From NCBI GenBank assembly GCA_902614065.1, contig CACMJT010000009.1, forward strand, positions 1 to 64,000: a stretch of 64,000 nt of DNA, given 5' to 3'. The translations under genes were made by a program, and so were the position numbers. Position 1 is the first letter of the stretch, and each line of letters opens with the position of its first letter. This stretch comes from an uncultured Bacteroidota bacterium. Its GTDB lineage: Bacteria; Bacteroidota; Bacteroidia; Flavobacteriales; Flavobacteriaceae. Positions 1 through 64,000 of this stretch are shown piece after piece. Under the pieces are notes generated by a model that worked only from the letters and a program-made list of their open reading frames with translations, was not told the origin of the DNA and did no database searches.

Positions 1-257
1 TTTTTTTTCAATGACAAGCCAGCATATCTATTTTTAAACTTATCTATTCTACCGGCGGTGTCAACAAGTTTTGTTTTACCCGTGTAGTATGGGTGAGATG
101 TTCTTGAAATTTCTAACTTGACTAATGGATAATCTACACCATCGTGTTTTATTGTATCCTTAGTCTCAACAGCTGACTTAGTAATAAAAACATCATTATT
201 GGACATGTCTTTAAAAGCTACAAGTCTGTAATTATCTGGGTGAATGCCTTTTTTCAT
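1..257 (-). CDS. rpmE2: 50S ribosomal protein L31 type B, partial (3' end outside window)
   Basis: This is the large-subunit protein L31, which sits at the central protuberance and bridges to the small subunit. The frame from the ATG at 257 reads [10 protein letters not shown] and continues 85 codons to the window edge without a stop, so only the last few codons are missing (type B L31 is usually 80-90 residues). It contains no cysteine, so it lacks the zinc-binding CxxC pairs of type A L31 and is the zinc-independent form. It is divergent from the DUF4199 gene, with a good promoter match in the 92-base gap. It is too short and truncated to appear in a simple ORF scan. Confidence 0.93.
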
Positions 258-273
258 TTTTTAATTGAGTGAG

Positions 274-303
274 TAAAAATAAGTTTTTTTTTAATTTATG
301 CAA
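274..303 (-). promoter_or_regulatory. Promoter for rpmE2
   Basis: On the minus strand a TTG (303-301) is followed after exactly 19 bases by TATTTTTA (281-274), seven of eight matches to the Bacteroidota -7 consensus TANNTTTG. Transcription would start about 10 bases before the ATG at 257. The spacing fits the class, but the gap is AT-rich and such boxes also arise by chance. Confidence 0.45.
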
Positions 304-349
304 TGAATATTAATAATAGATAAATTCTATATAAATTTACATTCAAAAA

Positions 350-874
350 ATGAAAACAATATCAACCAAAAATGAGATAAAGAAGTTTGGATTATATACT
401 GCATTTTTCACTGTATCTTTTTCAATAATGCAGGCAGTTCTAGGCACTCACTATGAAAACGACACAACTTCAAATATTGTAGGTTTATTGATCTTAGTTG
501 GTGGAATAACGGCATGTGGGATAAACTATAAAAAAATAAACAAGGGAATAATAGATTTAAAAACTGTTCTAAAGTTAGGTACTGGAATATCTGTACTTAA
601 TGCGCTTGTTTTTATTTTATATTTTTTATTGCTCACAAACGTGATTGAACCTACTTTTTGGGACACTGCATGGAATATCGCATATGAAGTTGCAATTGAA
701 CAAAATCCAGAGCAGATGACTAATCCTGAAAGTGGAGAATTTTGGACAAAAGAAGAGTTTATTGGTTATTTAGAATGGACTAAAAACTTGGTATATCCAT
801 TTACAATTGTATCAAATCTTTTCGTAGGCTTCATGTTTAGTTTACTCTTGGGCTTGGTTATAAAAAAATCTTAA
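350..874 (+). CDS. DUF4199 family membrane protein
   Basis: This 174-residue integral membrane protein matches the DUF4199 family by its overall pattern; its molecular function is unknown. Four hydrophobic segments are visible at about residues 13-32, 43-58, 78-98 and 150-171. An acidic, Trp-containing loop (about 100-145) lies before the last segment. In Bacteroidota such genes often sit next to a GT2 glycosyltransferase, as here, where the next gene starts six bases after the stop. This suggests a partner role in making or moving a lipid-linked sugar, which is inference only. A weak -7-like box (TAAATTTA, 332-339) lies just upstream. Confidence 0.75.
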   Translation: MKTISTKNEIKKFGLYTAFFTVSFSIMQAVLGTHYENDTTSNIVGLLILVGGITACGINYKKINKGIIDLKTVLKLGTGISVLNALVFILYFLLLTNVIEPTFWDTAWNIAYEVAIEQNPEQMTNPESGEFWTKEEFIGYLEWTKNLVYPFTIVSNLFVGFMFSLLLGLVIKKS

Positions 875-880
875 TTGAGA

Positions 881-1822
881 ATGGACCTTTCTATTGTTAT
901 TCCGTTGTATAATGAATCTGAATCTCTAAATGAACTTAATCAAGCCATAATAAACTCACTAAATGGAAAAAATCTTGACTTTGAAATAATATACATCGAC
1001 GATGGCAGCACAGATAATTCCTGGTCTATTATTAATGATTTATCTATCAATAATCGTGTATGTGGACTTAAGTTTCAAAGAAATTATGGAAAATCTATGG
1101 CACTCCTAGCAGGTTTCAAAAGAGCTCAAGGAAATACAGTAATCACAATGGATGCTGATTTGCAGGACGATCCAAATGAAATTTACCCACTCTTTCAAAT
1201 TATCACTGAGCAAAACTTAGATTTAGTCTCTGGTTGGAAAAAAAAGAGATACGACTCAATCATCTTTAAAAACATACCATCCAAACTATTTAATTGGGCG
1301 GCAAGAAAAGCATCTGGAATTAAATTGAATGATTTCAACTGTGGAATAAAAGCATATAAATCTGAGGTTATCAAAAACATAAGTCTTACTGATGGAATGC
1401 ATAGATATATTCCAGTTCTTGCAAAAAATGCTGGTTTTATTAAAATTTCTGAGAAAGAGGTTAAACACCACCCCAGAAAGTTTGGTAAAACAAAATATGG
1501 CGCTGACAGATTTATTAAAGGATTTTTAGATCTTGTAACATTGTCGTTTATTCAAAGATTTGGTAAAAGACCAATGCACTTTTTTGGATTAATTGGAACT
1601 ATCATGGTTGTAATTGGATTGATTATTTCAATTTATATTGGTTATGATAAGCTTTTTTTAAACAAAACTGGAAGATTGATAACAGAAAGGCCTCTATTTT
1701 ATATTTCACTAGTTACAATGTTAATGGGATTGATTTTTTTTATTGCTGGATTTCTAGGAGAATTAATACTAAGATCTAAAACAGATAATGACAATTATTC
1801 AATAGTTGAAAAAACTAAATAA
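881..1822 (+). CDS. Family 2 glycosyltransferase, DPM1/GtrB-like, membrane anchored
   Basis: It probably transfers a sugar from a nucleotide donor to polyprenyl phosphate at the inner face of the membrane. The N-terminal GT-A domain starts with the family pattern SIVIPLYNESE, has an IDDGSTD nucleotide-binding segment, and a metal-binding DADLQDD motif near residue 95. Two membrane helices follow at about 232-255 and 270-295, as in GtrB and bactoprenol glucosyltransferases. I place the start at ATG 881; a TTG six bases earlier directly abuts the previous stop and is less likely. The next gene, a phosphosugar mutase, could supply the sugar-1-phosphate. The acceptor and sugar cannot be told from sequence. 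Confidence 0.85.
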   Translation: MDLSIVIPLYNESESLNELNQAIINSLNGKNLDFEIIYIDDGSTDNSWSIINDLSINNRVCGLKFQRNYGKSMALLAGFKRAQGNTVITMDADLQDDPNEIYPLFQIITEQNLDLVSGWKKKRYDSIIFKNIPSKLFNWAARKASGIKLNDFNCGIKAYKSEVIKNISLTDGMHRYIPVLAKNAGFIKISEKEVKHHPRKFGKTKYGADRFIKGFLDLVTLSFIQRFGKRPMHFFGLIGTIMVVIGLIISIYIGYDKLFLNKTGRLITERPLFYISLVTMLMGLIFFIAGFLGELILRSKTDNDNYSIVEKTK

Positions 1823-1828
1823 CCAATC

Positions 1829-3523
1829 GTGAATTTAGCTGAAAAAAATTTTAAAGTATGGTCTAACCAACCTTTTGATAAAGAAACGACCAAAGAAGTT
1901 TACAGACTTAAAGAAAAACTTGATCGATCAGAGTTTAATGATATTTTTCACAAAGATTTAGAATTTGGTACCGGCGGTATGAGAGGAATCATGGGTATAG
2001 GGCCAAATAGGATAAATAAATATAGCTTGGGAAAAACAACTCAGGGAATATGCAACTTTATTAATGACTTAAAAATTAAAGAACCTAAAGTTATAATTGG
2101 TTATGATAGTAGAAAAAATGGCAAGTACCTTTGTGACGTTGTATCTGATATCTTTAATGCAAATAATATAAGAACATATGTTTTTGATGAAATCAAACCA
2201 ACACCCATTGTTTCATTTGGGGTCAGAAACTTATCATGTATTTGTGGTATCGTGATAACTGCTTCTCACAATCCTCCTGAATATAATGGATATAAAGTAT
2301 ACTGGTCAGATGGAGGTCAAATTGTTCCTCCAATCGATAAAAAATTAATGAGCTCAATATCTAGAACTAATTACGCTAATATAAATTTTCAGACGAATAA
2401 AAACTTAAAGCTCACGAACTACAATGAAATTGAAAAAGAATATTTCAAAGAGTTAGGTGATTATCTCAAAAAAATTGACATTAAAAAGGAGAAAAAAAAA
2501 TTAAAAGTTGTTTTTACACCAATTCATGGCACATCCTATAAAATGATTCCATCATTGCTAGAAGATTACGGTTTTGAATATAAAACTGTAGAGTCACAAA
2601 TGATCCCCGATGGAAATTTTCCCACGGTTATATCCCCAAATCCTGAGGAAGCAGAAGCTCTATCTATTGGTATTAGTTTGGCAAAAAAACTTAATTATGA
2701 TATTGTAGTGGGAACAGACCCCGACTCGGACAGGTTTGGAATTGCCATTAGACAAAACAATGAGTTTATTTTACTGAATGGCAATCAAACAATGGTATTA
2801 ATGCTAGACTATTTGTTAAAAAAAAATATAAATCATAAAAATTCATTTATTGCATCAACAGTTGTTTCAACGCCAATGATTGAAAAGATAGCTAAGCTTA
2901 ACAACGTTGAAATAATGCTTTCTCTTACTGGTTTTAAATGGATTGGTAAAATGATTAATGATTTTCCTGAAAAGGATTTTGTCGCAGGAGGTGAGGAAAG
3001 TTATGGTTTTTTATTTGGTGATTTTGTTAGAGACAAAGACGCAATCGCTTCAAGCCTACTAATATGTGAAATACTTAATGAAGTAAAAGAAAAAAATAAA
3101 TCCTTTTTAAATCAACTTATTGATTGTTACATTAAGTATGGATTTTACAAAGAAAAATTAGTTACAAAAAAGCTAACTGGTTTAGATGGAAGAAAAAAAA
3201 TAAATTCTATTATTGATAATATAAGAAAGAAACCTCCAAAAAAAATTGGCAATAGTAATGTCTTAATTGTGGAAGATTATTTACTGGGCAAGAAATTTAA
3301 TTTTAAAACAAAAAAATCAGAAAAAATTAAATTGCCTCAGTCAAACTTAATAATCCTCAAATGTGAGGACAAAACTTCAGTTTGTTTACGACCAAGCGGA
3401 ACTGAACCTAAAATAAAATATTACTTTAGTGTGGGTGCAAGTTTAAAATCAGCAAAAAATTACATTAAAGTAAACAATGATTTGGAGTTGAAATTAAATG
3501 AACTTATTAAGGATATAGTTTAA
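1829..3523 (+). CDS. Phosphosugar mutase (phosphoglucomutase/phosphomannomutase family)
   Basis: This alpha-D-phosphohexomutase interconverts hexose 1- and 6-phosphates through a phosphoserine. All four signature loops are present: TASHNPP with the catalytic Ser at residue 146, the Mg-binding DPDSD at 297-301, the sugar-specificity loop GGEESYGF, and the phosphate-binding RPSGTEP at 521-527. The length of 564 residues fits the long PGM2-like branch common in Bacteroidota. Substrate (glucose, mannose or pentose phosphate) is not decided by these motifs. The start is GTG, six bases after the glycosyltransferase stop. The stop abuts the next ATG directly, pointing to one operon. Confidence 0.9.
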   Translation: MNLAEKNFKVWSNQPFDKETTKEVYRLKEKLDRSEFNDIFHKDLEFGTGGMRGIMGIGPNRINKYSLGKTTQGICNFINDLKIKEPKVIIGYDSRKNGKYLCDVVSDIFNANNIRTYVFDEIKPTPIVSFGVRNLSCICGIVITASHNPPEYNGYKVYWSDGGQIVPPIDKKLMSSISRTNYANINFQTNKNLKLTNYNEIEKEYFKELGDYLKKIDIKKEKKKLKVVFTPIHGTSYKMIPSLLEDYGFEYKTVESQMIPDGNFPTVISPNPEEAEALSIGISLAKKLNYDIVVGTDPDSDRFGIAIRQNNEFILLNGNQTMVLMLDYLLKKNINHKNSFIASTVVSTPMIEKIAKLNNVEIMLSLTGFKWIGKMINDFPEKDFVAGGEESYGFLFGDFVRDKDAIASSLLICEILNEVKEKNKSFLNQLIDCYIKYGFYKEKLVTKKLTGLDGRKKINSIIDNIRKKPPKKIGNSNVLIVEDYLLGKKFNFKTKKSEKIKLPQSNLIILKCEDKTSVCLRPSGTEPKIKYYFSVGASLKSAKNYIKVNNDLELKLNELIKDIV

Positions 3524-5338
3524 ATGTTTTTTACTAGAGTAATAAAGAATTTAAAATTATTTAAGAAGGAGTTTATTCTTAATATTTTATTCAGTGCTTT
3601 GTATGCTCTTTTTAGTGCTATTGCATTTTTCTCTCTTATGCCAATGCTGGAGGTATTATTTAATGGTACAAATCAAACCATTGTTAAACCCGATTTTGAT
3701 TCATCATTAAATTTGGGAAGTTTTTTAGAAAACTGGTTAAATTACCAAGTTGTTGTATTTGCAGGACAAGACAATCAAAAAGCAATTTTATTTGTTGTGT
3801 TTGTTGTTATTTTCTTGTTTTTTTTAAAAAATGTCTTCAATTATTTTGCTCTTTTCTTTTCAACAATCATGAGAAATGGAGTTATTAGAATTATTAGAAA
3901 ACAAATATTTGAAAGCCTAATTGTTCTTCCAATGAGTTTTTTTTCAAAAAATAAGAAAGGTGATGTTATTTCTAGAATAACTTCAGATGTCATTGAAGTT
4001 CAAAATTCTTACCTATCGATTATTGAAATTTTTATTAGAGATCCTTTATCCATAATTTTTACAATAACAGCAATGTTTATAATTAGCTTGGAACTCACTT
4101 TATTTGTAATCGTTTTCATTCCAGTTTCAGCATTTATTATTTCTTACATAGGTAAAACATTAAGAAGAAGATCTTTAATTGTTCAAAAAGAACAAGGTGA
4201 ATTAACATCGATAACTGAGGAAACCTTAAATGGAATTAGTGTAATTAAAGCTTTTGTTTCAGAAACCTTCTTTACTAAAAAGTTTCTTAAATCTAATTCA
4301 AAATTTTTTAAATATTCAAATAGCTTAGTAAATCGACAAAATATTGCAGCTCCTCTAAGTGAATTTCTTGGAATATTAGTGATCGGAGTTTTGCTTTGGT
4401 ATGGAGGAAAATTAGTTTTAATTGACATGAACTTAAAACCTGCTGCTTTTATAACTTACATGGGCTTAGCATATGGGGTATTGACACCTGCTAAATCAAT
4501 TAGTAAAGCACTATATGCTTTAAAAAAAGGGAATGCTGCTGCCGAAAGGGTTTATGAACTTATCGACTCAGAAAATGAATTTGAGTTACAAAATCTAGAA
4601 AATATTAAATCCTTTAATAAAAAAATTGAAATAAAAAATGTTTCGTTTACTTACGATGAAGCAGAGGTTTTAAAAAATATTAACCTAAAAATAAAAAAGG
4701 GAGAGACCTTAGCAATAGTTGGACCATCAGGAAGTGGAAAATCTACCCTTGCAAATCTTTTACCTAGGTTTTATAATTACTCATCTGGTAAAATATTGAT
4801 TGATGGAATTGAACTAAAAAAAATCAGCAAGAGGAGTGTTCGATCACTAATAGGAATTGTTGGTCAAGAATCTATCCTATTTAATGGCACTATTAGAGAT
4901 AATATATTGTTAGGAAAAAAAATTGATGATGATGAGGTGTATGAAGCCCTTAAAACTGCTAATGCCATTGACTTTATTAATGAATTTAGTAATAAGTTGG
5001 ACCATAAAATAGCAGACAATGGTGCAAACCTTTCAGGAGGACAAAAGCAACGAATTTCCATTGCTCGTGCTATTATTTCAAAATCTCCAATCCTAATTTT
5101 AGATGAGGCTACATCATCTCTTGATTCAAAATCTGAAAAACTTGTTCAAGAAGCACTTAAAAAGCTTATGCATAACAAAACATCAATTGTAATAGCACAT
5201 AGATTGTCTACTGTTAAAAATGCCCAAAATATTGTTGTTTTGGATAAAGGTAAAGTTATTGAACAAGGTACTCATGATGATTTAATAAAGAAAAAAGGGG
5301 TTTACAATAATTTAATATCATTACAGTCCTTAAGTTGA
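3524..5338 (+). CDS. ABC transporter, fused permease/ATPase (MsbA-like exporter)
   Basis: This 604-residue half-transporter has an N-terminal six-helix export domain (about 15-330) and a C-terminal nucleotide-binding domain. Walker A is GPSGSGKST (400-408), the signature is LSGGQKQR (503-510), and Walker B ends in Asp527-Glu528 followed by the D-loop SSLD; the H-loop His is in IAHRLS. It should act as a homodimer in the inner membrane, flipping or exporting a hydrophobic substrate such as a lipid or glycolipid. The substrate is unknown. Its start touches the stop of the mutase gene and it follows a membrane glycosyltransferase, so glycolipid export is a reasonable guess. Confidence 0.9.
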   Translation: MFFTRVIKNLKLFKKEFILNILFSALYALFSAIAFFSLMPMLEVLFNGTNQTIVKPDFDSSLNLGSFLENWLNYQVVVFAGQDNQKAILFVVFVVIFLFFLKNVFNYFALFFSTIMRNGVIRIIRKQIFESLIVLPMSFFSKNKKGDVISRITSDVIEVQNSYLSIIEIFIRDPLSIIFTITAMFIISLELTLFVIVFIPVSAFIISYIGKTLRRRSLIVQKEQGELTSITEETLNGISVIKAFVSETFFTKKFLKSNSKFFKYSNSLVNRQNIAAPLSEFLGILVIGVLLWYGGKLVLIDMNLKPAAFITYMGLAYGVLTPAKSISKALYALKKGNAAAERVYELIDSENEFELQNLENIKSFNKKIEIKNVSFTYDEAEVLKNINLKIKKGETLAIVGPSGSGKSTLANLLPRFYNYSSGKILIDGIELKKISKRSVRSLIGIVGQESILFNGTIRDNILLGKKIDDDEVYEALKTANAIDFINEFSNKLDHKIADNGANLSGGQKQRISIARAIISKSPILILDEATSSLDSKSEKLVQEALKKLMHNKTSIVIAHRLSTVKNAQNIVVLDKGKVIEQGTHDDLIKKKGVYNNLISLQSLS

Positions 5339-5354
5339 TTTTAATAAATATTTT

Positions 5355-5933
5355 ATGAATCGAAAGAAATCAGTTCTAATATCAGCGCAAGAAAAAGAGT
5401 TATTACAAAGACTAAAAAACTCCAAATCTAAAGATAATGCTTTCAGGGAATTGGTTAATCAAAGTAAAAAAAATCTATACTTTCAAATCAGAAGATTATT
5501 GTTAAATCATGAAGATACAAACGATGTGTTACAAAATGTATATTTAAAAATTTATAGATCAATTCAAAAATTCAAAGAAGAAAGTAAACTATCAACATGG
5601 ATGTATAGAATTGCTTATAACGAATCAATCAATTATTTAAAATCAAAAGAAAAAAAATATTTTTTTAGCTCAGAAATAATGTACAATACAATGATTAATA
5701 ACTTGAGGCAAGATCCATATTTTGATGGCGATGAATTAGACATTAAACTACAAGGAATAATCGCTAAACTCCCTCCCAAACAAAAGTTAGTTTTTCAAAT
5801 GAAGTATTATGATGATTTGAAGTTTAAAGAAATATCCCAAATACTTGGAACATCAGTTGGTGCTTTAAAGACATCATATCATCTTGCGAAAAATAAAATA
5901 AAAAAGGAAATATCTGAAAATCAAACCTTTTAA
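5355..5933 (+). CDS. ECF-type RNA polymerase sigma-70 factor
   Basis: This 192-residue alternative sigma factor has the two-domain ECF layout. Region 2 (about 25-95) includes DTNDVLQNVYLKIY and the -10-reading segment LSTWMYRIAYN. Region 4 (about 135-185) has the helix-turn-helix LKFKEISQILGTSVGALKT. There is no region 1 or 3. The two genes after it encode a one-pass membrane protein and a secreted helical protein, the arrangement expected for a sigma factor held by a membrane anti-sigma and tuned by an envelope sensor. The signal and regulon are unknown. Confidence 0.92.
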   Translation: MNRKKSVLISAQEKELLQRLKNSKSKDNAFRELVNQSKKNLYFQIRRLLLNHEDTNDVLQNVYLKIYRSIQKFKEESKLSTWMYRIAYNESINYLKSKEKKYFFSSEIMYNTMINNLRQDPYFDGDELDIKLQGIIAKLPPKQKLVFQMKYYDDLKFKEISQILGTSVGALKTSYHLAKNKIKKEISENQTF

Positions 5934-5954
5934 TAAATCTGTTGTCATAATTAT

Positions 5955-6374
5955 ATGAGAAAAAGTAATTCATTTAAAGTTCCCGAAAAATATTTTGAGA
6001 ATATTGATTTTGAAATTTTAGAAAAATTAAAATTCAAAAAAAATGTTTTTACTTTTCCGCAAAACTATTTTGAAAATATTGATTCCGAAAAAATTATTGA
6101 AAAAGAAAGATCAAGGTCTTTTTACAGAAATTTACTAATTACAAGTACAGTGACCATGTGTCTAATGATCTTATTAATTCTCAATACTTTTACTGAAAAA
6201 GAATTTGTTGATGAAACATTTTTAGTCAATGATATTCTCGAGGAAAATTTTGATTACATGAATCAAAACATTATCATCAACCGATATTCCTCAAACTACA
6301 TATATCAAAACTATGATAATCAGATAATTATGTCTAGTTTTGATAGCGATTTTGATTATTTAACAATTGATTAG
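5955..6374 (+). CDS. Single-pass membrane protein, putative anti-sigma-like partner of the ECF factor
   Basis: I do not recognise a named family. The 139 residues comprise a charged, probably cytoplasmic N-terminal part (1-57), one membrane helix at about 58-79, and an acidic, Asn/Tyr-rich C-terminal part of about 60 residues likely in the periplasm. The N-terminal part holds two copies of a short motif, VPEKYFENID (9-18) and FPQNYFENID (34-43), 25 residues apart. The topology and position between an ECF sigma gene and a secreted sensor suggest it holds the sigma factor at the membrane. This is inference; there is no zinc-finger anti-sigma motif. Confidence 0.6.
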   Translation: MRKSNSFKVPEKYFENIDFEILEKLKFKKNVFTFPQNYFENIDSEKIIEKERSRSFYRNLLITSTVTMCLMILLILNTFTEKEFVDETFLVNDILEENFDYMNQNIIINRYSSNYIYQNYDNQIIMSSFDSDFDYLTID

Positions 6375-6801
6375 AATTTTATTAATATTATTTCTCTTTG
6401 TTTTTCAAAGTATTTCTGCTCAGGATGATGCAAAAAGAATGACGCAAGAAAAATTCTATGCTGAAAAAAAATTGTTTATTCTTAATGAATTAGAATTGAA
6501 TGAAGATATTGAAAAAAAATTTTGGGAGGTGTATTCTAAATATGACGCACAAAGGCTAATCTTAAGCCGAGATATTACATTGACAAACAGGAAACTTCTT
6601 CAAAATAAAATAATTGAAGATTTTGAGATTAAAGAATTGATTCAAAAAACTTATGAAAATGGTTCAAAAAGTTTAGAATTAAAAAAAAATATGATGTCAG
6701 AACTTTCCAAAATTATAGATAATGGAAATCTTGTTAGACTCCCCTCAGTTGAGTTTAAATTCAGACAACTTATGATTTCGAGGGCTAGAAATAATAAATA
6801 A
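6367..6801 (+). CDS. Secreted helical protein resembling 'sensor of ECF-type sigma factor'
   Basis: This 144-residue protein has a clear signal peptide (about 1-18, ending SISAQ) and then an almost wholly helical, charged body with a CpxP/Spy-like look. The stretch LNEDIEKKFWEVYSKYD closely resembles proteins annotated as sensors of ECF sigma factors in flavobacteria, which carry a similar L-x-E-x-x-x-x-F-W-x-x-Y pattern. It should sit in the periplasm. The start is a TTG overlapping the previous gene by eight bases, the only sensible start in front of the signal peptide, which suggests translational coupling. The sensed signal is unknown. Confidence 0.68.
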   Translation: MIRILLILFLFVFQSISAQDDAKRMTQEKFYAEKKLFILNELELNEDIEKKFWEVYSKYDAQRLILSRDITLTNRKLLQNKIIEDFEIKELIQKTYENGSKSLELKKNMMSELSKIIDNGNLVRLPSVEFKFRQLMISRARNNK

Positions 6802-6872
6802 TTGTTAATAAATTTTTTAGAAGTACAGTAAAATCATCACAATATGCTTATTATTTCTTTCATTTTTTAGCA

Positions 6873-6880
6873 TACTTTTG
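6873..6880 (+). promoter_or_regulatory. -7 box in front of purL
   Basis: TACTTTTG is a full match to the Bacteroidota -7 consensus and lies 11 bases before the purL ATG, which would give a very short leader. I find no TTTG at the right distance upstream, so support is limited. Confidence 0.3.
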
Positions 6881-6891
6881 AGTGATACTTT

Positions 6892-9800
6892 ATGATATCA
6901 TTCTTTCGAAACAACAATAACCAAATTTATGCCGTTGATAGTAAGAATCCCATTTCCCAAAATGATATAAAAAAATTAGTATGGTTGTTTGGAAATAGTA
7001 AGTTTCTAAAAACAAAAATCATTGAATCTACTTTTATTGGCCCACGAAAAACAATGGTAACTCCCTGGTCAACTAATGCAGTTGAAATAACTAAAAATAT
7101 GGGTATTGAATTTATAGATAGGATTGAATTATTTAATCCTGCCTATGAAGATGATGTGTTTGATTATATGATTTCAGAAAAATATTTAAAATTGGATCAG
7201 GAATTATTCAAAATAAGTAGAAATCCTGATAAAAGATTAAACATTAATAATATTAATCAATATAATTTGAGTGAGGGGCTTGCATTAAATGATGATGAAA
7301 TAATTTACCTTGAATCACTATCTAAAAAAATTGGGAGGAAACTAACAGATTCTGAAGTATTTGGTTTTTCTCAAGTTAACTCTGAGCATTGCAGACACAA
7401 AATATTCAATGGAAGATTTATTATTGACGACACAGAAATGGATGAGTCACTTTTTGATTTAATTAAGAAAACAACAAAACTTAATAAAAATAGTGTGGTG
7501 TCTGCTTACAAAGATAATGTGGCATTAATTGAAGGACCTGTCATTCAACAATTTGCACCTTTAAAAGCCGAAACACAGTCTGAATATAAGTTGTCTAAAT
7601 TCAAGTCTGTAATTTCTTTAAAGGCAGAAACTCACAATTTTCCAACCACTGTAGAACCGTTCAGTGGAGCAGCCACTGGATCGGGTGGAGAGATAAGGGA
7701 CAGAATGGCTGGAGGTCAAGGTTCAATTCCCCTTGCAGGTACAGCTGTTTATATGACACCCTATCCAAGATTTAATGATTCAACATTTGGGTTTAAAAAA
7801 CGTGAATGGCTATACCAAAAACCTAGAGAAATATTAATCAAGGCCTCAAATGGTGCCTCAGATTTTGGTAATAAGTTCGGACAACCTCTAATTGCAGGGT
7901 CACTATTTACATTTGAACATCAAGAAAATGGAAAATCATGGGGATATGATAAGGTTGTTATGCTGGCAGGTGGAATTGGTTATGGAAAAAAAGAATATGC
8001 ATTAAAGTCAAAGCTGTCTAAAGGAGATTTAATAGTTGTACTTGGTGGGGATAATTATAGAATAGGAATGGGTGGTGCATCTGTATCGTCTACAAACACA
8101 GGCGAGTATAGTTCTGGTATAGAACTTAATGCGGTGCAGAGATCAAATCCAGAAATGCAGAAAAGAGTTTTCAACGTAATTAGATCCATAGTCGAGTCTG
8201 AGGAAAATTTTATCAAATCAATTCATGATCATGGTGCTGGAGGGCACCTCAATTGTCTTTCTGAACTTGTGGAAAATGTTGGTGGTTTAATTGACATAAA
8301 TAAGTTGCCAATTGGAGATAAAACACTATCCGAAAAGGAAATAATTGGCAATGAATCTCAGGAGAGAATGGGCATTGTTATTGAAGGAAAATATCTTAGT
8401 AAACTTGAACAAATATGTTTGAGAGAAAATGCCCCCTACTATGTTGTAGGAGTAGTTACTGAGGATAAAAGATTCAAAGTCAAATCTTGGGATAAAGATG
8501 AATATACAATTGACTTAGAAATTGATGATTTTTTTGGAAATTCACCAAAAACCATAATGAAAGATAATTCTGAAAAGATGGTTTTTAGTGACCATGAATT
8601 CAAATCCCAGAACCTCAAAGACTATTTAGATAAAATTTTAAAATTAGAATCTGTCTCATGTAAAGATTGGCTTACAAATAAAGTTGATAGATGTGTAACT
8701 GGAAAAGTTGCACTCCAGCAATGTACAGGTCCTTACCAACTTCCGCTCAATAATTGTGGAGTGGTGGCTTTAGATTACGAGTCTAAATATGGCATTGCAA
8801 CCTCAATTGGACACTCCCCAACAACAGCTTTAATCAATCCTGCTGCAGGATCAAGAAATTCGGTTGGAGAAGCATTGACAAACATTATTTGGGCACCGTT
8901 AAAAAACGGGCTTAATTCTGTATCTCTGTCTGCGAATTGGATGTGGCCAGCAAACAACATTGGTGAAAATAATAGGCTTTACACAGCTGTTAAAGCATGC
9001 TCAGATTTTTGTATTGAACTTGGTATTAATGTTCCAACTGGAAAGGATTCAATGTCTATGAAGCAGAAGTATAAAACTGGTGAAGTTCTTTCACCGGGCA
9101 CCGTAATAATTTCTGCAACTGCAGAAGTCAGTGATGTGAGTAAGTGTGTGGAACCCTTTTTTAAAAAACTTAACTCAAATATATATTACATTGATATGTC
9201 ATCTTGTGTTCTCAATTTAGGTGGTTCTGCATTGATGCAATCAAAAAATAAAATTGGCAATAAATCAAATGATATACTGAATGCAAAATATTTTAAAAAG
9301 GTGTTTAATGTAATACAAAAATTAATTACTGATGAAAAAATATATTCAGGTCATGACGTCAGCTCAGGTGGATTAATCACAACAATTCTTGAAATGTCGT
9401 TTGTTTCTAGCGGAATTGGTTTAGAATTATTTTTAAATGAATTTGATGAAAATGATTTAATTAAAATTTTATTTGCAGAGAACCATGCTCTAGTGATAGA
9501 AGCTGAAAAGACAATTGAATCCCATTTCATTGATAATAATATAAAGTTTTTAAACATAGGAAAAACTGTCAATTCAAATGACATTAAAATTCAAAAAGAT
9601 GAGAAAAATTATACTTTGAATATTGACGATTATAGAAAGAAATGGTTTGATAAATCACTAACACTAGATTCAATACAAAGTGGGTCTGAATATGCTAAAA
9701 AAAGGTATACAAATTTAAAATCAAATCAGCTTAAATTTAAGTTCCCAAAATGGTTTGATGGTTTATTTAAAAAAATCAATAATAATAAAATTAAAGCAGC

Positions 9801-10536
9801 AATTCTGAGAGAAAAAGGTAGTAACTCAGAAAGAGAGATGGCTTATGCTATGTATGTTTCTGGTTTTGATGTTATAGATGTCCACATGACAGACTTAATG
9901 TCAGGCAGAGAGGACCTAAGCGATATAAAATTTTTGGTTGCAGTTGGAGGTTTTTCAAACTCTGATGTTCTTGGATCTGCAAAAGGATGGGCAGGGACTT
10001 TTTTATACAATGAAAAAGCAAAAAAAAGTCTTAAAAACTTTTACTCGAAAAAAAATAATTTATCATTGGGAGTTTGTAACGGATGTCAGCTATTCATGGA
10101 ACTTGGTCTGATAACTGTCGATTCAAAAAGTAAAACATTCATGGACCATAATGATTCAGGTAAATTTGAATGTGTATTTACATCTGTTGAAATTGAAAAA
10201 AATAATTCAATAATGTTTAAGAACTTTGAGGATACAAACCTGGGGATTTGGTCTGCTCATGGGGAAGGAAAATTCATTCTTCCTGGCGAAGAAACTGATT
10301 ATAATATAATTGGTAAATATTCAAAAAACTCATTTCCATCTAATCCAAATGGATCCGATTTCAATACTGCAATTTTAGCAAATAAAGATGGTAGACATAT
10401 TGCTATGATGCCTCACCTAGAGCGATCATTATTTCCATGGAACTGGGGATTTTATCCAAAAAATAAAAGCAGTCACACTATTTCACCTTGGATACAAGCT
10501 TTCAAAAACGCCTATGAGTGGCTCAAATCCAACTAG
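6892..10536 (+). CDS. purL: Phosphoribosylformylglycinamidine synthase (single-chain FGAM synthase)
   Basis: This enzyme converts FGAR, ATP and glutamine to FGAM, the fourth step of purine synthesis in the cytosol. At 1214 residues it is the large fused form, with a PurS-like N-terminus, a linker, duplicated synthase domains (SSTNTGEYSSG, NVPTGKDSMSM) and a C-terminal class I glutaminase. The glutaminase nucleophile is in GVCNGCQ, and the partner His-Glu is in the segment around MPHLERS. The start at ATG 6892 follows a consensus -7 box. purK and purE are also in this window but 48 kb away, so the pathway is scattered. Confidence 0.96.
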   Translation: MISFFRNNNNQIYAVDSKNPISQNDIKKLVWLFGNSKFLKTKIIESTFIGPRKTMVTPWSTNAVEITKNMGIEFIDRIELFNPAYEDDVFDYMISEKYLKLDQELFKISRNPDKRLNINNINQYNLSEGLALNDDEIIYLESLSKKIGRKLTDSEVFGFSQVNSEHCRHKIFNGRFIIDDTEMDESLFDLIKKTTKLNKNSVVSAYKDNVALIEGPVIQQFAPLKAETQSEYKLSKFKSVISLKAETHNFPTTVEPFSGAATGSGGEIRDRMAGGQGSIPLAGTAVYMTPYPRFNDSTFGFKKREWLYQKPREILIKASNGASDFGNKFGQPLIAGSLFTFEHQENGKSWGYDKVVMLAGGIGYGKKEYALKSKLSKGDLIVVLGGDNYRIGMGGASVSSTNTGEYSSGIELNAVQRSNPEMQKRVFNVIRSIVESEENFIKSIHDHGAGGHLNCLSELVENVGGLIDINKLPIGDKTLSEKEIIGNESQERMGIVIEGKYLSKLEQICLRENAPYYVVGVVTEDKRFKVKSWDKDEYTIDLEIDDFFGNSPKTIMKDNSEKMVFSDHEFKSQNLKDYLDKILKLESVSCKDWLTNKVDRCVTGKVALQQCTGPYQLPLNNCGVVALDYESKYGIATSIGHSPTTALINPAAGSRNSVGEALTNIIWAPLKNGLNSVSLSANWMWPANNIGENNRLYTAVKACSDFCIELGINVPTGKDSMSMKQKYKTGEVLSPGTVIISATAEVSDVSKCVEPFFKKLNSNIYYIDMSSCVLNLGGSALMQSKNKIGNKSNDILNAKYFKKVFNVIQKLITDEKIYSGHDVSSGGLITTILEMSFVSSGIGLELFLNEFDENDLIKILFAENHALVIEAEKTIESHFIDNNIKFLNIGKTVNSNDIKIQKDEKNYTLNIDDYRKKWFDKSLTLDSIQSGSEYAKKRYTNLKSNQLKFKFPKWFDGLFKKINNNKIKAAILREKGSNSEREMAYAMYVSGFDVIDVHMTDLMSGREDLSDIKFLVAVGGFSNSDVLGSAKGWAGTFLYNEKAKKSLKNFYSKKNNLSLGVCNGCQLFMELGLITVDSKSKTFMDHNDSGKFECVFTSVEIEKNNSIMFKNFEDTNLGIWSAHGEGKFILPGEETDYNIIGKYSKNSFPSNPNGSDFNTAILANKDGRHIAMMPHLERSLFPWNWGFYPKNKSSHTISPWIQAFKNAYEWLKSN

Positions 10537-10567
10537 GTCAATATTACATCAATAAGCCAAACAAATT

Positions 10568-10599
10568 AAAAAAATACTATGCATGCATAGTATTTTTTT
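10568..10599. promoter_or_regulatory. Perfect 32-base palindrome: MarR operator and/or terminator
   Basis: The sequence is a perfect inverted repeat centred between 10583 and 10584. Its core is ATACTATGCATGCATAGTAT, flanked by seven or more A on the left and T on the right. It ends 14 bases before the ATG of the MarR gene, where an autoregulatory operator would lie. As RNA it could also fold into a stem with a CAUG loop and A/U tracts, ending purL transcription, but the stem has few G-C pairs. Both uses are possible. Confidence 0.5.
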
Positions 10600-10613
10600 T
10601 GTAAATTAAAGGC

Positions 10614-11048
10614 ATGTCTGAAAAATTTGTTGAACATCAAATTAGATATACTTGGAGATCAATATATAAAATGCATAATGAACAGGCGGTTAAAGCAGGT
10701 GGAACACTTGCTCAAGCTGTTGTATTATTAAATTTAAATCCAAACAAGGGAACGCCCTCAACCTCTCTTGGTCCAAAAATGGGACTTGAATCAACAAGCT
10801 TGGGTAGAACTCTTAAATCGATGGAAAATGCTGGATTCATTTCAAGAGTGCCAAACAAAGATGATAAAAGAGGAGTTTTTATTGTATTAACAAAAAAGGG
10901 GAAAGAACTGAGAGCCATTTCAAAAAAGAATGGCAATAAATTCAACAAGGTTGTTTTAAATAAAATTGGAGAAAAAAATCTTTCTATTTTTTTTGAAGTT
11001 CTAAAGTCAATTAACGGAACCATTAAAGACGGTCAAATATTTAAATGA
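10614..11048 (+). CDS. MarR family transcriptional regulator
   Basis: This 144-residue winged-helix protein should bind a palindromic DNA site as a dimer. The recognition region around residues 55-85 reads LGPKMGLESTSLGRTLKSMENAGFI, followed by the wing with NKDDKRGVFIVLTKKG, typical of MarR proteins. Its stop overlaps the next ATG (ATGA at 11045-11048), so it is co-translated with a beta-oxidation operon and probably controls it, with an acyl-CoA or fatty acid as the likely effector (inference). A perfect palindrome directly upstream is a candidate operator. Confidence 0.88.
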   Translation: MSEKFVEHQIRYTWRSIYKMHNEQAVKAGGTLAQAVVLLNLNPNKGTPSTSLGPKMGLESTSLGRTLKSMENAGFISRVPNKDDKRGVFIVLTKKGKELRAISKKNGNKFNKVVLNKIGEKNLSIFFEVLKSINGTIKDGQIFK

Positions 11049-13450
11049 AAAGAAATATCTCTAAAGTAGCTGTTTTGGGGTCTGGAATAATGGGATCAGG
11101 TATCGCGTGCCATTTTGCCAACATTGGTGTTGAAGTACTACTACTAGATATTTGCCCGAATGAACTTAACGAAAGTGAAAAACAAAAAAAGTTAAGTTTA
11201 GATTCAAAAGCTGTAAAAAATAGGATTGTTAATGAAATGTTTAACAAATGTATTAAATCAAAACCCTCTCCCATTTATTCGAAAAGCTTTGTTAAAAGGA
11301 TAAAACTTGGAAATTTTGATGATGACATAAGTAAAATCAAAAGTGCTGATTGGATTATCGAAGTTGTGGTAGAAAAGCTGGAAATTAAACAAAAGATTTT
11401 TGATTTGATTGAAAAGCACAGAACACCTGGAACAATAGTAACTTCAAATACATCTGGAATACCAATCAAACTAATGAGTAAAGGAAGATCAGATGATTTT
11501 AATAAAAATTTTGCGATTACTCATTTTTTTAATCCTCCACGTTACCTTAATTTATTCGAAGTTATTCCTAGCCCTAATTGCGATAAACATCTTCTTAGTT
11601 TTTTATTAAAATATGGTGAAAAATATTTAGGTAAAACCTCCATTTTGGCTAAAGATACACCTGCATTCATAGGAAATCGAATTGGGACTTTTGGAATACA
11701 AAGCCTGTTTCACCAGGTTAAAAATGGAGATTACACCATTGAAGAAATTGACAAACTCACAGGAAGTATTATTGGTAGACCAAAATCAGCAACTTTTAGA
11801 ACTGCAGATGTTGTTGGACTTGATACATTGATCAGCGTATCAAAAGGAATTTATGACTCTTGCAAAAATGATGAATCGATTGAAATTTTTAAAGAACCTG
11901 ATTTTTTAAAAAAAATGGTTAAAAATAATGCATTAGGCAGCAAGACAGGCAAAGGATTCTATAAGAAGATTAAAGATAATAGCGGGAAATCCAAGATACT
12001 TCGCTTAGATTTTGATTCCATGGAATATGTTGAACAAAAAAAAGTCAATTTTGATATTCTTTCTAAAGCAAGGAAAATTAAAGCATCCAATGAAAAATTT
12101 AAATTTTTAGTCAGTGGTGATGATAAAGGATCTAATTTTTACAAAGAAAATTTCTCGAGGATGTTTCACTACATTCAAAACAGAATTCCAGAAATTTCTG
12201 ATTCAATTGTTAGTATTGATGAGGCAATGAAAGCTGGATTCGGATGGAAAGATGGTCCGTTCGAAATATGGAATTATATTGGTATAAATGAGGGTAAAGA
12301 GTTGATGAAAGTATATGGTTTAGAAACTGCTAAATGGATTGATGACATGTTATCTAATGGATATAATGAATTCTACAAAAAATCTGAAGGTATTGTTCAA
12401 TATTATGACTTAAAATCAAAAAAATATAAAGCAAAACCTGGTCAAGAGGGTTTTGTAATACTTAAAAATATTTTAGAAGATAAAGTCGTTTGGTCAAACT
12501 CAGAGGCCACTCTTTATGACATAGGAAGTGACATCGTAAATCTTGAGTTTTCTTCTAAAATGAATGTTATCAATCAAAATATAATCAGCTCACTAAAAAA
12601 AGGTGTTGAAATTGCGGAAAAAGACTTCAAAGGCTTAGTTATTGGTAATGAGGGTTCTCACTTTTCAGCAGGCGCTGATATCAGTATGATTTTTTTACTA
12701 TCGGTTGAGCAAGAATACGATGAGCTTAATCATGTCATGAAAATTTTCCAAGACACGATGATGAGATTGAGATATTCTGCTATTCCAGTTGTTGCTGCAC
12801 CTCACGGATACACTCTTGGTGGTGGGTGTGAATTATGTCTACAATGTGACGCAGTAGTACCTTACAGTGAAACCTACATAGGTTTGGTTGAAGCTGGAAT
12901 CGGATTACTCCCTGGCGGGGGTGGAATGAAGGAAATGATTTTGCGTGCATCCGATAAATTCAAAAAAAATGATGTTGAAGTTAACATCTTGCAAGAATAC
13001 TTTATGAATATTGGAATGGGAAAAACAGCAACATCAGGATTTGAAGGTTATGAATTAGATTACTTTATCAAAGGGAGAGATATAACAGTTATGAACAAAA
13101 AAAATCAAATAAATATTGCAAAGCAAAAGGCTTTAAATTTATTTGATGCTGGATATACAAAACCGATCGAAAGGAATGATATCAAAGTACTAGGTAAGCA
13201 AGCTTTAGGTATGCTTTATGTCGGTGTTGATTCACTGAGGGCTGGGGATTATATCTCCGATCATGATAAAAAAATAGCAAATAAAATTGCTTATGTTTTA
13301 TGTGGTGGTGATCTGTCTCAACCAACAAAAGTTTCTGAGCAATATTTACTTGAACTTGAGAGAGAAGCTTTTATTTCCCTCTGCGGAGAAAGAAAAACTT
13401 TGGAACGAATGCAGTATATGTTAAAAAACGGTAAACCATTAAGAAACTAG
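11045..13450 (+). CDS. fadN: 3-hydroxyacyl-CoA dehydrogenase / enoyl-CoA hydratase, FadN-like
   Basis: This 801-residue bifunctional beta-oxidation enzyme hydrates enoyl-CoA and oxidises the 3-hydroxyacyl-CoA with NAD. The N-terminal Rossmann domain starts with LGSGIMGSGIACHF, and the dehydrogenase His is in THFFNPP. The crotonase fold is at the C-terminus (about 495-740) with both catalytic Glu residues visible: Glu596 in GGGCE and Glu616 in VEAGIGLLPGGGG. This domain order is the reverse of E. coli FadB and matches Bacillus FadN. Its ATG overlaps the marR stop, and fadA starts one base after its stop. Confidence 0.92.
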   Translation: MKRNISKVAVLGSGIMGSGIACHFANIGVEVLLLDICPNELNESEKQKKLSLDSKAVKNRIVNEMFNKCIKSKPSPIYSKSFVKRIKLGNFDDDISKIKSADWIIEVVVEKLEIKQKIFDLIEKHRTPGTIVTSNTSGIPIKLMSKGRSDDFNKNFAITHFFNPPRYLNLFEVIPSPNCDKHLLSFLLKYGEKYLGKTSILAKDTPAFIGNRIGTFGIQSLFHQVKNGDYTIEEIDKLTGSIIGRPKSATFRTADVVGLDTLISVSKGIYDSCKNDESIEIFKEPDFLKKMVKNNALGSKTGKGFYKKIKDNSGKSKILRLDFDSMEYVEQKKVNFDILSKARKIKASNEKFKFLVSGDDKGSNFYKENFSRMFHYIQNRIPEISDSIVSIDEAMKAGFGWKDGPFEIWNYIGINEGKELMKVYGLETAKWIDDMLSNGYNEFYKKSEGIVQYYDLKSKKYKAKPGQEGFVILKNILEDKVVWSNSEATLYDIGSDIVNLEFSSKMNVINQNIISSLKKGVEIAEKDFKGLVIGNEGSHFSAGADISMIFLLSVEQEYDELNHVMKIFQDTMMRLRYSAIPVVAAPHGYTLGGGCELCLQCDAVVPYSETYIGLVEAGIGLLPGGGGMKEMILRASDKFKKNDVEVNILQEYFMNIGMGKTATSGFEGYELDYFIKGRDITVMNKKNQINIAKQKALNLFDAGYTKPIERNDIKVLGKQALGMLYVGVDSLRAGDYISDHDKKIANKIAYVLCGGDLSQPTKVSEQYLLELEREAFISLCGERKTLERMQYMLKNGKPLRN

Positions 13451-13451
13451 A

Positions 13452-14633
13452 ATGAGAGAAGCTTATATAGTTAAAGGATTCAGAACAGCTGTTGGAAAGG
13501 CACCAAAAGGTTTTTTTAAGTTTAAAAGACCCGATGAGTTAGCTGCGGAAACAATAGAATTTTTAATTAATTCAGTTCCTGATTTTGATAAATATTGGAT
13601 TGATGATTTAATTGTAGGTAATGCTGTTCCTGAAGCTGAGCAAGGGTTTAATGTTGCGAGATTAATTTCACTTATGGGTCTAAAAATTGAAGATGTTCCT
13701 GGTGTTACTGTAAACAGACTTTGTGCTTCTGGATTAGAATCTTTGGCTATTGCAAGTGCCAAAATCAAATCTGGAATGGCTGACTGCATTATTGCTGGAG
13801 GTGTTGAAAGTATGAGTTATATACCAATGACAGGGTATAAACCTGTACCAAGTTACAATACAGTTTCTCAGGGGAAAGAAGATTACTATTGGGGTATGGG
13901 TTTAACTGCTGAGCAAGTTGCCAAAGATTTCAATATATCGAGAGAGGATCAAGATGTGTTTTCCTTTAACTCCCACATGAAAGCAATCCAAGCAATAAAA
14001 GATGGAAAATTTGATTCTCAAATTGTACCTATTACTGTTGATGAAACATATCTTGATGAGAATTTGAAAAAACAAACAAAATCAGAGATCTTTAAACAAG
14101 ATCAAGGACCAAGAGCTGATACAAATCTTGATGTATTAGCTAAATTAAGACCTGTTTTCTCTGCTAATGGTAGCGTTACTGCAGGAAATTCATCTCAGAT
14201 GAGTGATGGAGCATCTTTCCTAATGGTAGTTAGCGAAAAAATGTTAAAAAAGATTAAAATTGATCCAATTGCTAAACTTACAAATTATAGTGTTGCTGGA
14301 TTACCTCCAAAAATTATGGGAATGGGACCAGTTAAAGCAATTCCAAAAGTTTTGAAGCAATCAGGCTTAAAAATGAATGATATTGAACTGATTGAACTAA
14401 ACGAAGCTTTTGCTTCGCAATCAATTGCGGTAATAAATGAGCTAAAGCTCAATAGCGATATAATAAATGTAAACGGTGGTGCAATCGCATTAGGTCATCC
14501 TCTTGGATGTTCAGGTGCAAAATTGACCGTTCAGCTAATACACGAGATGAAAGCAAAAAATTTGAAATATGGCATGGTTACGATGTGTGTAGGTACTGGA
14601 CAAGGTGCTGCTGGAATAATTGAAATAATATAA
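13452..14633 (+). CDS. fadA: Acetyl-CoA C-acyltransferase (thiolase)
   Basis: This thiolase cleaves 3-ketoacyl-CoA to acetyl-CoA and a shortened acyl-CoA, the last step of beta-oxidation. The 393 residues carry the nucleophilic Cys91 ([11 protein letters not shown]), the His349 of [14 protein letters not shown], and the acid/base Cys379 (MCVGTGQG). Length and motifs are normal. It lies one base after the dehydrogenase gene and one base before fadE, giving the fadN-fadA-fadE order. The degradative role rests on this context; thiolases of acetoacetyl-CoA synthesis look similar. Confidence 0.94.
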
Positions 14634-14634
14634 T

Positions 14635-16437
14635 ATGGACATACAAAATAAAATTTTAACAAGAGGAGGTGAATTCATTGTTCGAGAAACTAATTGTGAG
14701 GAAATATTTACACCTGAGGATTTTAATGATGAACAAAAAATGATGAGAGAAGCAGTCAAAGAATTCGCTGATAAGGAAATATGGAGTAAAAAACATGAAT
14801 TTGAAAAGCACAATTATGAGTTAACAGAGAAAGTAATGGAAAAAGCAGGAAATCTAGGTTTTTTGGGAGTTGGAGTTCCCGAGGAATATGGTGGTCTTGG
14901 AATGCCATTAACCTCATCTGTACTTGTTTGTGATTATTTTTCTGGAAGTTCTGGTTCAACATCAACAGCATTTGGAGCTCACACAGGAATTGGAACCATG
15001 CCAATTCTATTGTATGGAAATGAAGAACAAAAGAAAAAATACATTCCAAAATTAGCAACTGGTGAGCATATTGGTGCATATTGTTTGACTGAGCCCAGCG
15101 CTGGATCAGATGCCAATAACGGTAAAACCAAAGCCGAACTTTCTGATGATGGTAAATTCTATTTTATTACCGGACAAAAAATGTGGATTTCTAACGCTGG
15201 ATTTGCTGATATTCTAACTGTTTTTGCAAGAATTGAAAATGATAAAAACATAAGCGCTTTCATTGTTGAAAATAATCCTGAAAATGGAATTGAACTTGGC
15301 AATGAGGAATCTAAGTTAGGAATACACTCCTCATCCACCAGACAAATCTTTTTCAACAAGACTAAAGTTCCTGTCGAGAATATGCTCTCAGATAGAGGAA
15401 ATGGTTTTAAAATTGCCATGAATGCTTTAAATATTGGGAGAATTAAATTAGCAGCCGCTTGTCTCGATGCTGAGAGAAGAATTGTAACTTCCTCAGTTCA
15501 ATACGCCAATGAGAGGGAACAGTTTAAAACAAAAATAATAGAGTTTGGTGCAATTCAAGAAAAAATTGCGAAAATGGCAATGGATACTTATGTAGGTGAA
15601 TCTGCTACATACAGAGCATCAAAAGACATTGAGGATAGAATCGAAAATCTTAAAAGTGATGGTAAAAATCACCAAGACGCTGAGTTAAGAGGTGTTGAAG
15701 AATATGCGATTGAATGCTCTATACTAAAGGTTGCGGTTTCAGAGGATGCACAAAATTGTGCTGATCAAGGAATTCAAATCTTTGGGGGTATGGGTTATTC
15801 AACAGATACACCAATGGAATCTGCATGGAGAGATGCAAGAATAGCTAGAATTTATGAAGGAACAAATGAAATTAACAGGATGGTTACAATTGGAATGTTG
15901 ATTAAAAAAGCTTTTAAAGGACACGTAAACTTGATTGAAAAAGCAGAGGAGGTTGCTAATGAACTAACTGATGTTCCAACATTTGATACCCCTGAACTTG
16001 TTAATATTTTTGATCAAGAAAAAATTGTTCTAAAAAACCTAAAAAAAGTTTTTTTAATGCTTGCGGGTGCAGGAATGAAAAAATTTGGAATGGATTTGGA
16101 AAAAGAGCAAGAGGTCTTATTGGCAATTTCAGATGTTTTAATTGAAATATATATGGCTGAGTCTGCAATTCTGAGAACTGAGAAGAATTGTAAGAGATTT
16201 GGTAAGGATTCTCAGATTGGTCAAATAGCAATGAGTCAACTATATCTCTATGAAGCAAATGAATTGATTTCCAATAAAGCAAAAGAGCTGATATTCTCAT
16301 TGTCTGAGGGAAGTGAACAAAAGTTTTTACTAATGGGACTAAAAAGATTTACAAAATATTATGAATATCCTAAACCAATTAAACTCAAAAGAATAATATC
16401 AAAAATTGTTTCAGCAGAAAATAGATATTGTTTTTAA
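14635..16437 (+). CDS. fadE: Acyl-CoA dehydrogenase, FadE-like
   Basis: This FAD enzyme introduces the first double bond into acyl-CoA. The 600 residues contain the standard acyl-CoA dehydrogenase core: the N-terminal helices, the middle beta domain with AYCLTEPSAGSDA and KMWISNAG, and the C-terminal helices with the catalytic Glu408 in YEGTNEINR. A further C-terminal helical domain of about 150 residues follows, as in the roughly 594-residue FadE of Bacillus. It forms the last beta-oxidation gene of the operon. The peptidase gene starts two bases after its stop. Confidence 0.93.
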   Translation: MDIQNKILTRGGEFIVRETNCEEIFTPEDFNDEQKMMREAVKEFADKEIWSKKHEFEKHNYELTEKVMEKAGNLGFLGVGVPEEYGGLGMPLTSSVLVCDYFSGSSGSTSTAFGAHTGIGTMPILLYGNEEQKKKYIPKLATGEHIGAYCLTEPSAGSDANNGKTKAELSDDGKFYFITGQKMWISNAGFADILTVFARIENDKNISAFIVENNPENGIELGNEESKLGIHSSSTRQIFFNKTKVPVENMLSDRGNGFKIAMNALNIGRIKLAAACLDAERRIVTSSVQYANEREQFKTKIIEFGAIQEKIAKMAMDTYVGESATYRASKDIEDRIENLKSDGKNHQDAELRGVEEYAIECSILKVAVSEDAQNCADQGIQIFGGMGYSTDTPMESAWRDARIARIYEGTNEINRMVTIGMLIKKAFKGHVNLIEKAEEVANELTDVPTFDTPELVNIFDQEKIVLKNLKKVFLMLAGAGMKKFGMDLEKEQEVLLAISDVLIEIYMAESAILRTEKNCKRFGKDSQIGQIAMSQLYLYEANELISNKAKELIFSLSEGSEQKFLLMGLKRFTKYYEYPKPIKLKRIISKIVSAENRYCF

Positions 16438-16439
16438 TC

Positions 16440-17786
16440 ATGCAAAAGAAAACCTTAATTATTATATTATTTTTTTCCTTTTCATTAAATTACTCTCAAG
16501 ATAAAATTGATAATCTAGTCTTCGAAATCATTTCAAAAGTTTCCAAAGATAACTTAGAAAAGGATATAATTAGTCTTGCAAATTTTGGTACGAGACATAC
16601 TTTAAGTGATACAATATCAAAGTACAGAGGGATTGGAGCCGCCCGTAGATGGATTAAAAATTCATTTGAAAAAATCTCATCCGAATGCGACAACTGTTTA
16701 GAGGTTTTTTATCAAAAAAATTATTTTAAAAGAAATAACATAAGGCTTATAAGAGATGTTTGGATAAATAATGTTGTTGCCATTCAAAGGGGATATAAAT
16801 ACCCAAATAGATATGTCATCATGAGTGGTGATATTGATAGTAGGGTATCTGACCCAAATGATTATGAATCAGAATCACCTGGAGCTAACGATAATGCATC
16901 TGGGATGGCAGGAACAATTGAAGCGGCAAGAGTTTTATCCAAATATAAATTTGAAAATTCAATTGTATATCTTGGGCTTTCAGGGGAAGAGCAAGGTTTA
17001 TATGGAGGCCAAGGTTTTGCTGAATTTGCAAAGAAGAATAATTGGGATATTATTGGTGTGTTAAACAATGATATGATTGGAAATATAGAAGGTGTTAATG
17101 GAATAATTGATAATAAAAGTTTCAGAATTTTTTCTGAGCCCGTGCCAGCAAATGAAACAGACCGAGAAAGATATATGAGGAGGTTTTATGGAGGTGAAAT
17201 TGACGGTAATTCAAGACAATTAGCCCGGTTTATTTACAGCAGTACAAAAAAATATATACCTGAAATGAAGCCAAATATGATTTACAGATTAGATCGTTTT
17301 GGTAGAGGTGGTCATCATAGACCCTTTAATGATTTAGGTTTTGCTGGTGTCAGAATAATGGAATCCAATGAGAATTACAATAGACAGCATCAAGATATCA
17401 GAATTGAAAATGGAATCAAATATGGTGATGTAATTGAGGGAGTTGATTTTAATTATGTTAAAAATTTAACATCTGTTAATATTATAAATCTTGTATTAAT
17501 AGGGTCATCTCCCCCACCTCCAAAGAATCTATCAATTGGTGGTATAGTTGAACCTTCGGTCAAGTTTAAGTGGGATAAAAATAATGATGATAACATCAAG
17601 GGATATAAAATATACTGGAGAGAAACCTCTTCTCCCCACTGGCAATTCAGTAAGTATATTGGAAATGTAAATAATTACACATTAGACGATGTAATTATAG
17701 ATAATTATCTTTTTTCAGTCACATCAGTTAGCGTTGATGGTTATGAAAGTATATTTGAATTTCCGTCGGAAACTTTTAGAAATTAA
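16440..17786 (+). CDS. Secreted M28 family metallopeptidase with C-terminal Fn3-like domain
   Basis: This is probably an exported aminopeptidase. A signal peptide covers about residues 1-19 of the 448-residue product; I prefer ATG 16440 over a TTG at 16428 inside fadE. The zinc site of M28 peptidases is visible as Asp151 (GANDNASG), the Glu pair 183-184 (LSGEEQG), Asp211 (LNNDMIG) and His292/293. The first ligand, normally His in an HxD motif, is replaced by Asp131 (SGDIDSR). A fibronectin-III-like domain (about 350-445) follows a proline-rich linker. Its stop overlaps the stop of the convergent CBS-like gene. Confidence 0.85.
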   Translation: MQKKTLIIILFFSFSLNYSQDKIDNLVFEIISKVSKDNLEKDIISLANFGTRHTLSDTISKYRGIGAARRWIKNSFEKISSECDNCLEVFYQKNYFKRNNIRLIRDVWINNVVAIQRGYKYPNRYVIMSGDIDSRVSDPNDYESESPGANDNASGMAGTIEAARVLSKYKFENSIVYLGLSGEEQGLYGGQGFAEFAKKNNWDIIGVLNNDMIGNIEGVNGIIDNKSFRIFSEPVPANETDRERYMRRFYGGEIDGNSRQLARFIYSSTKKYIPEMKPNMIYRLDRFGRGGHHRPFNDLGFAGVRIMESNENYNRQHQDIRIENGIKYGDVIEGVDFNYVKNLTSVNIINLVLIGSSPPPPKNLSIGGIVEPSVKFKWDKNNDDNIKGYKIYWRETSSPHWQFSKYIGNVNNYTLDDVIIDNYLFSVTSVSVDGYESIFEFPSETFRN

Positions 17787-18766
17787 TCAAGTTTAAAACC
17801 CTGTTTTTTCATCCACTCATCATTATAAACTTTTCCAATATATCTTGTTCCAGAGTCATGAAGTAAAACAACAACATTTTCATTTTTTTTAAAATTTGAT
17901 TTTAGTTGATGTAAGCCAGCTATCGCTGCTCCACATGAATACCCCGCCAAAATACCTTCTTTTTTAGCGAGTCTTCGTGCATATATAGCTGCATTTTCAT
18001 CTGTAACTTTTTCAAAGTGATCTATTATTTTAAAATCAACATTTTCAGGCAGAATATCCTCTCCTATACCCTCTGTCAAGTATGGATATATTTCATTTTT
18101 ATCAAACTCGCCTGTTTCATGATATTTTTTAAATATTGAGCCAAAAGAGTCAATACCCCAAATTTTGATTTTATTATTTTTTTCTTTCAAAAATCTTCCC
18201 ACACCTGAGATTGTTCCTCCTGTACCGACTCCAACAACAAAATGATCTATCCTACCTCCCATTTGTTCCCAAATTTCGGGACCAGTTGATAAATAATGAG
18301 CCTCTGAGTTTGATAGATTATCATATTGATTAACATACCAAGAATTTTCTATTTCTGAGCTAAGCCTTCTAGATGTAGAATAATAGGAATTTTCATCATC
18401 AGGTTCAACATTTGTTGGACATATTATAACCTCCGCTCCTACTGCTTTCAATATATCTACTTTTTCCTTAGACTGCTTATCTGTAGTTACGCAAATTAGA
18501 CGATATCCTTTTACTATAGCTCCAAGTGCTAATCCCATACCTGTATTTCCTGATGTTCCCTCCACAATTGTACCGCCGGGCTTTAGCTTTCCTGAGATTT
18601 CAGCATCCTCAATCATTTTTATTGCCATTCTATCTTTTACTGAATTACCCGGATTAAAATATTCAACTTTAGCAAAAACCTGAGCTGAAATTCCACTTAC
18701 AATTTTGTTTAGCTTAATCATTGGTGTATTACCAATAGTTTCTAAAATGTTGTTTTTTATTTTCAT
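17783..18766 (-). CDS. PLP-dependent cystathionine beta-synthase / cysteine synthase family enzyme
   Basis: This fold-type II PLP enzyme catalyses beta-replacement at serine or O-acetylserine. In 327 residues it shows the PLP lysine Lys44 in NPGNSVKDR, the substrate loop EGTSGNTGMG, and the phosphate loop GVGTGGTISG. The tail lacks CBS domains. The loop after the core and the C-terminal KVYNDEWMKKQGF resemble cystathionine beta-synthase more than CysK, but sequence alone does not settle the substrate. The ATG abuts the stop of the upstream permease gene, so the two are co-transcribed. Confidence 0.85.
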   Translation of the reverse strand: MKIKNNILETIGNTPMIKLNKIVSGISAQVFAKVEYFNPGNSVKDRMAIKMIEDAEISGKLKPGGTIVEGTSGNTGMGLALGAIVKGYRLICVTTDKQSKEKVDILKAVGAEVIICPTNVEPDDENSYYSTSRRLSSEIENSWYVNQYDNLSNSEAHYLSTGPEIWEQMGGRIDHFVVGVGTGGTISGVGRFLKEKNNKIKIWGIDSFGSIFKKYHETGEFDKNEIYPYLTEGIGEDILPENVDFKIIDHFEKVTDENAAIYARRLAKKEGILAGYSCGAAIAGLHQLKSNFKKNENVVVLLHDSGTRYIGKVYNDEWMKKQGFKLD

Positions 18767-19945
18767 TTAACTAGATTTCATTGTAGTTGTTGGATTTAAT
18801 TTAGAAACCACAAGTGAGGGGATAATTAACATCAAAAATGACGTTACGATCACGGAGATATTTAATAATATAATATTAATAAAATTCAAATCGACAGGTA
18901 CGCTATTAACATAGTAAACTGTAGGGTCTAACTCAATTATATTAAATTGATGTTGAAGAAACAATAGCATAAAAGATATTAGATTTCCAATAACTAAACC
19001 CCTTATTATCAAATATGCTCCATTTATCAAAAATATTTTTCTTACACTCGAATTGCTAGCTCCTAAAACTTTTAATACACCAATGAATTTTCTTTTTTCC
19101 AAAACTGTTATTAAAAGGGCGGTAATCATATTTATTCCACCAACAATAATCATCAAAAAAACTATCAAATAAACATTTGAATCAAACAGAGAAATCCAAT
19201 TGTAGATTTCTCCAAACCTATCTCTATTAAACGTTATTTTATAGTTTGAGGGTACAGACTCGTAAATTAATTCTAAATTGGTATCACTTGACAAGCGTAC
19301 TTCAATGCCACCCGCATGATTGTTGCTCCAGTTGTTTATTTGCATTGATTGGTTAAAATTTCCAAAAACTATTTTACTGTCAAACTCTTTTATACCTGTA
19401 TCGTAAATAAATTTTATATTAAACTTTCGAATCTTTGGGATAGATTTATTTTTTTTGGTAAAAAACAATAAAGTAAGATCATCACCCACTTTCACATTAT
19501 TTCTCTTTGCAAAATATTTTGAAACTGATACATTATTATTATCTAATTTGGGAGGATCATTAGAAATCATGTCTTCATATCCTTTAAACACTAAAAATTC
19601 AAAACTATTATCTTTTGGAAATATAACAGGGTTGTATGAAACTTTGCTTAAACCTTTAATATTTGGGGTTTGAAAATTAGATAAGTTTAAAGTATTCAAA
19701 TCTATTGGTTCACCAGTTTCAAATAAATTATTACCATAGTTAGTAATGATTAAATCACCAACATTATTTGAAAACTTCTCGTTAATATTTTTCTGAATGC
19801 CAAAACCGATTGACATGGATATATTCATTACAACTATTCCAAGGATTATTGAAAGAATCGAAATTTTTATAATAGGGGATGAAATACTATTTTTATATCT
19901 TTTATAACCTAAAATTTTTGATGCAACAAATCGTTCGAAATTCAA
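18767..19945 (-). CDS. FtsX/LolC-like ABC transporter permease
   Basis: This 392-residue inner-membrane permease has the MacB/LolC layout: one helix at about 25-48, a large periplasmic domain (about 50-250), then three C-terminal helices with the cytoplasmic coupling segment TVLEKRKFIGVLKVLGAS. It probably extracts outer-membrane lipoproteins or a related envelope substrate with a separate ATPase, which is not in this window. The start is TTG at 19945: the N-terminus MNFERFVASKIL fits the family and a strong promoter lies 26 bases upstream. Its first 25 bases overlap the start of the divergent NamZ-like gene. Confidence 0.85.
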   Translation of the reverse strand: MNFERFVASKILGYKRYKNSISSPIIKISILSIILGIVVMNISMSIGFGIQKNINEKFSNNVGDLIITNYGNNLFETGEPIDLNTLNLSNFQTPNIKGLSKVSYNPVIFPKDNSFEFLVFKGYEDMISNDPPKLDNNNVSVSKYFAKRNNVKVGDDLTLLFFTKKNKSIPKIRKFNIKFIYDTGIKEFDSKIVFGNFNQSMQINNWSNNHAGGIEVRLSSDTNLELIYESVPSNYKITFNRDRFGEIYNWISLFDSNVYLIVFLMIIVGGINMITALLITVLEKRKFIGVLKVLGASNSSVRKIFLINGAYLIIRGLVIGNLISFMLLFLQHQFNIIELDPTVYYVNSVPVDLNFINIILLNISVIVTSFLMLIIPSLVVSKLNPTTTMKSS

Positions 19946-21111
19946 ATCCTTCTTTTTTTAATTTTCTTTTCAAAATTACTTTTTTTTTATTGCTCACAAA
20001 TAATTTAAATGGTCAAAATAAATTAGTCTATGGTATTGAAAGAACGGACCAGTACATCAAGTTTTTGAACGATAAAAAAATTGGCTTGGTTACAAATCAT
20101 ACATCAAAGTTTTATGTAAATAAACCAATTCATCTGGTTGATTCATTAATTAACAGAGGTATTGATATTGGAAGAATTTTTGCACCAGAACATGGCTTTA
20201 GAGGAGATGTTGATAATGGAGAAAAAATTGAAAATTCAGTCGATTTAAAGACTAAAATTCCGATTGTATCACTTTACGGAAATTCAAGAAAACCTACGCA
20301 GGATGATATTTCAGAATTAGATTTAATAATTTTTGATATTCAGGATGTTGGTGCTCGTTTCTATACATATTTATCAACACTTCATTACATAATGGAAGCA
20401 TCTGCTGAAAACGGAATTAAAGTTATTGTTCTTGACAGACCTAATCCAAATGGCCACTATATTGACGGTCCTGTGTTAGAGAATAATGCAAAAAGTTTTC
20501 GTGGGATGCACAATGTTCCAATTGTGTATGGAATGACTATTGGCGAATATGCCCTCATGATAAATGGTGAGAAATGGCTAAGAAATAAAGTAGTTTGTGA
20601 TCTTGAAATTATTGAGATGATTGGATATGATAGAAGAAAAAAATATAAACTTAAAGAAAAACCTTCACCCAATCTACCAAATGAAAAATCAATAAATCTT
20701 TACCCATCACTATGTTTTTTTGAACAAACACCTGTGAGCATTGGCAGAGGGACTAATCTTCAATTTCAAATTATTGGTCATCCCGATTGGATAGATAAAA
20801 GCTTTAGTTTTAAGCCTGTTCCTATGGTTGGAGCAAAATACCCAAAACATAATGGTGTTTTATGCTATGGACATAATCTTTCAAACACTATATACCTTAG
20901 TAAAATTAGACTTGATTGGCTTATAAACTCATATAATGAATCAAACGATAAAGAAAATTTTTTTGGAAATAGTTTTCATGAAATTGCTGGTAATTTTGAT
21001 TTGGAAAAACAAATAAAAATGGGTTTGAATCAAGTTGATATACGCGCATCTTGGCAAACAGACTTAGAAAATTTTAAAAAAATCAGAAAAAAATACTTAA
21101 TCTATCCCTAA
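19921..21111 (+). CDS. DUF1343 protein, NamZ-like exo-beta-N-acetylmuramidase
   Basis: This is a secreted protein of the DUF1343/NamZ family, whose characterised members release N-acetylmuramic acid from the ends of peptidoglycan strands. From ATG 19921 the product has 396 residues with a signal-like hydrophobic stretch at about 12-30. Family motifs include IGLVTNHTS, FAPEHGFRGD and FDIQDVGARFYTY. An earlier in-frame ATG at 19879 would put the signal peptide too far inside. The start overlaps the divergent permease start. The last 15 bases overlap the end of queE. With mpl in the window this suggests cell-wall recycling. Confidence 0.85.
   Translation: MQQIVRNSNPSFFNFLFKITFFLLLTNNLNGQNKLVYGIERTDQYIKFLNDKKIGLVTNHTSKFYVNKPIHLVDSLINRGIDIGRIFAPEHGFRGDVDNGEKIENSVDLKTKIPIVSLYGNSRKPTQDDISELDLIIFDIQDVGARFYTYLSTLHYIMEASAENGIKVIVLDRPNPNGHYIDGPVLENNAKSFRGMHNVPIVYGMTIGEYALMINGEKWLRNKVVCDLEIIEMIGYDRRKKYKLKEKPSPNLPNEKSINLYPSLCFFEQTPVSIGRGTNLQFQIIGHPDWIDKSFSFKPVPMVGAKYPKHNGVLCYGHNLSNTIYLSKIRLDWLINSYNESNDKENFFGNSFHEIAGNFDLEKQIKMGLNQVDIRASWQTDLENFKKIRKKYLIYP
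19971..20000 (-). promoter_or_regulatory. Promoter of the LolC-like permease, inside the NamZ-like coding region
   Basis: On the minus strand TTTG (20000-19997) is followed after 18 bases by TAATTTTG (19978-19971), full matches to both Bacteroidota promoter elements. Transcription would begin about 20 bases before the TTG start at 19945. The whole promoter lies inside the coding start of the opposite gene. Confidence 0.6.
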
Positions 21112-21705
21112 GAACTTGTGAGTTTGCATAGATAATTTCCATCTTGGGTTTGTCTTTATAAAATCTACTACTTTACCCTTTATTTTATCAAATTTTCCCC
21201 ACTCTGGTTGTAAAAATAATTTACAATTATCACTTACCTTTTTGGACTCCTCTGTTGCAAATACTAAATCGTGATTGTTATAGATTATAATTTTTAGTTC
21301 ATTAGCGATTTGATATAAGTGTTTTTTTGGTAGTTGTTGTTTTTTTGGTGATAAACAGATCCAGTCCCAATTTCCCGTAATATCGTAAGCTCCTGATGTT
21401 TCTAAGTGTCTTTTAAAATTTTTTTCTTTTAATTTTTTTGTTAATTCTGTCATATCCCACATTAAGGGCTCACCACCTGATACAACAACGATTTTTGTTT
21501 TTTTATCGATATTTTGGATGATTTTAGAAACTTTAAGTATGTTATGATTGCCATGATCCCAACTATCTTTAACATCACACCAATGACACCCAACATCACA
21601 ACCACCAATTCTTATAAAAAATGCAGATGATCCTGAATGGTGACCTTCCCCTTGTAATGAGTAGAACATTTCCATGACAGGAAGATTATTTTTATCAATT
21701 TCCAT
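21097..21705 (-). CDS. queE: 7-carboxy-7-deazaguanine synthase (radical SAM)
   Basis: This radical SAM enzyme contracts the ring of 6-carboxytetrahydropterin to 7-carboxy-7-deazaguanine in queuosine synthesis. The 202 residues include the substrate and cluster region EMFYSLQGEG and the cluster cysteines Cys36, Cys40 and Cys43 in the CxxxCxxC motif (GGCDVGCHWC), followed by VVVSGGEPL. No other que gene is in this window. It starts 44 bases from the divergent VOC gene and converges on, and overlaps, the NamZ-like gene by 15 bases. Confidence 0.93.
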   Translation of the reverse strand: MEIDKNNLPVMEMFYSLQGEGHHSGSSAFFIRIGGCDVGCHWCDVKDSWDHGNHNILKVSKIIQNIDKKTKIVVVSGGEPLMWDMTELTKKLKEKNFKRHLETSGAYDITGNWDWICLSPKKQQLPKKHLYQIANELKIIIYNNHDLVFATEESKKVSDNCKLFLQPEWGKFDKIKGKVVDFIKTNPRWKLSMQTHKFLGID

Positions 21706-21749
21706 CTAAACAATTAAGTTAAAGAAATATTATTAGTAATTTTATTTAA

Positions 21750-22172
21750 GTGAATAAATTAACACCTTTTCATTTGGCCATACCTGTTAGCAATCTGGAA
21801 AAAAGTAGAGAATTTTACAGAGATGTACTTGGTTGTAAAGAAGGAAGAAGTAGTGAACATTGGGTAGATTTTGATTTTTTTGGGCATCAACTTGTAATTC
21901 ACTTTAAAGAAATCAATGAAGATGACAAGCATATAAACTCTGTTGATGGGAAGGATGTACCAATACCACACTTTGGAGTTGTTTTAGAATGGAAAACATT
22001 TCAAAAATTTTCAAAACAAATAAGGACAAAAGATATAAATTTTATAATTGAACCGTATGTAAGATTTGAGGGCAAACCTGGTGAACAAGCAACAATGTTT
22101 TTTAAGGATCCCTCAGGAAATGCTTTGGAATTCAAATCTTTCAAAGATTTTAATCAAATTTTTGCAAAATAG
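21750..22172 (+). CDS. VOC (glyoxalase/dioxygenase superfamily) protein
   Basis: This 140-residue protein has the two beta-alpha-beta-beta-beta modules of the vicinal oxygen chelate fold. It opens with FHLAIPVSNLEKSREFYRDVLGC and ends with FFKDPSGNALEFKSF, the usual start and end of a VOC unit. His8, a His in the module 2 region (IPHFGVV) and Glu near the C-terminus are plausible metal ligands. Such proteins may be isomerases, dioxygenases or resistance proteins, and I cannot choose. The start is GTG at 21750. The stop lies one base from the convergent folD stop. Confidence 0.85.
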   Translation: MNKLTPFHLAIPVSNLEKSREFYRDVLGCKEGRSSEHWVDFDFFGHQLVIHFKEINEDDKHINSVDGKDVPIPHFGVVLEWKTFQKFSKQIRTKDINFIIEPYVRFEGKPGEQATMFFKDPSGNALEFKSFKDFNQIFAK

Positions 22173-22173
22173 A

Positions 22174-23058
22174 TTAAAAACATGAAGAATGCTTGTTTTT
22201 AAAAGCTTTTAAGTTGTTTTTTAGTAACATGGCAATAGTCATTGGTCCCACGCCACCTGGAACGGGTGTAATATAACTACATTTTTTGGAAACATTTTCA
22301 TAGTCCACATCACCAACAATTTTGTAACCCTTTTCAGAATTATCTGGAACTCTTGTTATACCAACATCAACAACAACAACTCCCTTCTTTAGCATATCCT
22401 CTTTTAAAAAGTTAGGTATACCAAGGGCAGAAATAATAATGTCAGCTTCTAGAGTTAAATTTTTAATATTAGAAGTTCTACTGTGAGCTAAGGTTACAGT
22501 TGAATTTCCTGGGTTTGTTTTAAGACCCATCAATATACTGATTGGTTTACCAACAATATCAGATCTGCCTAAAACTACAGTATTTTTTCCCTCAGTTTGT
22601 ACTTTGTATCTTTTTAAAAGTTCTATAATACCAGAGGGAGTTGCAGAAATAAAGGTTGGCAAATTTAAAGACATTTTGCCAAAATTTGTAGGATGAAAAC
22701 CATCAACATCTTTATCTGGATCTACAGCCATTAATATAGTTTGAGTATCAATGTGACTGGGAAGAGGTAACTGAACAATATAACCATCAATAGAATCATT
22801 TTTATTTAATTCTTCAACTTGATTTAAAAGTTCATCTTCAGTTGTTTCGTCTGGTAATTTTATTAGTGTTGACTCGTAACCAACCTTTTCACATGCTTTT
22901 ACTTTACTTCCAACATATGTCAAACTGGCACCATCATTACCAACTATTACCGCAGCAAGATGAGGTGGGCGATTACCGGATTCAGTAATTTTTTTGACCT
23001 CTTCAGCAATTTCACTTTTAATATCATTGCTGGTCTTTTTTCCGTCTAAAATTATCAT
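22174..23058 (-). CDS. folD: Bifunctional methylenetetrahydrofolate dehydrogenase / cyclohydrolase
   Basis: FolD interconverts 5,10-methylene-, methenyl- and 10-formyl-tetrahydrofolate, feeding purine and formyl-Met synthesis. The 294 residues have the catalytic YVGSKVKACEKVG region with the cyclohydrolase Lys, the PLP-like loop VQLPLPSHID, the NADP site VLGRSDIVGKP, and the C-terminal TPVPGGVGPMT. Length is normal. It begins one base after the ffh stop on the same strand, so both are probably read from one transcript. Together with gcvP and purine genes it supplies C1 metabolism. Confidence 0.96.
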   Translation of the reverse strand: MIILDGKKTSNDIKSEIAEEVKKITESGNRPPHLAAVIVGNDGASLTYVGSKVKACEKVGYESTLIKLPDETTEDELLNQVEELNKNDSIDGYIVQLPLPSHIDTQTILMAVDPDKDVDGFHPTNFGKMSLNLPTFISATPSGIIELLKRYKVQTEGKNTVVLGRSDIVGKPISILMGLKTNPGNSTVTLAHSRTSNIKNLTLEADIIISALGIPNFLKEDMLKKGVVVVDVGITRVPDNSEKGYKIVGDVDYENVSKKCSYITPVPGGVGPMTIAMLLKNNLKAFKNKHSSCF

Positions 23059-23059
23059 A

Positions 23060-24388
23060 TTATTGTTTAAAATTTTGCATCATGCTCATTAGCTTTGAGG
23101 CCCCTCCTGACTGCACCATTTTCATCATCTTTGACATTTGCTCAAATTGTTTTAATAAAGCATTTAGCTCTGATATATCCCTTCCAGCCCCTTTTGCAAT
23201 TCGCTTTTTTCTGCTGTGATCTATAATTTTTGGATTACTTCTTTCAATAGGAGTCATTGAATGTATCATTGCTTCTACGTATTTAAAAGAATCATTGTCA
23301 ATGTCAATATTTTTCATCTGACTCATACCAGGGATCATATTCATGGTATCTTTTAAATTTCCCATTTTTTTTATTTGATTTATTTGATTGAGAAAATCAT
23401 CAAATCCAAATTTGTTCTTAGCAATTTTTTTACTTAGTTCTCTAGCTTTTTTCTCATCATAAACTTCTTGAGCTTTTTCAACTAATGAAACAACATCACC
23501 CATACCAAGAATTCGATCAGCCATTCTCTCAGGATAAAAAATATCAAGAGCGTCAAGTTTTTCACCAATCCCAACAAATTTTATTGGCTTGCTTACCACT
23601 GATTTAATTGTGAGTGCTGCTCCTCCCCTAGTATCACCATCTAATTTCGTTAAAACTACTCCGTCAAAGTTTAAGACATCATGAAAAGCTTTGGCAGTAT
23701 TCACTGCGTCCTGGCCAGTCATTGAATCAACAACGAATAGAATTTCTGAGGGATTTACCGATTCATTTATATTACTAATTTCAACCATCAATTTTTCATC
23801 AACAGCCAATCTACCAGCAGTATCAATAATTATAATATTATTCTTTTTTTCTTTGGCGTAATTGAGAGATTTTTTTGCTATGCCAATCGGATCATTATTT
23901 CCCTCCTCGGAATAAACTTCAATACCAATACTACTACCCAAGACTTTTAATTGTTCAATGGCTGCAGGGCGATAAACATCACATGCAACCAACAGAGGGT
24001 TTTTACCTTTTTTCTTTTTTAAATAATTTGCTAGTTTTCCTGCAAAAGTTGTTTTACCAGAACCTTGCAGACCTGCTAAAAGAATTATTGAGGGATTATC
24101 TGAAAGATTAATACCGACATTTTCACTCCCCATTAGTTCAGTTAGTTCATCTTTGACTATTTTGACCATCAACTGACCGGGTCGAAGGTCTGTCAATACA
24201 TTTCTACCTATTGCTTTTTCTTTTACAGAGTTTGTAAAATCCTTTGCAATTTTGTAGCTAACATCAGCATCTAATAGAGCTCTTCTTACCTCTTTCAACG
24301 TTTCAGCAACATTTATTTCAGTTATTTTACCGTGACCTTTTAAGGTATGAAATGCTTTATTTAGTTTTTCTGTTAGATTATTAAACAT
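23060..24388 (-). CDS. ffh: Signal recognition particle protein Ffh
   Basis: Ffh binds signal sequences of nascent inner-membrane proteins and targets ribosomes to FtsY with the 4.5S RNA. The 442 residues show the N domain (1-90), the G domain with P-loop GLQGSGKTT (106-114), the DTAGR and TKLDGDTRGGA motifs, and the methionine-rich M domain with RNA-binding helix SxPKIIDHSRKKRIAKGAG. It lies between blh (18 bases upstream) and folD (one base downstream). A TAAATTTG -7 box in the short gap suggests it can be transcribed independently of blh. Confidence 0.97.
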   Translation of the reverse strand: MFNNLTEKLNKAFHTLKGHGKITEINVAETLKEVRRALLDADVSYKIAKDFTNSVKEKAIGRNVLTDLRPGQLMVKIVKDELTELMGSENVGINLSDNPSIILLAGLQGSGKTTFAGKLANYLKKKKGKNPLLVACDVYRPAAIEQLKVLGSSIGIEVYSEEGNNDPIGIAKKSLNYAKEKKNNIIIIDTAGRLAVDEKLMVEISNINESVNPSEILFVVDSMTGQDAVNTAKAFHDVLNFDGVVLTKLDGDTRGGAALTIKSVVSKPIKFVGIGEKLDALDIFYPERMADRILGMGDVVSLVEKAQEVYDEKKARELSKKIAKNKFGFDDFLNQINQIKKMGNLKDTMNMIPGMSQMKNIDIDNDSFKYVEAMIHSMTPIERSNPKIIDHSRKKRIAKGAGRDISELNALLKQFEQMSKMMKMVQSGGASKLMSMMQNFKQ

Positions 24389-24395
24389 AAGATTT

Positions 24396-24403
24396 CAAAT
24401 TTA
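24396..24403 (-). promoter_or_regulatory. -7 box in front of ffh
   Basis: TAAATTTG on the minus strand is a full match to TANNTTTG, in the 18-base gap between blh and ffh, seven bases before the ffh ATG. No TTTG lies at the expected distance. A chance match is possible. Confidence 0.28.
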
Positions 24404-24406
24404 ATA

Positions 24407-25312
24407 TTATTTGGAATGAATATCGCTTTTCATTTTATAAATAACCAAAACATGTGGAAAAGTAATTGCTGCTAGAAATGAGAAAAATATTGCGAGACTA
24501 AAATCGATGTTATTTTTTAAAATCAAATACATAACAACCAAAAAAACTAATGCTAATAACCAATATACAGCACCTTTTAACAAAAATTTTTTGAAATTTT
24601 CTGCTTTAGTAGAATCACCGAAAAGATAATCTGATTGTTCTATTATTGACGGTATACTGTGAAAGAAAACAAAATAAATAGCAAAAGCTGGTAGTAATTC
24701 ATAAGTAAAAAACACTAACAACATAACCACTAATAAAGCCAACTGATGCAATAATTGTTTTTTTAAAATTTGGTAATTTAGAATTATAAGAAGCAAAGTA
24801 CATAAAGAAGAAAAAATAAATCCTCCTGAATAAATATTTTCTGATATATGGATTTTAGTTATTTCAAAAACAATATTTGAAACATCACTTTGATTAAATA
24901 GAAATAGAATGGAAAAAATAAGAAGTCCAAAGAAAAAGTAAAATAGTGAAATTGATTTGGATTGATTACTTCCAAATATTGTCCACTGTTGTTCACCAAA
25001 GTGGTATGCACTAAACAAGACAAAAAAAAGTAATGAAATCTCTGAAAAAAGAAAGAAAAGAACAGATATTAACAAAACTATAGACAAGTACTTTACGGTG
25101 CTTCTTATAACTATCTTTTTAGTCTGTTTTTTTCCTTTTAATAAAATTAAAATATCGTTAGCTCCGTGAATAATACCAAAAGTTAAGATTAAACCATAGC
25201 AAGCAAAATAAAAGTATTCAGAATTTAGATGATTGCTTACAAATACAGAGAATAAACTCAAAATCATTGTCAACTTAAATGATAGATTGTCTGAGTAATT
25301 ATTTTTAGTCAA
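24407..25312 (-). CDS. blh: Brp/Blh family beta-carotene 15,15'-dioxygenase
   Basis: Blh cleaves beta-carotene to two retinals, the chromophore of proteorhodopsin. The 301-residue membrane protein has about eight hydrophobic segments. It carries the family's conserved histidine motifs: His49 in IIHGANDILIL, His104 in AYHFGEQQW, His218 in FFHSIPSI and His287 in FPHVLVIY. These probably hold the catalytic iron. The start is TTG at 25312; the next in-frame ATG (codon 16) would cut into the first helix. It is divergent from the proteorhodopsin gene across 234 bases, a direct functional pairing. No carotenoid (crt) genes are in this window. Confidence 0.9.
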   Translation of the reverse strand: MTKNNYSDNLSFKLTMILSLFSVFVSNHLNSEYFYFACYGLILTFGIIHGANDILILLKGKKQTKKIVIRSTVKYLSIVLLISVLFFLFSEISLLFFVLFSAYHFGEQQWTIFGSNQSKSISLFYFFFGLLIFSILFLFNQSDVSNIVFEITKIHISENIYSGGFIFSSLCTLLLIILNYQILKKQLLHQLALLVVMLLVFFTYELLPAFAIYFVFFHSIPSIIEQSDYLFGDSTKAENFKKFLLKGAVYWLLALVFLVVMYLILKNNIDFSLAIFFSFLAAITFPHVLVIYKMKSDIHSK

Positions 25313-25446
25313 GTGGAAATAATTAATTTGCTTAAAGTTAATTAAAATATAAAAATGTTGATATTTTACATGTAATATCCTAATTATGAATATGATACAG
25401 AAAAATTCTTTTGTTTAATAATTTACCTTAAAGAACTAGTTTTTAG

Positions 25447-25482
25447 TGTCAAATGTTTATAAAAAACAGTTTTTTTTTGACA
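25447..25482. repeat. Inverted repeat in the blh-proteorhodopsin gap
   Basis: TGTCAAA (25447-25453) and TTTGACA (25476-25482) form perfect 7-base arms separated by 22 bases. Inside lies a second pair, TGTTT (25454-25458) and AAACA (25464-25468). The right arm overlaps the candidate -33 element of the proteorhodopsin promoter. A protein-binding site or RNA/DNA structure for light or nutrient control is possible but not shown. Confidence 0.4.
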
Positions 25483-25508
25483 TATTTCTACTTATTAACA
25501 TAATTTTT
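25476..25508 (+). promoter_or_regulatory. Candidate proteorhodopsin promoter
   Basis: TTTG (25476-25479) is followed after 21 bases by TAATTTTT (25501-25508), seven of eight matches to TANNTTTG with slightly long spacing. A second box, TATTTTGG (25511-25518), is an alternative -7. A TTGACA...CATAAT pair of E. coli type with 16-base spacing also overlaps. The leader would be about 30 bases and AU-rich with no Shine-Dalgarno sequence. Confidence 0.35.
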
Positions 25509-25546
25509 ACTATTTTGGGCCACATTAAAACAAATAATTAATTATT

Positions 25547-26269
25547 ATGGAAAATTTATTTAATATTTTTTTAGCAGGAGAAGTAGTAGTTCCTACAAAT
25601 CCTACTGAATTTACATTCTGGATCGGTGCCATGGCCATGGGAGCTGCTTCAGTATTCTTTCTACTGTCTCTAGATGCAGGTGGTGGAAAATGGAGAAATT
25701 CTATGCTTGTATCAGCTTTGATTACAGGTATTGCTGCTGTTCATTACCTATACATGAGAGATGCATATGCTGCTATGGGTGATGAAGGTGTTACAGCTTT
25801 TAGATATGTGGATTGGATTTTAACAGTTCCACTAATGTGTGTTGAATTTTATTTAATTCTTCAAAAAGCAGGAGCACAGAAAAGTTTATTATGGAATATG
25901 ATCTTCCTATCAACTGTAATGCTTGTCACAGGTTATGTAGGTGAGGCTGGACTAGGTAACGCTGCCTTTTGGGGTGGTGTTTCAGGTGCTGCTTATTTCT
26001 TTATCTGTTATATTTTATGGTTTGGTAGTGCTGGTGAACTTGCTAACAAAGCAGGTGGTGCAGTATTAGAAGCTTTTACAGCTCTAAAATGGTTCGTTCT
26101 TGTAGGTTGGGCTATTTATCCAATTGGATATATGGCAGGAACTGAAGGATGGTACTCAAGTTTCTTCGGAGGTTTAGACGGATCTATGCAGTTAATTTAC
26201 AACATCGGTGATGCTATCAACAAGATTGGTTTCGGCCTTGTTATTTATAACTTAGCAGTAGCTAAATAA
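25547..26269 (+). CDS. Proteorhodopsin, green-type light-driven proton pump
   Basis: This 240-residue, seven-helix retinal protein pumps protons outward in light. Helix C carries Asp89 (acceptor), Thr93 and Glu100 (donor), the D-T-E set of proton pumps rather than N-D-Q sodium or N-T-Q chloride pumps. His66 pairs with the acceptor, as in other proteorhodopsins. The retinal lysine is Lys226 (INKIGFG). The tuning position is Met97, found in green-absorbing flavobacterial forms; blue forms have Gln. The N-terminus may be processed. Base composition looks less AT-rich than the neighbours. It is monocistronic: divergent from blh, with a terminator just after it. Confidence 0.97.
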   Translation: MENLFNIFLAGEVVVPTNPTEFTFWIGAMAMGAASVFFLLSLDAGGGKWRNSMLVSALITGIAAVHYLYMRDAYAAMGDEGVTAFRYVDWILTVPLMCVEFYLILQKAGAQKSLLWNMIFLSTVMLVTGYVGEAGLGNAAFWGGVSGAAYFFICYILWFGSAGELANKAGGAVLEAFTALKWFVLVGWAIYPIGYMAGTEGWYSSFFGGLDGSMQLIYNIGDAINKIGFGLVIYNLAVAK

Positions 26270-26293
26270 TTTAACAACTAACCTTTGTTAATG

Positions 26294-26323
26294 ACCACCT
26301 CAGAAATGAGGTGGTTTTTTTTT
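26294..26323 (+). terminator. Rho-independent terminator of proteorhodopsin
   Basis: A nine-base stem (26294-26302 with 26307-26315, core CCACCTCA/TGAGGTGG) closes a GAAA tetraloop (26303-26306). A run of nine T (26315-26323) follows. It starts 24 bases after the stop codon. The T run touches the stop codon of the convergent argS gene. On the minus strand there is no U tract after the hairpin, so it serves proteorhodopsin. Confidence 0.9.
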
Positions 26324-28076
26324 ACATTCTATTTGGTACTGAAATCCCCAACAAACCCATTGATTTCTCAATTTGTATTGCAACTTTTTCAGAAAGATAT
26401 ACTCTAAATGAATTTATATTTTTATTACCCAAAATAGTGTGCGTTTGATAGTACGAATTATACAATTTAACAACTTCATAAATATGATTTGCTATAAGTG
26501 ATGGATTTAGTGTTTTTACTGAGTTGTTCAATATATTTTTAAACTCACACAATAAAATAATTAGTTCTTTCTCTTTTTGGGCTAATTTCAACTCATTAAA
26601 TTCATATGTAGTATTACAATTTTTACTTAAAATTGATTTAATCCTTGCGTAAGTATATTGAATGAAAGGACCTGTATTACCATTAAAGTCAATAGATTCC
26701 TCTGGATTAAATAATATTTTCTTTTTGGGATCCACTTTAAGTATATGATATTTAAGCGCACCTAATGCAATAGTTTTATATAATTGTTTTTTTTCAGAAT
26801 CAACCAAATCATTAATCTTACCTAGCGTATCTGAAATAACTTTAGCTTTATCAATCATTGAAGAAATTAACTCGTCTGCATCAACCACTGAGCCTTCCCT
26901 ACTTTTCATTTTACCTGAGGGTAGATCAACCATACCGTAGCTTAAATGCTGAAGTTTATTAGCCCAATTATAATTAAGCTTATCTAAAATTTTAAATAAA
27001 ACCTTAAAATGATAATCTTGCTCATTTCCAGTGGTATAAATCATTCCACTCAATTTCGGATTATTTTGGTACCTCAGGTAGGCTGTGCCTAAATCTTGTG
27101 TCATGTAAACTGATGTACCATCAGACCTGATTAGAATTTTTTCATCAAGACCTTCAGCAGTTAGGTCGACCCAAACAGAATTATCTTGTTTTTTAAAAAA
27201 AAGACCACTTTTTAAGCCCTTTTCAACGATTTCTTTACCTATTAAATAAGTTTCACTTTCGAAATATTCAGAGTCAAATACCACATCTAACTTTTCTAAA
27301 GTTTCATTGAAACCATCTATAACCCATGAATTCATTTTTTTCCAAACTTTAATCACTTCATCATCTTTTTTTTCCCATTTTCTCAGTAGATTTTGTGAAT
27401 CTTTAAGGATTGGGGCATTTTCCTCGGCGTACTTTTTATCTTTCCCATTTTTAATGAGGTTCGTCACTTGATTTTCATATTCTTGATTGAATTTCACATA
27501 GTAATCACCAACATAATGGTCACCCTTAGTTTTATTTTTAGTAGGATCTCCATTATTACCAAATTTCATCCATGCAATCATTGATTTACAAATATGAATT
27601 CCTCTGTCGTTAATTATTTGCGTTTTATGAATCTCATATCCGGAATAATCAAGTATTTTGGAAACTGAATCTCCCAATAAAATATTTCTTATGTGGCCAA
27701 GATGAAGGGGCTTATTTGTATTTGGAGAGCAAAATTCAATAATTTTTAATTCATTATTAGGCTTGCATTCTTGAGTTGGGTTAATATTTTTGAGTGTATT
27801 AATTAAGTACTCACTTGTAAAATTTAAATTCAAAAAACCCTGAATTACATTATGTGAACTGATAATAAATTTTTCAGTATTGATGAAATTAACAATTTCA
27901 GACGAAATTTCCTTTGGAGATTTTTTAATTCTTGGAATTAATGGGAATAAAACAACTGTATAAAAACCATCAAATTCCTTCTTAGTTTTAATAATTTCAA
28001 AATTAAAATCACTAATTGAGTACTTTTCAGAAACATACTCCTGAAGTTTTTGAGTTAAGTATTCTGTTATTATCAT
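26322..28076 (-). CDS. argS: Arginyl-tRNA synthetase
   Basis: ArgS charges tRNA-Arg using ATP. The 584-residue class I synthetase has the N-terminal tRNA-recognition domain (1-110), the HIGH-type HLGH at 125-128 (SPNTNKPLHLGHIRN), the second signature in the KMKSREGS segment, and the C-terminal anticodon-binding helical domain ending LGISVPNRM. The KMKSREG form of the KMSKS loop is usual for ArgS of this group. It lies nine bases after gltA on the same strand and probably ends the carA-eno-gltA-argS run. Confidence 0.96.
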   Translation of the reverse strand: MIITEYLTQKLQEYVSEKYSISDFNFEIIKTKKEFDGFYTVVLFPLIPRIKKSPKEISSEIVNFINTEKFIISSHNVIQGFLNLNFTSEYLINTLKNINPTQECKPNNELKIIEFCSPNTNKPLHLGHIRNILLGDSVSKILDYSGYEIHKTQIINDRGIHICKSMIAWMKFGNNGDPTKNKTKGDHYVGDYYVKFNQEYENQVTNLIKNGKDKKYAEENAPILKDSQNLLRKWEKKDDEVIKVWKKMNSWVIDGFNETLEKLDVVFDSEYFESETYLIGKEIVEKGLKSGLFFKKQDNSVWVDLTAEGLDEKILIRSDGTSVYMTQDLGTAYLRYQNNPKLSGMIYTTGNEQDYHFKVLFKILDKLNYNWANKLQHLSYGMVDLPSGKMKSREGSVVDADELISSMIDKAKVISDTLGKINDLVDSEKKQLYKTIALGALKYHILKVDPKKKILFNPEESIDFNGNTGPFIQYTYARIKSILSKNCNTTYEFNELKLAQKEKELIILLCEFKNILNNSVKTLNPSLIANHIYEVVKLYNSYYQTHTILGNKNINSFRVYLSEKVAIQIEKSMGLLGISVPNRM

Positions 28077-28085
28077 GCTAAGAAT

Positions 28086-29366
28086 TTATCTTTTATCAAT
28101 ACTGATAAATTCTCTTAATTTTTCTCCAGTATAAATTTGCCTTGGTCTACCAATTGGTTCTTTTTTTGTTCGCATTTCTCTCCAATGAGCAATCCATCCA
28201 GGAAGTCTACCTAATGCAAACATTACAGTAAACATCTCATTAGGTATGTTAAGTGCCTTGTATATAATTCCAGAATAAAAATCAACATTTGGATACAGTT
28301 TTCGATCGATAAAGTATTGATCTTTTGAGGCTTCTATTTCAAGGTTTTTAGCTATATCTAATATAGGATCATTAATGCCTAAGTCATGTAAAACTTCATG
28401 TGCAGCTTTTTTTATAATTTTTGCTCTTGGATCAAAATTTTTATAAACTCTGTGTCCAAACCCCATTAACCTAAATGTATCGTTTTTATCTTTTGCTTTA
28501 TTAATGTATGCACTTATGTCGCCACCATTATTTCGAATGGATTCTAACATTTCAAGCACAGCTTGATTTGCACCGCCATGGAGTCTACCCCACAGAGCGG
28601 ATATTCCAGATGATATAGATGCAAATAATCCAGCTTGAGAGGAACCAACGATTCTCACAGTAGATGTTGAACAATTTTGTTCGTGGTCTGCATGCAAAAT
28701 CAGCAGTTTATTAATTGCATTTACAACAACTTTATTTTCAACATACTTTTTATTGGGCATTTTGAACATCATCTTTGTAATATTTTCAACGTAACCTTGA
28801 CTAAAGTCTCCATACTCGAGCGGCAAACCCCTTCTTCGTCTAAATACCCATGCTACAAGAATCGGAATTTTTGCCAAAAGGTTTAAAAACGCATCATACA
28901 TTTCCTCTTCGTTCGTTACATCGACAGATGAGGGATCAAATGCAACAAGTGAGCTAGTTAGGCTAGATAACATTCCCATTGGGTGTGCTGACCTTGGAAA
29001 AGTTTCTAATATTTTTTTTACATCTTCATCCAAAACTGACCTCTCTTGAATATCGACAAGTAATTTTTTATACTGTTTTTTTGTTGGAAGTTCACCATAG
29101 ATTAATAGATGTGAAACTTCTAAAAAATCTGCATTGTTAGCCAAATCTTCAATTGAGTAGCCTCTGTATCTTAATATTCCATTATCGCCATCTAGGAAAG
29201 TTACCTTACTTTCACATGACCCTGTATTCTTGAAACCTGGGTCAAGCGTAATAAAGCCACTATCTGTTTTCAATCTGCTTATATCAATACCAATTTCATT
29301 TTCTGAACCTATAATGACATCCAATTCAATAGCTTTTCCTTCAAATGTTAATTTAGCTTTTTTCAT
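28086..29366 (-). CDS. gltA: Citrate synthase
   Basis: Citrate synthase joins acetyl-CoA and oxaloacetate at the entry of the TCA cycle. The 426 residues are the type II (hexameric) length with the N-terminal beta domain and the active-site segments HADHEQNCSTSTVR, GGANQAVLEML and GFGHRVYKN. These contain the two catalytic His, and NVDFYSG holds the catalytic Asp. It lies 30 bases after eno on the same strand, and a consensus -7 box sits in that gap. Acetyl-CoA from the beta-oxidation operon in this window would enter here. Confidence 0.97.
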   Translation of the reverse strand: MKKAKLTFEGKAIELDVIIGSENEIGIDISRLKTDSGFITLDPGFKNTGSCESKVTFLDGDNGILRYRGYSIEDLANNADFLEVSHLLIYGELPTKKQYKKLLVDIQERSVLDEDVKKILETFPRSAHPMGMLSSLTSSLVAFDPSSVDVTNEEEMYDAFLNLLAKIPILVAWVFRRRRGLPLEYGDFSQGYVENITKMMFKMPNKKYVENKVVVNAINKLLILHADHEQNCSTSTVRIVGSSQAGLFASISSGISALWGRLHGGANQAVLEMLESIRNNGGDISAYINKAKDKNDTFRLMGFGHRVYKNFDPRAKIIKKAAHEVLHDLGINDPILDIAKNLEIEASKDQYFIDRKLYPNVDFYSGIIYKALNIPNEMFTVMFALGRLPGWIAHWREMRTKKEPIGRPRQIYTGEKLREFISIDKR

Positions 29367-29370
29367 ATTG

Positions 29371-29378
29371 CAAAGTTA
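29371..29378 (-). promoter_or_regulatory. -7 box in front of gltA
   Basis: TAACTTTG on the minus strand matches TANNTTTG fully. It ends four bases before the gltA ATG, so transcription from it would be nearly leaderless. No clear -33 TTTG is found. This is a weak candidate. Confidence 0.25.
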
Positions 29379-29396
29379 AGAAAAAGGGTTGTTAAA

Positions 29397-30683
29397 TTAA
29401 AAACTGAAGGCATCTTTGCCTGGGAAAACAGCATTCTTACCCAACCTTTCTTCAATTCTAAGCAGTTGATTGTACTTGGCCATTCTATCAGATCTAGACA
29501 TAGAACCAGTTTTGATTTGACGTGTATTTAAGGCAACTGAAAGATCAGCTATAGTACAATCTTCAGTTTCACCTGATCTGTGTGACATTACTGTTGAGTA
29601 ATTATTTTTTTGTGCAAGTTTGACAGCGTTTATTGTTTCTGTCAGCGTACCAATTTGGTTAACTTTAATCAAAATAGAATTTGCGATACCATTATCGATT
29701 CCATCTTTCAAAATTTTTTCATTTGTAACAAAAAGGTCATCTCCAACTAACTGGCATTTGGCACCTGATTGAATTGTAGAAGTCTTCCAACCATCCCAAT
29801 CGTTTTCATCCATTCCATCTTCAATTGAAATAATAGGGTATGAATCTATTAATTTATCTAAGTAGTGGGATTGTTCTGTAGATGTTAACTTCAATGGGTT
29901 ATTGGGTTGAAAGGTAGAATAATCGTATAAACCATCTCTATAAAACTCAGATGATGCACAATCTAATGCAAGAAAAACATCAATACCAGGCTTATAACCA
30001 GATTTTTCAATTGAATGTAAAATTGTTTCGATAGCATCCTCCGTTCCAGACAATTTTGGCGCAAAACCACCTTCATCTCCAACTGCTGTACTTAAATTTC
30101 TTGATGAAAGAATGGATTTTAAATTATGAAATATCTCAGAGGCAATTTTGAGAGAATGTGAGAAAGTATGCGCACCTACTGGCATGATCATAAACTCTTG
30201 GAAAGCAATCGGAGCATCTGAATGAGAACCACCATTAATAATATTTATCATAGGAACAGGTAATTCACGTACATTACTACCCCCAATATTCTCATATAAA
30301 AATTTGTTTTGTACATTACTTGATGCTTGCGCACACGCTAAAGAGACTCCCAAAATTGAGTTAGCACCAAGCTTAGACTTATTATTTGTACCGTCTAAAT
30401 CAATCATCAATGTATCAATACCACTTTGATCATGAACATCAAATCCAATTAATTTTTTTGCAATTATGTTATTAATATTGGCAACAGCATTTAAAACACC
30501 TTTTCCCACATAATCAGACCCACCATCTCTCAGTTCTATTGCTTCTTTTTTTCCAGTTGATGCACCAGATGGCACAGCAGCTCTTCCTTTGTGATTGCTA
30601 GATGTGATTACATCAACCTCTACAGTAGGATTACCCCTCGAGTCAAAAATTTGTCTTGCTTTAATTTCTTTTATTACTTCCAT
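29397..30683 (-). CDS. eno: Enolase
   Basis: Enolase interconverts 2-phosphoglycerate and phosphoenolpyruvate in glycolysis. From ATG 30683 the product has 428 residues and starts [19 protein letters not shown], as in the family. A longer frame extends upstream into carA but is not homologous. Motifs include [10 protein letters not shown], the metal-binding [14 protein letters not shown], the Lys of [12 protein letters not shown] and [10 protein letters not shown]. Only one base separates it from the carA stop, so the two are in one transcript. Confidence 0.96.
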
Positions 30684-30684
30684 T

Positions 30685-31788
30685 TTACTTAAACATTGAG
30701 ACAAAGTCGTCAAATAAATATGATGAGTCATGAGGCCCTGCACTTGCCTCAGGATGATATTGAACTGAGAAACATTTTTTATTTTTTATCTTAATTCCTG
30801 CTACTGTATTATCATTTAAGTGCATGTGTGTTACCTCAATATTCTTATTTTTTTCTGCATCTTTTTTATCAATGGCGAATCCATGGTTTTGAGATGTAAT
30901 CTCACCTTTACCGGTTTTTAAATTTATAACAGGATGGTTAATACCTCTATGGCCATTTTTCATCTTATAAGTTTTTATACCATTTGCTAATGCAATTACC
31001 TGATGACCTAAGCATATTCCAAATAGAGGTTTTCCAGATTTCAAAATTTGTTTTGTGATATTTATAGCATTTTTCAAAGGCTCAGGATCTCCAGGCCCAT
31101 TAGAAATAAAATATGCATCAGGACCCCAATCGCTCATTTTTTTAAATGAGGAAGAATGTGGAAACACCTTTAAATAACAATTTCTTTGTGATAGGTTTCT
31201 TAAAATATTTCTTTTAACACCTAAATCCAAAACAGCAACTTTATATTTTGAAATTTCATTACCATAAAAATAAGGCTGTTTTGTAGAAACATTTGATGCA
31301 AGCTCAAGACCTGCCATTGATGGTATCTCTTTGAGTTGAGATTTAAGTTTTTCAACATCTGGATTAGATTGAGTACTTATGACAGCATTCATAAAACCAT
31401 TGTCTCTTATATAACTGACAAGCGCTCGAGTATCGACATCAGAAATACATACAATTTTATTCTTCTTTAAAAATTCCTGTAGAGATGATGTTTCACCATA
31501 TCGCGAGTGGTAAAAGCTAAAGTTTTTACATATTAACCCAGCTATTTTAACCGAGCCGGATTCGACTTCATTTTTAATAACACCATAATTACCAATGTGC
31601 GCGTTAGTCATAACCATGATCTGACCATCATAAGAGGGATCAGTAAAAATTTCCTGATAACCAGTCATACCGGTGTTGAAACACAATTCTCCAAAAGAAG
31701 TGCCCTCAAAACCAATAGATTTACCAAAAAAAATAGTTCCATCTTCGAGAATTATTAAGGCTTTTTTACGGAACTTATACTTGCTCAA
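30685..31788 (-). CDS. carA: Carbamoyl-phosphate synthase small subunit
   Basis: CarA is the glutaminase subunit that delivers ammonia to CarB for carbamoyl phosphate, used in arginine and pyrimidine synthesis. The 367 residues have an N-terminal CarA domain and a C-terminal class I amidotransferase with the triad Cys259 (GICLGHQ), His345 and Glu347 (QYHPEAS). The start is TTG at 31788; no ATG fits, and the N-terminus aligns with the family here. carB is not in the window. It is the first gene after the ribosomal-block terminator. Confidence 0.95.
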
Positions 31789-31820
31789 CTTAAGAAGTAA
31801 TGTTTTACTAAAATTAGTAT

Positions 31821-31849
31821 AAAAAAAAAGATAAACCGAAGTTTATCTT
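31821..31849 (-). terminator. Rho-independent terminator of the ribosomal protein block
   Basis: On the minus strand, 27 bases after the rplQ stop, a nine-base stem (31849-31841 with 31836-31828, AAGATAAAC/GTTTATCTT) closes a UUCG tetraloop with the stable C-UUCG-G geometry. A long U run (to 31821) follows. It separates the 32-gene ribosomal block from carA. Confidence 0.88.
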
Positions 31850-31876
31850 AAGAAGTTATCAATACTGTGATAAATT

Positions 31877-32587
31877 CTAATTTTCTTTTTTCTGTTTACC
31901 ATCTTCATCATTTAAATCTTCGGATGGATCAGAATTTTCAGCAGGAGCTTCATCAGCAGGAGCTTCTTCTACAAGAGCTTCATCAGCAGGAGCTTCATCA
32001 GCAGGAGCTTCATCAGCAGGAGCTTCATCAGCAGGAGCTTCTTCTACAAGAGCTTCTTCTACAGGAGCTTCATCAGCAGGAGCTTCATCAGCAGGAGCTT
32101 CTTCTACAGGAGCTTCTTCCACAGAAGTTTCATCAGCAGCATTAGCCAATTCACTCGGTATTTTATCAGTTGATTTTTTCTTTCTTCTTCTTCTTCTTCT
32201 GGATTCAGGTTTAGATTGAGAATACAATTCATTGTAATCCACTAGCTCAATCATTGCCATATCAGCATTATCTCCGGATCTATTGCCGAGTTTTATAATT
32301 CTGGTATAACCACCAGGCCTATCTCCTATTTTGACAGCTACCTCTCTAAATAGTTCTGTTACAGCATATTTATTTCTTAAGTATTTAAAAACAATTCTTC
32401 TGTTGTGAGTTGAATCAGTTTTGGACTTCGTGATAATTGGTTCAATAAAAAGCTTTAATGCTTTTGCTTTTGCCAAGGTTGTATTAATTGATTTGTGCTC
32501 AATTAAAGATGAACCCATATTTGCAAGCATGTATTTCCTATGCCCTCTTTTTCTACCTAAATGTGGATTTTTTTTGCGATGTCTCAT
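31877..32587 (-). CDS. rplQ: 50S ribosomal protein L17 with long acidic repeat tail
   Basis: L17 binds 23S rRNA near the outer end of the exit tunnel. The first 120 or so residues are normal L17 ([17 protein letters not shown], then [11 protein letters not shown]). After a basic stretch ([10 protein letters not shown]) the protein carries about 100 extra residues. These are mainly 13 pentapeptide units of the kind [10 protein letters not shown] and a charged end. Total length is 236, nearly twice E. coli L17 (127). The tail should be disordered and acidic and lie on the ribosome surface. It is the last gene of the ribosomal block, eight bases after rpoA. Confidence 0.95.
31941..32135. repeat. 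Thirteen tandem 15-base repeats in rplQ
   Basis: Thirteen 15-base units, mostly GCAGGAGCTTCATCA or ACAGGAGCTTCTTCT as read on the plus strand, stand head to tail. Each encodes one pentapeptide (ADEAP or VEEAP) of the L17 tail on the minus strand. Units of 15 bases keep the frame, so copy number could vary freely. A glutamine-rich open frame on the plus strand is a shadow of this repeat. Confidence 0.95.
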
Positions 32588-32594
32588 TTATATT

Positions 32595-33587
32595 TTATTC
32601 TTTATCAAGTTTATATTTTGACAAATCCATACCGAAATTCAATCCTTTGACTAAAACTAATTCTTCCAACTCGGTTAATGATTTTTTACCAAAGTTTCTA
32701 AATTTCATTAAGTCTGTTTTGTTGAACGAAACTAGGTCACCAAGGGTATCAACCTCAGCAGCTTTTAAACAATTCAAAGCTCTAACAGATAAATCCATAT
32801 CAATCAGCCTAGTCTTTAATAATTGACGCATATGAAGAGACTCTTCATCATAGGTTTCAGTTTGAGCAATTTCATCCGCCTCTAAGGTTATTCTTTCATC
32901 TGAAAACAACATAAAATGGTGAATTAAAACCTTTGCTCCCTCAGTTAATGCGTCCTTTGGCTCAATTGAGCCATCGGTAATAATCTCAAGAACAAGTTTT
33001 TCATAATCTGTTTTTTGCTCAACTCTAAAGTCTTCGATGGAATATTTGACATTTTTAATAGGGGTGAAAACTGCATCCATAAAAATAGTTCCAAGTGGGG
33101 CACCAATTTTTTTATTCTCTTCGGATGATACATAACCTCTACCTTTCTCAATATTTAACTCAAAGTTGAGATCAACATTCTTTTCCATATTACATAAAAC
33201 TAAATCTGGATTTAATATTTCAAAGCCAGATATAAATTTTTGCAAATCTCCAGCAGTTAATTTTTCTTGCATTTTAACAGATACTGAAACACTTTCATTT
33301 TCAACGCTATCAATTTGTCTTTTTAACCTGACCTGTTTTAGATTTAGAATAATTTCTGTAACATCCTCAACAACACCAGGAATAGTTGTGAATTCATGTT
33401 CTATGTTGTCAAATTTAACCGATGTTATTGCAAACCCCTCCAATGAAGATAATAATACTCTTCTAAGAGCATTACCGACCGTTAGGCCATAACCAGGTTC
33501 AAGGGGACGAAATTCAAACTTTCCTTCATGTTTGCTTGAATCAATCATAATTACTTTGTCCGGTTTTTGAAATTTAAATATTGCCAT
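32595..33587 (-). CDS. rpoA: DNA-directed RNA polymerase alpha subunit
   Basis: The alpha dimer is the scaffold for polymerase assembly. The 330 residues have the dimerisation domain (about 1-230, with [20 protein letters not shown]) and the C-terminal domain (about 250-320) with the helix-hairpin-helix [19 protein letters not shown], which contacts DNA and regulators. Length and motifs are normal. It lies between rpsD and rplQ, the standard alpha-operon position. Confidence 0.98.
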
Positions 33588-33599
33588 AATTTTATTGTG

Positions 33600-34202
33600 T
33601 TATTTAGAGTATAGTTCTACTATTAATTGTTCTTTTATATTTTCTGGGATTTGTTCTCTTTCAGGAAGCTTATTGTAAACACCCTCCATTTTATCAGCGT
33701 CCCAAGTAATCCATTCATATGATGTACTGTTCTGTAATGAGCTTTCAATTGATAAAAGAGATTTGGATTTTTCTCTGACCCCAACTGTCTCAGAAACTTT
33801 AATAGTTCGAGATGGTATATTACAAATTTTTCCATTTACAACAATATGTTCATGACTTACTAGCTGTCGAGCAGCACTTCTTGAGGGGGCAATTCCCATT
33901 CTATAGACCAAATTATCCAGCCTTGATTCGCATAGTTGTAAAAGAACTTCACCAGTGATACCTTTACTTCTACTAGCTTTCTCAAATAAATTTTTGAATT
34001 GCTTTTCAAGGATACCATAGAGGTATTTAGCCTTTTGTTTTTCCATTAGCTGAATTGCATATTCAGACTTTTTTTGCCTTCTCTTGTTCTGCCCGTGTTG
34101 ACCTGGGGGATAATTCTTTTTTTCGAAAGATCTGTCAGGTCCAAAAATTGGCTCACCAAATTTTCTTGAAATTTTTGTTTTAGGTCCTATATATCTTGCC
34201 AT
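33600..34202 (-). CDS. rpsD: 30S ribosomal protein S4
   Basis: S4 nucleates assembly of the 16S 5' domain and lines the mRNA entry. From ATG 34202 the product has 200 residues starting [18 protein letters not shown]; a frame extending 15 codons upstream overlaps the rpsK region and is not homologous. The S4 RNA-binding domain with [23 protein letters not shown] is clear. It has no zinc-binding cysteine cluster at the N-terminus. Confidence 0.97.
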
Positions 34203-34216
34203 AATATTATTTTCTT

Positions 34217-34600
34217 TTAAACTCTTCTTCTTTTTGGTGGTCTGCACCCATTGTGAGGGATTGGTGTTTTATCAAATATTTCTGTTACCTCAACACCAGC
34301 ATTATGTATACTTCTTATTGCGGACTCTCTTCCATTGCCTGGTCCTTTTACATAAACCTTGACCTTTCTCATACCAGCCTCATGAGCAATTTTAACTGCA
34401 TCTTCAGCTGCCAACTGTGCTGCATATGGTGTATTTTTTTTAGAACCTCTAAAACCCATTTTTCCTGCAGAAGACCATGAAATCACTTCTCCTTTATTAT
34501 TGGTAAAAGAAATAATGATATTATTAAATGTAGCATTAATATGAACTTCGCCGAATGACTCAACTACCACTTTTCTTTTTTTATTTACTGCCTTTGCCAT
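34217..34600 (-). CDS. rpsK: 30S ribosomal protein S11
   Basis: S11 sits on the platform near the E-site mRNA and 16S 3' end. The 127 residues show the family core with [15 protein letters not shown], the conserved [13 protein letters not shown] and the basic end [13 protein letters not shown]. It lies between rpsM and rpsD with gaps of 9 and 14 bases. Confidence 0.98.
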
Positions 34601-34609
34601 AATTAAATT

Positions 34610-34984
34610 TTACTTAGTTACCTTCTTTTTATTTGCTACTGTTTTTCTTTTTCCTTTTCTAGTTCTAGAATTATTTTTTGTCCTTTGCCCTCTTAAAGGA
34701 AGACCGATTCTGTGTCTAATTCCTCTGTATGAACCTATATCCATCAATCTTTTTATATTGATTTGGTTTTCAGCCCTCAACTCCCCCTCAATTGTTAGTT
34801 TTGATACCTCAGCTCTAATATTAGCTGTTTCCTCATCACTCCAATCCAAAACTTTCTTTTCTTCACTTACATTTGCATTGGTGAGTATTTTTTTTGCTCT
34901 GCTTGAACCAATTCCAAAAATGTAAGTTAATGCAACTACACCTCTTTTTTCTTTTGGAATATCTATACCTGAAATTCTTGCCAT
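34610..34984 (-). CDS. rpsM: 30S ribosomal protein S13
   Basis: S13 in the head contacts the P-site tRNA and bridges to L5. The 124 residues include the helix-two-turn-helix ([13 protein letters not shown]), [18 protein letters not shown] and a basic C-terminal tail that reaches the tRNA. It directly follows rpmJ, with one base between the genes. Confidence 0.98.
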
Positions 34985-34985
34985 A

Positions 34986-35102
34986 TTAACCTTGTCTTTG
35001 TTTGAACCTTGGGTTCTTTTTATTAATTACATATAATTTCCCCTTTCTTCTAACAATCTTGCACTCGGGACTTCTTTTTTTTATTGATGCTCTTACCTTC
35101 AT
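34986..35102 (-). CDS. rpmJ: 50S ribosomal protein L36
   Basis: L36 is a tiny 23S rRNA-binding protein. The frame from ATG 35102 gives 38 residues starting [20 protein letters not shown] and ending in NPRFKQRQG. It is too short for most ORF scans but matches L36 along its whole length. It has a single cysteine, so it is the zinc-free form. The gene fills the gap between infA and rpsM exactly, as in other bacteria. Confidence 0.97.
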
Positions 35103-35103
35103 A

Positions 35104-35319
35104 TTAATATCTAAAAGTTATTCTTGCTTTTGTTAAATCATAAGGACTCATTTCTAATTTTACCTTATCACCGGGTAATAATTTTATATAAAACATCCTC
35201 ATTTTACCCGAAATATGAGCAGTTACAATATGACCATTTTGAAGCTCAACTCTAAACATTGCATTAGAGAGAGCCTCTACAATTACACCATCTTGTTCTA
35301 TTGCTGCTTGTTTTGCCAT
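35104..35319 (-). CDS. infA: Translation initiation factor IF-1
   Basis: IF-1 blocks the A site of the 30S subunit during initiation. The 71-residue OB-fold protein starts [20 protein letters not shown] and has [22 protein letters not shown], the typical pattern. It lies two bases after secY and one base before rpmJ. Confidence 0.98.
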
Positions 35320-35321
35320 AT

Positions 35322-36653
35322 TTACGCTACTCTTCTAGTTTTTCCTGTTTTCATTAAACCATCATAATGCCTGTTCAATAGATAGGCATTTATTTGTTGT
35401 ATTGTATCAATTGCAACACCTACCATAATTAGCAACGATGTTCCTCCAAAAAATAAAGCCCAACCTTGCTGAATTTGCATCAAAGCAACAATAACAGCTG
35501 GTAATACTGAAATTAATGCTAAGAATATTGATCCTGGAAATGTTATTAATGACATTATTTTATCCAAAAACTCAGATGTTTCCCCCCCAGGTTTAATTCC
35601 AGGAACAAAACCACCACTTCTTTTTAAGTCATCAGCCATTTTGTTGGTAGGTACTGTGATTGCGGTATAAAAATATGTGAATAATATAATTAGTAGGCCA
35701 AACAAAATGTTGTAGGCCAAACCAAACATATTAGAGAATGCCGCTTGCATCCACTGTCCAAACGCTCCTCCAATCATCTGACCGAGATAAGCAGGAGCAA
35801 ACATGATTGCTTGAGCAAAAATTATCGGCATCACTCCGGATGCATTTAACCTTAAAGGGATATACTGTCTTTTTGAGTACAAACTACTAGACCCGGAAAT
35901 AGATCTTCTTGCATACTGAACAGGGATTTGCCTGACAGCTAAAACCAATAGTATACAAAGAGCAACTACTATAAACCATATTAGAACCTCAATAGCTATC
36001 ATAATCCATCCACCTGAGCTCGATAATTGGGAAATAACTTCTTGCGTGAATGAAAGAGGAAGGGATGCTATAATACCTACTGTAATTAGTAAGGATATTC
36101 CATTACCAATTCCCCTGTCAGTTATTTTTTCGCCCAACCACATTGCAAAAATACATCCTGTAACAAGAATTATAACAGCTGGCACAATGAAGAAAACACC
36201 TTTACCAAGCACAAACGCAGAGTCAGGAACACCAAGTGCTCCTAAGCCATATAGATATGCTGGTGCCTGAACTACACATATTGCAATTGTTAACCATCTT
36301 GTTATCTGGGTAATAGTTTTTCGACCGCTTTCTCCTTCTTTTTGAAGTTTTTGCAAATAAGGAACAGCTACGCCCATAAGTTGCACAACAATTGAAGCAG
36401 AAATGTAGGGCATAATACCCAATGCAAAAACTGATGCATTGGCGAATGCACCACCAGTGAATGCGTTAAGTAAACCAAGTAAACCACCACCACCAGCAAT
36501 CTTAGCATCAGCAATTACGTTGTAGTCAACGCCAGGCAAAACGACCTGAGCACCCAACCTATAGATAGCTAAAAAGAAAAGGGTGATCAAGATTCTATTC
36601 TTCAATTCATCGATAGCCCAAATATTTTTTAATATTTCAATAAATTTTAGCAT
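35322..36653 (-). CDS. secY: Protein translocase subunit SecY
   Basis: SecY is the channel of the Sec translocon in the inner membrane. The 443 residues hold ten hydrophobic segments. The plug and lateral-gate region [15 protein letters not shown], the cytoplasmic loop with [21 protein letters not shown], and [19 protein letters not shown] near the fourth cytoplasmic loop are family features. The gene sits between rplO and infA; the rplO stop abuts its ATG. Confidence 0.98.
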
Positions 36654-37109
36654 CTAAATAACTTTTGTTTCGCCTCCTGCTTTTTCAATTGCTTCAACAG
36701 CAGACCTTGAAAATTTGTGGGCCTCTACTTTTACTGGTGAGTTGATTGAACCACGTCCTAAAACTTTTACTAAATCATTTTTCTTCACCAAATTATTAGC
36801 AATCATTACTTCCAAATTAACATTACCTTTCTTTATTTTCTTAGCATCAACTAATTCTTGAATAGTATTAATGTTTACTGGCTTATATTCCTTTCTATTG
36901 ATATTTTTAAAACCAAACTTTGGAATTCTTCTTTGTAGTGGCATTTGGCCACCTTCAAAACCAATTTTCTTTGAGTAACCAGACCTAGATTTGGCACCCT
37001 TGTGTCCTCTGGTTGCAGTTCCTCCCTTTCCAGAGCCTTGGCCTCTTCCAATCCTTTTACTCTTTGATTTAACCGATCCTTCTGCAGGCTTTAATTTTGA
37101 TAAACTCAT
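36654..37109 (-). CDS. rplO: 50S ribosomal protein L15
   Basis: L15 is a late-assembly 23S-binding protein. The 151 residues begin with the glycine-rich basic arm (GRGQGSGKGGTATRGHKGAKSRSG), followed by FEGGQMPLQRRIPKFGF and a globular C-terminus. Two bases separate it from rpmD. Confidence 0.98.
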   Translation of the reverse strand: MSLSKLKPAEGSVKSKSKRIGRGQGSGKGGTATRGHKGAKSRSGYSKKIGFEGGQMPLQRRIPKFGFKNINRKEYKPVNINTIQELVDAKKIKKGNVNLEVMIANNLVKKNDLVKVLGRGSINSPVKVEAHKFSRSAVEAIEKAGGETKVI

Positions 37110-37111
37110 AA

Positions 37112-37288
37112 CTAATCAATAATCTTAATTAAATGTTCAACTTTTTTTATCATACCCAATATTGAAGGGTCCGGGTTATGCTCAACAACATGTCCTATTC
37201 CTCTGAGGCCAAGGGCTTCCAAAGTTTTCTTTTGGTCACCAGGCCTTTTAATTTTACTTCTAATTTGTTTAATCTTAATCTTACTCAT
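37112..37288 (-). CDS. rpmD: 50S ribosomal protein L30
   Basis: L30 binds 23S rRNA domains II and V. The frame from ATG 37288 encodes 58 residues starting MSKIKIKQIRSKIKRPGDQK, with the family segment TLEALGLRGIGHVVEHN. Its small size makes it easy to miss, but the gap between rpsE and rplO is exactly where L30 is expected. Confidence 0.97.
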   Translation of the reverse strand: MSKIKIKQIRSKIKRPGDQKKTLEALGLRGIGHVVEHNPDPSILGMIKKVEHLIKIID

Positions 37289-37298
37289 TTAAACAATT

Positions 37299-37817
37299 TT
37301 AACCATTATAAATTTTTTCAAGATCAACTCCTCTTTCTTGGGCAACCTTGTATGCATCCCTAAGTTGAAATAATGCATCAAAAGTTGCTTTTACAACATT
37401 GTGTGGGTTAGATGAGCCCTGAGATTTTGAAAGAACATCTTGAATACCAACAGATTCTAAAACAGCTCTAACAGCTCCACCTGCAATAACACCAGTACCC
37501 TGTGAAGCTGGTTGAATGTAAACCCTTGCTCCGCCATGCTTACCCTTTTGTTCGTGAGGAATAGTCGAACTTGATAATGGTATTTTTACTAAACTTTTCT
37601 TAGCATTTTCAACTGCTTTAGCAATTGCAATAGAAACTTCTTTGGCTTTACCTAAACCATGACCAACGACACCTTCCTCATTACCAACAACAACAATTGC
37701 TGAAAAACCAAAAGCTCTACCACCCTTAGTAACCTTAGTAACACGCTGAATACTAACAAGTCTGTCTTTTAATTCTAACCCTCCAGGCTTAACAAATTCA
37801 ATATTCTTTTTTTTCAT
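37299..37817 (-). CDS. rpsE: 30S ribosomal protein S5
   Basis: S5 helps form the mRNA entry pore and affects decoding accuracy. The 172 residues have the double-stranded RNA-binding-like N-terminal domain ([20 protein letters not shown]) and the second domain with [19 protein letters not shown]. The order rplR-rpsE-rpmD is standard. Confidence 0.98.
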
Positions 37818-37820
37818 TTT

Positions 37821-38174
37821 TTATAAATTTAATCCAGCTTCTCTTGCTCCATCGGCTAATGATTTGACCCTTCCGTGATACAGATATCCATTTCTGTCAA
37901 AAGACACAGCCTTTATTCCAGCCTTTAGAGCTTTATTACCAATCGAAACACCAACTTGTTTTGCTACTTCGGTTTTATTATTAGAGGACAGTTTTAAATC
38001 CTTATCAATTGAAGAAGCCGATACAAGAGTTTTCTCTTCCTTATCATTAATAATCTGAGCATATATTGCTTTATTACTTCTGAAGACAGTCATTCGCGGT
38101 CTTTCGGATGTACCAAAAACAACTTTTCTAATTCTCTTTTTAATCTTATTTCTCTTTTTTGTCTTTGTATTCAT
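37821..38174 (-). CDS. rplR: 50S ribosomal protein L18
   Basis: L18 binds 5S rRNA in the central protuberance. The 117 residues have a basic N-terminus ([18 protein letters not shown]), then [18 protein letters not shown] and the terminal [17 protein letters not shown], all typical. It starts five bases after rplF. Confidence 0.98.
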
Positions 38175-38179
38175 AATTA

Positions 38180-38722
38180 CTATGCAGATTTACCTGCTTT
38201 TCTTCTAATCTCTTCACCAACAAATTTTACTCCTTTACCCTTGTAAGGCTCAGGCTTTCTATATGATCTGATTTTTGCAGCAACCATGCCAACAAGTTGC
38301 TTATCGTAAGATGTTATATTAATAATAGGATTCTTTCCTTTCTCGTTAACTGTCTCAATTTTTATTTCATCAGGAAGCATCATAACTATATTGTGAGAAA
38401 ACCCAAGTGACAAGTCTAGTTTTTGTCCAGAGCTTTGCGCTCTGTAACCAACACCAACAAGTTCTAAACTTTTTTTCCATCCTTGAGAAACTCCAACAAC
38501 CATATTACAAATTAATGACCTGTAAAGACCATGCTTTGCCTTGTGTTCCTTTGATTCAGAATTTCTTTTTACAATTAATTGATTTTCTTCTTTGGAAACA
38601 GAAACTCCATCAAAGTTTTGACTTAGTGTACCAAGTTTTCCTGAAACCTTTACAGAATCTGAGTGTATTTCTACATTAACTCCCTCAGGGACTACTATTG
38701 GATTATTTCCTATTCTTGACAT
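38180..38722 (-). CDS. rplF: 50S ribosomal protein L6
   Basis: L6 lies near the factor-binding site, next to the sarcin-ricin loop. The 180 residues contain two copies of the L6 fold and the C-terminal signature [11 protein letters not shown]. It lies two bases after rpsH. Confidence 0.98.
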
Positions 38723-38724
38723 TA

Positions 38725-39123
38725 TTAATATACATTACAAATTATTTCTCCACCAAGATTTTCTCTCTTTGCCTTTTTCCCTGTCATCAAACCTTTTGAG
38801 GTAGAAACTATATTCACTCCCAAACCATTTAAAACTCTAGGTAATTCTGAACTTGACGAATATCTTCTGAGCCCAGGCTTGCTAACTCTTTCAATCTTCT
38901 TAATAACTGGTTCTTTTGTGATCTGGTTATATTTAAGAGCAATTTTAATTGAACCTTGTGTTGTGTCATTTATAAACTGGTAGTTTAAAACGAACCCTTG
39001 ATCGAATAAAATTTTAGTGATTTCCTTCTTTATTTTTGATGATGGAATAACAACAGTTCTCAATCCTGCTGAGTTTGCATTTCTAATTCTTGTTAAAAAA
39101 TCTGCTATCGGATCTGTATTCAT
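38725..39123 (-). CDS. rpsH: 30S ribosomal protein S8
   Basis: S8 is a primary 16S central-domain binder, and in E. coli it is also the repressor of the spc operon; whether it is one here is not shown. The 132 residues start MNTDPIADFLTRIRNAN and end with GLMTGKKAKRENLGGEIIC, the rRNA-binding C-terminus. Confidence 0.98.
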   Translation of the reverse strand: MNTDPIADFLTRIRNANSAGLRTVVIPSSKIKKEITKILFDQGFVLNYQFINDTTQGSIKIALKYNQITKEPVIKKIERVSKPGLRRYSSSSELPRVLNGLGVNIVSTSKGLMTGKKAKRENLGGEIICNVY

Positions 39124-39134
39124 ATCTATTTAAT

Positions 39135-39404
39135 TTACCAACTTGCTTTTCTTACACCTGGAATTAATCCTTTATTTGCCATTTCACGAAACTTAACTCT
39201 TGAAATACCAAAATGTCTCATGTAGCCCTTTGGCCTACCAGTAATTTTACATCTGTTGTGAGCTCTAACTGGAGATGAATTCTTGGGTAACTTTTGAAGC
39301 CCCATATAATCTCCAGCATCTTTCAATGCCTTTCTTTTTTCAGCATATTTAAGACACATTTTAGCTCTTTTTACCTCGCGGGCTTTCATTGATTCTTTTG
39401 CCAT
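39135..39404 (-). CDS. rpsN: 30S ribosomal protein S14, zinc-free long form
   Basis: S14 in the 30S head contacts the 16S 3' domain. At 89 residues with only two isolated cysteines it is the long, zinc-independent form, rather than the roughly 61-residue form with a CxxC-CxxC zinc knot. The C-terminal [20 protein letters not shown] is diagnostic. Confidence 0.97.
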
Positions 39405-39407
39405 ATT

Positions 39408-39959
39408 TTAATTTTTATTGAATGGTAACCCCAATTCTTTTAATAATGTTTTTGCCAAATTATCTTCATTTGTAGATGTAACAAATGTTATATCCATTCC
39501 AGAAATCTTATTTATTTTGTCGATATCAATTTCAGGAAAAATTATCTGCTCTGTAACTCCTAGAGTATAATTTCCTCTTCCATCAAAACCTGAATTTTTA
39601 ACGCCTTGGAACTCTCTAACCCTCGGCAAAGAAGCAGTAATTAACCTATCTAGAAACTCATACATTCTATCGCCTCTCAAAGTTACTTTAGCTCCAATAG
39701 GCATTCCTTTTCTCAGTTTGAATGCTGAAATATCTTTCTTTGATTTGGTAGCAACAGCTTTTTGACCAGAGATCAAGGTTAATTCCTCAACTGCATGATC
39801 TATAATTTTTTTATCAGCTACTGCAGCACCAACACCCTTGCTAATTACAATCTTTTTTAGTTTAGGAACCTGCATTATATTGACCAATCCATGAGACTCC
39901 ATTATCCTGTTTGTAATAGTTTCTTTATATTCTTTTTTTAATCTTGGAATGTAACTCAT
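39408..39959 (-). CDS. rplE: 50S ribosomal protein L5
   Basis: L5 binds 5S rRNA and bridges to S13 and the P-site tRNA. The 183 residues include [17 protein letters not shown] and the loop [20 protein letters not shown]. The order rplX-rplE-rpsN is standard. Confidence 0.98.
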
Positions 39960-39960
39960 T

Positions 39961-40263
39961 TTAAATTATTTCATTATCTTTTTTGGAATATCGAACTTTC
40001 TTATCGTCATCAATTCTAAATCCAACTCTTGTAATTTCACCATCCTTGGTAGTTAAAGAAACGTTTGAGATGTGTATAGATGATTCTTTTTCAGTGATGC
40101 CACCTTTAGGATTATTTGAATTTGGCTTGTTATGCTTCTTAACCATGGCAACACCTTCAACAATAACTCTGTTTTTACTTCTAATTACTTTCAAAACTTT
40201 TCCAGATGACCCTTTATCATCGCCAGCAATTACTTTCACGGTATCTCCAACTTTAATATTCAT
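39961..40263 (-). CDS. rplX: 50S ribosomal protein L24
   Basis: L24 initiates 50S assembly and lies at the tunnel exit. From ATG 40263 the product has 100 residues beginning [20 protein letters not shown], the KOW motif. A frame extending 11 codons further upstream lacks homology and overlaps the end of rplN. Confidence 0.97.
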
Positions 40264-40267
40264 ATAT

Positions 40268-40636
40268 CTATAAAACTTCAGGTGCCAATGACACAATTTT
40301 CATAAAATTTTTATCTCTTAATTCACGAGCAACAGGACCAAAAACCCTTGTACCTCTCAATTCACCTGCAGCATCAAGCAAAACACAAGCATTATCGTCA
40401 AATCTAATATAAGATCCATCTTTTCTCCTTACCTCTTTTTGTGTCCTAACAACAACTGCAGTAGATACTTGACCTTTCTTCACTGTGCCATTTGGTGTTG
40501 CATTTTTTACAGTAACAACTATTTTATCTCCCAAGGAAGCGTATCTTCTTTTAGTTCCACCAAGGACTCTAATAGTAAGAACTTCTTTGGCTCCTGTATT
40601 GTCTGCGACTAATAATCTACTTTCTTGTTGTACCAT
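40268..40636 (-). CDS. rplN: 50S ribosomal protein L14
   Basis: L14 lies at the subunit interface and contacts 16S helix 14. The 122 residues start [20 protein letters not shown] and include [13 protein letters not shown] and [13 protein letters not shown], all conserved. Its ATG overlaps the last base of the rpsQ stop. Confidence 0.98.
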
Positions 40637-40893
40637 TACTTAGCTTTTTCTAACACTTTAACCAAACGCCAACATTTATTTTTGCTGATTGGTTTAGTTT
40701 CCATGATTTTAACAACATCACCTTCATTACATTCATTTTTTTCATCATGAACATGATATTTTTTTGTTTTTAAAACGAACTTACCGTACTTGGGGTGCTT
40801 AACTTTTCCAACTTCCGAAACAACAACAGATTTTTGCATCTTGTTGCTCGTAACTACTCCAATTCTTTCTTTTCTTAAATTTCTATTGTCCAT
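40636..40893 (-). CDS. rpsQ: 30S ribosomal protein S17
   Basis: S17 is an OB-fold primary binder of the 16S 5' domain. The 85 residues contain [16 protein letters not shown], the conserved [19 protein letters not shown] and the [12 protein letters not shown] region. It overlaps rplN by one base. Confidence 0.98.
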
Positions 40894-40895
40894 TT

Positions 40896-41087
40896 TTAGC
40901 TAGATTTTCTTTTCGCAAGTTCTGTTTTCATTCTTGCAATTGTTCGTCTATTTTTTCTTATAACCAAAGGGTTTTCGATAGGTGAAACCACATGGGTTAG
41001 TTTAGTATCTTCCTGACTTTTAATCAGAGATTCAAGCTTATCAACAAGCTCATCATCAGTTAATATTTTAATCTCACTTTGTTTCAT
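40896..41087 (-). CDS. rpmC: 50S ribosomal protein L29
   Basis: L29 lies by the tunnel exit next to L23, where SRP and trigger factor dock. The 63-residue helical hairpin starts [19 protein letters not shown] and ends with the typical [19 protein letters not shown]. It overlaps rplP by one base. Confidence 0.97.
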
Positions 41088-41512
41088 TAGCTTACATATT
41101 CATAATCATTAGCAATGACAAATTTTGTCTTTACAGGCAACTTCTGCGAAGCCAACCTCAATGCTTCTTTTGCAATATCGATTGGGACACCAGCAACTTC
41201 AAACATAATTTTCCCAGGTTTCACAACGGCAACAAAATATTCTGGAGCACCTTTTCCTTTACCCATTCTAACCTCTAAGGGTTTCTTTGTTATAGGCTTA
41301 TCAGGAAAAATTTTGATCCACAATTGACCTTCTCTTTTCATGTATCTTGTTGCTGCAATCCTTGCGGCTTCAATTTGTCTGGATGTAATAAACTTTGAGT
41401 CCAATGACTTTATTCCAAACATACCATTAGAAAGACGATGACCTCTTTGGGAGAGACCTTTCATTCTTCCTTTTTGCATTTTTCTATATTTCTGTCTTTT
41501 TGGAGATAACAT
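41087..41512 (-). CDS. rplP: 50S ribosomal protein L16
   Basis: L16 helps place the A-site tRNA at the peptidyl-transferase centre. The 141 residues include [33 protein letters not shown] and [15 protein letters not shown], all conserved. Two bases separate it from rpsC. Confidence 0.98.
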
Positions 41513-41514
41513 AT

Positions 41515-42216
41515 TTAACGCCTTCTTTGTTTATTACCTTTATTTTTTGATGATGCTAAACTCAATCCAACAAGTGGAGATAGCTCTCTTTTACCATAAA
41601 CTTCACCTTTCATAATCCAAACTTTAACACCCAATCTTCCATAAGTTGTATGAGCTTCAACCAATGCATAATCTATATCAGCTCTAAATGTAGACAATGG
41701 GATTCTTCCCTCTTTATAAGTTTCCGACCTGGCCATCTCTGCACCATTCAATCTTCCAGAAATTTGAACTTTAATTCCCTCTGCATTCATTCTCATGGTT
41801 GCAGCAATAGCCATTTTAATTGCCCTTCTGTAAGAAATTCTACCTTCAATCTGTCTTGCAATTGACGAAGCAACAAGTTGAGCTTCAAGTTCAGGTCTCT
41901 TAATCTCTACGATATTAAGTTGAATATCTTTCTTAGATATCTTTTTTAACTCTTCTTTGAGCTTGTCTACTTCTTGTCCAGCTTTACCAATTATAATTCC
42001 AGGTCTAGCTGTGGTGATAGTGATAGTAATAAGTTTTAAAGTTCTTTCAATAATTACACGTGAAACGCTAGCTGTAGATAATCTTGTAAAAATATATTTT
42101 CTTATAATTTCGTCTTCCGCTATCATATCTCCATAATTCTTACCACCATACCAGTTGGACTCCCAGCCCCTTATGATTCCTAATCTATTGCCAATCGGAT
42201 TTGTTTTTTGTCCCAT
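41515..42216 (-). CDS. rpsC: 30S ribosomal protein S3
   Basis: S3 forms part of the mRNA entry tunnel and helicase. The 233 residues start [20 protein letters not shown], contain the KH domain with [20 protein letters not shown], and the C-terminal domain with [12 protein letters not shown]. It lies between rplV and rplP with two-base gaps. Confidence 0.98.
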
Positions 42217-42218
42217 TC

Positions 42219-42626
42219 TTAATTATTAATTTTATTTAAGTTATCTAGAACCATGGTAACATGATTTGATCTTTTTCTTATCCTGTGAGCTCTTCCTTGT
42301 GGAGCAGGCCTTAACCTTTTTAACATACCTGCACTATCTACCTTAATTTCACTAACAATAACATTTTCATTTTCGATATCCATATCAGGATTTTTTTGTT
42401 GCCAATTGCTTATCGCAGATAATAACAATTTTTCTAAACGGTTGGAGGCATGTTTCTCACTAAACTTCAAAATTGATAAGGCACTACTAACTTTTTTTCC
42501 TCTAATTTGATCAGCGACAAGCCTCATTTTTCTAGGTGAGGTCGGACAATTATTTAAACTCGCAGAAACTATATTTTTCTTTAGTTCTTTCATTGCGTTA
42601 GCGCTATTTCTTTTTCTAGAACCCAT
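42219..42626 (-). CDS. rplV: 50S ribosomal protein L22
   Basis: L22 lines the exit tunnel with a long beta-hairpin. The 135 residues have the [20 protein letters not shown] start of the core and the hairpin ending in [19 protein letters not shown], where macrolide contacts occur. Confidence 0.97.
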
Positions 42627-42628
42627 TT

Positions 42629-42901
42629 TTATTTACCTTTTTTACCCCCAGCATGACCTCTGAATGACCTTGTGGGTGAAAATTCACCAAGCTTGTGTCC
42701 CACCATATTTTCAGTAATATAAACAGGCACAAATTGCCTCCCATTATAAACCGCAATGGTTTGACCGACAAAATCAGGGATAATCATGGATGATCTAGAC
42801 CACGTTTTGATAACATTCTTTTTATTAGAATCAAGATTTTCTTGAACTCTCTTCAATAAACTTTTGTGTACAAATGGTCCTTTTTTTAGTGATCTAGGCA
42901 T
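42629..42901 (-). CDS. rpsS: 30S ribosomal protein S19
   Basis: S19 in the 30S head contacts S13 and the A-site finger. The 90 residues start [19 protein letters not shown] and end with [20 protein letters not shown], typical throughout. Confidence 0.98.
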
Positions 42902-42903
42902 GA

Positions 42904-43725
42904 TTATTTTCTTCTTTCAATTATAAATTTGTTACTAAATTTCTTTTTATTTCTTGTTCTGTACCCTTTAGCTGGAATACCGTTTTTTGAGCGAGGATGT
43001 CCACCAGAGGCTTTACCTTCTCCACCACCCATAGGATGATCAACTGGATTCATAACCACAGCTCTAGTTCTTGGCCTTCTTCCTAACCATCTTGATCTAC
43101 CAGCTTTGCCCGAAACAACAAGTTGATGATCAGAATTGGAAACTTGACCTATTGTAGCCATTGATTTAACAAGGACAAGCCTTGTTTCACCCGAGGGTAA
43201 CTTTAATGTAGCAAACTTTCCATCACGAGCCATAAGTTGTGCAAATGAACCAGCACTTCTTGCGAAACTTGCTCCTTTTCCGGGTGTCAACTCAACACAG
43301 GAAACCGTAGTCCCAAGTGGAATTGATGATAAAGGCATTGAATTTCCAATCTTAGGCTCAACTTTTTCACCGGAAACAACTTTATCTCCAACTTTTAAAC
43401 CTTTTAGAGCCACTATGTATCTTTTTTCACCATCCTCAAATTTTGTTAATGCAATAAAGGCTGACCTATTAGGATCATACTCAATTGTCAAAACCTCAGC
43501 TTCATCATTAAATCTGTCTCTTTTAAAATCGATAAGTCTATACTTCTTTTTATGGCCTCCCCCTCTAAATTTCATTGTCATTCGGCCTTGACTATTTCGT
43601 CCTCCGGACCTTTTTTTAGGCACCAACAAACTCTTTTCTGGTTTTGAAGTTGTAATAGTATCAAAACTATTAACTGTTCTGCCCCTTTGCCCTGGTGTTA
43701 TCGGTTTAAGTTTTTTGACTGCCAT
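42904..43725 (-). CDS. rplB: 50S ribosomal protein L2
   Basis: L2 is essential for subunit joining and the peptidyl-transferase centre. The 273 residues contain the SH3-like and OB domains and the C-terminal signature [20 protein letters not shown], whose His lies near the catalytic centre. It abuts rplW. Confidence 0.98.
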
Positions 43726-44016
43726 CTATAAGTTATTATAAAAATCAATTGAATCTCCATCTTGGATATCAACTATTGCTTTTTTCTTAATATTTGTTTT
43801 TGTTCTTTGAACACCTCTCTTAGTAAACTTTGTTTTTCTTTCAGATCCATAGATTTGTGTTCTTACTTTTTCAACGGTAACATTATACTTATTCTCAACA
43901 GCATCTTTAATTTGAATTTTATTAGCTTCCCGATTAACTACAAAAGTGTAACGATTTCTCAACTCACTGTCATTGGTAGCTTTTTCTGTAATAATGGGCT
44001 CAAAAATAACTTTCAT
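43726..44016 (-). CDS. rplW: 50S ribosomal protein L23
   Basis: L23 is the tunnel-exit docking site for SRP and trigger factor. The 96 residues read MKVIFEPIITEKATNDSE, RYTFVVNREANKIQIKDAVE and a loop rich in basic residues, all typical of bacterial L23. Confidence 0.97.
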   Translation of the reverse strand: MKVIFEPIITEKATNDSELRNRYTFVVNREANKIQIKDAVENKYNVTVEKVRTQIYGSERKTKFTKRGVQRTKTNIKKKAIVDIQDGDSIDFYNNL

Positions 44017-44018
44017 AA

Positions 44019-44645
44019 TTATGATAATATTGATTCTAATTTAGTTAACGCATTTTCCTCAATTACCAAATGCTGAGCATTTAAGATATTGTACGTAGTA
44101 GCTTCAGATTCGGAAACTACTTCATATTTATCCAAATTTCGCGCGGACAAATATACATTTTTATTACCTCCCTCAAGAACGAACAATGTTTTTTTGGTAT
44201 CTAAGCCAACTGACTTTAAAATTTCAACAAATGTTTTAGTTTTTGGGGTTTTAAATTCCAATTTCTCAATCACGGATATTTCACTATTGGAATACTTCTG
44301 GGATAATGCAGATTTACGAGCTAGCTTTTTTACATTTTTATTGACTTTAGAATTAAATTCACGTGTTCTTGGCCCAAATATAGTCCCACCTCCTCTGAAT
44401 AAAGGGTTCTTGATACTACCAGCACGTGCAGTTCCAGTACCTTTTTGTTTTTTTATTTTCCTAGTACTTCCCTTAATTTCTGCTCTTTCTTTAGTCTTTG
44501 CATTACCCTGTCTTTTGTTGGAGAGATGATTTTTAACATCCAAATATTGAGCATGCTCATTAGGTTCTATTCCAAAAATATCCTTAGAAAGCTTTACTTC
44601 TCTTCCTGTCGATTTACCTTTGATATTTAAAACTTTTATTTTCAT
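44019..44645 (-). CDS. rplD: 50S ribosomal protein L4
   Basis: L4 reaches into the exit tunnel and in E. coli represses the S10 operon; regulation here is not shown. The 208 residues include the tunnel loop GSTRKIKKQKGTGTARAGSI and FGPRTREFNSKVNKKV-like sequence. The N-terminus is a little longer than in E. coli. It overlaps rplC by one base. Confidence 0.97.
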   Translation of the reverse strand: MKIKVLNIKGKSTGREVKLSKDIFGIEPNEHAQYLDVKNHLSNKRQGNAKTKERAEIKGSTRKIKKQKGTGTARAGSIKNPLFRGGGTIFGPRTREFNSKVNKNVKKLARKSALSQKYSNSEISVIEKLEFKTPKTKTFVEILKSVGLDTKKTLFVLEGGNKNVYLSARNLDKYEVVSESEATTYNILNAQHLVIEENALTKLESILS

Positions 44646-45262
44646 TACTTTTTAATCGATAAATAAGAATTTTTGTGACCAGGTACACATCCTTTTAGGA
44701 CAATTAGATTTTTTTCAGTTATTACTTTAACAACCTTTAAATTTTGTACAGTAACATTTTCATTTCCAGTTTGACCAGCCATTTTCATTCCTTTGAAAAC
44801 TCTTGCAGGATATGATGCGGCTCCAATTGAACCAGGTGCGCGCAGCCTGTTATGTTGACCGTGAGTAGATTGGCCAACACCTGCAAAACCATGTCTTTTC
44901 ACAACACCTTGAAAACCTTTACCTTTTGAAACTCCTGTTACATCTACATACTCACCTTCAACAAATAGGTCAGCAGATAACACATCACCAACTTTCAGCT
45001 CATTTTCATAATTTGAAAATTCCATCAGTTTTGATTTGGGTGATTGTTTGCTATTTTTAAAATGACCTAACTCAGATTTAGTAACTAATCTTTCTTTCTT
45101 GTCATCAAAACCAACTTGAATAGCATTATAACCATCTTTTTCTATATTTTTTATTTGTGTTACAACACATGGGCCGGCTTGAATCACAGTACAAGCTAGA
45201 TTGTTGCCTTTATCATCATAAAGACTTGTCATACCTATTTTTTTTCCAATTAATCCTGCCAT
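44645..45262 (-). CDS. rplC: 50S ribosomal protein L3
   Basis: L3 is an early-assembly protein reaching the peptidyl-transferase centre. The 205 residues start [20 protein letters not shown] and include [19 protein letters not shown] and the central loop with [18 protein letters not shown], typical throughout. Confidence 0.98.
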
Positions 45263-45267
45263 TTTAA

Positions 45268-45573
45268 TTATACTTTTATTTCGACTTCAACGCCACTTGG
45301 CAATTCCAATTTCATCAAGGCATCTATTGTTTTTGACGACGAACTGTATATGTCCAAAAGCCTTTTGTATGATGAAAGTTGAAATTGTTCTCTGGATTTC
45401 TTGTTAACATGAGGTGATTTTAAAACTGTAAAAATTTTCTTTTTTGTTGGTAAAGGAATTGGTCCAGTAACAATTGCACCTGTTGTCTTCACTGTCTTTA
45501 CGATCTTCTCAGCAGACTTATCAACCAAGTTGAAGTCATAAGATTTTAATTTTATTCTGATTTTTTGACTCAT
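45268..45573 (-). CDS. rpsJ: 30S ribosomal protein S10 (NusE)
   Basis: S10 belongs to the 30S head and also acts with NusB in antitermination. The 101 residues read [19 protein letters not shown] and [20 protein letters not shown], conserved. It lies two bases after fusA; no tuf gene intervenes. Confidence 0.98.
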
Positions 45574-45575
45574 AA

Positions 45576-47705
45576 TTATTCTTGATTGTTACCTTTAATA
45601 GAAGAGATTACATCCTCTGAAATATTAGATGGTGTTTGAGCATAATGCGAAAACTCCATTGTAGATGTAGCTCTTCCTGAACTTAATGTTCTTAAGGCAG
45701 TAACATAACCAAACATTTCAGAAAGTGGAACAATTGCTTTTACTACTTTAGCCCCCGCTCTATCATCCATATTATTAACTTGTCCTCGTCTTCTATTCAA
45801 ATCACCAACAATGTCACCCATATTTGCCTCCGGAGTTAAAACCTCTAATTTCATCATCGGTTCCATAATTACCGATTTGGCAAGTTTAGCAGCTTCTTTA
45901 AATCCAAGTTTTGCGGCCAATTCAAAGGACAAAGAATCTGAATCAACTGGATGGAATGAACCATCATTAAGGGCAACCTTAAGTGAATCAATTTCAAATC
46001 CAGCAAGTGGGCCATTTTTCATGGCTTCTTTAAATCCTTTTTCAACAGATGGAATATATTCTTTGGGAATATTACCACCTTTTATGTTATTGACAAATTC
46101 AAGTCCAGTTTTACCTTCTTCAGCAGGCTCCATTGTAAACACAATATCTGCGAACTTTCCTCTACCACCTGTTTGTTTTTTATAAACCTCTCTGTGGTTA
46201 GCAGATGCCGTAACAGCTTCTTTATACTCTACTTGTGGCTGACCTTGGTTAACCTCAACTTTAAACTCTCTTCTTAAACGATCAACAATAATATCAAGAT
46301 GTAATTCGCCCATTCCAGAAATAATTGTTTGTCCAGAAGCTTCGTCAGTTTTAACCTGAAAAGTTGGATCTTCTTCAGCAAGCTTTGCCAAAGCCATGCC
46401 CAATTTATCAACGTCTGCTTTGGTTTTAGGTTCCACTGCAATACCAATAACAGGATCAGGGAAAACCATACTTTCTAAGACAATGGGGTGTTTTTCTGAA
46501 CTCAGAGTGTCACCAGTCTTTATGTCTTTGAAACCTACAGCAGCTCCTATATCTCCAGCTTCAATAAAATCAATCGCATTTTGCTTATCAGCATGCATTT
46601 GATAAATTCTAGAAATTCTTTCCTTAGATTCTGATCTGTTATTAAATATGTAAGAGCCTGCATCTAATCTTCCAGAATATACTCTGAAAAAAGCTAGCCT
46701 TCCAACATATGGATCAGTTGCAATTTTAAAGGCTAAAGCTGAAAACGGTTCAGAAACAACGGGTTTTCTAGAGATTTCAGAACCATCATCTGGGTGGGTT
46801 CCTACAATTGCTTCTTTGTCCTCAGGTGAAGGTAAATATCTACAAACACAATCTAATAAGAATTGAACACCTTTATTTTTGAAAGCAGAACCACAAACCA
46901 TTGGAATAATACTCATATCTTGGGCCGCTTTTCTAAGAGCTTCATGAATCTCTTCCTCAGAAATAGAGTCAGGATTTTCAAAAAACTTTTCTAGCAAATT
47001 ATCATCATACTCTGCAACTGCTTCAATTAAATTTGCCCTGTACTTCTCCACTTCAGATTTCATATCATCAGGAATATCAACAACATCAAATGTTGAACCC
47101 ATATTTTCCTCATGCCAAACAATTGCTTGATTTTTTACTAAATCTACAATACCTTTAAAATCTTCTTCTTCGCCAATGGGTAATACAATGGGAACAGCGT
47201 TGGATTTTAACATTTCTTTAATTTGGTTACAAACAGCAAGAAAATCTGACCCTTGTCTATCCATTTTATTTACAAAGCCCATACGAGGAACTTTATAATT
47301 GTCTGCAAGTCTCCAGTTTGTTTCTGATTGAGGTTCAACACCATCGACAGCACTAAATAAAAAAACAAGACCATCAAGCACTCTCAATGATCTGTTAACT
47401 TCAACGGTGAAATCCACGTGTCCGGGTGTATCAATTATGTTGAAATGATAAGGTTTTGATGAATCATTTTTTTTACCCTGATCAGTTGGAAAATTCCATG
47501 TACAAGTAGTTGCAGCAGATGTAATAGTTATTCCGCGCTCCTGCTCTTGCTCCATCCAATCCATAGTTGCTGCACCATCATGAACTTCTCCAATTTTATG
47601 ACTAACACCTGTATAGTAAAGAATTCTTTCAGTAGTTGTAGTCTTACCAGCATCGATGTGCGCGGCAATTCCAATATTTCTTGTGTATTTTAAATCTCTT
47701 GCCAT
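45576..47705 (-). CDS. fusA: Elongation factor G
   Basis: EF-G drives tRNA-mRNA translocation with GTP. The 709 residues show the P-loop AHIDAGKT (15-22), switch [17 protein letters not shown], and domains II-V. It is the canonical translocase rather than a stress paralogue, judged by its place between rpsG and rpsJ. Gaps of two bases on each side make it part of the ribosomal transcript. Confidence 0.98.
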
Positions 47706-47707
47706 GT

Positions 47708-48184
47708 TTAGAATCTAAAGTGTGAAAATGCTTTGTTAGCCTCCGCCATTTTGTGAGTATCAACCTTTTTTTTGACTGCAGATCCTTCTTCTTTTTCTGC
47801 AGCTAATATTTCAGCAGCAAGCTTTTGAGCCATGGACTTCTCATTTCTTTTTCTTGCAAAACTGATTAACCACTTGATAGCAAGTGATATTTTTCTATCA
47901 GCTCTTATCTGCATTGGAATTTGAAAAGTAGCTCCACCAATCCTTCTACTTCGCACCTCGACATGAGGCATTACATTTGACAAACCATCTTTCCATATTT
48001 CAAGGGATGATTTTTCATTGTCTTGTTTTTTTGTTTCAACAATATCTAATGCTTCATAAAAAATTTTGAGAGCAGTAGATTTTTTGCCATCCCACATAAG
48101 ATTATTAACAAATCTTGTTACAAGTTGGTCATTAAATTTTGGATCTGGAAGGAGTGGACGTTTTTTAGCTTTTCTTTTTCTCAT
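47708..48184 (-). CDS. rpsG: 30S ribosomal protein S7
   Basis: S7 nucleates the 16S 3' major domain and lines the E site. The 158 residues include [20 protein letters not shown], the conserved [18 protein letters not shown] and [12 protein letters not shown]. It starts 36 bases after rpsL, the widest gap within the block. Confidence 0.98.
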
Positions 48185-48220
48185 TTTTATTCAGTTGAGC
48201 GGTTCGTAAATTGAACATCA

Positions 48221-48601
48221 TTAACTTTTTGTTTTGGCTTTTTTCGCACCGTACTTTGATCTTCTTTGTAATCTTCCCTCAACACCTGCTGTATCGAGAG
48301 CTCCTCTTACAATGTGGTAACGAACTCCAGGAAGATCTTTTACTCTACCACCTCTGACTAAAACAATTGAATGCTCTTGTAAATTGTGGCCTTCTCCCGG
48401 AATGTAAGCATTTACCTCAATACCGTTGGTGAGTCTAACCCTCGCAACCTTCCTCATTGCTGAATTTGGTTTTTTGGGTGTAGTAGTGTATACTCGAGTA
48501 CAGACACCTCTTTTCTGAGGACATGAACTGAGAGAGGCGGACTTACTCTTTTTGACCACCTTTTTTCTACCTTTTCGAACTAATTGCGATATTGTTGGCA
48601 T
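48221..48601 (-). CDS. rpsL: 30S ribosomal protein S12
   Basis: S12 sits in the decoding centre and controls accuracy. The 126 residues start [20 protein letters not shown]. Lys43/44 ([12 protein letters not shown]) and Lys88 (GGRVKDLPG) keep the ordinary, streptomycin-sensitive type residues at the sites where resistance mutations arise. It is the first gene of the 32-gene block, with a near-ideal promoter and, unusually for this phylum, a Shine-Dalgarno-like AGAAGGA before it. Confidence 0.98.
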
Positions 48602-48606
48602 ATGTT

Positions 48607-48613
48607 TCCTTCT
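48607..48613 (-). promoter_or_regulatory. Shine-Dalgarno-like site of rpsL
   Basis: AGAAGGA on the minus strand ends five bases before the rpsL ATG. Bacteroidota seldom use such sites, and most genes here have only A-rich leaders, so this one may be functional or chance. Confidence 0.3.
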
Positions 48614-48624
48614 TTAAAGGTGCG

Positions 48625-48655
48625 CAAATGTAGGATTTTTTTACAATTATTCAAA
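48625..48655 (-). promoter_or_regulatory. Strong promoter of the ribosomal block
   Basis: TTTG (48655-48652) is followed by exactly 19 bases and TACATTTG (48632-48625) on the minus strand. Both elements and the spacing match the Bacteroidota housekeeping consensus perfectly. Transcription would begin near 48618, giving a leader of roughly 17 bases before rpsL. Confidence 0.8.
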
Positions 48656-48663
48656 TCTATTTC

Positions 48664-48691
48664 AAAAAAAAAAGGACCAAAAATTTGATCC
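48664..48691 (-). terminator. Terminator of the susC-susD unit
   Basis: Read on the minus strand, a GGATCAAA/TTTGGTCC stem (48691-48674) containing one G-U pair is followed by ten T (48673-48664). It begins 27 bases after the susD stop. On the plus strand the same site has an A-C mismatch, so it is built for minus-strand transcription. It separates susD from the rpsL promoter. Confidence 0.85.
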
Positions 48692-48718
48692 TTTTTTTTC
48701 TCGATTAAAATCTCTGAA

Positions 48719-50029
48719 TTAATATCCAGGATTTTGAGTCATTAATGAATTACTATCCATTTCCGACTGAGGTATTGGACAAACTAGTCTAGAACTGTTT
48801 GCAGGTAAACCAGCAATTGATTTACCAAACCTCTTTTTATCGTGTAAAATATGACCTTCAAAACCAAGCTCTAATTGTCTTTCATTAAAAATTAGGTCAA
48901 GACTTAATGAAGATAGTGCTGGAGCACCAGATCTTCCTCTAAGAGCGTTAATTTCAGTAAGAGGTGCAAGACCTGTACTAGAACCTAATCTAAAGTTAGC
49001 TTCAGCTCTAATCAAATGCATTTCTGCAACTCTTATGGTTGGGACATTTCCGTATTCATTAGTATACTTACGTGTTAATATACCACCGTTAAATCCACTG
49101 TAATAGAAAAAACCGAGTCTAACATCAGAAGTACTATCAAACAATGTTCTGTAAGTATCAACTACGATATCACCACCTCTACCACCGTAAGGTTGATCAG
49201 CATAGTGGCTAATAAGAACATTTGAACCGTCCTGAGAAGTTACCTGAAAAGCAAAAATGTCTTCAGGACCATCGGAGTCATTGTTAAATGCACCAGCAAA
49301 ACTAGAGGCTAATGAGTGGCCACTATTTTGAAGTACATCATTCGCAGCAGCTAATGCGCTAGCGAAATTACCTTGCTGCAAGTAAACTCTAGCTAGTAAA
49401 GCTTGTGCAGCATATCTATCAGCAAACTCACCGTTTGAAGTAGGTAACTTTGCATAAGCATCAGTTAAATCTGAAATTACTTGAGCATAGATCTCATCGG
49501 CAGTTGATCTGGCAATATCCAAATCAGCACCATAATTAGTAACTCCAGCAGTTCTTAATGGAACCCCACCAAAGAATTTAACCAAATCAAAATAAGTTAA
49601 TGCTCTTAAAAATAAAGCCTCTCCTTCAACAGTAGCTCTTTCAGTCGCATCTGAAATATTTGAGCTATTATCCAAAACAAGATTAGCTTGATTGATAACT
49701 TCATAAGAATTATTCCAATGACCACCAACCAAACCATTATCACTTAACATTGATTTAGTGAACATCTCTCTTGGTGCAAGGAAAGTACCTTCCCAAGATA
49801 CCTCATCGTCATTACCGATTAATTCAGACATGATGTGAGAATAACCACCAAAAGTTGAACTCTGACCAGCCTCAGCATAAGTACCAATCAAAACTTTTTT
49901 AACACCATCAGCCGTTCCTAAGGCAGCACCAATAGAAACACTTTGAGCTGGTTCTATATCTAACTCAGACTCACAATTTACAAGTCCAAAAGAAAGAAAG
50001 ATTATAAGTAAAAATTTTAAATTTTTCAT
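48719..50029 (-). CDS. SusD/RagB family outer-membrane lipoprotein
   Basis: SusD-like proteins form the lid over a SusC channel and capture glycans or other oligomers at the cell surface. The 436 residues begin with a lipoprotein signal ending LVNC, with Cys19 the lipidation site, followed by acidic residues as in surface-exposed lipoproteins. The helical TPR-like core includes ALFLRALTYFDLVKFFGGVP. The C-terminal half has VAEMHLIRAEANFRLG and FNERQLELGFEGHILHD. It follows susC by 18 bases. No sugar-degrading enzyme is nearby, so the substrate is unknown. Confidence 0.93.
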   Translation of the reverse strand: MKNLKFLLIIFLSFGLVNCESELDIEPAQSVSIGAALGTADGVKKVLIGTYAEAGQSSTFGGYSHIMSELIGNDDEVSWEGTFLAPREMFTKSMLSDNGLVGGHWNNSYEVINQANLVLDNSSNISDATERATVEGEALFLRALTYFDLVKFFGGVPLRTAGVTNYGADLDIARSTADEIYAQVISDLTDAYAKLPTSNGEFADRYAAQALLARVYLQQGNFASALAAANDVLQNSGHSLASSFAGAFNNDSDGPEDIFAFQVTSQDGSNVLISHYADQPYGGRGGDIVVDTYRTLFDSTSDVRLGFFYYSGFNGGILTRKYTNEYGNVPTIRVAEMHLIRAEANFRLGSSTGLAPLTEINALRGRSGAPALSSLSLDLIFNERQLELGFEGHILHDKKRFGKSIAGLPANSSRLVCPIPQSEMDSNSLMTQNPGY

Positions 50030-50047
50030 TTTTCTATAATTTATTAA

Positions 50048-53005
50048 TTAAAATGTTAGATTAACACCGAGTGAAACAGTTCTTGGGGCAGGTGCAGAAT
50101 AAAATGTCTGACCACCACCAAAAGTATCAGCCCTAGACTCAGGATCATAACCATCATAATCTGTGATAGTTAACAAATTGATTCCAGAAAGATATATTCT
50201 AGCTTTTTCTAAACCAACAGATGAAATCATATCCTGGGGTATAGTGTAAGAAAGATTAAGATCTTTTAATCTAATAAAATCACCATCCTGTAAATATCTA
50301 GTCGAATGTTGAGTACCATTACTTCCAACTAAGGCAGCAGCAGGAACATCAGTAATATCACCAGGCTGTCTCCATCTTCTTAACTGATCTCTTGTCTGAT
50401 TATCAAACCAGTCACCAGCAGTTGATTGGAATCTACCACCAGCATTATAAATGCTAGCACCAAACTCAGCAGAGAAAGTAAATGATAATTCAAAATTTTT
50501 GTAAGAAACATAATTTGTCAATCCACCAATAAAATTAGGGAAAGGATTTCCTACAACTTTTCTGAAATCAGCAGAGTAACTTTCTGTTGCAACACCATCA
50601 GCATCATAAAACAAGGCATTACCATTGTCAGGATTAACACCAGCGTATTCAACTAGGTAAAATGCACTGATTGGTTCACCTTCTCTTAGAATATTTCTAC
50701 CACTAATAGCATCTTCACCATTAGGCAATGTCACAACCTCATTTTCATTAGTTGCAAGATTTAAACTTGAAGACCAAGTAAAGTCATTATTTCTAATATT
50801 TACTGTATTTAATAAAAACTCTACACCAGTATTTTTTACAGCACCAATGTTCTTGGTTAAGGATGTAAAACCTGACGAACCAGGAATTGGTTCACCAAAT
50901 AATAAATCATCTGTGTCTTTATTGTAGTAAGTTAATTCACCTGTAACTCTATCATCAAACAAACCAAACTGTACAGAAACGTCAGTTTGTGTAGTTGTTT
51001 CCCAAGATAAATCTTGGTTAGATGGTTGTGTAGGTTGAAGACCAGGTCTTTGGTTAAATGATGTAGCACCAAATAAACCAAGAGCAGCAAAGTTTCCAAT
51101 TGCAGCATTACCAACTTCACCCCAACTACCTCTTAGCTTAAGGAAAGAAAAAATGTTATCTCCAATAAAGTCCTCGTTAGATAATATCCAACCAGCACTG
51201 AATGAAGGGAAGTTTCCAAACTGAACATTTTCACCAAATCTTGATGAACCATCTCTTCTTATACCAGCTTTAAATAAATACTTATCATTGATGTTGTAAG
51301 TAGCTCTAGCAAAATATCCAACAAAACTGAATGAAGTGAAACTACCAGAACCAGCAGTAATTTCTGCAGCACTGGCAATTGTTTGAAAATCATCACTTGG
51401 AAATTGCTCACCACTTACGCTTGAAAATCTTCTTTTACTTTTATTTAATGAAGATCCAACCGTTACATCTAATGTACTGTAATCATTAACATACTCATAA
51501 TTAAGATAATTAGTAACAATATAATTTTCAGTTGTTGCATTTGAAGCGTAACCTGAACCATTTGTAGACATAAAAGGAGTTAAACTTCCTCTGAATTGAT
51601 CCTCACTTTGACCATACAAGTCATAAGCGAACTCAGATGTAAATGTCAATCCACTAAATAAGTCCAAATCAGCAGAAACTTTTCCTGTATTTCTTCTTAT
51701 AATTGTGTTGTAGTTAGCATACTTGTCCTCTAACAAGAAGTTAACATATACAGTGTTTGTGAACGGCTCACCATCAACATAAGCAGGTGAAATCGGAGAT
51801 TGAGCAATTGCTTGTAATGGAGTAACAAAAGCGTTATCATTAGCAATTCTATCAATGTCCGTTCTACCATAACCTAAATTAAAATTTAAAGTTAATTTAT
51901 CAGTAACTGCAGTGCTAATATTAGCTCTTGCACTTATTTTATCTAAACTGTTTCCTAAAACGATACCTTCTGTTTCATTGTATGCAACAGAGAAAAAATA
52001 ATTTGTATTATCAGATCCACCAGAAACTGAAAAATCAGCATCTTGAACAGAACCTTCAACTAACGCAATTTTTTCCCAATCTGTATCATATGTTCCTTCA
52101 CGCCATGTACCATTTGAATACCTGTCTAACCTACCTTCGACAAATCCAGTGAAGTCAAATCCGGCATTAAAAGTATTTCTACCAGCTTCTAAAAATATTT
52201 CAACATATTCAGCAGCGTTCATCCAATCTCTATATGCAGATGGATTGCTTACACCTCTTGAAAAATTTAAATTAAATTTTGCTTTTCCAGCTTTACCCTT
52301 TTTGGTTGTAATGATAACAACACCATTGGCACCCTGAGAACCATAAATTGAGGCTGCAGATGCATCTTTCAAGATGTCAATTGACTCAATTTCATTGGGA
52401 CTTAAAGTGATTAAAGGGTTAGTTGGAGCACCGTTACTAGACTCATTGTAAGTAATTAATGGGATACCATCAAGAACATAAAGTGGCTGAGAACTAGCAC
52501 TGATACTTGCTTGACCACGAATTCTAAAGTTAAATCCTGATTCAACTTTACCATTTGTTTGTGTTACTTGCACACCAGCAACTTTACCAGCGAAAGTATT
52601 AAAAACATTAGGCGTAGGAATTTCAGAAATGTCCTCAGAATCTAGGGATGCAATATTATCTGTCAAAAGTCTACGACTTTCAGATCCGTATCCTGTAACA
52701 ACTACCTCGTCAAGCTGACCACCTTCAGATAAAACAACATCAATTGATGTGTTGTTACCTACAGCTACAACCTGAGTAAGATAACCAAGGAAACTAACAG
52801 ATAATGAAGCGTCATCACCAACAGATATAGAGAAATTACCATCAAAATCAGCAACTACACCATTGTTAGTACCAACTTCAACGATAGATGCACCAGGTAA
52901 TGGGGCACCATCCTCATCTGAAACACTTCCTGTAATAGTTTGTTGTCCTAAAGCAATCGAGACTGCTAAGAAAGACATCATAATACTAAGAATTAGTTTT
53001 TTCAT
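50048..53005 (-). CDS. SusC/RagA family TonB-dependent outer-membrane transporter
   Basis: This 985-residue protein imports a macromolecular nutrient across the outer membrane with energy from TonB. A signal peptide (1-20) is followed by the carboxypeptidase-regulatory-like domain (about 22-98), the TonB box EVVVTGYG (100-107), the plug (about 110-220, with IRGQASISASSQPLYVLDGIP) and a large beta-barrel ending GVNLTF. It pairs with the following susD gene. The substrate is not evident. It is divergent from rlmB and its unit lies directly upstream of the ribosomal block. Confidence 0.95.
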   Translation of the reverse strand: MKKLILSIMMSFLAVSIALGQQTITGSVSDEDGAPLPGASIVEVGTNNGVVADFDGNFSISVGDDASLSVSFLGYLTQVVAVGNNTSIDVVLSEGGQLDEVVVTGYGSESRRLLTDNIASLDSEDISEIPTPNVFNTFAGKVAGVQVTQTNGKVESGFNFRIRGQASISASSQPLYVLDGIPLITYNESSNGAPTNPLITLSPNEIESIDILKDASAASIYGSQGANGVVIITTKKGKAGKAKFNLNFSRGVSNPSAYRDWMNAAEYVEIFLEAGRNTFNAGFDFTGFVEGRLDRYSNGTWREGTYDTDWEKIALVEGSVQDADFSVSGGSDNTNYFFSVAYNETEGIVLGNSLDKISARANISTAVTDKLTLNFNLGYGRTDIDRIANDNAFVTPLQAIAQSPISPAYVDGEPFTNTVYVNFLLEDKYANYNTIIRRNTGKVSADLDLFSGLTFTSEFAYDLYGQSEDQFRGSLTPFMSTNGSGYASNATTENYIVTNYLNYEYVNDYSTLDVTVGSSLNKSKRRFSSVSGEQFPSDDFQTIASAAEITAGSGSFTSFSFVGYFARATYNINDKYLFKAGIRRDGSSRFGENVQFGNFPSFSAGWILSNEDFIGDNIFSFLKLRGSWGEVGNAAIGNFAALGLFGATSFNQRPGLQPTQPSNQDLSWETTTQTDVSVQFGLFDDRVTGELTYYNKDTDDLLFGEPIPGSSGFTSLTKNIGAVKNTGVEFLLNTVNIRNNDFTWSSSLNLATNENEVVTLPNGEDAISGRNILREGEPISAFYLVEYAGVNPDNGNALFYDADGVATESYSADFRKVVGNPFPNFIGGLTNYVSYKNFELSFTFSAEFGASIYNAGGRFQSTAGDWFDNQTRDQLRRWRQPGDITDVPAAALVGSNGTQHSTRYLQDGDFIRLKDLNLSYTIPQDMISSVGLEKARIYLSGINLLTITDYDGYDPESRADTFGGGQTFYSAPAPRTVSLGVNLTF

Positions 53006-53031
53006 GTTTTTTAGTTTTTGAGCGCGCTAAA

Positions 53032-53039
53032 CTAAAGTA
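53032..53039 (-). promoter_or_regulatory. Candidate -7 box of susC
   Basis: TACTTTAG on the minus strand matches seven of eight positions of TANNTTTG and would give a leader of about 20 bases before the susC ATG. No TTTG is found 19 bases upstream. The rest of the 218-base gap to rlmB is AT-rich, and I see no other feature in it. Confidence 0.3.
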
Positions 53040-53223
53040 TCTGTTGTAAAGAAAAAAGAAAAAATTAATGTTTTTGTTGATAAACTAGATTTTTTTATAT
53101 ATAAAACACTGATATTCAACATTTTATGATATTAACAATAACAAAAAAAAATAAATTGTTACAAATTAAACAAGCTTTACCTGATTTTAGCTAGTTTAGT
53201 TGACAAAATATCCGCTTTAATCT

Positions 53224-53949
53224 ATGAAAGTTTACGGAAGAAGATCAGTAATTGAGGCAATAAAAAGTGATTTGGAAATCCAAAAAGCATTTATTAAGAA
53301 AAATGCAATTAATATGGAAGAAATTGTTTTCAAATTAAAGAAAAAAAATATTCCCATATCATTTGTTCCAATCGAAAAGTTAAAAAAATTAACTAATAAT
53401 AACCACCAGGGAATTGTTTGTTTAATTTCTAAAATTAAAACCTATAATCTTAATGATTTAGATGAATTTTTACAAAACAAGGAATCATGTAAGTTGATTT
53501 TTTTGGATGGTATCACAGATACTAAAAATTTTGGTTCGATTATTAGAAATGCAGAATGTTTTGGTATCGATGGTATTGTGGTTTCTAAAACAGGAGTGGC
53601 TCAAATCAACGATGAAACAATCAAAAGTTCAAGTGGTGCAATTTTTAACCTTCCAATTTACAGAGTTGATCATCTCAAGGATGCTGTTTTTCTTGTAAAA
53701 GATCAAGGATTCAAAATTCTAGCAGCTGATGAAAAATCCGAAAAACAAATAAGCGGTTTGAGTTTGAAAAACAAAACAGTAATAATTTTGGGTTCTGAAG
53801 GAAAAGGAATTAGTCCTCCAATTTTAAAAAAGTGTGATGATACATTTAAGATATCATTGGTTGGTAAAACTGAATCATTGAATGTTTCTGTTGCCTCTGG
53901 TATAATAATGCATGAAATCAGTAAACAAAACCTTAAAGGAAATCTTTGA
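53224..53949 (+). CDS. rlmB: 23S rRNA (guanosine-2'-O-)-methyltransferase RlmB-like (SpoU/TrmH)
   Basis: This enzyme methylates the ribose of a 23S rRNA guanosine using SAM. The 241 residues have an N-terminal L30e-like substrate-binding domain (1-80) and the trefoil-knotted SPOUT domain with motifs NFGSIIRNAECFG, SSSGAIFNLP, LGSEGKGIS and LNVSVASG. RlmB is the likeliest of the TrmH-family enzymes given the length, but another 2'-O-methyltransferase is possible. The last 17 bases overlap the end of the convergent HAD gene. Confidence 0.88.
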   Translation: MKVYGRRSVIEAIKSDLEIQKAFIKKNAINMEEIVFKLKKKNIPISFVPIEKLKKLTNNNHQGIVCLISKIKTYNLNDLDEFLQNKESCKLIFLDGITDTKNFGSIIRNAECFGIDGIVVSKTGVAQINDETIKSSSGAIFNLPIYRVDHLKDAVFLVKDQGFKILAADEKSEKQISGLSLKNKTVIILGSEGKGISPPILKKCDDTFKISLVGKTESLNVSVASGIIMHEISKQNLKGNL

Positions 53950-54613
53950 GTTCAATTAATTTATGAATGGTTTGGTTTTTATTATAAATTTCTTCACCAT
54001 GGGCTACAAAATGAATGGCTTTGATATTTAATTTTTGTGCACCCATTATATCAGCCTCATAATTATCGCCAACCATCAATGACTCTTCAGCCTTAGATCC
54101 GGAATCAGTTAAGGCATGCATAAAAATTTTTGAGTCTGGTTTTTTAACACCAACCGACTCTGAATCGTAAATGGCCTCAAAATAATGTTTTATGCTCGAA
54201 TTATTCAGCTTTTTATCTTGTACGTCTCTAAATCCGTTCGTTATGATAAATAATCTGTACTTTGGTTTTAAATAATCTAAAATTTCTAGGGCTCCTTCCA
54301 TCAACTTATTATTCTCTGGCAAAAAATTTATGTAATCCTCCGCGATTTTATCAATTGTTAATTTATCTATTTCATAATTAAAAACATCAAAAACTTCCTT
54401 CAGTCTGTTGTGTCTCAGATATTCCTTTGTAATTTCTCCATTTCTGTAAAGTTTCCAGTAACGGAAATTGATAGGAACATAAGCCTTAATGAATTTATTG
54501 AAGTTAATGGTGATGCCATATTCTTTAAAAATTTTTTTGAATGATAACTCAGAGTTTTTTTCAAAATCCCAGAGCGTGTGGTCCAAATCAAAAAAAATAC
54601 TTTTAACCAACAT
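53933..54613 (-). CDS. yjjG: HAD hydrolase, YjjG-like noncanonical pyrimidine nucleotidase
   Basis: This soluble phosphatase probably dephosphorylates damaged or noncanonical nucleotides. From ATG 54613 the product has 226 residues beginning MLVKSIFFDLDHTLWDF, with the nucleophile Asp9 and Asp11, the Thr motif FIITNGFRDVQ, the Lys in VGVKKPDSKIF and the acidic motif VGDNYEADIMGA. A longer frame to 54658 runs into mpl and is not needed. It overlaps the mpl 3' end by 11 bases. The substrate class is inferred from the FDLDHTLWDF pattern. Confidence 0.85.
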   Translation of the reverse strand: MLVKSIFFDLDHTLWDFEKNSELSFKKIFKEYGITINFNKFIKAYVPINFRYWKLYRNGEITKEYLRHNRLKEVFDVFNYEIDKLTIDKIAEDYINFLPENNKLMEGALEILDYLKPKYRLFIITNGFRDVQDKKLNNSSIKHYFEAIYDSESVGVKKPDSKIFMHALTDSGSKAEESLMVGDNYEADIMGAQKLNIKAIHFVAHGEEIYNKNQTIHKLIELKDFL

Positions 54614-55967
54614 TATTACAAAAATTTTTAGAAAGGCGATCAACATCGATACCACCAAATTTTCCAGAACTCATTAGCAATAAATTCAGATTTATTTGTT
54701 CAAAACTCATAATATAATTATCCAATTCATCTTTATCAAAAATAAATTTCATTTTGAGGTTATTGAAGGATTTTTTTAAACTTTCCTCATCTAAATCTTG
54801 ATTTTTTAACTTTGGGTTTGATCTATCAATAAAAATAACTGGATAGTCACACTTATCCATAGTACCCTGATAATGAATTTGAAATTTTTTATGAAAACTG
54901 CTGAAAGTGTGCAGTTCATATACACCAACCAACTCTCCACTAAAATTAGTTTTAACAGCATCAATACTTGCCTTTAATTTACTTGGCGAGTGGGCAAAAT
55001 CTATGATAACAGATCTTCCTAATTTAATTTCTTTTAATTGAAGGCGGTTGGTTGCTCCTTTAAATGTTAATATTGAATTGTAAAACTCGTCATCAGTCAA
55101 ACCTATTAAATTACATACCTGCTTTGCTCCTGATAAGTTTTCCATATTGTGTTTTCCAAAAATCTTTAAAGGTAAAATACCCTCATCAGTTTCAATAAAA
55201 AACTTATTATCTTTTGCTATGTAGTTGTGCCTAGAATATGGAATTTTTCTAATAAAATTTTGATTATTTTTTAATAAATCTAATATTTCCAAATCATTAT
55301 CATTATAAATTAAAACACCTCCATCTACAATTTTGTCAATAAAAACACCAAACTGATTTTTGTAAACATCAAAAGTTGGAAAAACATTGACATGATCCCA
55401 AGAAATACCGGAAATTAAAGCAATATTTGGTTTATAAACATGGAACTTAGGAGTATCGTGAATTCTAGACGATAAATATTCATCACCTTCAATTATTATA
55501 AAATCATTTTCATTTGATAAACTTACTGAATTGGACAAACCCTCGATTTTTGCTCCAAGAAGATAATCTACATTAATTATGTTATTTTTTAGTACATGAA
55601 GCACCATTGAAGCAATTGTAGTCTTGCCGTGACTACCAGCAATAACTACTCTCGTTTTATTTTTTGAATATTCATAAACAAATTCGGGAAAGGAGTAAAT
55701 TTTTATTTTTTTATGTTTAGCTAATTTAAGTTCTGGATTATCAGATCTAGCGTGCATACCGAGTATAACAAAATCCAAATCATCTTTAATATTTGATTCA
55801 TGCCATCCTAACTCTTTGGGGTACAAATCATTTTCTATCAAACTAGATTTGGAGGGTTCGTAGATAACATCATCGCTGCCCGTAACGACATAATTGAGTC
55901 TTTTAAGCTCAATAGCAAGACTGTGCATAACACTTCCACCTATAGAAATAAAATGTACTTTTCTCAA
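54603..55967 (-). CDS. mpl: UDP-N-acetylmuramate:L-Ala-gamma-D-Glu-meso-DAP ligase
   Basis: Mpl joins recycled murein tripeptide to UDP-MurNAc, bypassing MurC-E. The 454 residues show the Mur-ligase layout: N-terminal Rossmann domain ([20 protein letters not shown]), ATP-binding GSHGKTT at 111-117, central domain with DYLLGAKIEG, and the C-terminal domain with IDFAHSPSKLKASID. The start ISIGGSVMHSLA is diagnostic of Mpl as opposed to MurC. It overlaps the upstream gene by four bases and the HAD gene by 11, so the run is one operon. Confidence 0.95.
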   Translation of the reverse strand: MRKVHFISIGGSVMHSLAIELKRLNYVVTGSDDVIYEPSKSSLIENDLYPKELGWHESNIKDDLDFVILGMHARSDNPELKLAKHKKIKIYSFPEFVYEYSKNKTRVVIAGSHGKTTIASMVLHVLKNNIINVDYLLGAKIEGLSNSVSLSNENDFIIIEGDEYLSSRIHDTPKFHVYKPNIALISGISWDHVNVFPTFDVYKNQFGVFIDKIVDGGVLIYNDNDLEILDLLKNNQNFIRKIPYSRHNYIAKDNKFFIETDEGILPLKIFGKHNMENLSGAKQVCNLIGLTDDEFYNSILTFKGATNRLQLKEIKLGRSVIIDFAHSPSKLKASIDAVKTNFSGELVGVYELHTFSSFHKKFQIHYQGTMDKCDYPVIFIDRSNPKLKNQDLDEESLKKSFNNLKMKFIFDKDELDNYIMSFEQINLNLLLMSSGKFGGIDVDRLSKNFCNNVG

Positions 55968-56449
55968 TATTTTTTATTTGGAAAATTTTCGTAGAGGGAT
56001 CTTGCCTTTTTACCTTCAGTCTCAGATATCTTTGAAATCTTTTCAATAATTATTCTAGCTTTTCTCTTGCCACCACCAAGAAAACCAGGAACCTCGAGAT
56101 AAACCTGTAGCATGATCCAATTTAAACTTAAAGATGAATCATCTAATTTGTAGGTCTTTTCCAATTGACTCATCATTTCAGGAACATATGCAGCTCCCTT
56201 GATTCTTGGCATAAGTTCAATTTTTGCTGCCAACGTTGCAGCTAATTTGTAATTGTAGTTAAAACTGTTGGGGGTATTTTTTACTAAGTCTCTGTATAAT
56301 TCTATTGGCTTGTCAAATTCGCAAATCTGAACCAATGAATCAGCAATTCTTTCAATTTTGATTAAATTAAGATTTTCTATTTTATCAGTCTGAGAAAGTA
56401 ACGACGATCCCAACAAAATTAATGCGACTGAATATTTAATTTTTTCCAC
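55964..56449 (-). CDS. Secreted TPR-like protein of unknown function
   Basis: I do not recognise a named family. The 161 residues have a likely signal peptide (about 1-19, ending SSLLSQ) and then helical, TPR-like sequence. One part reads [17 protein letters not shown], a pattern seen in secreted TPR proteins of this phylum. It should lie in the periplasm. The start at ATG 56449 lies inside the end of obgE, with a 31-base overlap, the largest same-strand overlap in the window. It also overlaps mpl by four bases, so it is translated within the adk-obgE-mpl operon. Function unknown. Confidence 0.7.
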
Positions 56450-57429
56450 ATTATGTCTTTTAAAGTTTCAATTCCGTAACCTGTGACTGATGAGATGAAG
56501 TGAACATCGATATTCAAAGATTTTAATTTATTATTAGATATAAGATCACTAATATCATCTTTACCAAGTAAATCACATTTGGTTACAACAAGAAATTTTT
56601 CCTTATTTAATAACTCCTTGTTATATTTTCTTAATTCATCAACAAGAATATTAAATTTTTTATCAATATTTTGAGATTCACATGAAACAAGAAATACAAG
56701 AATTGAATTTCTTTCAATGTGACGCAAAAAATGATGTCCGAGCCCCTTTCCTTTACTAGCACCCTTGATTATCCCTGGTATGTCAGAAACAACAAACGTG
56801 TTAAAGTCTTTATACTTTACAATACCCAGGTTAGGTTTTAAAGTTGTAAACTCATAATTTCCAATTTTTGGTTTTGCGTCTGTTATTACGCTTAATAATG
56901 TAGATTTTCCAGAATTAGGAAATCCAACAAAACCAACATCAGCTAGAACTTTTAGTTCAATAGTTAATTTTTTTTCAGTACCCTCAATACCAGGCTGTGA
57001 ATACTTTGGTGTTTGATTGGTTGACGATTTGAAATGCCAATTGCCTAAACCTCCTTTACCACCCCTTACCGCGTTAAACTCCTCTCCATCTTCAATTGAT
57101 TCAAATAAAACTTCACCCGTTTCAGTATCCTTTACGACACTACCGACTGGTATTTTTATGAATTCATCCTTTCCATTAGCGCCAGAACTTCTAGATTTAC
57201 TTCCATTTTCACCATGCTGAGCTTTGAAATGTTTCTTGAACTTAAAATGAAATAACGTCCAAAGATTTTTGTCTGTCTTAAATATAATATTACCACCATC
57301 TCCACCATCTCCACCATCGGGTCCTCCTTTTGCTACAAACTTTTCTCTTCTTAAGTGTGATGATCCTGCACCACCATTTCCAGACCTAACAAAAACTTTT
57401 ACATAATCGACGAAATTATCCTCGGTCAT
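56419..57429 (-). CDS. obgE: GTPase Obg/CgtA
   Basis: Obg is an essential GTPase of late 50S assembly and stress response. The 336 residues have the glycine-rich Obg domain (1-158, with [15 protein letters not shown] and [11 protein letters not shown]) and the G domain with P-loop GFPNSGKST (169-177), switch segment [20 protein letters not shown] and TKCDLLG. The extra C-terminal OCT domain of longer Obg proteins is absent. It starts two bases after adk. Confidence 0.96.
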
Positions 57430-57431
57430 TT

Positions 57432-58004
57432 TTAAAATTTTTGAATCAAATCTACAAGTCTTGAACTAATTTCATCAATGTCACCTACTCCACTAACGGA
57501 ATAAAACTTATTCATTTTTTGATAATATTGTATCAAGGGTTCAGTTTTTTTTCTGTATTCATTAAGTCTTGTGTGAATTTTATCTTCACTCTGATCATCA
57601 GCCCGACCTGAAATTTCACCTCTTTTAAGCAGTCTATCTTTTAATAAATTATCACTAACGTCCAAAGCTACAGTTGCAGTTAGTAATAACTCATGTTTAG
57701 ATAATATTTTATTCATTTCGTTAGCTTGATAAATTGTTCTGGGAAATCCATCAAAAATAAAACCATTGCTTGGTAAGTTTAATTCAATTTCATTTTCTAA
57801 CATCGAAACGGTTATTTCATCTGGAACCAACTCACCCTTTTCAGCATATACTTTAGCTTTTAAACCTAGTTCAGTTTCGGTCTTTATATTTTTTCTAAAA
57901 ACATCACCTGTTGAAATGTGTACCAAGTCATATTTATTTTTCAAGAATGTTGCTTGAGTACCCTTACCACTTCCGGGCTTTCCAAATAGAATTAAGTTTA
58001 ACAT
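57432..58004 (-). CDS. adk: Adenylate kinase
   Basis: Adk balances ATP, ADP and AMP. The 190 residues are the short form with P-loop GKPGSGKGT (8-16), the NMP-binding [17 protein letters not shown] and the lid segment with [10 protein letters not shown]. The lid has no zinc cysteines. It is the first gene of the adk-obgE-(TPR protein)-mpl-HAD operon and is divergent from purK. Confidence 0.96.
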
Positions 58005-58017
58005 TATAATTTTTTTA

Positions 58018-58025
58018 CAAATATA
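58018..58025 (-). promoter_or_regulatory. -7 box of the adk operon
   Basis: TATATTTG on the minus strand is a full TANNTTTG match, 13 bases before the adk ATG. Exactly 19 bases upstream is TTTA, three of four matches to the -33 element. Confidence 0.4.
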
Positions 58026-58072
58026 TCGAATTACAAAAGATGATTAAATTATTCCCCATCTATAAATTAATG

Positions 58073-58080
58073 TATTTTTG
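58073..58080 (+). promoter_or_regulatory. -7 box of purK
   Basis: TATTTTTG is a full match to TANNTTTG, 13 bases before the purK start codon. No TTTG lies at the standard distance upstream. Confidence 0.32.
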
Positions 58081-58093
58081 AAAAATAAAAGTT

Positions 58094-59239
58094 TTGATTT
58101 TGAACAAAAAAATTGGAATTATTGGTGGTGGACAGTTAGGTAAAATGATACTGGACGAAACCAACAAAATGGATATTCCTGTTAGTATTCTTGATCCAAG
58201 TATTGATTCACCATGCAGTAATTTATCACATAACTTTATTCAGGGTGATTTTAAAGATTATGATACAATATTAAATTTTGGATTAAAGCATGATATTATT
58301 TCATATGAAATTGAACACATCAATGTTGATGCTTTAGATGAGCTGACCAGAAGAGGGGTTAAAGTCTTGCCCTCACCAAAAATATTAAGAATAATTCAAG
58401 ATAAAAACAAACAAAAATTATTCTTTAAAAAAAATAATTTCCCAACATCAAATTTCACATATTTTAAATCAAAAAATGAACTTCGAGATTTTCACAAAAA
58501 AAATAATATAAATTTTCCTTGTGTTTGGAAAAAAACCAAATTTGGTTACGATGGTTTTGGTGTTAAAATATTAAAAGGTGAAAATGATTTTCTTGATTTG
58601 CCTGATTGTGAAATGATTATTGAAGATTTAGTCGTGTTTAAAAAAGAACTATCTGTTATTGTTGCCATGAATGAAGATGGTAAATTAAAAACATATGAAG
58701 CTGTGGAAATGGAATTCAATCCTAACTCAAACCAAGTTGAATTTGTAATTAGTCCGGCTAATGTTAGTGAGGAAATTAACATAAATGCAAAAAAAATTGC
58801 ATCTGAACTAGCAAAAAAAATAAATTTAGTTGGTTTATTGGCTGTTGAAATGTTTTTAACATCAGATAAAAAAATATTAATAAATGAGATTGCGCCAAGA
58901 CCACACAACAGCGGTCATTTTTCAATAGATGCATGTTCAACTTCTCAATTTAAACAACATATAAATTCGATCATGAATTATGAACTCGGGGAAACTTCTC
59001 ATGAAAAATGTGCAATAATGATAAATTTGGTAGGAGAAGAAAATTACAATGGTAAGGTGAAATATGAAAATATTGATTTCATTAAAAACCAAAATGACGT
59101 TTTTATTCATCTTTATGGGAAAAAAATAACGAGACCAAACAGAAAAATGGGACATGTGACAGTAATTTGTGATAACTTTGTTGAAGGATATAAAAAAGCT
59201 AAAGAAATTAAAAACACCATTAAAGTTAAAAGTTGTTAG
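58094..59239 (+). CDS. purK: N5-carboxyaminoimidazole ribonucleotide synthase
   Basis: PurK adds bicarbonate to AIR with ATP to give N5-CAIR in purine synthesis. The 381-residue ATP-grasp enzyme has the N-terminal GIIGGGQLGKMIL, the ATP-grasp core with FPCVWKKTKFGYDGFGV and the metal-binding LINEIAPRPHNSGHFSID. The start codon is TTG at 58094 or 58100; no ATG is available near the conserved N-terminus. purE follows with one base between. Confidence 0.95.
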   Translation: MILNKKIGIIGGGQLGKMILDETNKMDIPVSILDPSIDSPCSNLSHNFIQGDFKDYDTILNFGLKHDIISYEIEHINVDALDELTRRGVKVLPSPKILRIIQDKNKQKLFFKKNNFPTSNFTYFKSKNELRDFHKKNNINFPCVWKKTKFGYDGFGVKILKGENDFLDLPDCEMIIEDLVVFKKELSVIVAMNEDGKLKTYEAVEMEFNPNSNQVEFVISPANVSEEININAKKIASELAKKINLVGLLAVEMFLTSDKKILINEIAPRPHNSGHFSIDACSTSQFKQHINSIMNYELGETSHEKCAIMINLVGEENYNGKVKYENIDFIKNQNDVFIHLYGKKITRPNRKMGHVTVICDNFVEGYKKAKEIKNTIKVKSC

Positions 59240-59240
59240 T

Positions 59241-59717
59241 ATGGTAAAAATTGGAATAATCATGGGTAGTAAATCAGACTACCCCATTATGAAAGAGGCA
59301 ACAGAAATTCTCGATGAGTTTGGGATTAGTTATGAAACTGAAATTGTATCAGCTCATAGAACACCTGAAAAAATGATGGATTACAGCAAAAATGCCCATA
59401 AAAGAGGTATCAAAGTTATAATAGCAGGTGCAGGGGGTGCAGCACATCTCCCAGGCATGGTTGCATCAAATTCACCCCTTCCTGTTATTGGTGTACCGAT
59501 TAAGTCCAGGAATTCAATTGATGGATGGGATTCAGTTCTTTCAATTTTACAAATGCCTGGTGGAGTCCCTGTTGCAACAGTTGCGTTAAATGGTGCTAAA
59601 AATGGTGCAATATTAGCTGCTGAAATACTTGGTGTAAATGACGCAAAGATTCAAAAAAAAATAATTAATTATAAGTCAGAGCTTGAACGAAAGGTTAATT
59701 CTTCGAAACTAAAATAA
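59241..59717 (+). CDS. purE: N5-carboxyaminoimidazole ribonucleotide mutase
   Basis: PurE moves the carboxyl group of N5-CAIR to give CAIR. From ATG 59241 the product has 158 residues, with the family motifs GIIMGSKSDYP, SAHRTPEKM and GAGGAAHLPGMVA, the length of class I PurE that works with PurK. A frame extending 24 codons upstream overlaps purK and is not homologous. The operon order purK-purE is conserved in many bacteria. Confidence 0.96.
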   Translation: MVKIGIIMGSKSDYPIMKEATEILDEFGISYETEIVSAHRTPEKMMDYSKNAHKRGIKVIIAGAGGAAHLPGMVASNSPLPVIGVPIKSRNSIDGWDSVLSILQMPGGVPVATVALNGAKNGAILAAEILGVNDAKIQKKIINYKSELERKVNSSKLK

Positions 59718-59788
59718 TTTGTCAACAAAGAGTTAAAAACTTTATTTAATATCTCAAATTTTTTACACAAAATTTCTTGCTAATTATA

Positions 59789-59796
59789 TAATTTTG
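59789..59796 (+). promoter_or_regulatory. -7 box of gcvP
   Basis: TAATTTTG matches the Bacteroidota -7 consensus fully, 13 bases before ATG 59809. The TTG at 59794 that could serve as a longer gcvP start lies inside this box, which supports the later ATG. No clear -33 element is seen. Confidence 0.4.
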
Positions 59797-59808
59797 AGGC
59801 TTCAAAAA

Positions 59809-62646
59809 ATGAGTTTTTCTAACAGACATATTGGAATAGATAAAGAGAGTGAAAAAATCATGCTTGATTACCTTGGTGTCAATGATAAAGAAACACTCAT
59901 TAAAGAGACAATCCCACACGAAATAAGACTAAAAAAAGACATAACTCTAGAAAAAGAGATGTCAGAAGCTCAATTTCTTGATCATATATATAAACTGTCT
60001 CAAGAAAACAAGTATTTTAAAAACTACATTGGCAGAGGATATCACGAGTCTATACTCCCCCCCGTAATACAACGGAATATTTTAGAAAACCCAGGATGGT
60101 ATACTGCATATACTCCTTACCAAGCAGAAGTTGCTCAAGGTAGGCTTGAGGCGCTTTTGAACTATCAAACTGTTATATGTGATTTGACTGGAATGGAGTT
60201 ATCCAATGCATCGTTACTTGATGAGGGAACATCTGCAGCTGAAGCAATGACAATGCTCTTTGCAAATAGAGATAGGGAAAAAGTAAATAAAAACTGTAAT
60301 AAATTTTTTGTTGCTGATGATGTATTTGATCAAACACTTGATGTTTTAATGACTAGAGCAGAACCATTGGGAATTGAAATTGTCAAAAATAGTATTGATA
60401 AAATCAATGTAGATAAAAGTTTCTTTGGAAGTTATGTTCAGTATACTGGAAAAAACGGTCAAATTAACGATTTAAAAACCATATCGAAAACCATCAGTAA
60501 TTTTGATATAAAACTTATAGTTGCAGCTGATTTGCTTTCTCTAACCATTCTTGAAAAACCTTCACTTTTTAATTGTGATGTAGTTGTCGGTACTTCTCAA
60601 AGGTTTGGAATTCCTCTTGGATATGGTGGCCCTCATGCGGGATACTTTGCGACAAAAAAACAATACAAGAGATCCATTCCTGGCAGAATAATAGGTGTTT
60701 CAAAGGACACAGATGGAAACAGGGCATTGAGAATGGCTTTACAAACGAGAGAACAACATATAAAAAGAGAAAGAGCAACTTCAAATATATGTACTGCCCA
60801 AGTATTATTGGCAGTAATGGCCGGAATGTATGCAGTTTATCATGGTCCGGATGGATTAAAGAAAATTGGAAAAAAAATTAATGACTTAACGAGAATTCTT
60901 TATTCAAATTTAAATAGGCTAGGAATAAAAGTGATCAATAATAGTTTTTTTGATACTATTCATTTTGAGATTGAAAGTGAAAAAATTAGGGCAATAGCAG
61001 AAAAAAATAAATTGAATTTTAATTATGTAGATGAAAATGAAATTTCAATTTCAATTAATGAATCCACTGAGCTAAATGATATCAAGCAAATCGTTCAGGT
61101 TGTATGTGAGTCAACAGGCAAAGATTATCATTTTGAATCTGAAAGTGATTTTGAATCAATTCCAAATAATTTTTGTAGGAAATCAGAATTTTTAAGGGAA
61201 GAAGTCTTCAACAAATATCGTTCGGAAACTTCAATGATGAGATACATCAAGTCTCTTGAAAGAAAAGACTTATCATTAAACCACTCCATGATTGCGTTGG
61301 GTTCTTGTACTATGAAGTTAAATGCTGCAGCTGAAATGTTACCTCTAAGCTGGAAAAGATGGAATAATATTCACCCATTTGCACCCATTGATCAAACAAA
61401 TGGGTATCAAATTGTTCTCAACAAACTTGAAAAACAATTAAACGAAATTACTGGTTTTCATGCAACTTCACTACAACCAAATTCCGGTGCTCAAGGTGAA
61501 TACGCTGGATTGATGGTGATAAGGTCATATTTTAAAAGTATAAATCAAACAAATAGAAATATATGTATTATACCTTCATCAGCCCATGGTACAAATCCAG
61601 CCTCGGCTGTAATGGCAGGAATGAAAGTTGTAGTTGTTGGTACTGACAAGTATGGAAATATAAACGAGGATGAATTGAAACTAAAAGCTGAGGAGCACAG
61701 TAATAATTTGGCTGCATTGATGATTACTTATCCTTCAACTCATGGTGTTTTTGAGTCCTCAATCAAAAGAATAACAGATATAATACACAAATATGGTGGA
61801 CAAGTCTACATGGACGGGGCAAATATGAATGCACAAGTAGGCTTAACAAACCCCTATCAAATTGGAGCTGATGTGTGCCACCTAAATTTACACAAGACCT
61901 TTGCAATACCCCATGGTGGTGGCGGCCCAGGCGTCGGTCCAATATGTGTGAGAAAACATTTGAGTGATTTCTTACCCCAAACTGATCGATCAAAACATAA
62001 ACAGTTTTCTGTAAAAGCAATATCATCTGCGCCTTGGGGATCAGCGATGGCCTGTCTAATTTCCTACGCTTACATTTGTATGATGGGTTCCAAGGGACTT
62101 AAAAGAGCAACAGAAATTGCAATATTAAATGCAAACTACATCAAGAAAAGAATAGAAAAAGACTATAAAATTTTATATACAGGGGAATTGGGTCGATCAG
62201 CTCATGAGATGATAATTGACTGCAGAGATTATAAAGAAGAATTTGGTGTTGGTGTCATGGATATTGCTAAAAGGCTTATAGACTATGGATTTCACGCTCC
62301 TACTGTTTCATTCCCTGTTCCCGGAACGATGATGATTGAACCTACTGAAAGTGAAAATCTAGATGAAATTGATAGGTTTTGTGATGCACTGATTTCAATC
62401 AAGGCAGAAATAATTATGTGTTCAAAAGATGATACTCATAATATCTTAAAAAACTCTCCTCATACATTAGAAACCTTAACAAGTGAAGTATGGAATCACA
62501 ATTATAGTCGAAAAGAAGCAGCTTACCCACTACCTTACCTTGAAAGCAATAAATTTTGGCCAACTGTGACAAGGATAGATGATGCATTTGGTGATAGAAA
62601 TTTAATATGCACCTGTAATCCAATTGAGGATTATATTAAATCTTAA
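59809..62646 (+). CDS. gcvP: Glycine dehydrogenase (decarboxylating), P-protein
   Basis: P-protein decarboxylates glycine on PLP and passes the aminomethyl group to the H-protein lipoyl arm, giving CO2 and methylene-THF with the T protein. From ATG 59809 the single chain has 945 residues, with the two homologous halves fused. The PLP lysine is Lys696 in HLNLHKTFAIPHGGG. The N-terminus SNRHIGIDKESE matches the family. The other glycine-cleavage genes are not in the window. FolD in this window uses its product. Confidence 0.97.
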   Translation: MSFSNRHIGIDKESEKIMLDYLGVNDKETLIKETIPHEIRLKKDITLEKEMSEAQFLDHIYKLSQENKYFKNYIGRGYHESILPPVIQRNILENPGWYTAYTPYQAEVAQGRLEALLNYQTVICDLTGMELSNASLLDEGTSAAEAMTMLFANRDREKVNKNCNKFFVADDVFDQTLDVLMTRAEPLGIEIVKNSIDKINVDKSFFGSYVQYTGKNGQINDLKTISKTISNFDIKLIVAADLLSLTILEKPSLFNCDVVVGTSQRFGIPLGYGGPHAGYFATKKQYKRSIPGRIIGVSKDTDGNRALRMALQTREQHIKRERATSNICTAQVLLAVMAGMYAVYHGPDGLKKIGKKINDLTRILYSNLNRLGIKVINNSFFDTIHFEIESEKIRAIAEKNKLNFNYVDENEISISINESTELNDIKQIVQVVCESTGKDYHFESESDFESIPNNFCRKSEFLREEVFNKYRSETSMMRYIKSLERKDLSLNHSMIALGSCTMKLNAAAEMLPLSWKRWNNIHPFAPIDQTNGYQIVLNKLEKQLNEITGFHATSLQPNSGAQGEYAGLMVIRSYFKSINQTNRNICIIPSSAHGTNPASAVMAGMKVVVVGTDKYGNINEDELKLKAEEHSNNLAALMITYPSTHGVFESSIKRITDIIHKYGGQVYMDGANMNAQVGLTNPYQIGADVCHLNLHKTFAIPHGGGGPGVGPICVRKHLSDFLPQTDRSKHKQFSVKAISSAPWGSAMACLISYAYICMMGSKGLKRATEIAILNANYIKKRIEKDYKILYTGELGRSAHEMIIDCRDYKEEFGVGVMDIAKRLIDYGFHAPTVSFPVPGTMMIEPTESENLDEIDRFCDALISIKAEIIMCSKDDTHNILKNSPHTLETLTSEVWNHNYSRKEAAYPLPYLESNKFWPTVTRIDDAFGDRNLICTCNPIEDYIKS

Positions 62647-62676
62647 TTTATTTAATACTTTTACAAAAACTATTTT

Positions 62677-63735
62677 ATGTCAATAAAAATCTCTGGAACT
62701 GGGTCTTTTATACCTAAAAACATAGTTAAAAATAACACCTTTTTAGATTCAGAATTTTATGATAAAAATGGTGAACCCTACCCAAACTCGAACAAAGATA
62801 TCATTGAGAAATTTGAATTAATCACAGGTATTAAAGAAAGGAGATATGCTGATAAAAACCACAACACGTCAGATTTAGCAACTTTTGCCTCAATTGAAGC
62901 TATCGAAGATGCTGGAATTGATAAAGAAGAAATTGACTACATAATTGTTGCTCATAATTTTGGTGAAATTGATTATAACACCAACCAATACATAGCTCTT
63001 CCTTCTGTAGCTACACTTGTAAAACACAAACTTGAAATTAGTAACGAAAATTGTGTTGCATATGATATAATATTTGGTTGTCCAGGTTGGGTTGAAGGTA
63101 TAATTCAAGCAAAAGCATTTATAAATTCTGGAATGGCAAAAAAATGCTTAGTTATTGGTGCCGACACCCTATCTCGAACTGTTGATAAAAATGACAGAGA
63201 TTCGTTAATATTTGCTGATGGTGCGGGTGCCTCAATTGTTGAAAAAAGTGAAGATGAGGGTGGAATATTATCTCACAAGACAATAACAAAAGCTGGAAAA
63301 GAAGCCTTATATCTGTTCTGTAAAAACTCCTACAGCCCAAAAATAAAATCGAAAACAAAGTTCATAAAGATGAATGGAAGAAAAGTTTATGAATTTGCAA
63401 TTTCAACCATTCCACATGCTCTAAAATCTTGCATTGAAAAAAGTGGTAAGAATATAGATGATATTAAAAAAATATTTTTACATCAAGCAAACGAAAAACT
63501 TGACGAAGCAGTATTAAAATATTTTTATAAACTTTATGATAGGCCAATTCCTGAAAACATAATGCCTATAAGTGTTGATGTACTAGGTAATACATCTGTT
63601 GCTACTATACCTACACTTTATGATATTGTATTAAAGAAAAACTTTAAAGGACATAAACTCAAGAAAGGTGACACCATTATTTTCGCAAGTGTCGGAGCCG
63701 GCATGAATGTCAATGCAATCACTTACCAAATTTAA
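62677..63735 (+). CDS. 3-oxoacyl-ACP synthase III family protein
   Basis: This KAS III-fold enzyme condenses an acyl-CoA with a carrier-bound extender. The 352 residues keep the catalytic triad: Cys135 (IIFGCPGWVEG), His269 (FLHQAN) and Asn305 (VLGNTSVATIP). Compared with standard FabH (about 317 residues) there is an insertion near residues 22-45 (NGEPYPNSNKD). It may be a secondary FabH with a specialised substrate, not the main initiator. It lies 30 bases after gcvP and two bases before an MlaE-type permease, so a lipid-related role is a guess. Confidence 0.85.
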   Translation: MSIKISGTGSFIPKNIVKNNTFLDSEFYDKNGEPYPNSNKDIIEKFELITGIKERRYADKNHNTSDLATFASIEAIEDAGIDKEEIDYIIVAHNFGEIDYNTNQYIALPSVATLVKHKLEISNENCVAYDIIFGCPGWVEGIIQAKAFINSGMAKKCLVIGADTLSRTVDKNDRDSLIFADGAGASIVEKSEDEGGILSHKTITKAGKEALYLFCKNSYSPKIKSKTKFIKMNGRKVYEFAISTIPHALKSCIEKSGKNIDDIKKIFLHQANEKLDEAVLKYFYKLYDRPIPENIMPISVDVLGNTSVATIPTLYDIVLKKNFKGHKLKKGDTIIFASVGAGMNVNAITYQI

Positions 63736-63737
63736 CT

Positions 63738-64000
63738 ATGAAATACCTAAGAGATATTGGAAAATATTTTTTGATGGTAAAATTGTCTTTTACAAAACCT
63801 TGCAAGAAAAACATACTCTATAAGCTAGTTTTTAAAGAAATTAATGATTTAGTCTTAGACTCTATCCCAATTGTATCAATATTATCATTTTTCATTGGAG
63901 GAGTTGTTTCAATTCAGATGGCGCTTAACTTAGAAAGTCCATTGTTGTCAAAGACCTTGATCGGTTTTGCAACTCGACAGTCTGTAATTCTAGAGTTTGC
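63738..64000 (+). CDS. MlaE-type ABC transporter permease, partial (3' end outside window)
   Basis: The frame from ATG 63738 runs 87 codons to the window edge. It reads MKYLRDIGKYFLMVKLSF, then VLDSIPIVSILSFFIGGV and VSIQMALNL, the start of an MlaE permease, including the hydrophobic stretch near residues 43-60. MlaE proteins move phospholipids between inner and outer membranes. Its ATPase and MCE partners would lie beyond the window. Confidence 0.85.
   Translation, partial: MKYLRDIGKYFLMVKLSFTKPCKKNILYKLVFKEINDLVLDSIPIVSILSFFIGGVVSIQMALNLESPLLSKTLIGFATRQSVILEF

Follow-up and report, generated by a model that had tools for sequence, protein, structure and literature searches.

A conserved ECF sigma factor cassette of Bacteroidia with a proposed membrane anti-sigma factor carrying putative docking modules

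Three adjoining genes in a 64,000-nucleotide stretch of DNA from an uncultured bacterium of the Flavobacteriaceae (contig CACMJT010000009.1; the whole stretch is called the window here) are one copy of a cassette that is conserved across Bacteroidia and encodes an ECF sigma factor, a membrane protein with one helix, and a secreted helical protein. Taken together, the sequences, a structural model and analogy with published systems give a good probability that the trio is an envelope-stress switch, in which the membrane protein would act as an anti-sigma factor by means of docking modules. The putative repeated sigma-docking module and its class-wide use appear to be undescribed, and the system itself is of a known kind. 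Feature coordinates are collected in Table 1.

Class I anti-sigma domains adjoin 6% of Bacteroidetes ECF sigma factors, compared with 32% on average, and the accessible part of the source leaves open how the rest are controlled (PMC7406223). The cassette would be one concrete answer that is widely conserved, and its short motif can be mutated. It may also connect the cirYZ-spy operon, which is induced in colitis in a gut symbiont, with a marine organism whose genome is reduced, in which case what is learned in a single tractable species would apply to many others.

Table 1. Features of the trio, in window coordinates
Feature	Position	Strand	Basis
ECF sigma factor, sigma2 and sigma4 domains, 192 aa (gene 1)	5355..5933	+	Pfam, TIGR02937; ORF list
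DPYFDGDE, residues 120-127, between sigma2 and sigma4	5712..5735	+	residue 123 is a bridge residue in the fused model
One-pass membrane protein, 139 aa, proposed anti-sigma factor (gene 2)	5955..6374	+	no fitting family; relatives adjoin an ECF sigma gene; ORF list
Cytoplasmic docking module 1 (putative), residues 7-26, FKVPEKYFENIDFEILEKLK	5973..6032	+	motif census; fused model
Cytoplasmic docking module 2 (putative), residues 32-50, FTFPQNYFENIDSEKIIEK	6048..6104	+	motif census; low confidence in the fused model
Membrane helix, residues 60-78	6132..6188	+	hydropathy
Acidic periplasmic tail, 60 residues, net charge -11	6192..6371	+	
Secreted all-helical protein, 144 aa, TTG start, Spy/CpxP-like by layout (gene 3)	6367..6801	+	ORF list
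Signal-peptide-like segment, residues 1-19	6367..6423	+	read from sequence
LNEDIEKKFWEVYSKYD, counterpart of LTxxEAxxFWPIYN in relatives	6496..6546	+	alignments

Gene layout and genomic context

The coordinates of the three open reading frames in the first-pass annotation, which was made from the sequence alone, agreed exactly with the ORF list. The genes had been described there as consecutive and partly overlapping; the order holds, and the overlap is confined to genes 2 and 3 (8 bases), genes 1 and 2 being separated by a 21-base gap. Since the same order recurs in genomes across class Bacteroidia, a chance origin of the arrangement is excluded. The source assembly comprises 24 contigs totalling 1.36 Mb, with a completeness of 87%.

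An ABC transporter gene (PF00664, PF00005; window 3524-5338) ends 16 bases before the sigma gene. Such a gene lies upstream of the sigma gene in 4/77 loci, which are the four closest relatives, and it was therefore not counted as part of the cassette. The trio is followed by a 1214-codon ORF, which we take to be purL, a name given without a family search. Promoter-like sites at the loci (15, compared with 12.3 in shuffles) were near the shuffled level and were set aside.

Sigma factor

Gene 1 had been called an ECF sigma factor at first pass, and this was borne out by Sigma70_r2 (46.3 bits) and Sigma70_r4_2 (52.1 bits), both above the Pfam cut-offs; the TIGR02937 superfamily cut-off was also passed. 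Against NF058625 (the GFO_1088/PG0214 family of sigma factors, from Bacteroidota) the protein had a good score, 90.4 bits, but one under the curated cut-off of 130 bits. NF058625 and the GFO_1090 protein family (NF058626) are named after neighbouring locus numbers. The nearest sigma factor in the named genome collection, at 98% identity, is from the uncultured Bacteroidetes isolate AG-900-K16 (L031). Within the same genus, the sigma factor was found in 8/23 partial genomes at E 1.5e-83 or better, so that either its presence is patchy or the assemblies miss the gene. At E 0.001, NF058625 picks out two ECF-like genes in the genome of the window, and no module-bearing partner was seen beside the second. 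The pattern [YF][FY]xG in the sigma linker was rejected as a marker of the partner, being too variable (58/80).

Conserved pairing across genomes

Named genomes were scanned with the sigma factor, and 80 loci were kept (sigma-anchored set). A gene for a one-helix protein lies next to the sigma gene in 74 of these, and the [V/I]PxxYF module described below is present in 72 of the 74 partners. Five of the six loci without a partner (L034, L050, L059, L063, L065) are cut off by a contig edge no more than about 400 bases from the sigma gene, and L051 is the one real exception. A third gene, recognised by a lenient pattern (LTxxQ or FWxY with a hydrophobic start), is present in 67/80 loci, 17 of the 67 being of the FW type found in the window.

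A profile built from 66 membrane proteins (A1) matched at E 0.001 or better in 168/247 genomes of the class, and in 145/215 of its more complete genomes; both counts are upper bounds, since the profile gives weak matches on ECF partners of other kinds as well. Sixty-nine match loci were then taken as a membrane-anchored set (29 by rank, 40 hand-chosen across lower ranks and long ORFs), and the 68 with a candidate ORF had a sigma gene upstream in 64 and a third gene downstream in 59. Five matches were judged unrelated by sequence (L145, L146, L147, L150, L153), and after their removal the sigma gene is directly upstream in 61/63 loci and the third gene downstream in 59/63. The two loci without an adjoining sigma gene are L118, which is near a contig edge, and L111, which has an intervening gene of 339 codons between the end of the sigma gene and the membrane gene.

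All three genes were found in 21/21 extra loci, comprising one locus from outside the class and 20 hand-chosen, with preference for short ORFs, from the order of L051's genome; two of the 21, L227 and L230, are already in the membrane-anchored set. In a phylum sample (63 genomes listed, 14 of them outside the class, and 135 more without a match), 42/43 genomes with a match fall inside class Bacteroidia and one outside. The genome of L051 (G305) carries the membrane gene on another contig with no sigma gene beside it, and adjacency of the two genes is thus not absolute. Wide occurrence of the membrane protein without a sigma neighbour, named at first pass as a finding that would count against the proposal, was not seen, the pair being together in 74/80 and 61/63 loci.

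Dedication of the partner was assessed on 60 ECF genes of four genomes (18 of G192, 12 of G252, 20 of G036 and 10/27 of G098), with the longest, primary-type sigma genes of G192, G252 and G036 left out; a sigma ORF was found in 59/60. One ECF gene per genome (4/59) has a partner with the module before the helix, and these four sigma factors score 248.5-257.1 bits on the sigma profile versus at most 107.1 bits for the other 55. The partner in L259 also matches the pattern once, though the rest of that protein is different. The membrane protein is thus supported as the dedicated partner of this sigma factor.

In L256, L276, L295 and L306, partners of other ECF sigma factors show by eye an N-terminal pattern of roughly P[SP]xxxWxxLxxxL before the helix, and may be another unnamed anti-sigma type. 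Long partners of 451-462 aa, made of one module, the helix and a long linker, occur in L077 (1177-2529), L106 (3595-4974) and L214 (Bacteroidales); the two tested, L077 and L106, have a CHU_C domain (PF13585) at the C-terminus, and no Spy-like gene was found after the long partner at either locus.

Membrane protein and its module

The membrane protein has a single strongly hydrophobic stretch, in agreement with the one membrane helix noted at first pass. Mean charge in the family is +2.7 in the 12 residues before the helix and -0.6 in the 12 after it, and the basic flank on one side together with the acidic tail on the other fits a cytoplasmic N-terminus.

No fitting family match was obtained for the protein in Pfam or NCBIfam, and the earlier remark that it has no known anti-sigma motif extends to its relatives, which no anti-sigma family described in these databases fits. 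The NCBIfam LIMLP_03685 anti-sigma model gave weak matches in 5/66 relatives (best E 0.0017), and matches of Pfam TRM and NCBIfam PRK07164 on proteins 2 and 3 were weak, under cut-off, and taken as chance. Class I anti-sigma domains (ASDI, including the zinc form) share the layout of a cytoplasmic sigma-binding part, one helix and an extracytoplasmic part; unlike these, the window protein has no fitting Pfam match, and HxxxCxxC, the motif of class I zinc anti-sigma factors, is absent from it and from 174/174 distinct relatives. Four PDB sequence matches were listed at E up to 1, all unrelated by name, the best being a globin at E 0.03.

Almost all relatives have, before the membrane helix, a module consisting of [V/I/T/L]-P-x-x-Y-F followed by a predicted helix. 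A census of 138 distinct proteins (the window protein, 74 sigma-anchored, 63 membrane-anchored) counted [V/I]PxxYF 217 times before the membrane helix and 0 times after it, versus a mean of 3.6 and a maximum of 11 matches when the N-terminal parts of the whole set were shuffled. One copy is present in 93 of the 138 proteins, the window protein has two, and the number rises to seven; the commonest module-to-module spacing is 29 residues. By the strict pattern, three proteins (L094, L110, L180) have no module. Removal of repeat loci reduced 193 relatives to 174 distinct ones and 124 pairs to 107, with the same outcome. We lean towards reading the module as a docking element. A search of open-licence papers turned up none with the motif string VPxGYF, and the TamL paper has "anti-sigma" in its reference list only. 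The seven tandem modules of L151 (1314-2351) are closely alike.

Fused-chain model and covariation

Because both genes are in one reading frame, the sigma factor and the membrane protein were read as one chain with stops as glycine, giving a short tether, and modelled with AlphaFold2 from 29 aligned chains (five models, mean pLDDT 53.7 to 70.1; pTM 0.61). The sigma part is confident. Within the membrane protein, confidence is confined to module 1 (chain 211-220, E11-E20 of the protein, mean pLDDT 87); the mean is near 50 for module 2 and slightly higher for the helix region. Only two residues of the entire model are assigned as bridge residues by DSSP. Residue 123 lies in DPYFDGDE of the sigma linker and residue 207 in module 1, and with one on each protein the simplest reading is that they pair. 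Module 1 is accordingly predicted to dock on the sigma factor, and the structural prediction of the complex that had been suggested at first pass thus yielded a confident module 1 that appears to touch it. This docking is a prediction and not a demonstration, since the parts were tethered, the contacts are taken from bridge marks, and the free sigma factor may itself be compact, a shape that the available part of PMC4598750 suggests for unbound ECF sigma factors as well.

Structure comparison of the sigma part gave SigW from SigW-RsiW as the best match (Z 17.2, rmsd 2.6 over 158) and also CnrH from CnrH-CnrY (Z 15.8, rmsd 2.2 over 154), a resemblance to inhibitor-bound sigma factors of the wrapped type. 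RseA-type complexes align poorly (1or7, rmsd 11.6), as do several RNA-polymerase-bound sigma factors as wholes (rmsd above 20).

Mutual information was computed for single-module partners and their sigma factors and recounted for the 81 pairs that are distinct. The share of column pairs exceeding z 3 was 1.10% for sigma-module versus 0.45% for a sigma-Spy control from the same genomes, and the highest single value lies in the control; this weak enrichment was set aside as too weak to decide on contact.

A class II anti-sigma factor like CnrY embraces sigma2 and sigma4 with a short cytoplasmic segment. The cytoplasmic segment of the window protein is short (about 58 residues), and the fused model places one of its modules on the sigma factor, as read from the bridge residues. 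A tandem-module anti-sigma class of Bacteroidia's own, whose copies hold several sigma molecules and release them in a graded or cooperative way, is unlikely; if true, the membrane protein would store sigma multivalently, with a capacity that changes in evolution through the number of repeats, on a design of module plus helix in one to seven copies.

Comparison with the cirYZ-spy operon and proposed mechanism

The gene order cirY-cirZ-spy was published in 2026 for Phocaeicola vulgatus (PMC13114119, seen here through its accessible part). The window trio has the same order (ECF sigma factor, proposed membrane anti-sigma factor, Spy-like protein) and is likened to it by gene order. Deletion of cirZ raised cirY, spy and two downstream genes, i.e. 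the operon was derepressed, and from this analogy we infer inhibition by the membrane protein and autoregulation by the sigma factor in the cassette. The membrane protein very likely acts as the cognate anti-sigma factor. Conserved pairing alone cannot separate inhibition from activation, and the membrane protein could instead be a positive partner that co-activates the sigma factor or provides a tether to the membrane without which it is inactive; that reading is very improbable, since the operon of the sigma factor itself goes up when cirZ is lost in P. vulgatus, whose genes stand in the same order (PMC13114119, accessible part). The P. vulgatus regulon is dispensable in the inducing condition, where insertions in the cirYZ-spy genes were not depleted, according to the same part of PMC13114119.

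The cirYZ operon also includes, as far as that text describes it, downstream genes for a hydrolase and for a glucosaminidase-LysM protein, whereas the window trio is followed by the 1214-codon ORF. Among the matches listed for 148 genomes from the order to which L051's genome belongs, no co-directional glucosaminidase gene lies beside the trio; by eye, these matches include one same-contig case (G365:C8), about 5 kb off and on the other strand.

For the cassette as an anti-sigma switch, we propose that the sigma factor is bound by the cytoplasmic [V/I]PxxYF modules, which would hold it closed, at the membrane and away from RNA polymerase. An envelope disturbance would be read by the acidic periplasmic tail, directly or via the secreted Spy-like protein, and would free the sigma factor, which would then transcribe its own operon. 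The Spy-like chaperone thus made would probably damp the signal.

Other described systems of Bacteroidota share parts of this layout. The dual membrane-spanning anti-sigma factors Dma and Reo are likewise membrane proteins adjoining an ECF gene, with an envelope link (PMC9308784, PMC13114119, both in part); they reach the outer membrane, whereas the window protein (139 aa) ends about 60 residues after its sole helix. In Bacteroides thetaiotaomicron, of the same class, SigW-1 (BT1817, ECF251) has the transmembrane partner BT1816, a lead by description; the accessible part of PMC12596196 mentions no Spy-like third gene for this pair.

Secreted protein

The first-pass description of a secreted protein with LNEDIEKKFWEVYSKYD was upheld, the signal-peptide-like start and the quoted pattern both being present. 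Q19 is the invariant column of a 37-row alignment, and L44, F52 and W53 are invariant in an 18-row alignment. The window protein has no Pfam match to PF07813 LTXXQ (Spy/CpxP); among 37 relatives, PF07813 was found in 11, NCBIfam Spy in 1, Pfam Metal_resist in 2, and NF058626 in 1 (E 0.0091). The protein was modelled as four helices (mean pLDDT 85.2), and the top structure rows were CnrX (Z 8.5) and ZraP (Z 8.3), with CpxP lower (Z 7.2); Z values near 8 are common for helical bundles. Foldseek gave no match with E at or below 0.001 for the model, and the secreted-protein profile gave none at E 0.1 against PDB sequences.

These rows bear on a metal-sensing alternative, in which the secreted protein would bind metal as CnrX does and signal to the membrane anti-sigma factor. 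CnrX has metal-coordinating histidines. The CnrH-CnrY-CnrX system of Cupriavidus metallidurans has the same three kinds of part, an ECF sigma factor, a membrane anti-sigma factor free of the zinc motif, and a periplasmic helical partner (PMC4598750, in part); the sigma model resembles CnrH from the CnrY complex, CnrX and ZraP head the structure rows, and Metal_resist appears in 2/37 relatives. CnrY is a class II anti-sigma factor (PMC7406223, accessible part). The window membrane protein differs in its repeated [V/I]PxxYF and in matching no described family, and no match to a described family or to the CnrY chain among PDB sequences was found that would support a CnrY-like class II assignment. 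The window secreted protein contains neither His nor Cys, an argument against metal sensing, and the mature part lacks His in 21/107 distinct relatives. With the Foldseek result and the ordinary Z values near 8, the metal-sensing alternative is highly improbable.

The first pass had also taken the secreted protein for a sensor, which is a conjecture; in the nearest published system spy is a target of the sigma factor (PMC13114119, accessible part); the secreted protein is probably a target of the switch. It might in addition provide input, compatibly with the anti-sigma switch, as a CpxP-like inhibitor on the acidic tail that is titrated off by misfolded proteins, freeing the sigma factor. This possibility is a tentative one, rated below even: the third gene follows the pair in 59/63 loci, and over 107 distinct pairs the tails are acidic (mean -14) and the mature Spy-like proteins basic (mean +5), but the charges of partners are uncorrelated (Spearman 0.05, 107 distinct pairs), the third gene was not found in L040, L044, L077 and L106, lies about 1 kb further on in Polaribacter loci and is cut short in L033/L243, and the published data, as far as accessible, have spy as a target (PMC13114119).

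Polaribacter loci, L071 among them, have a lipoprotein-like gene of ~290 codons between the membrane and Spy-like genes. The secreted gene of L033 and L243 ends after 78 codons; the proteins of these two loci are identical, and they are probably one genome seen twice.
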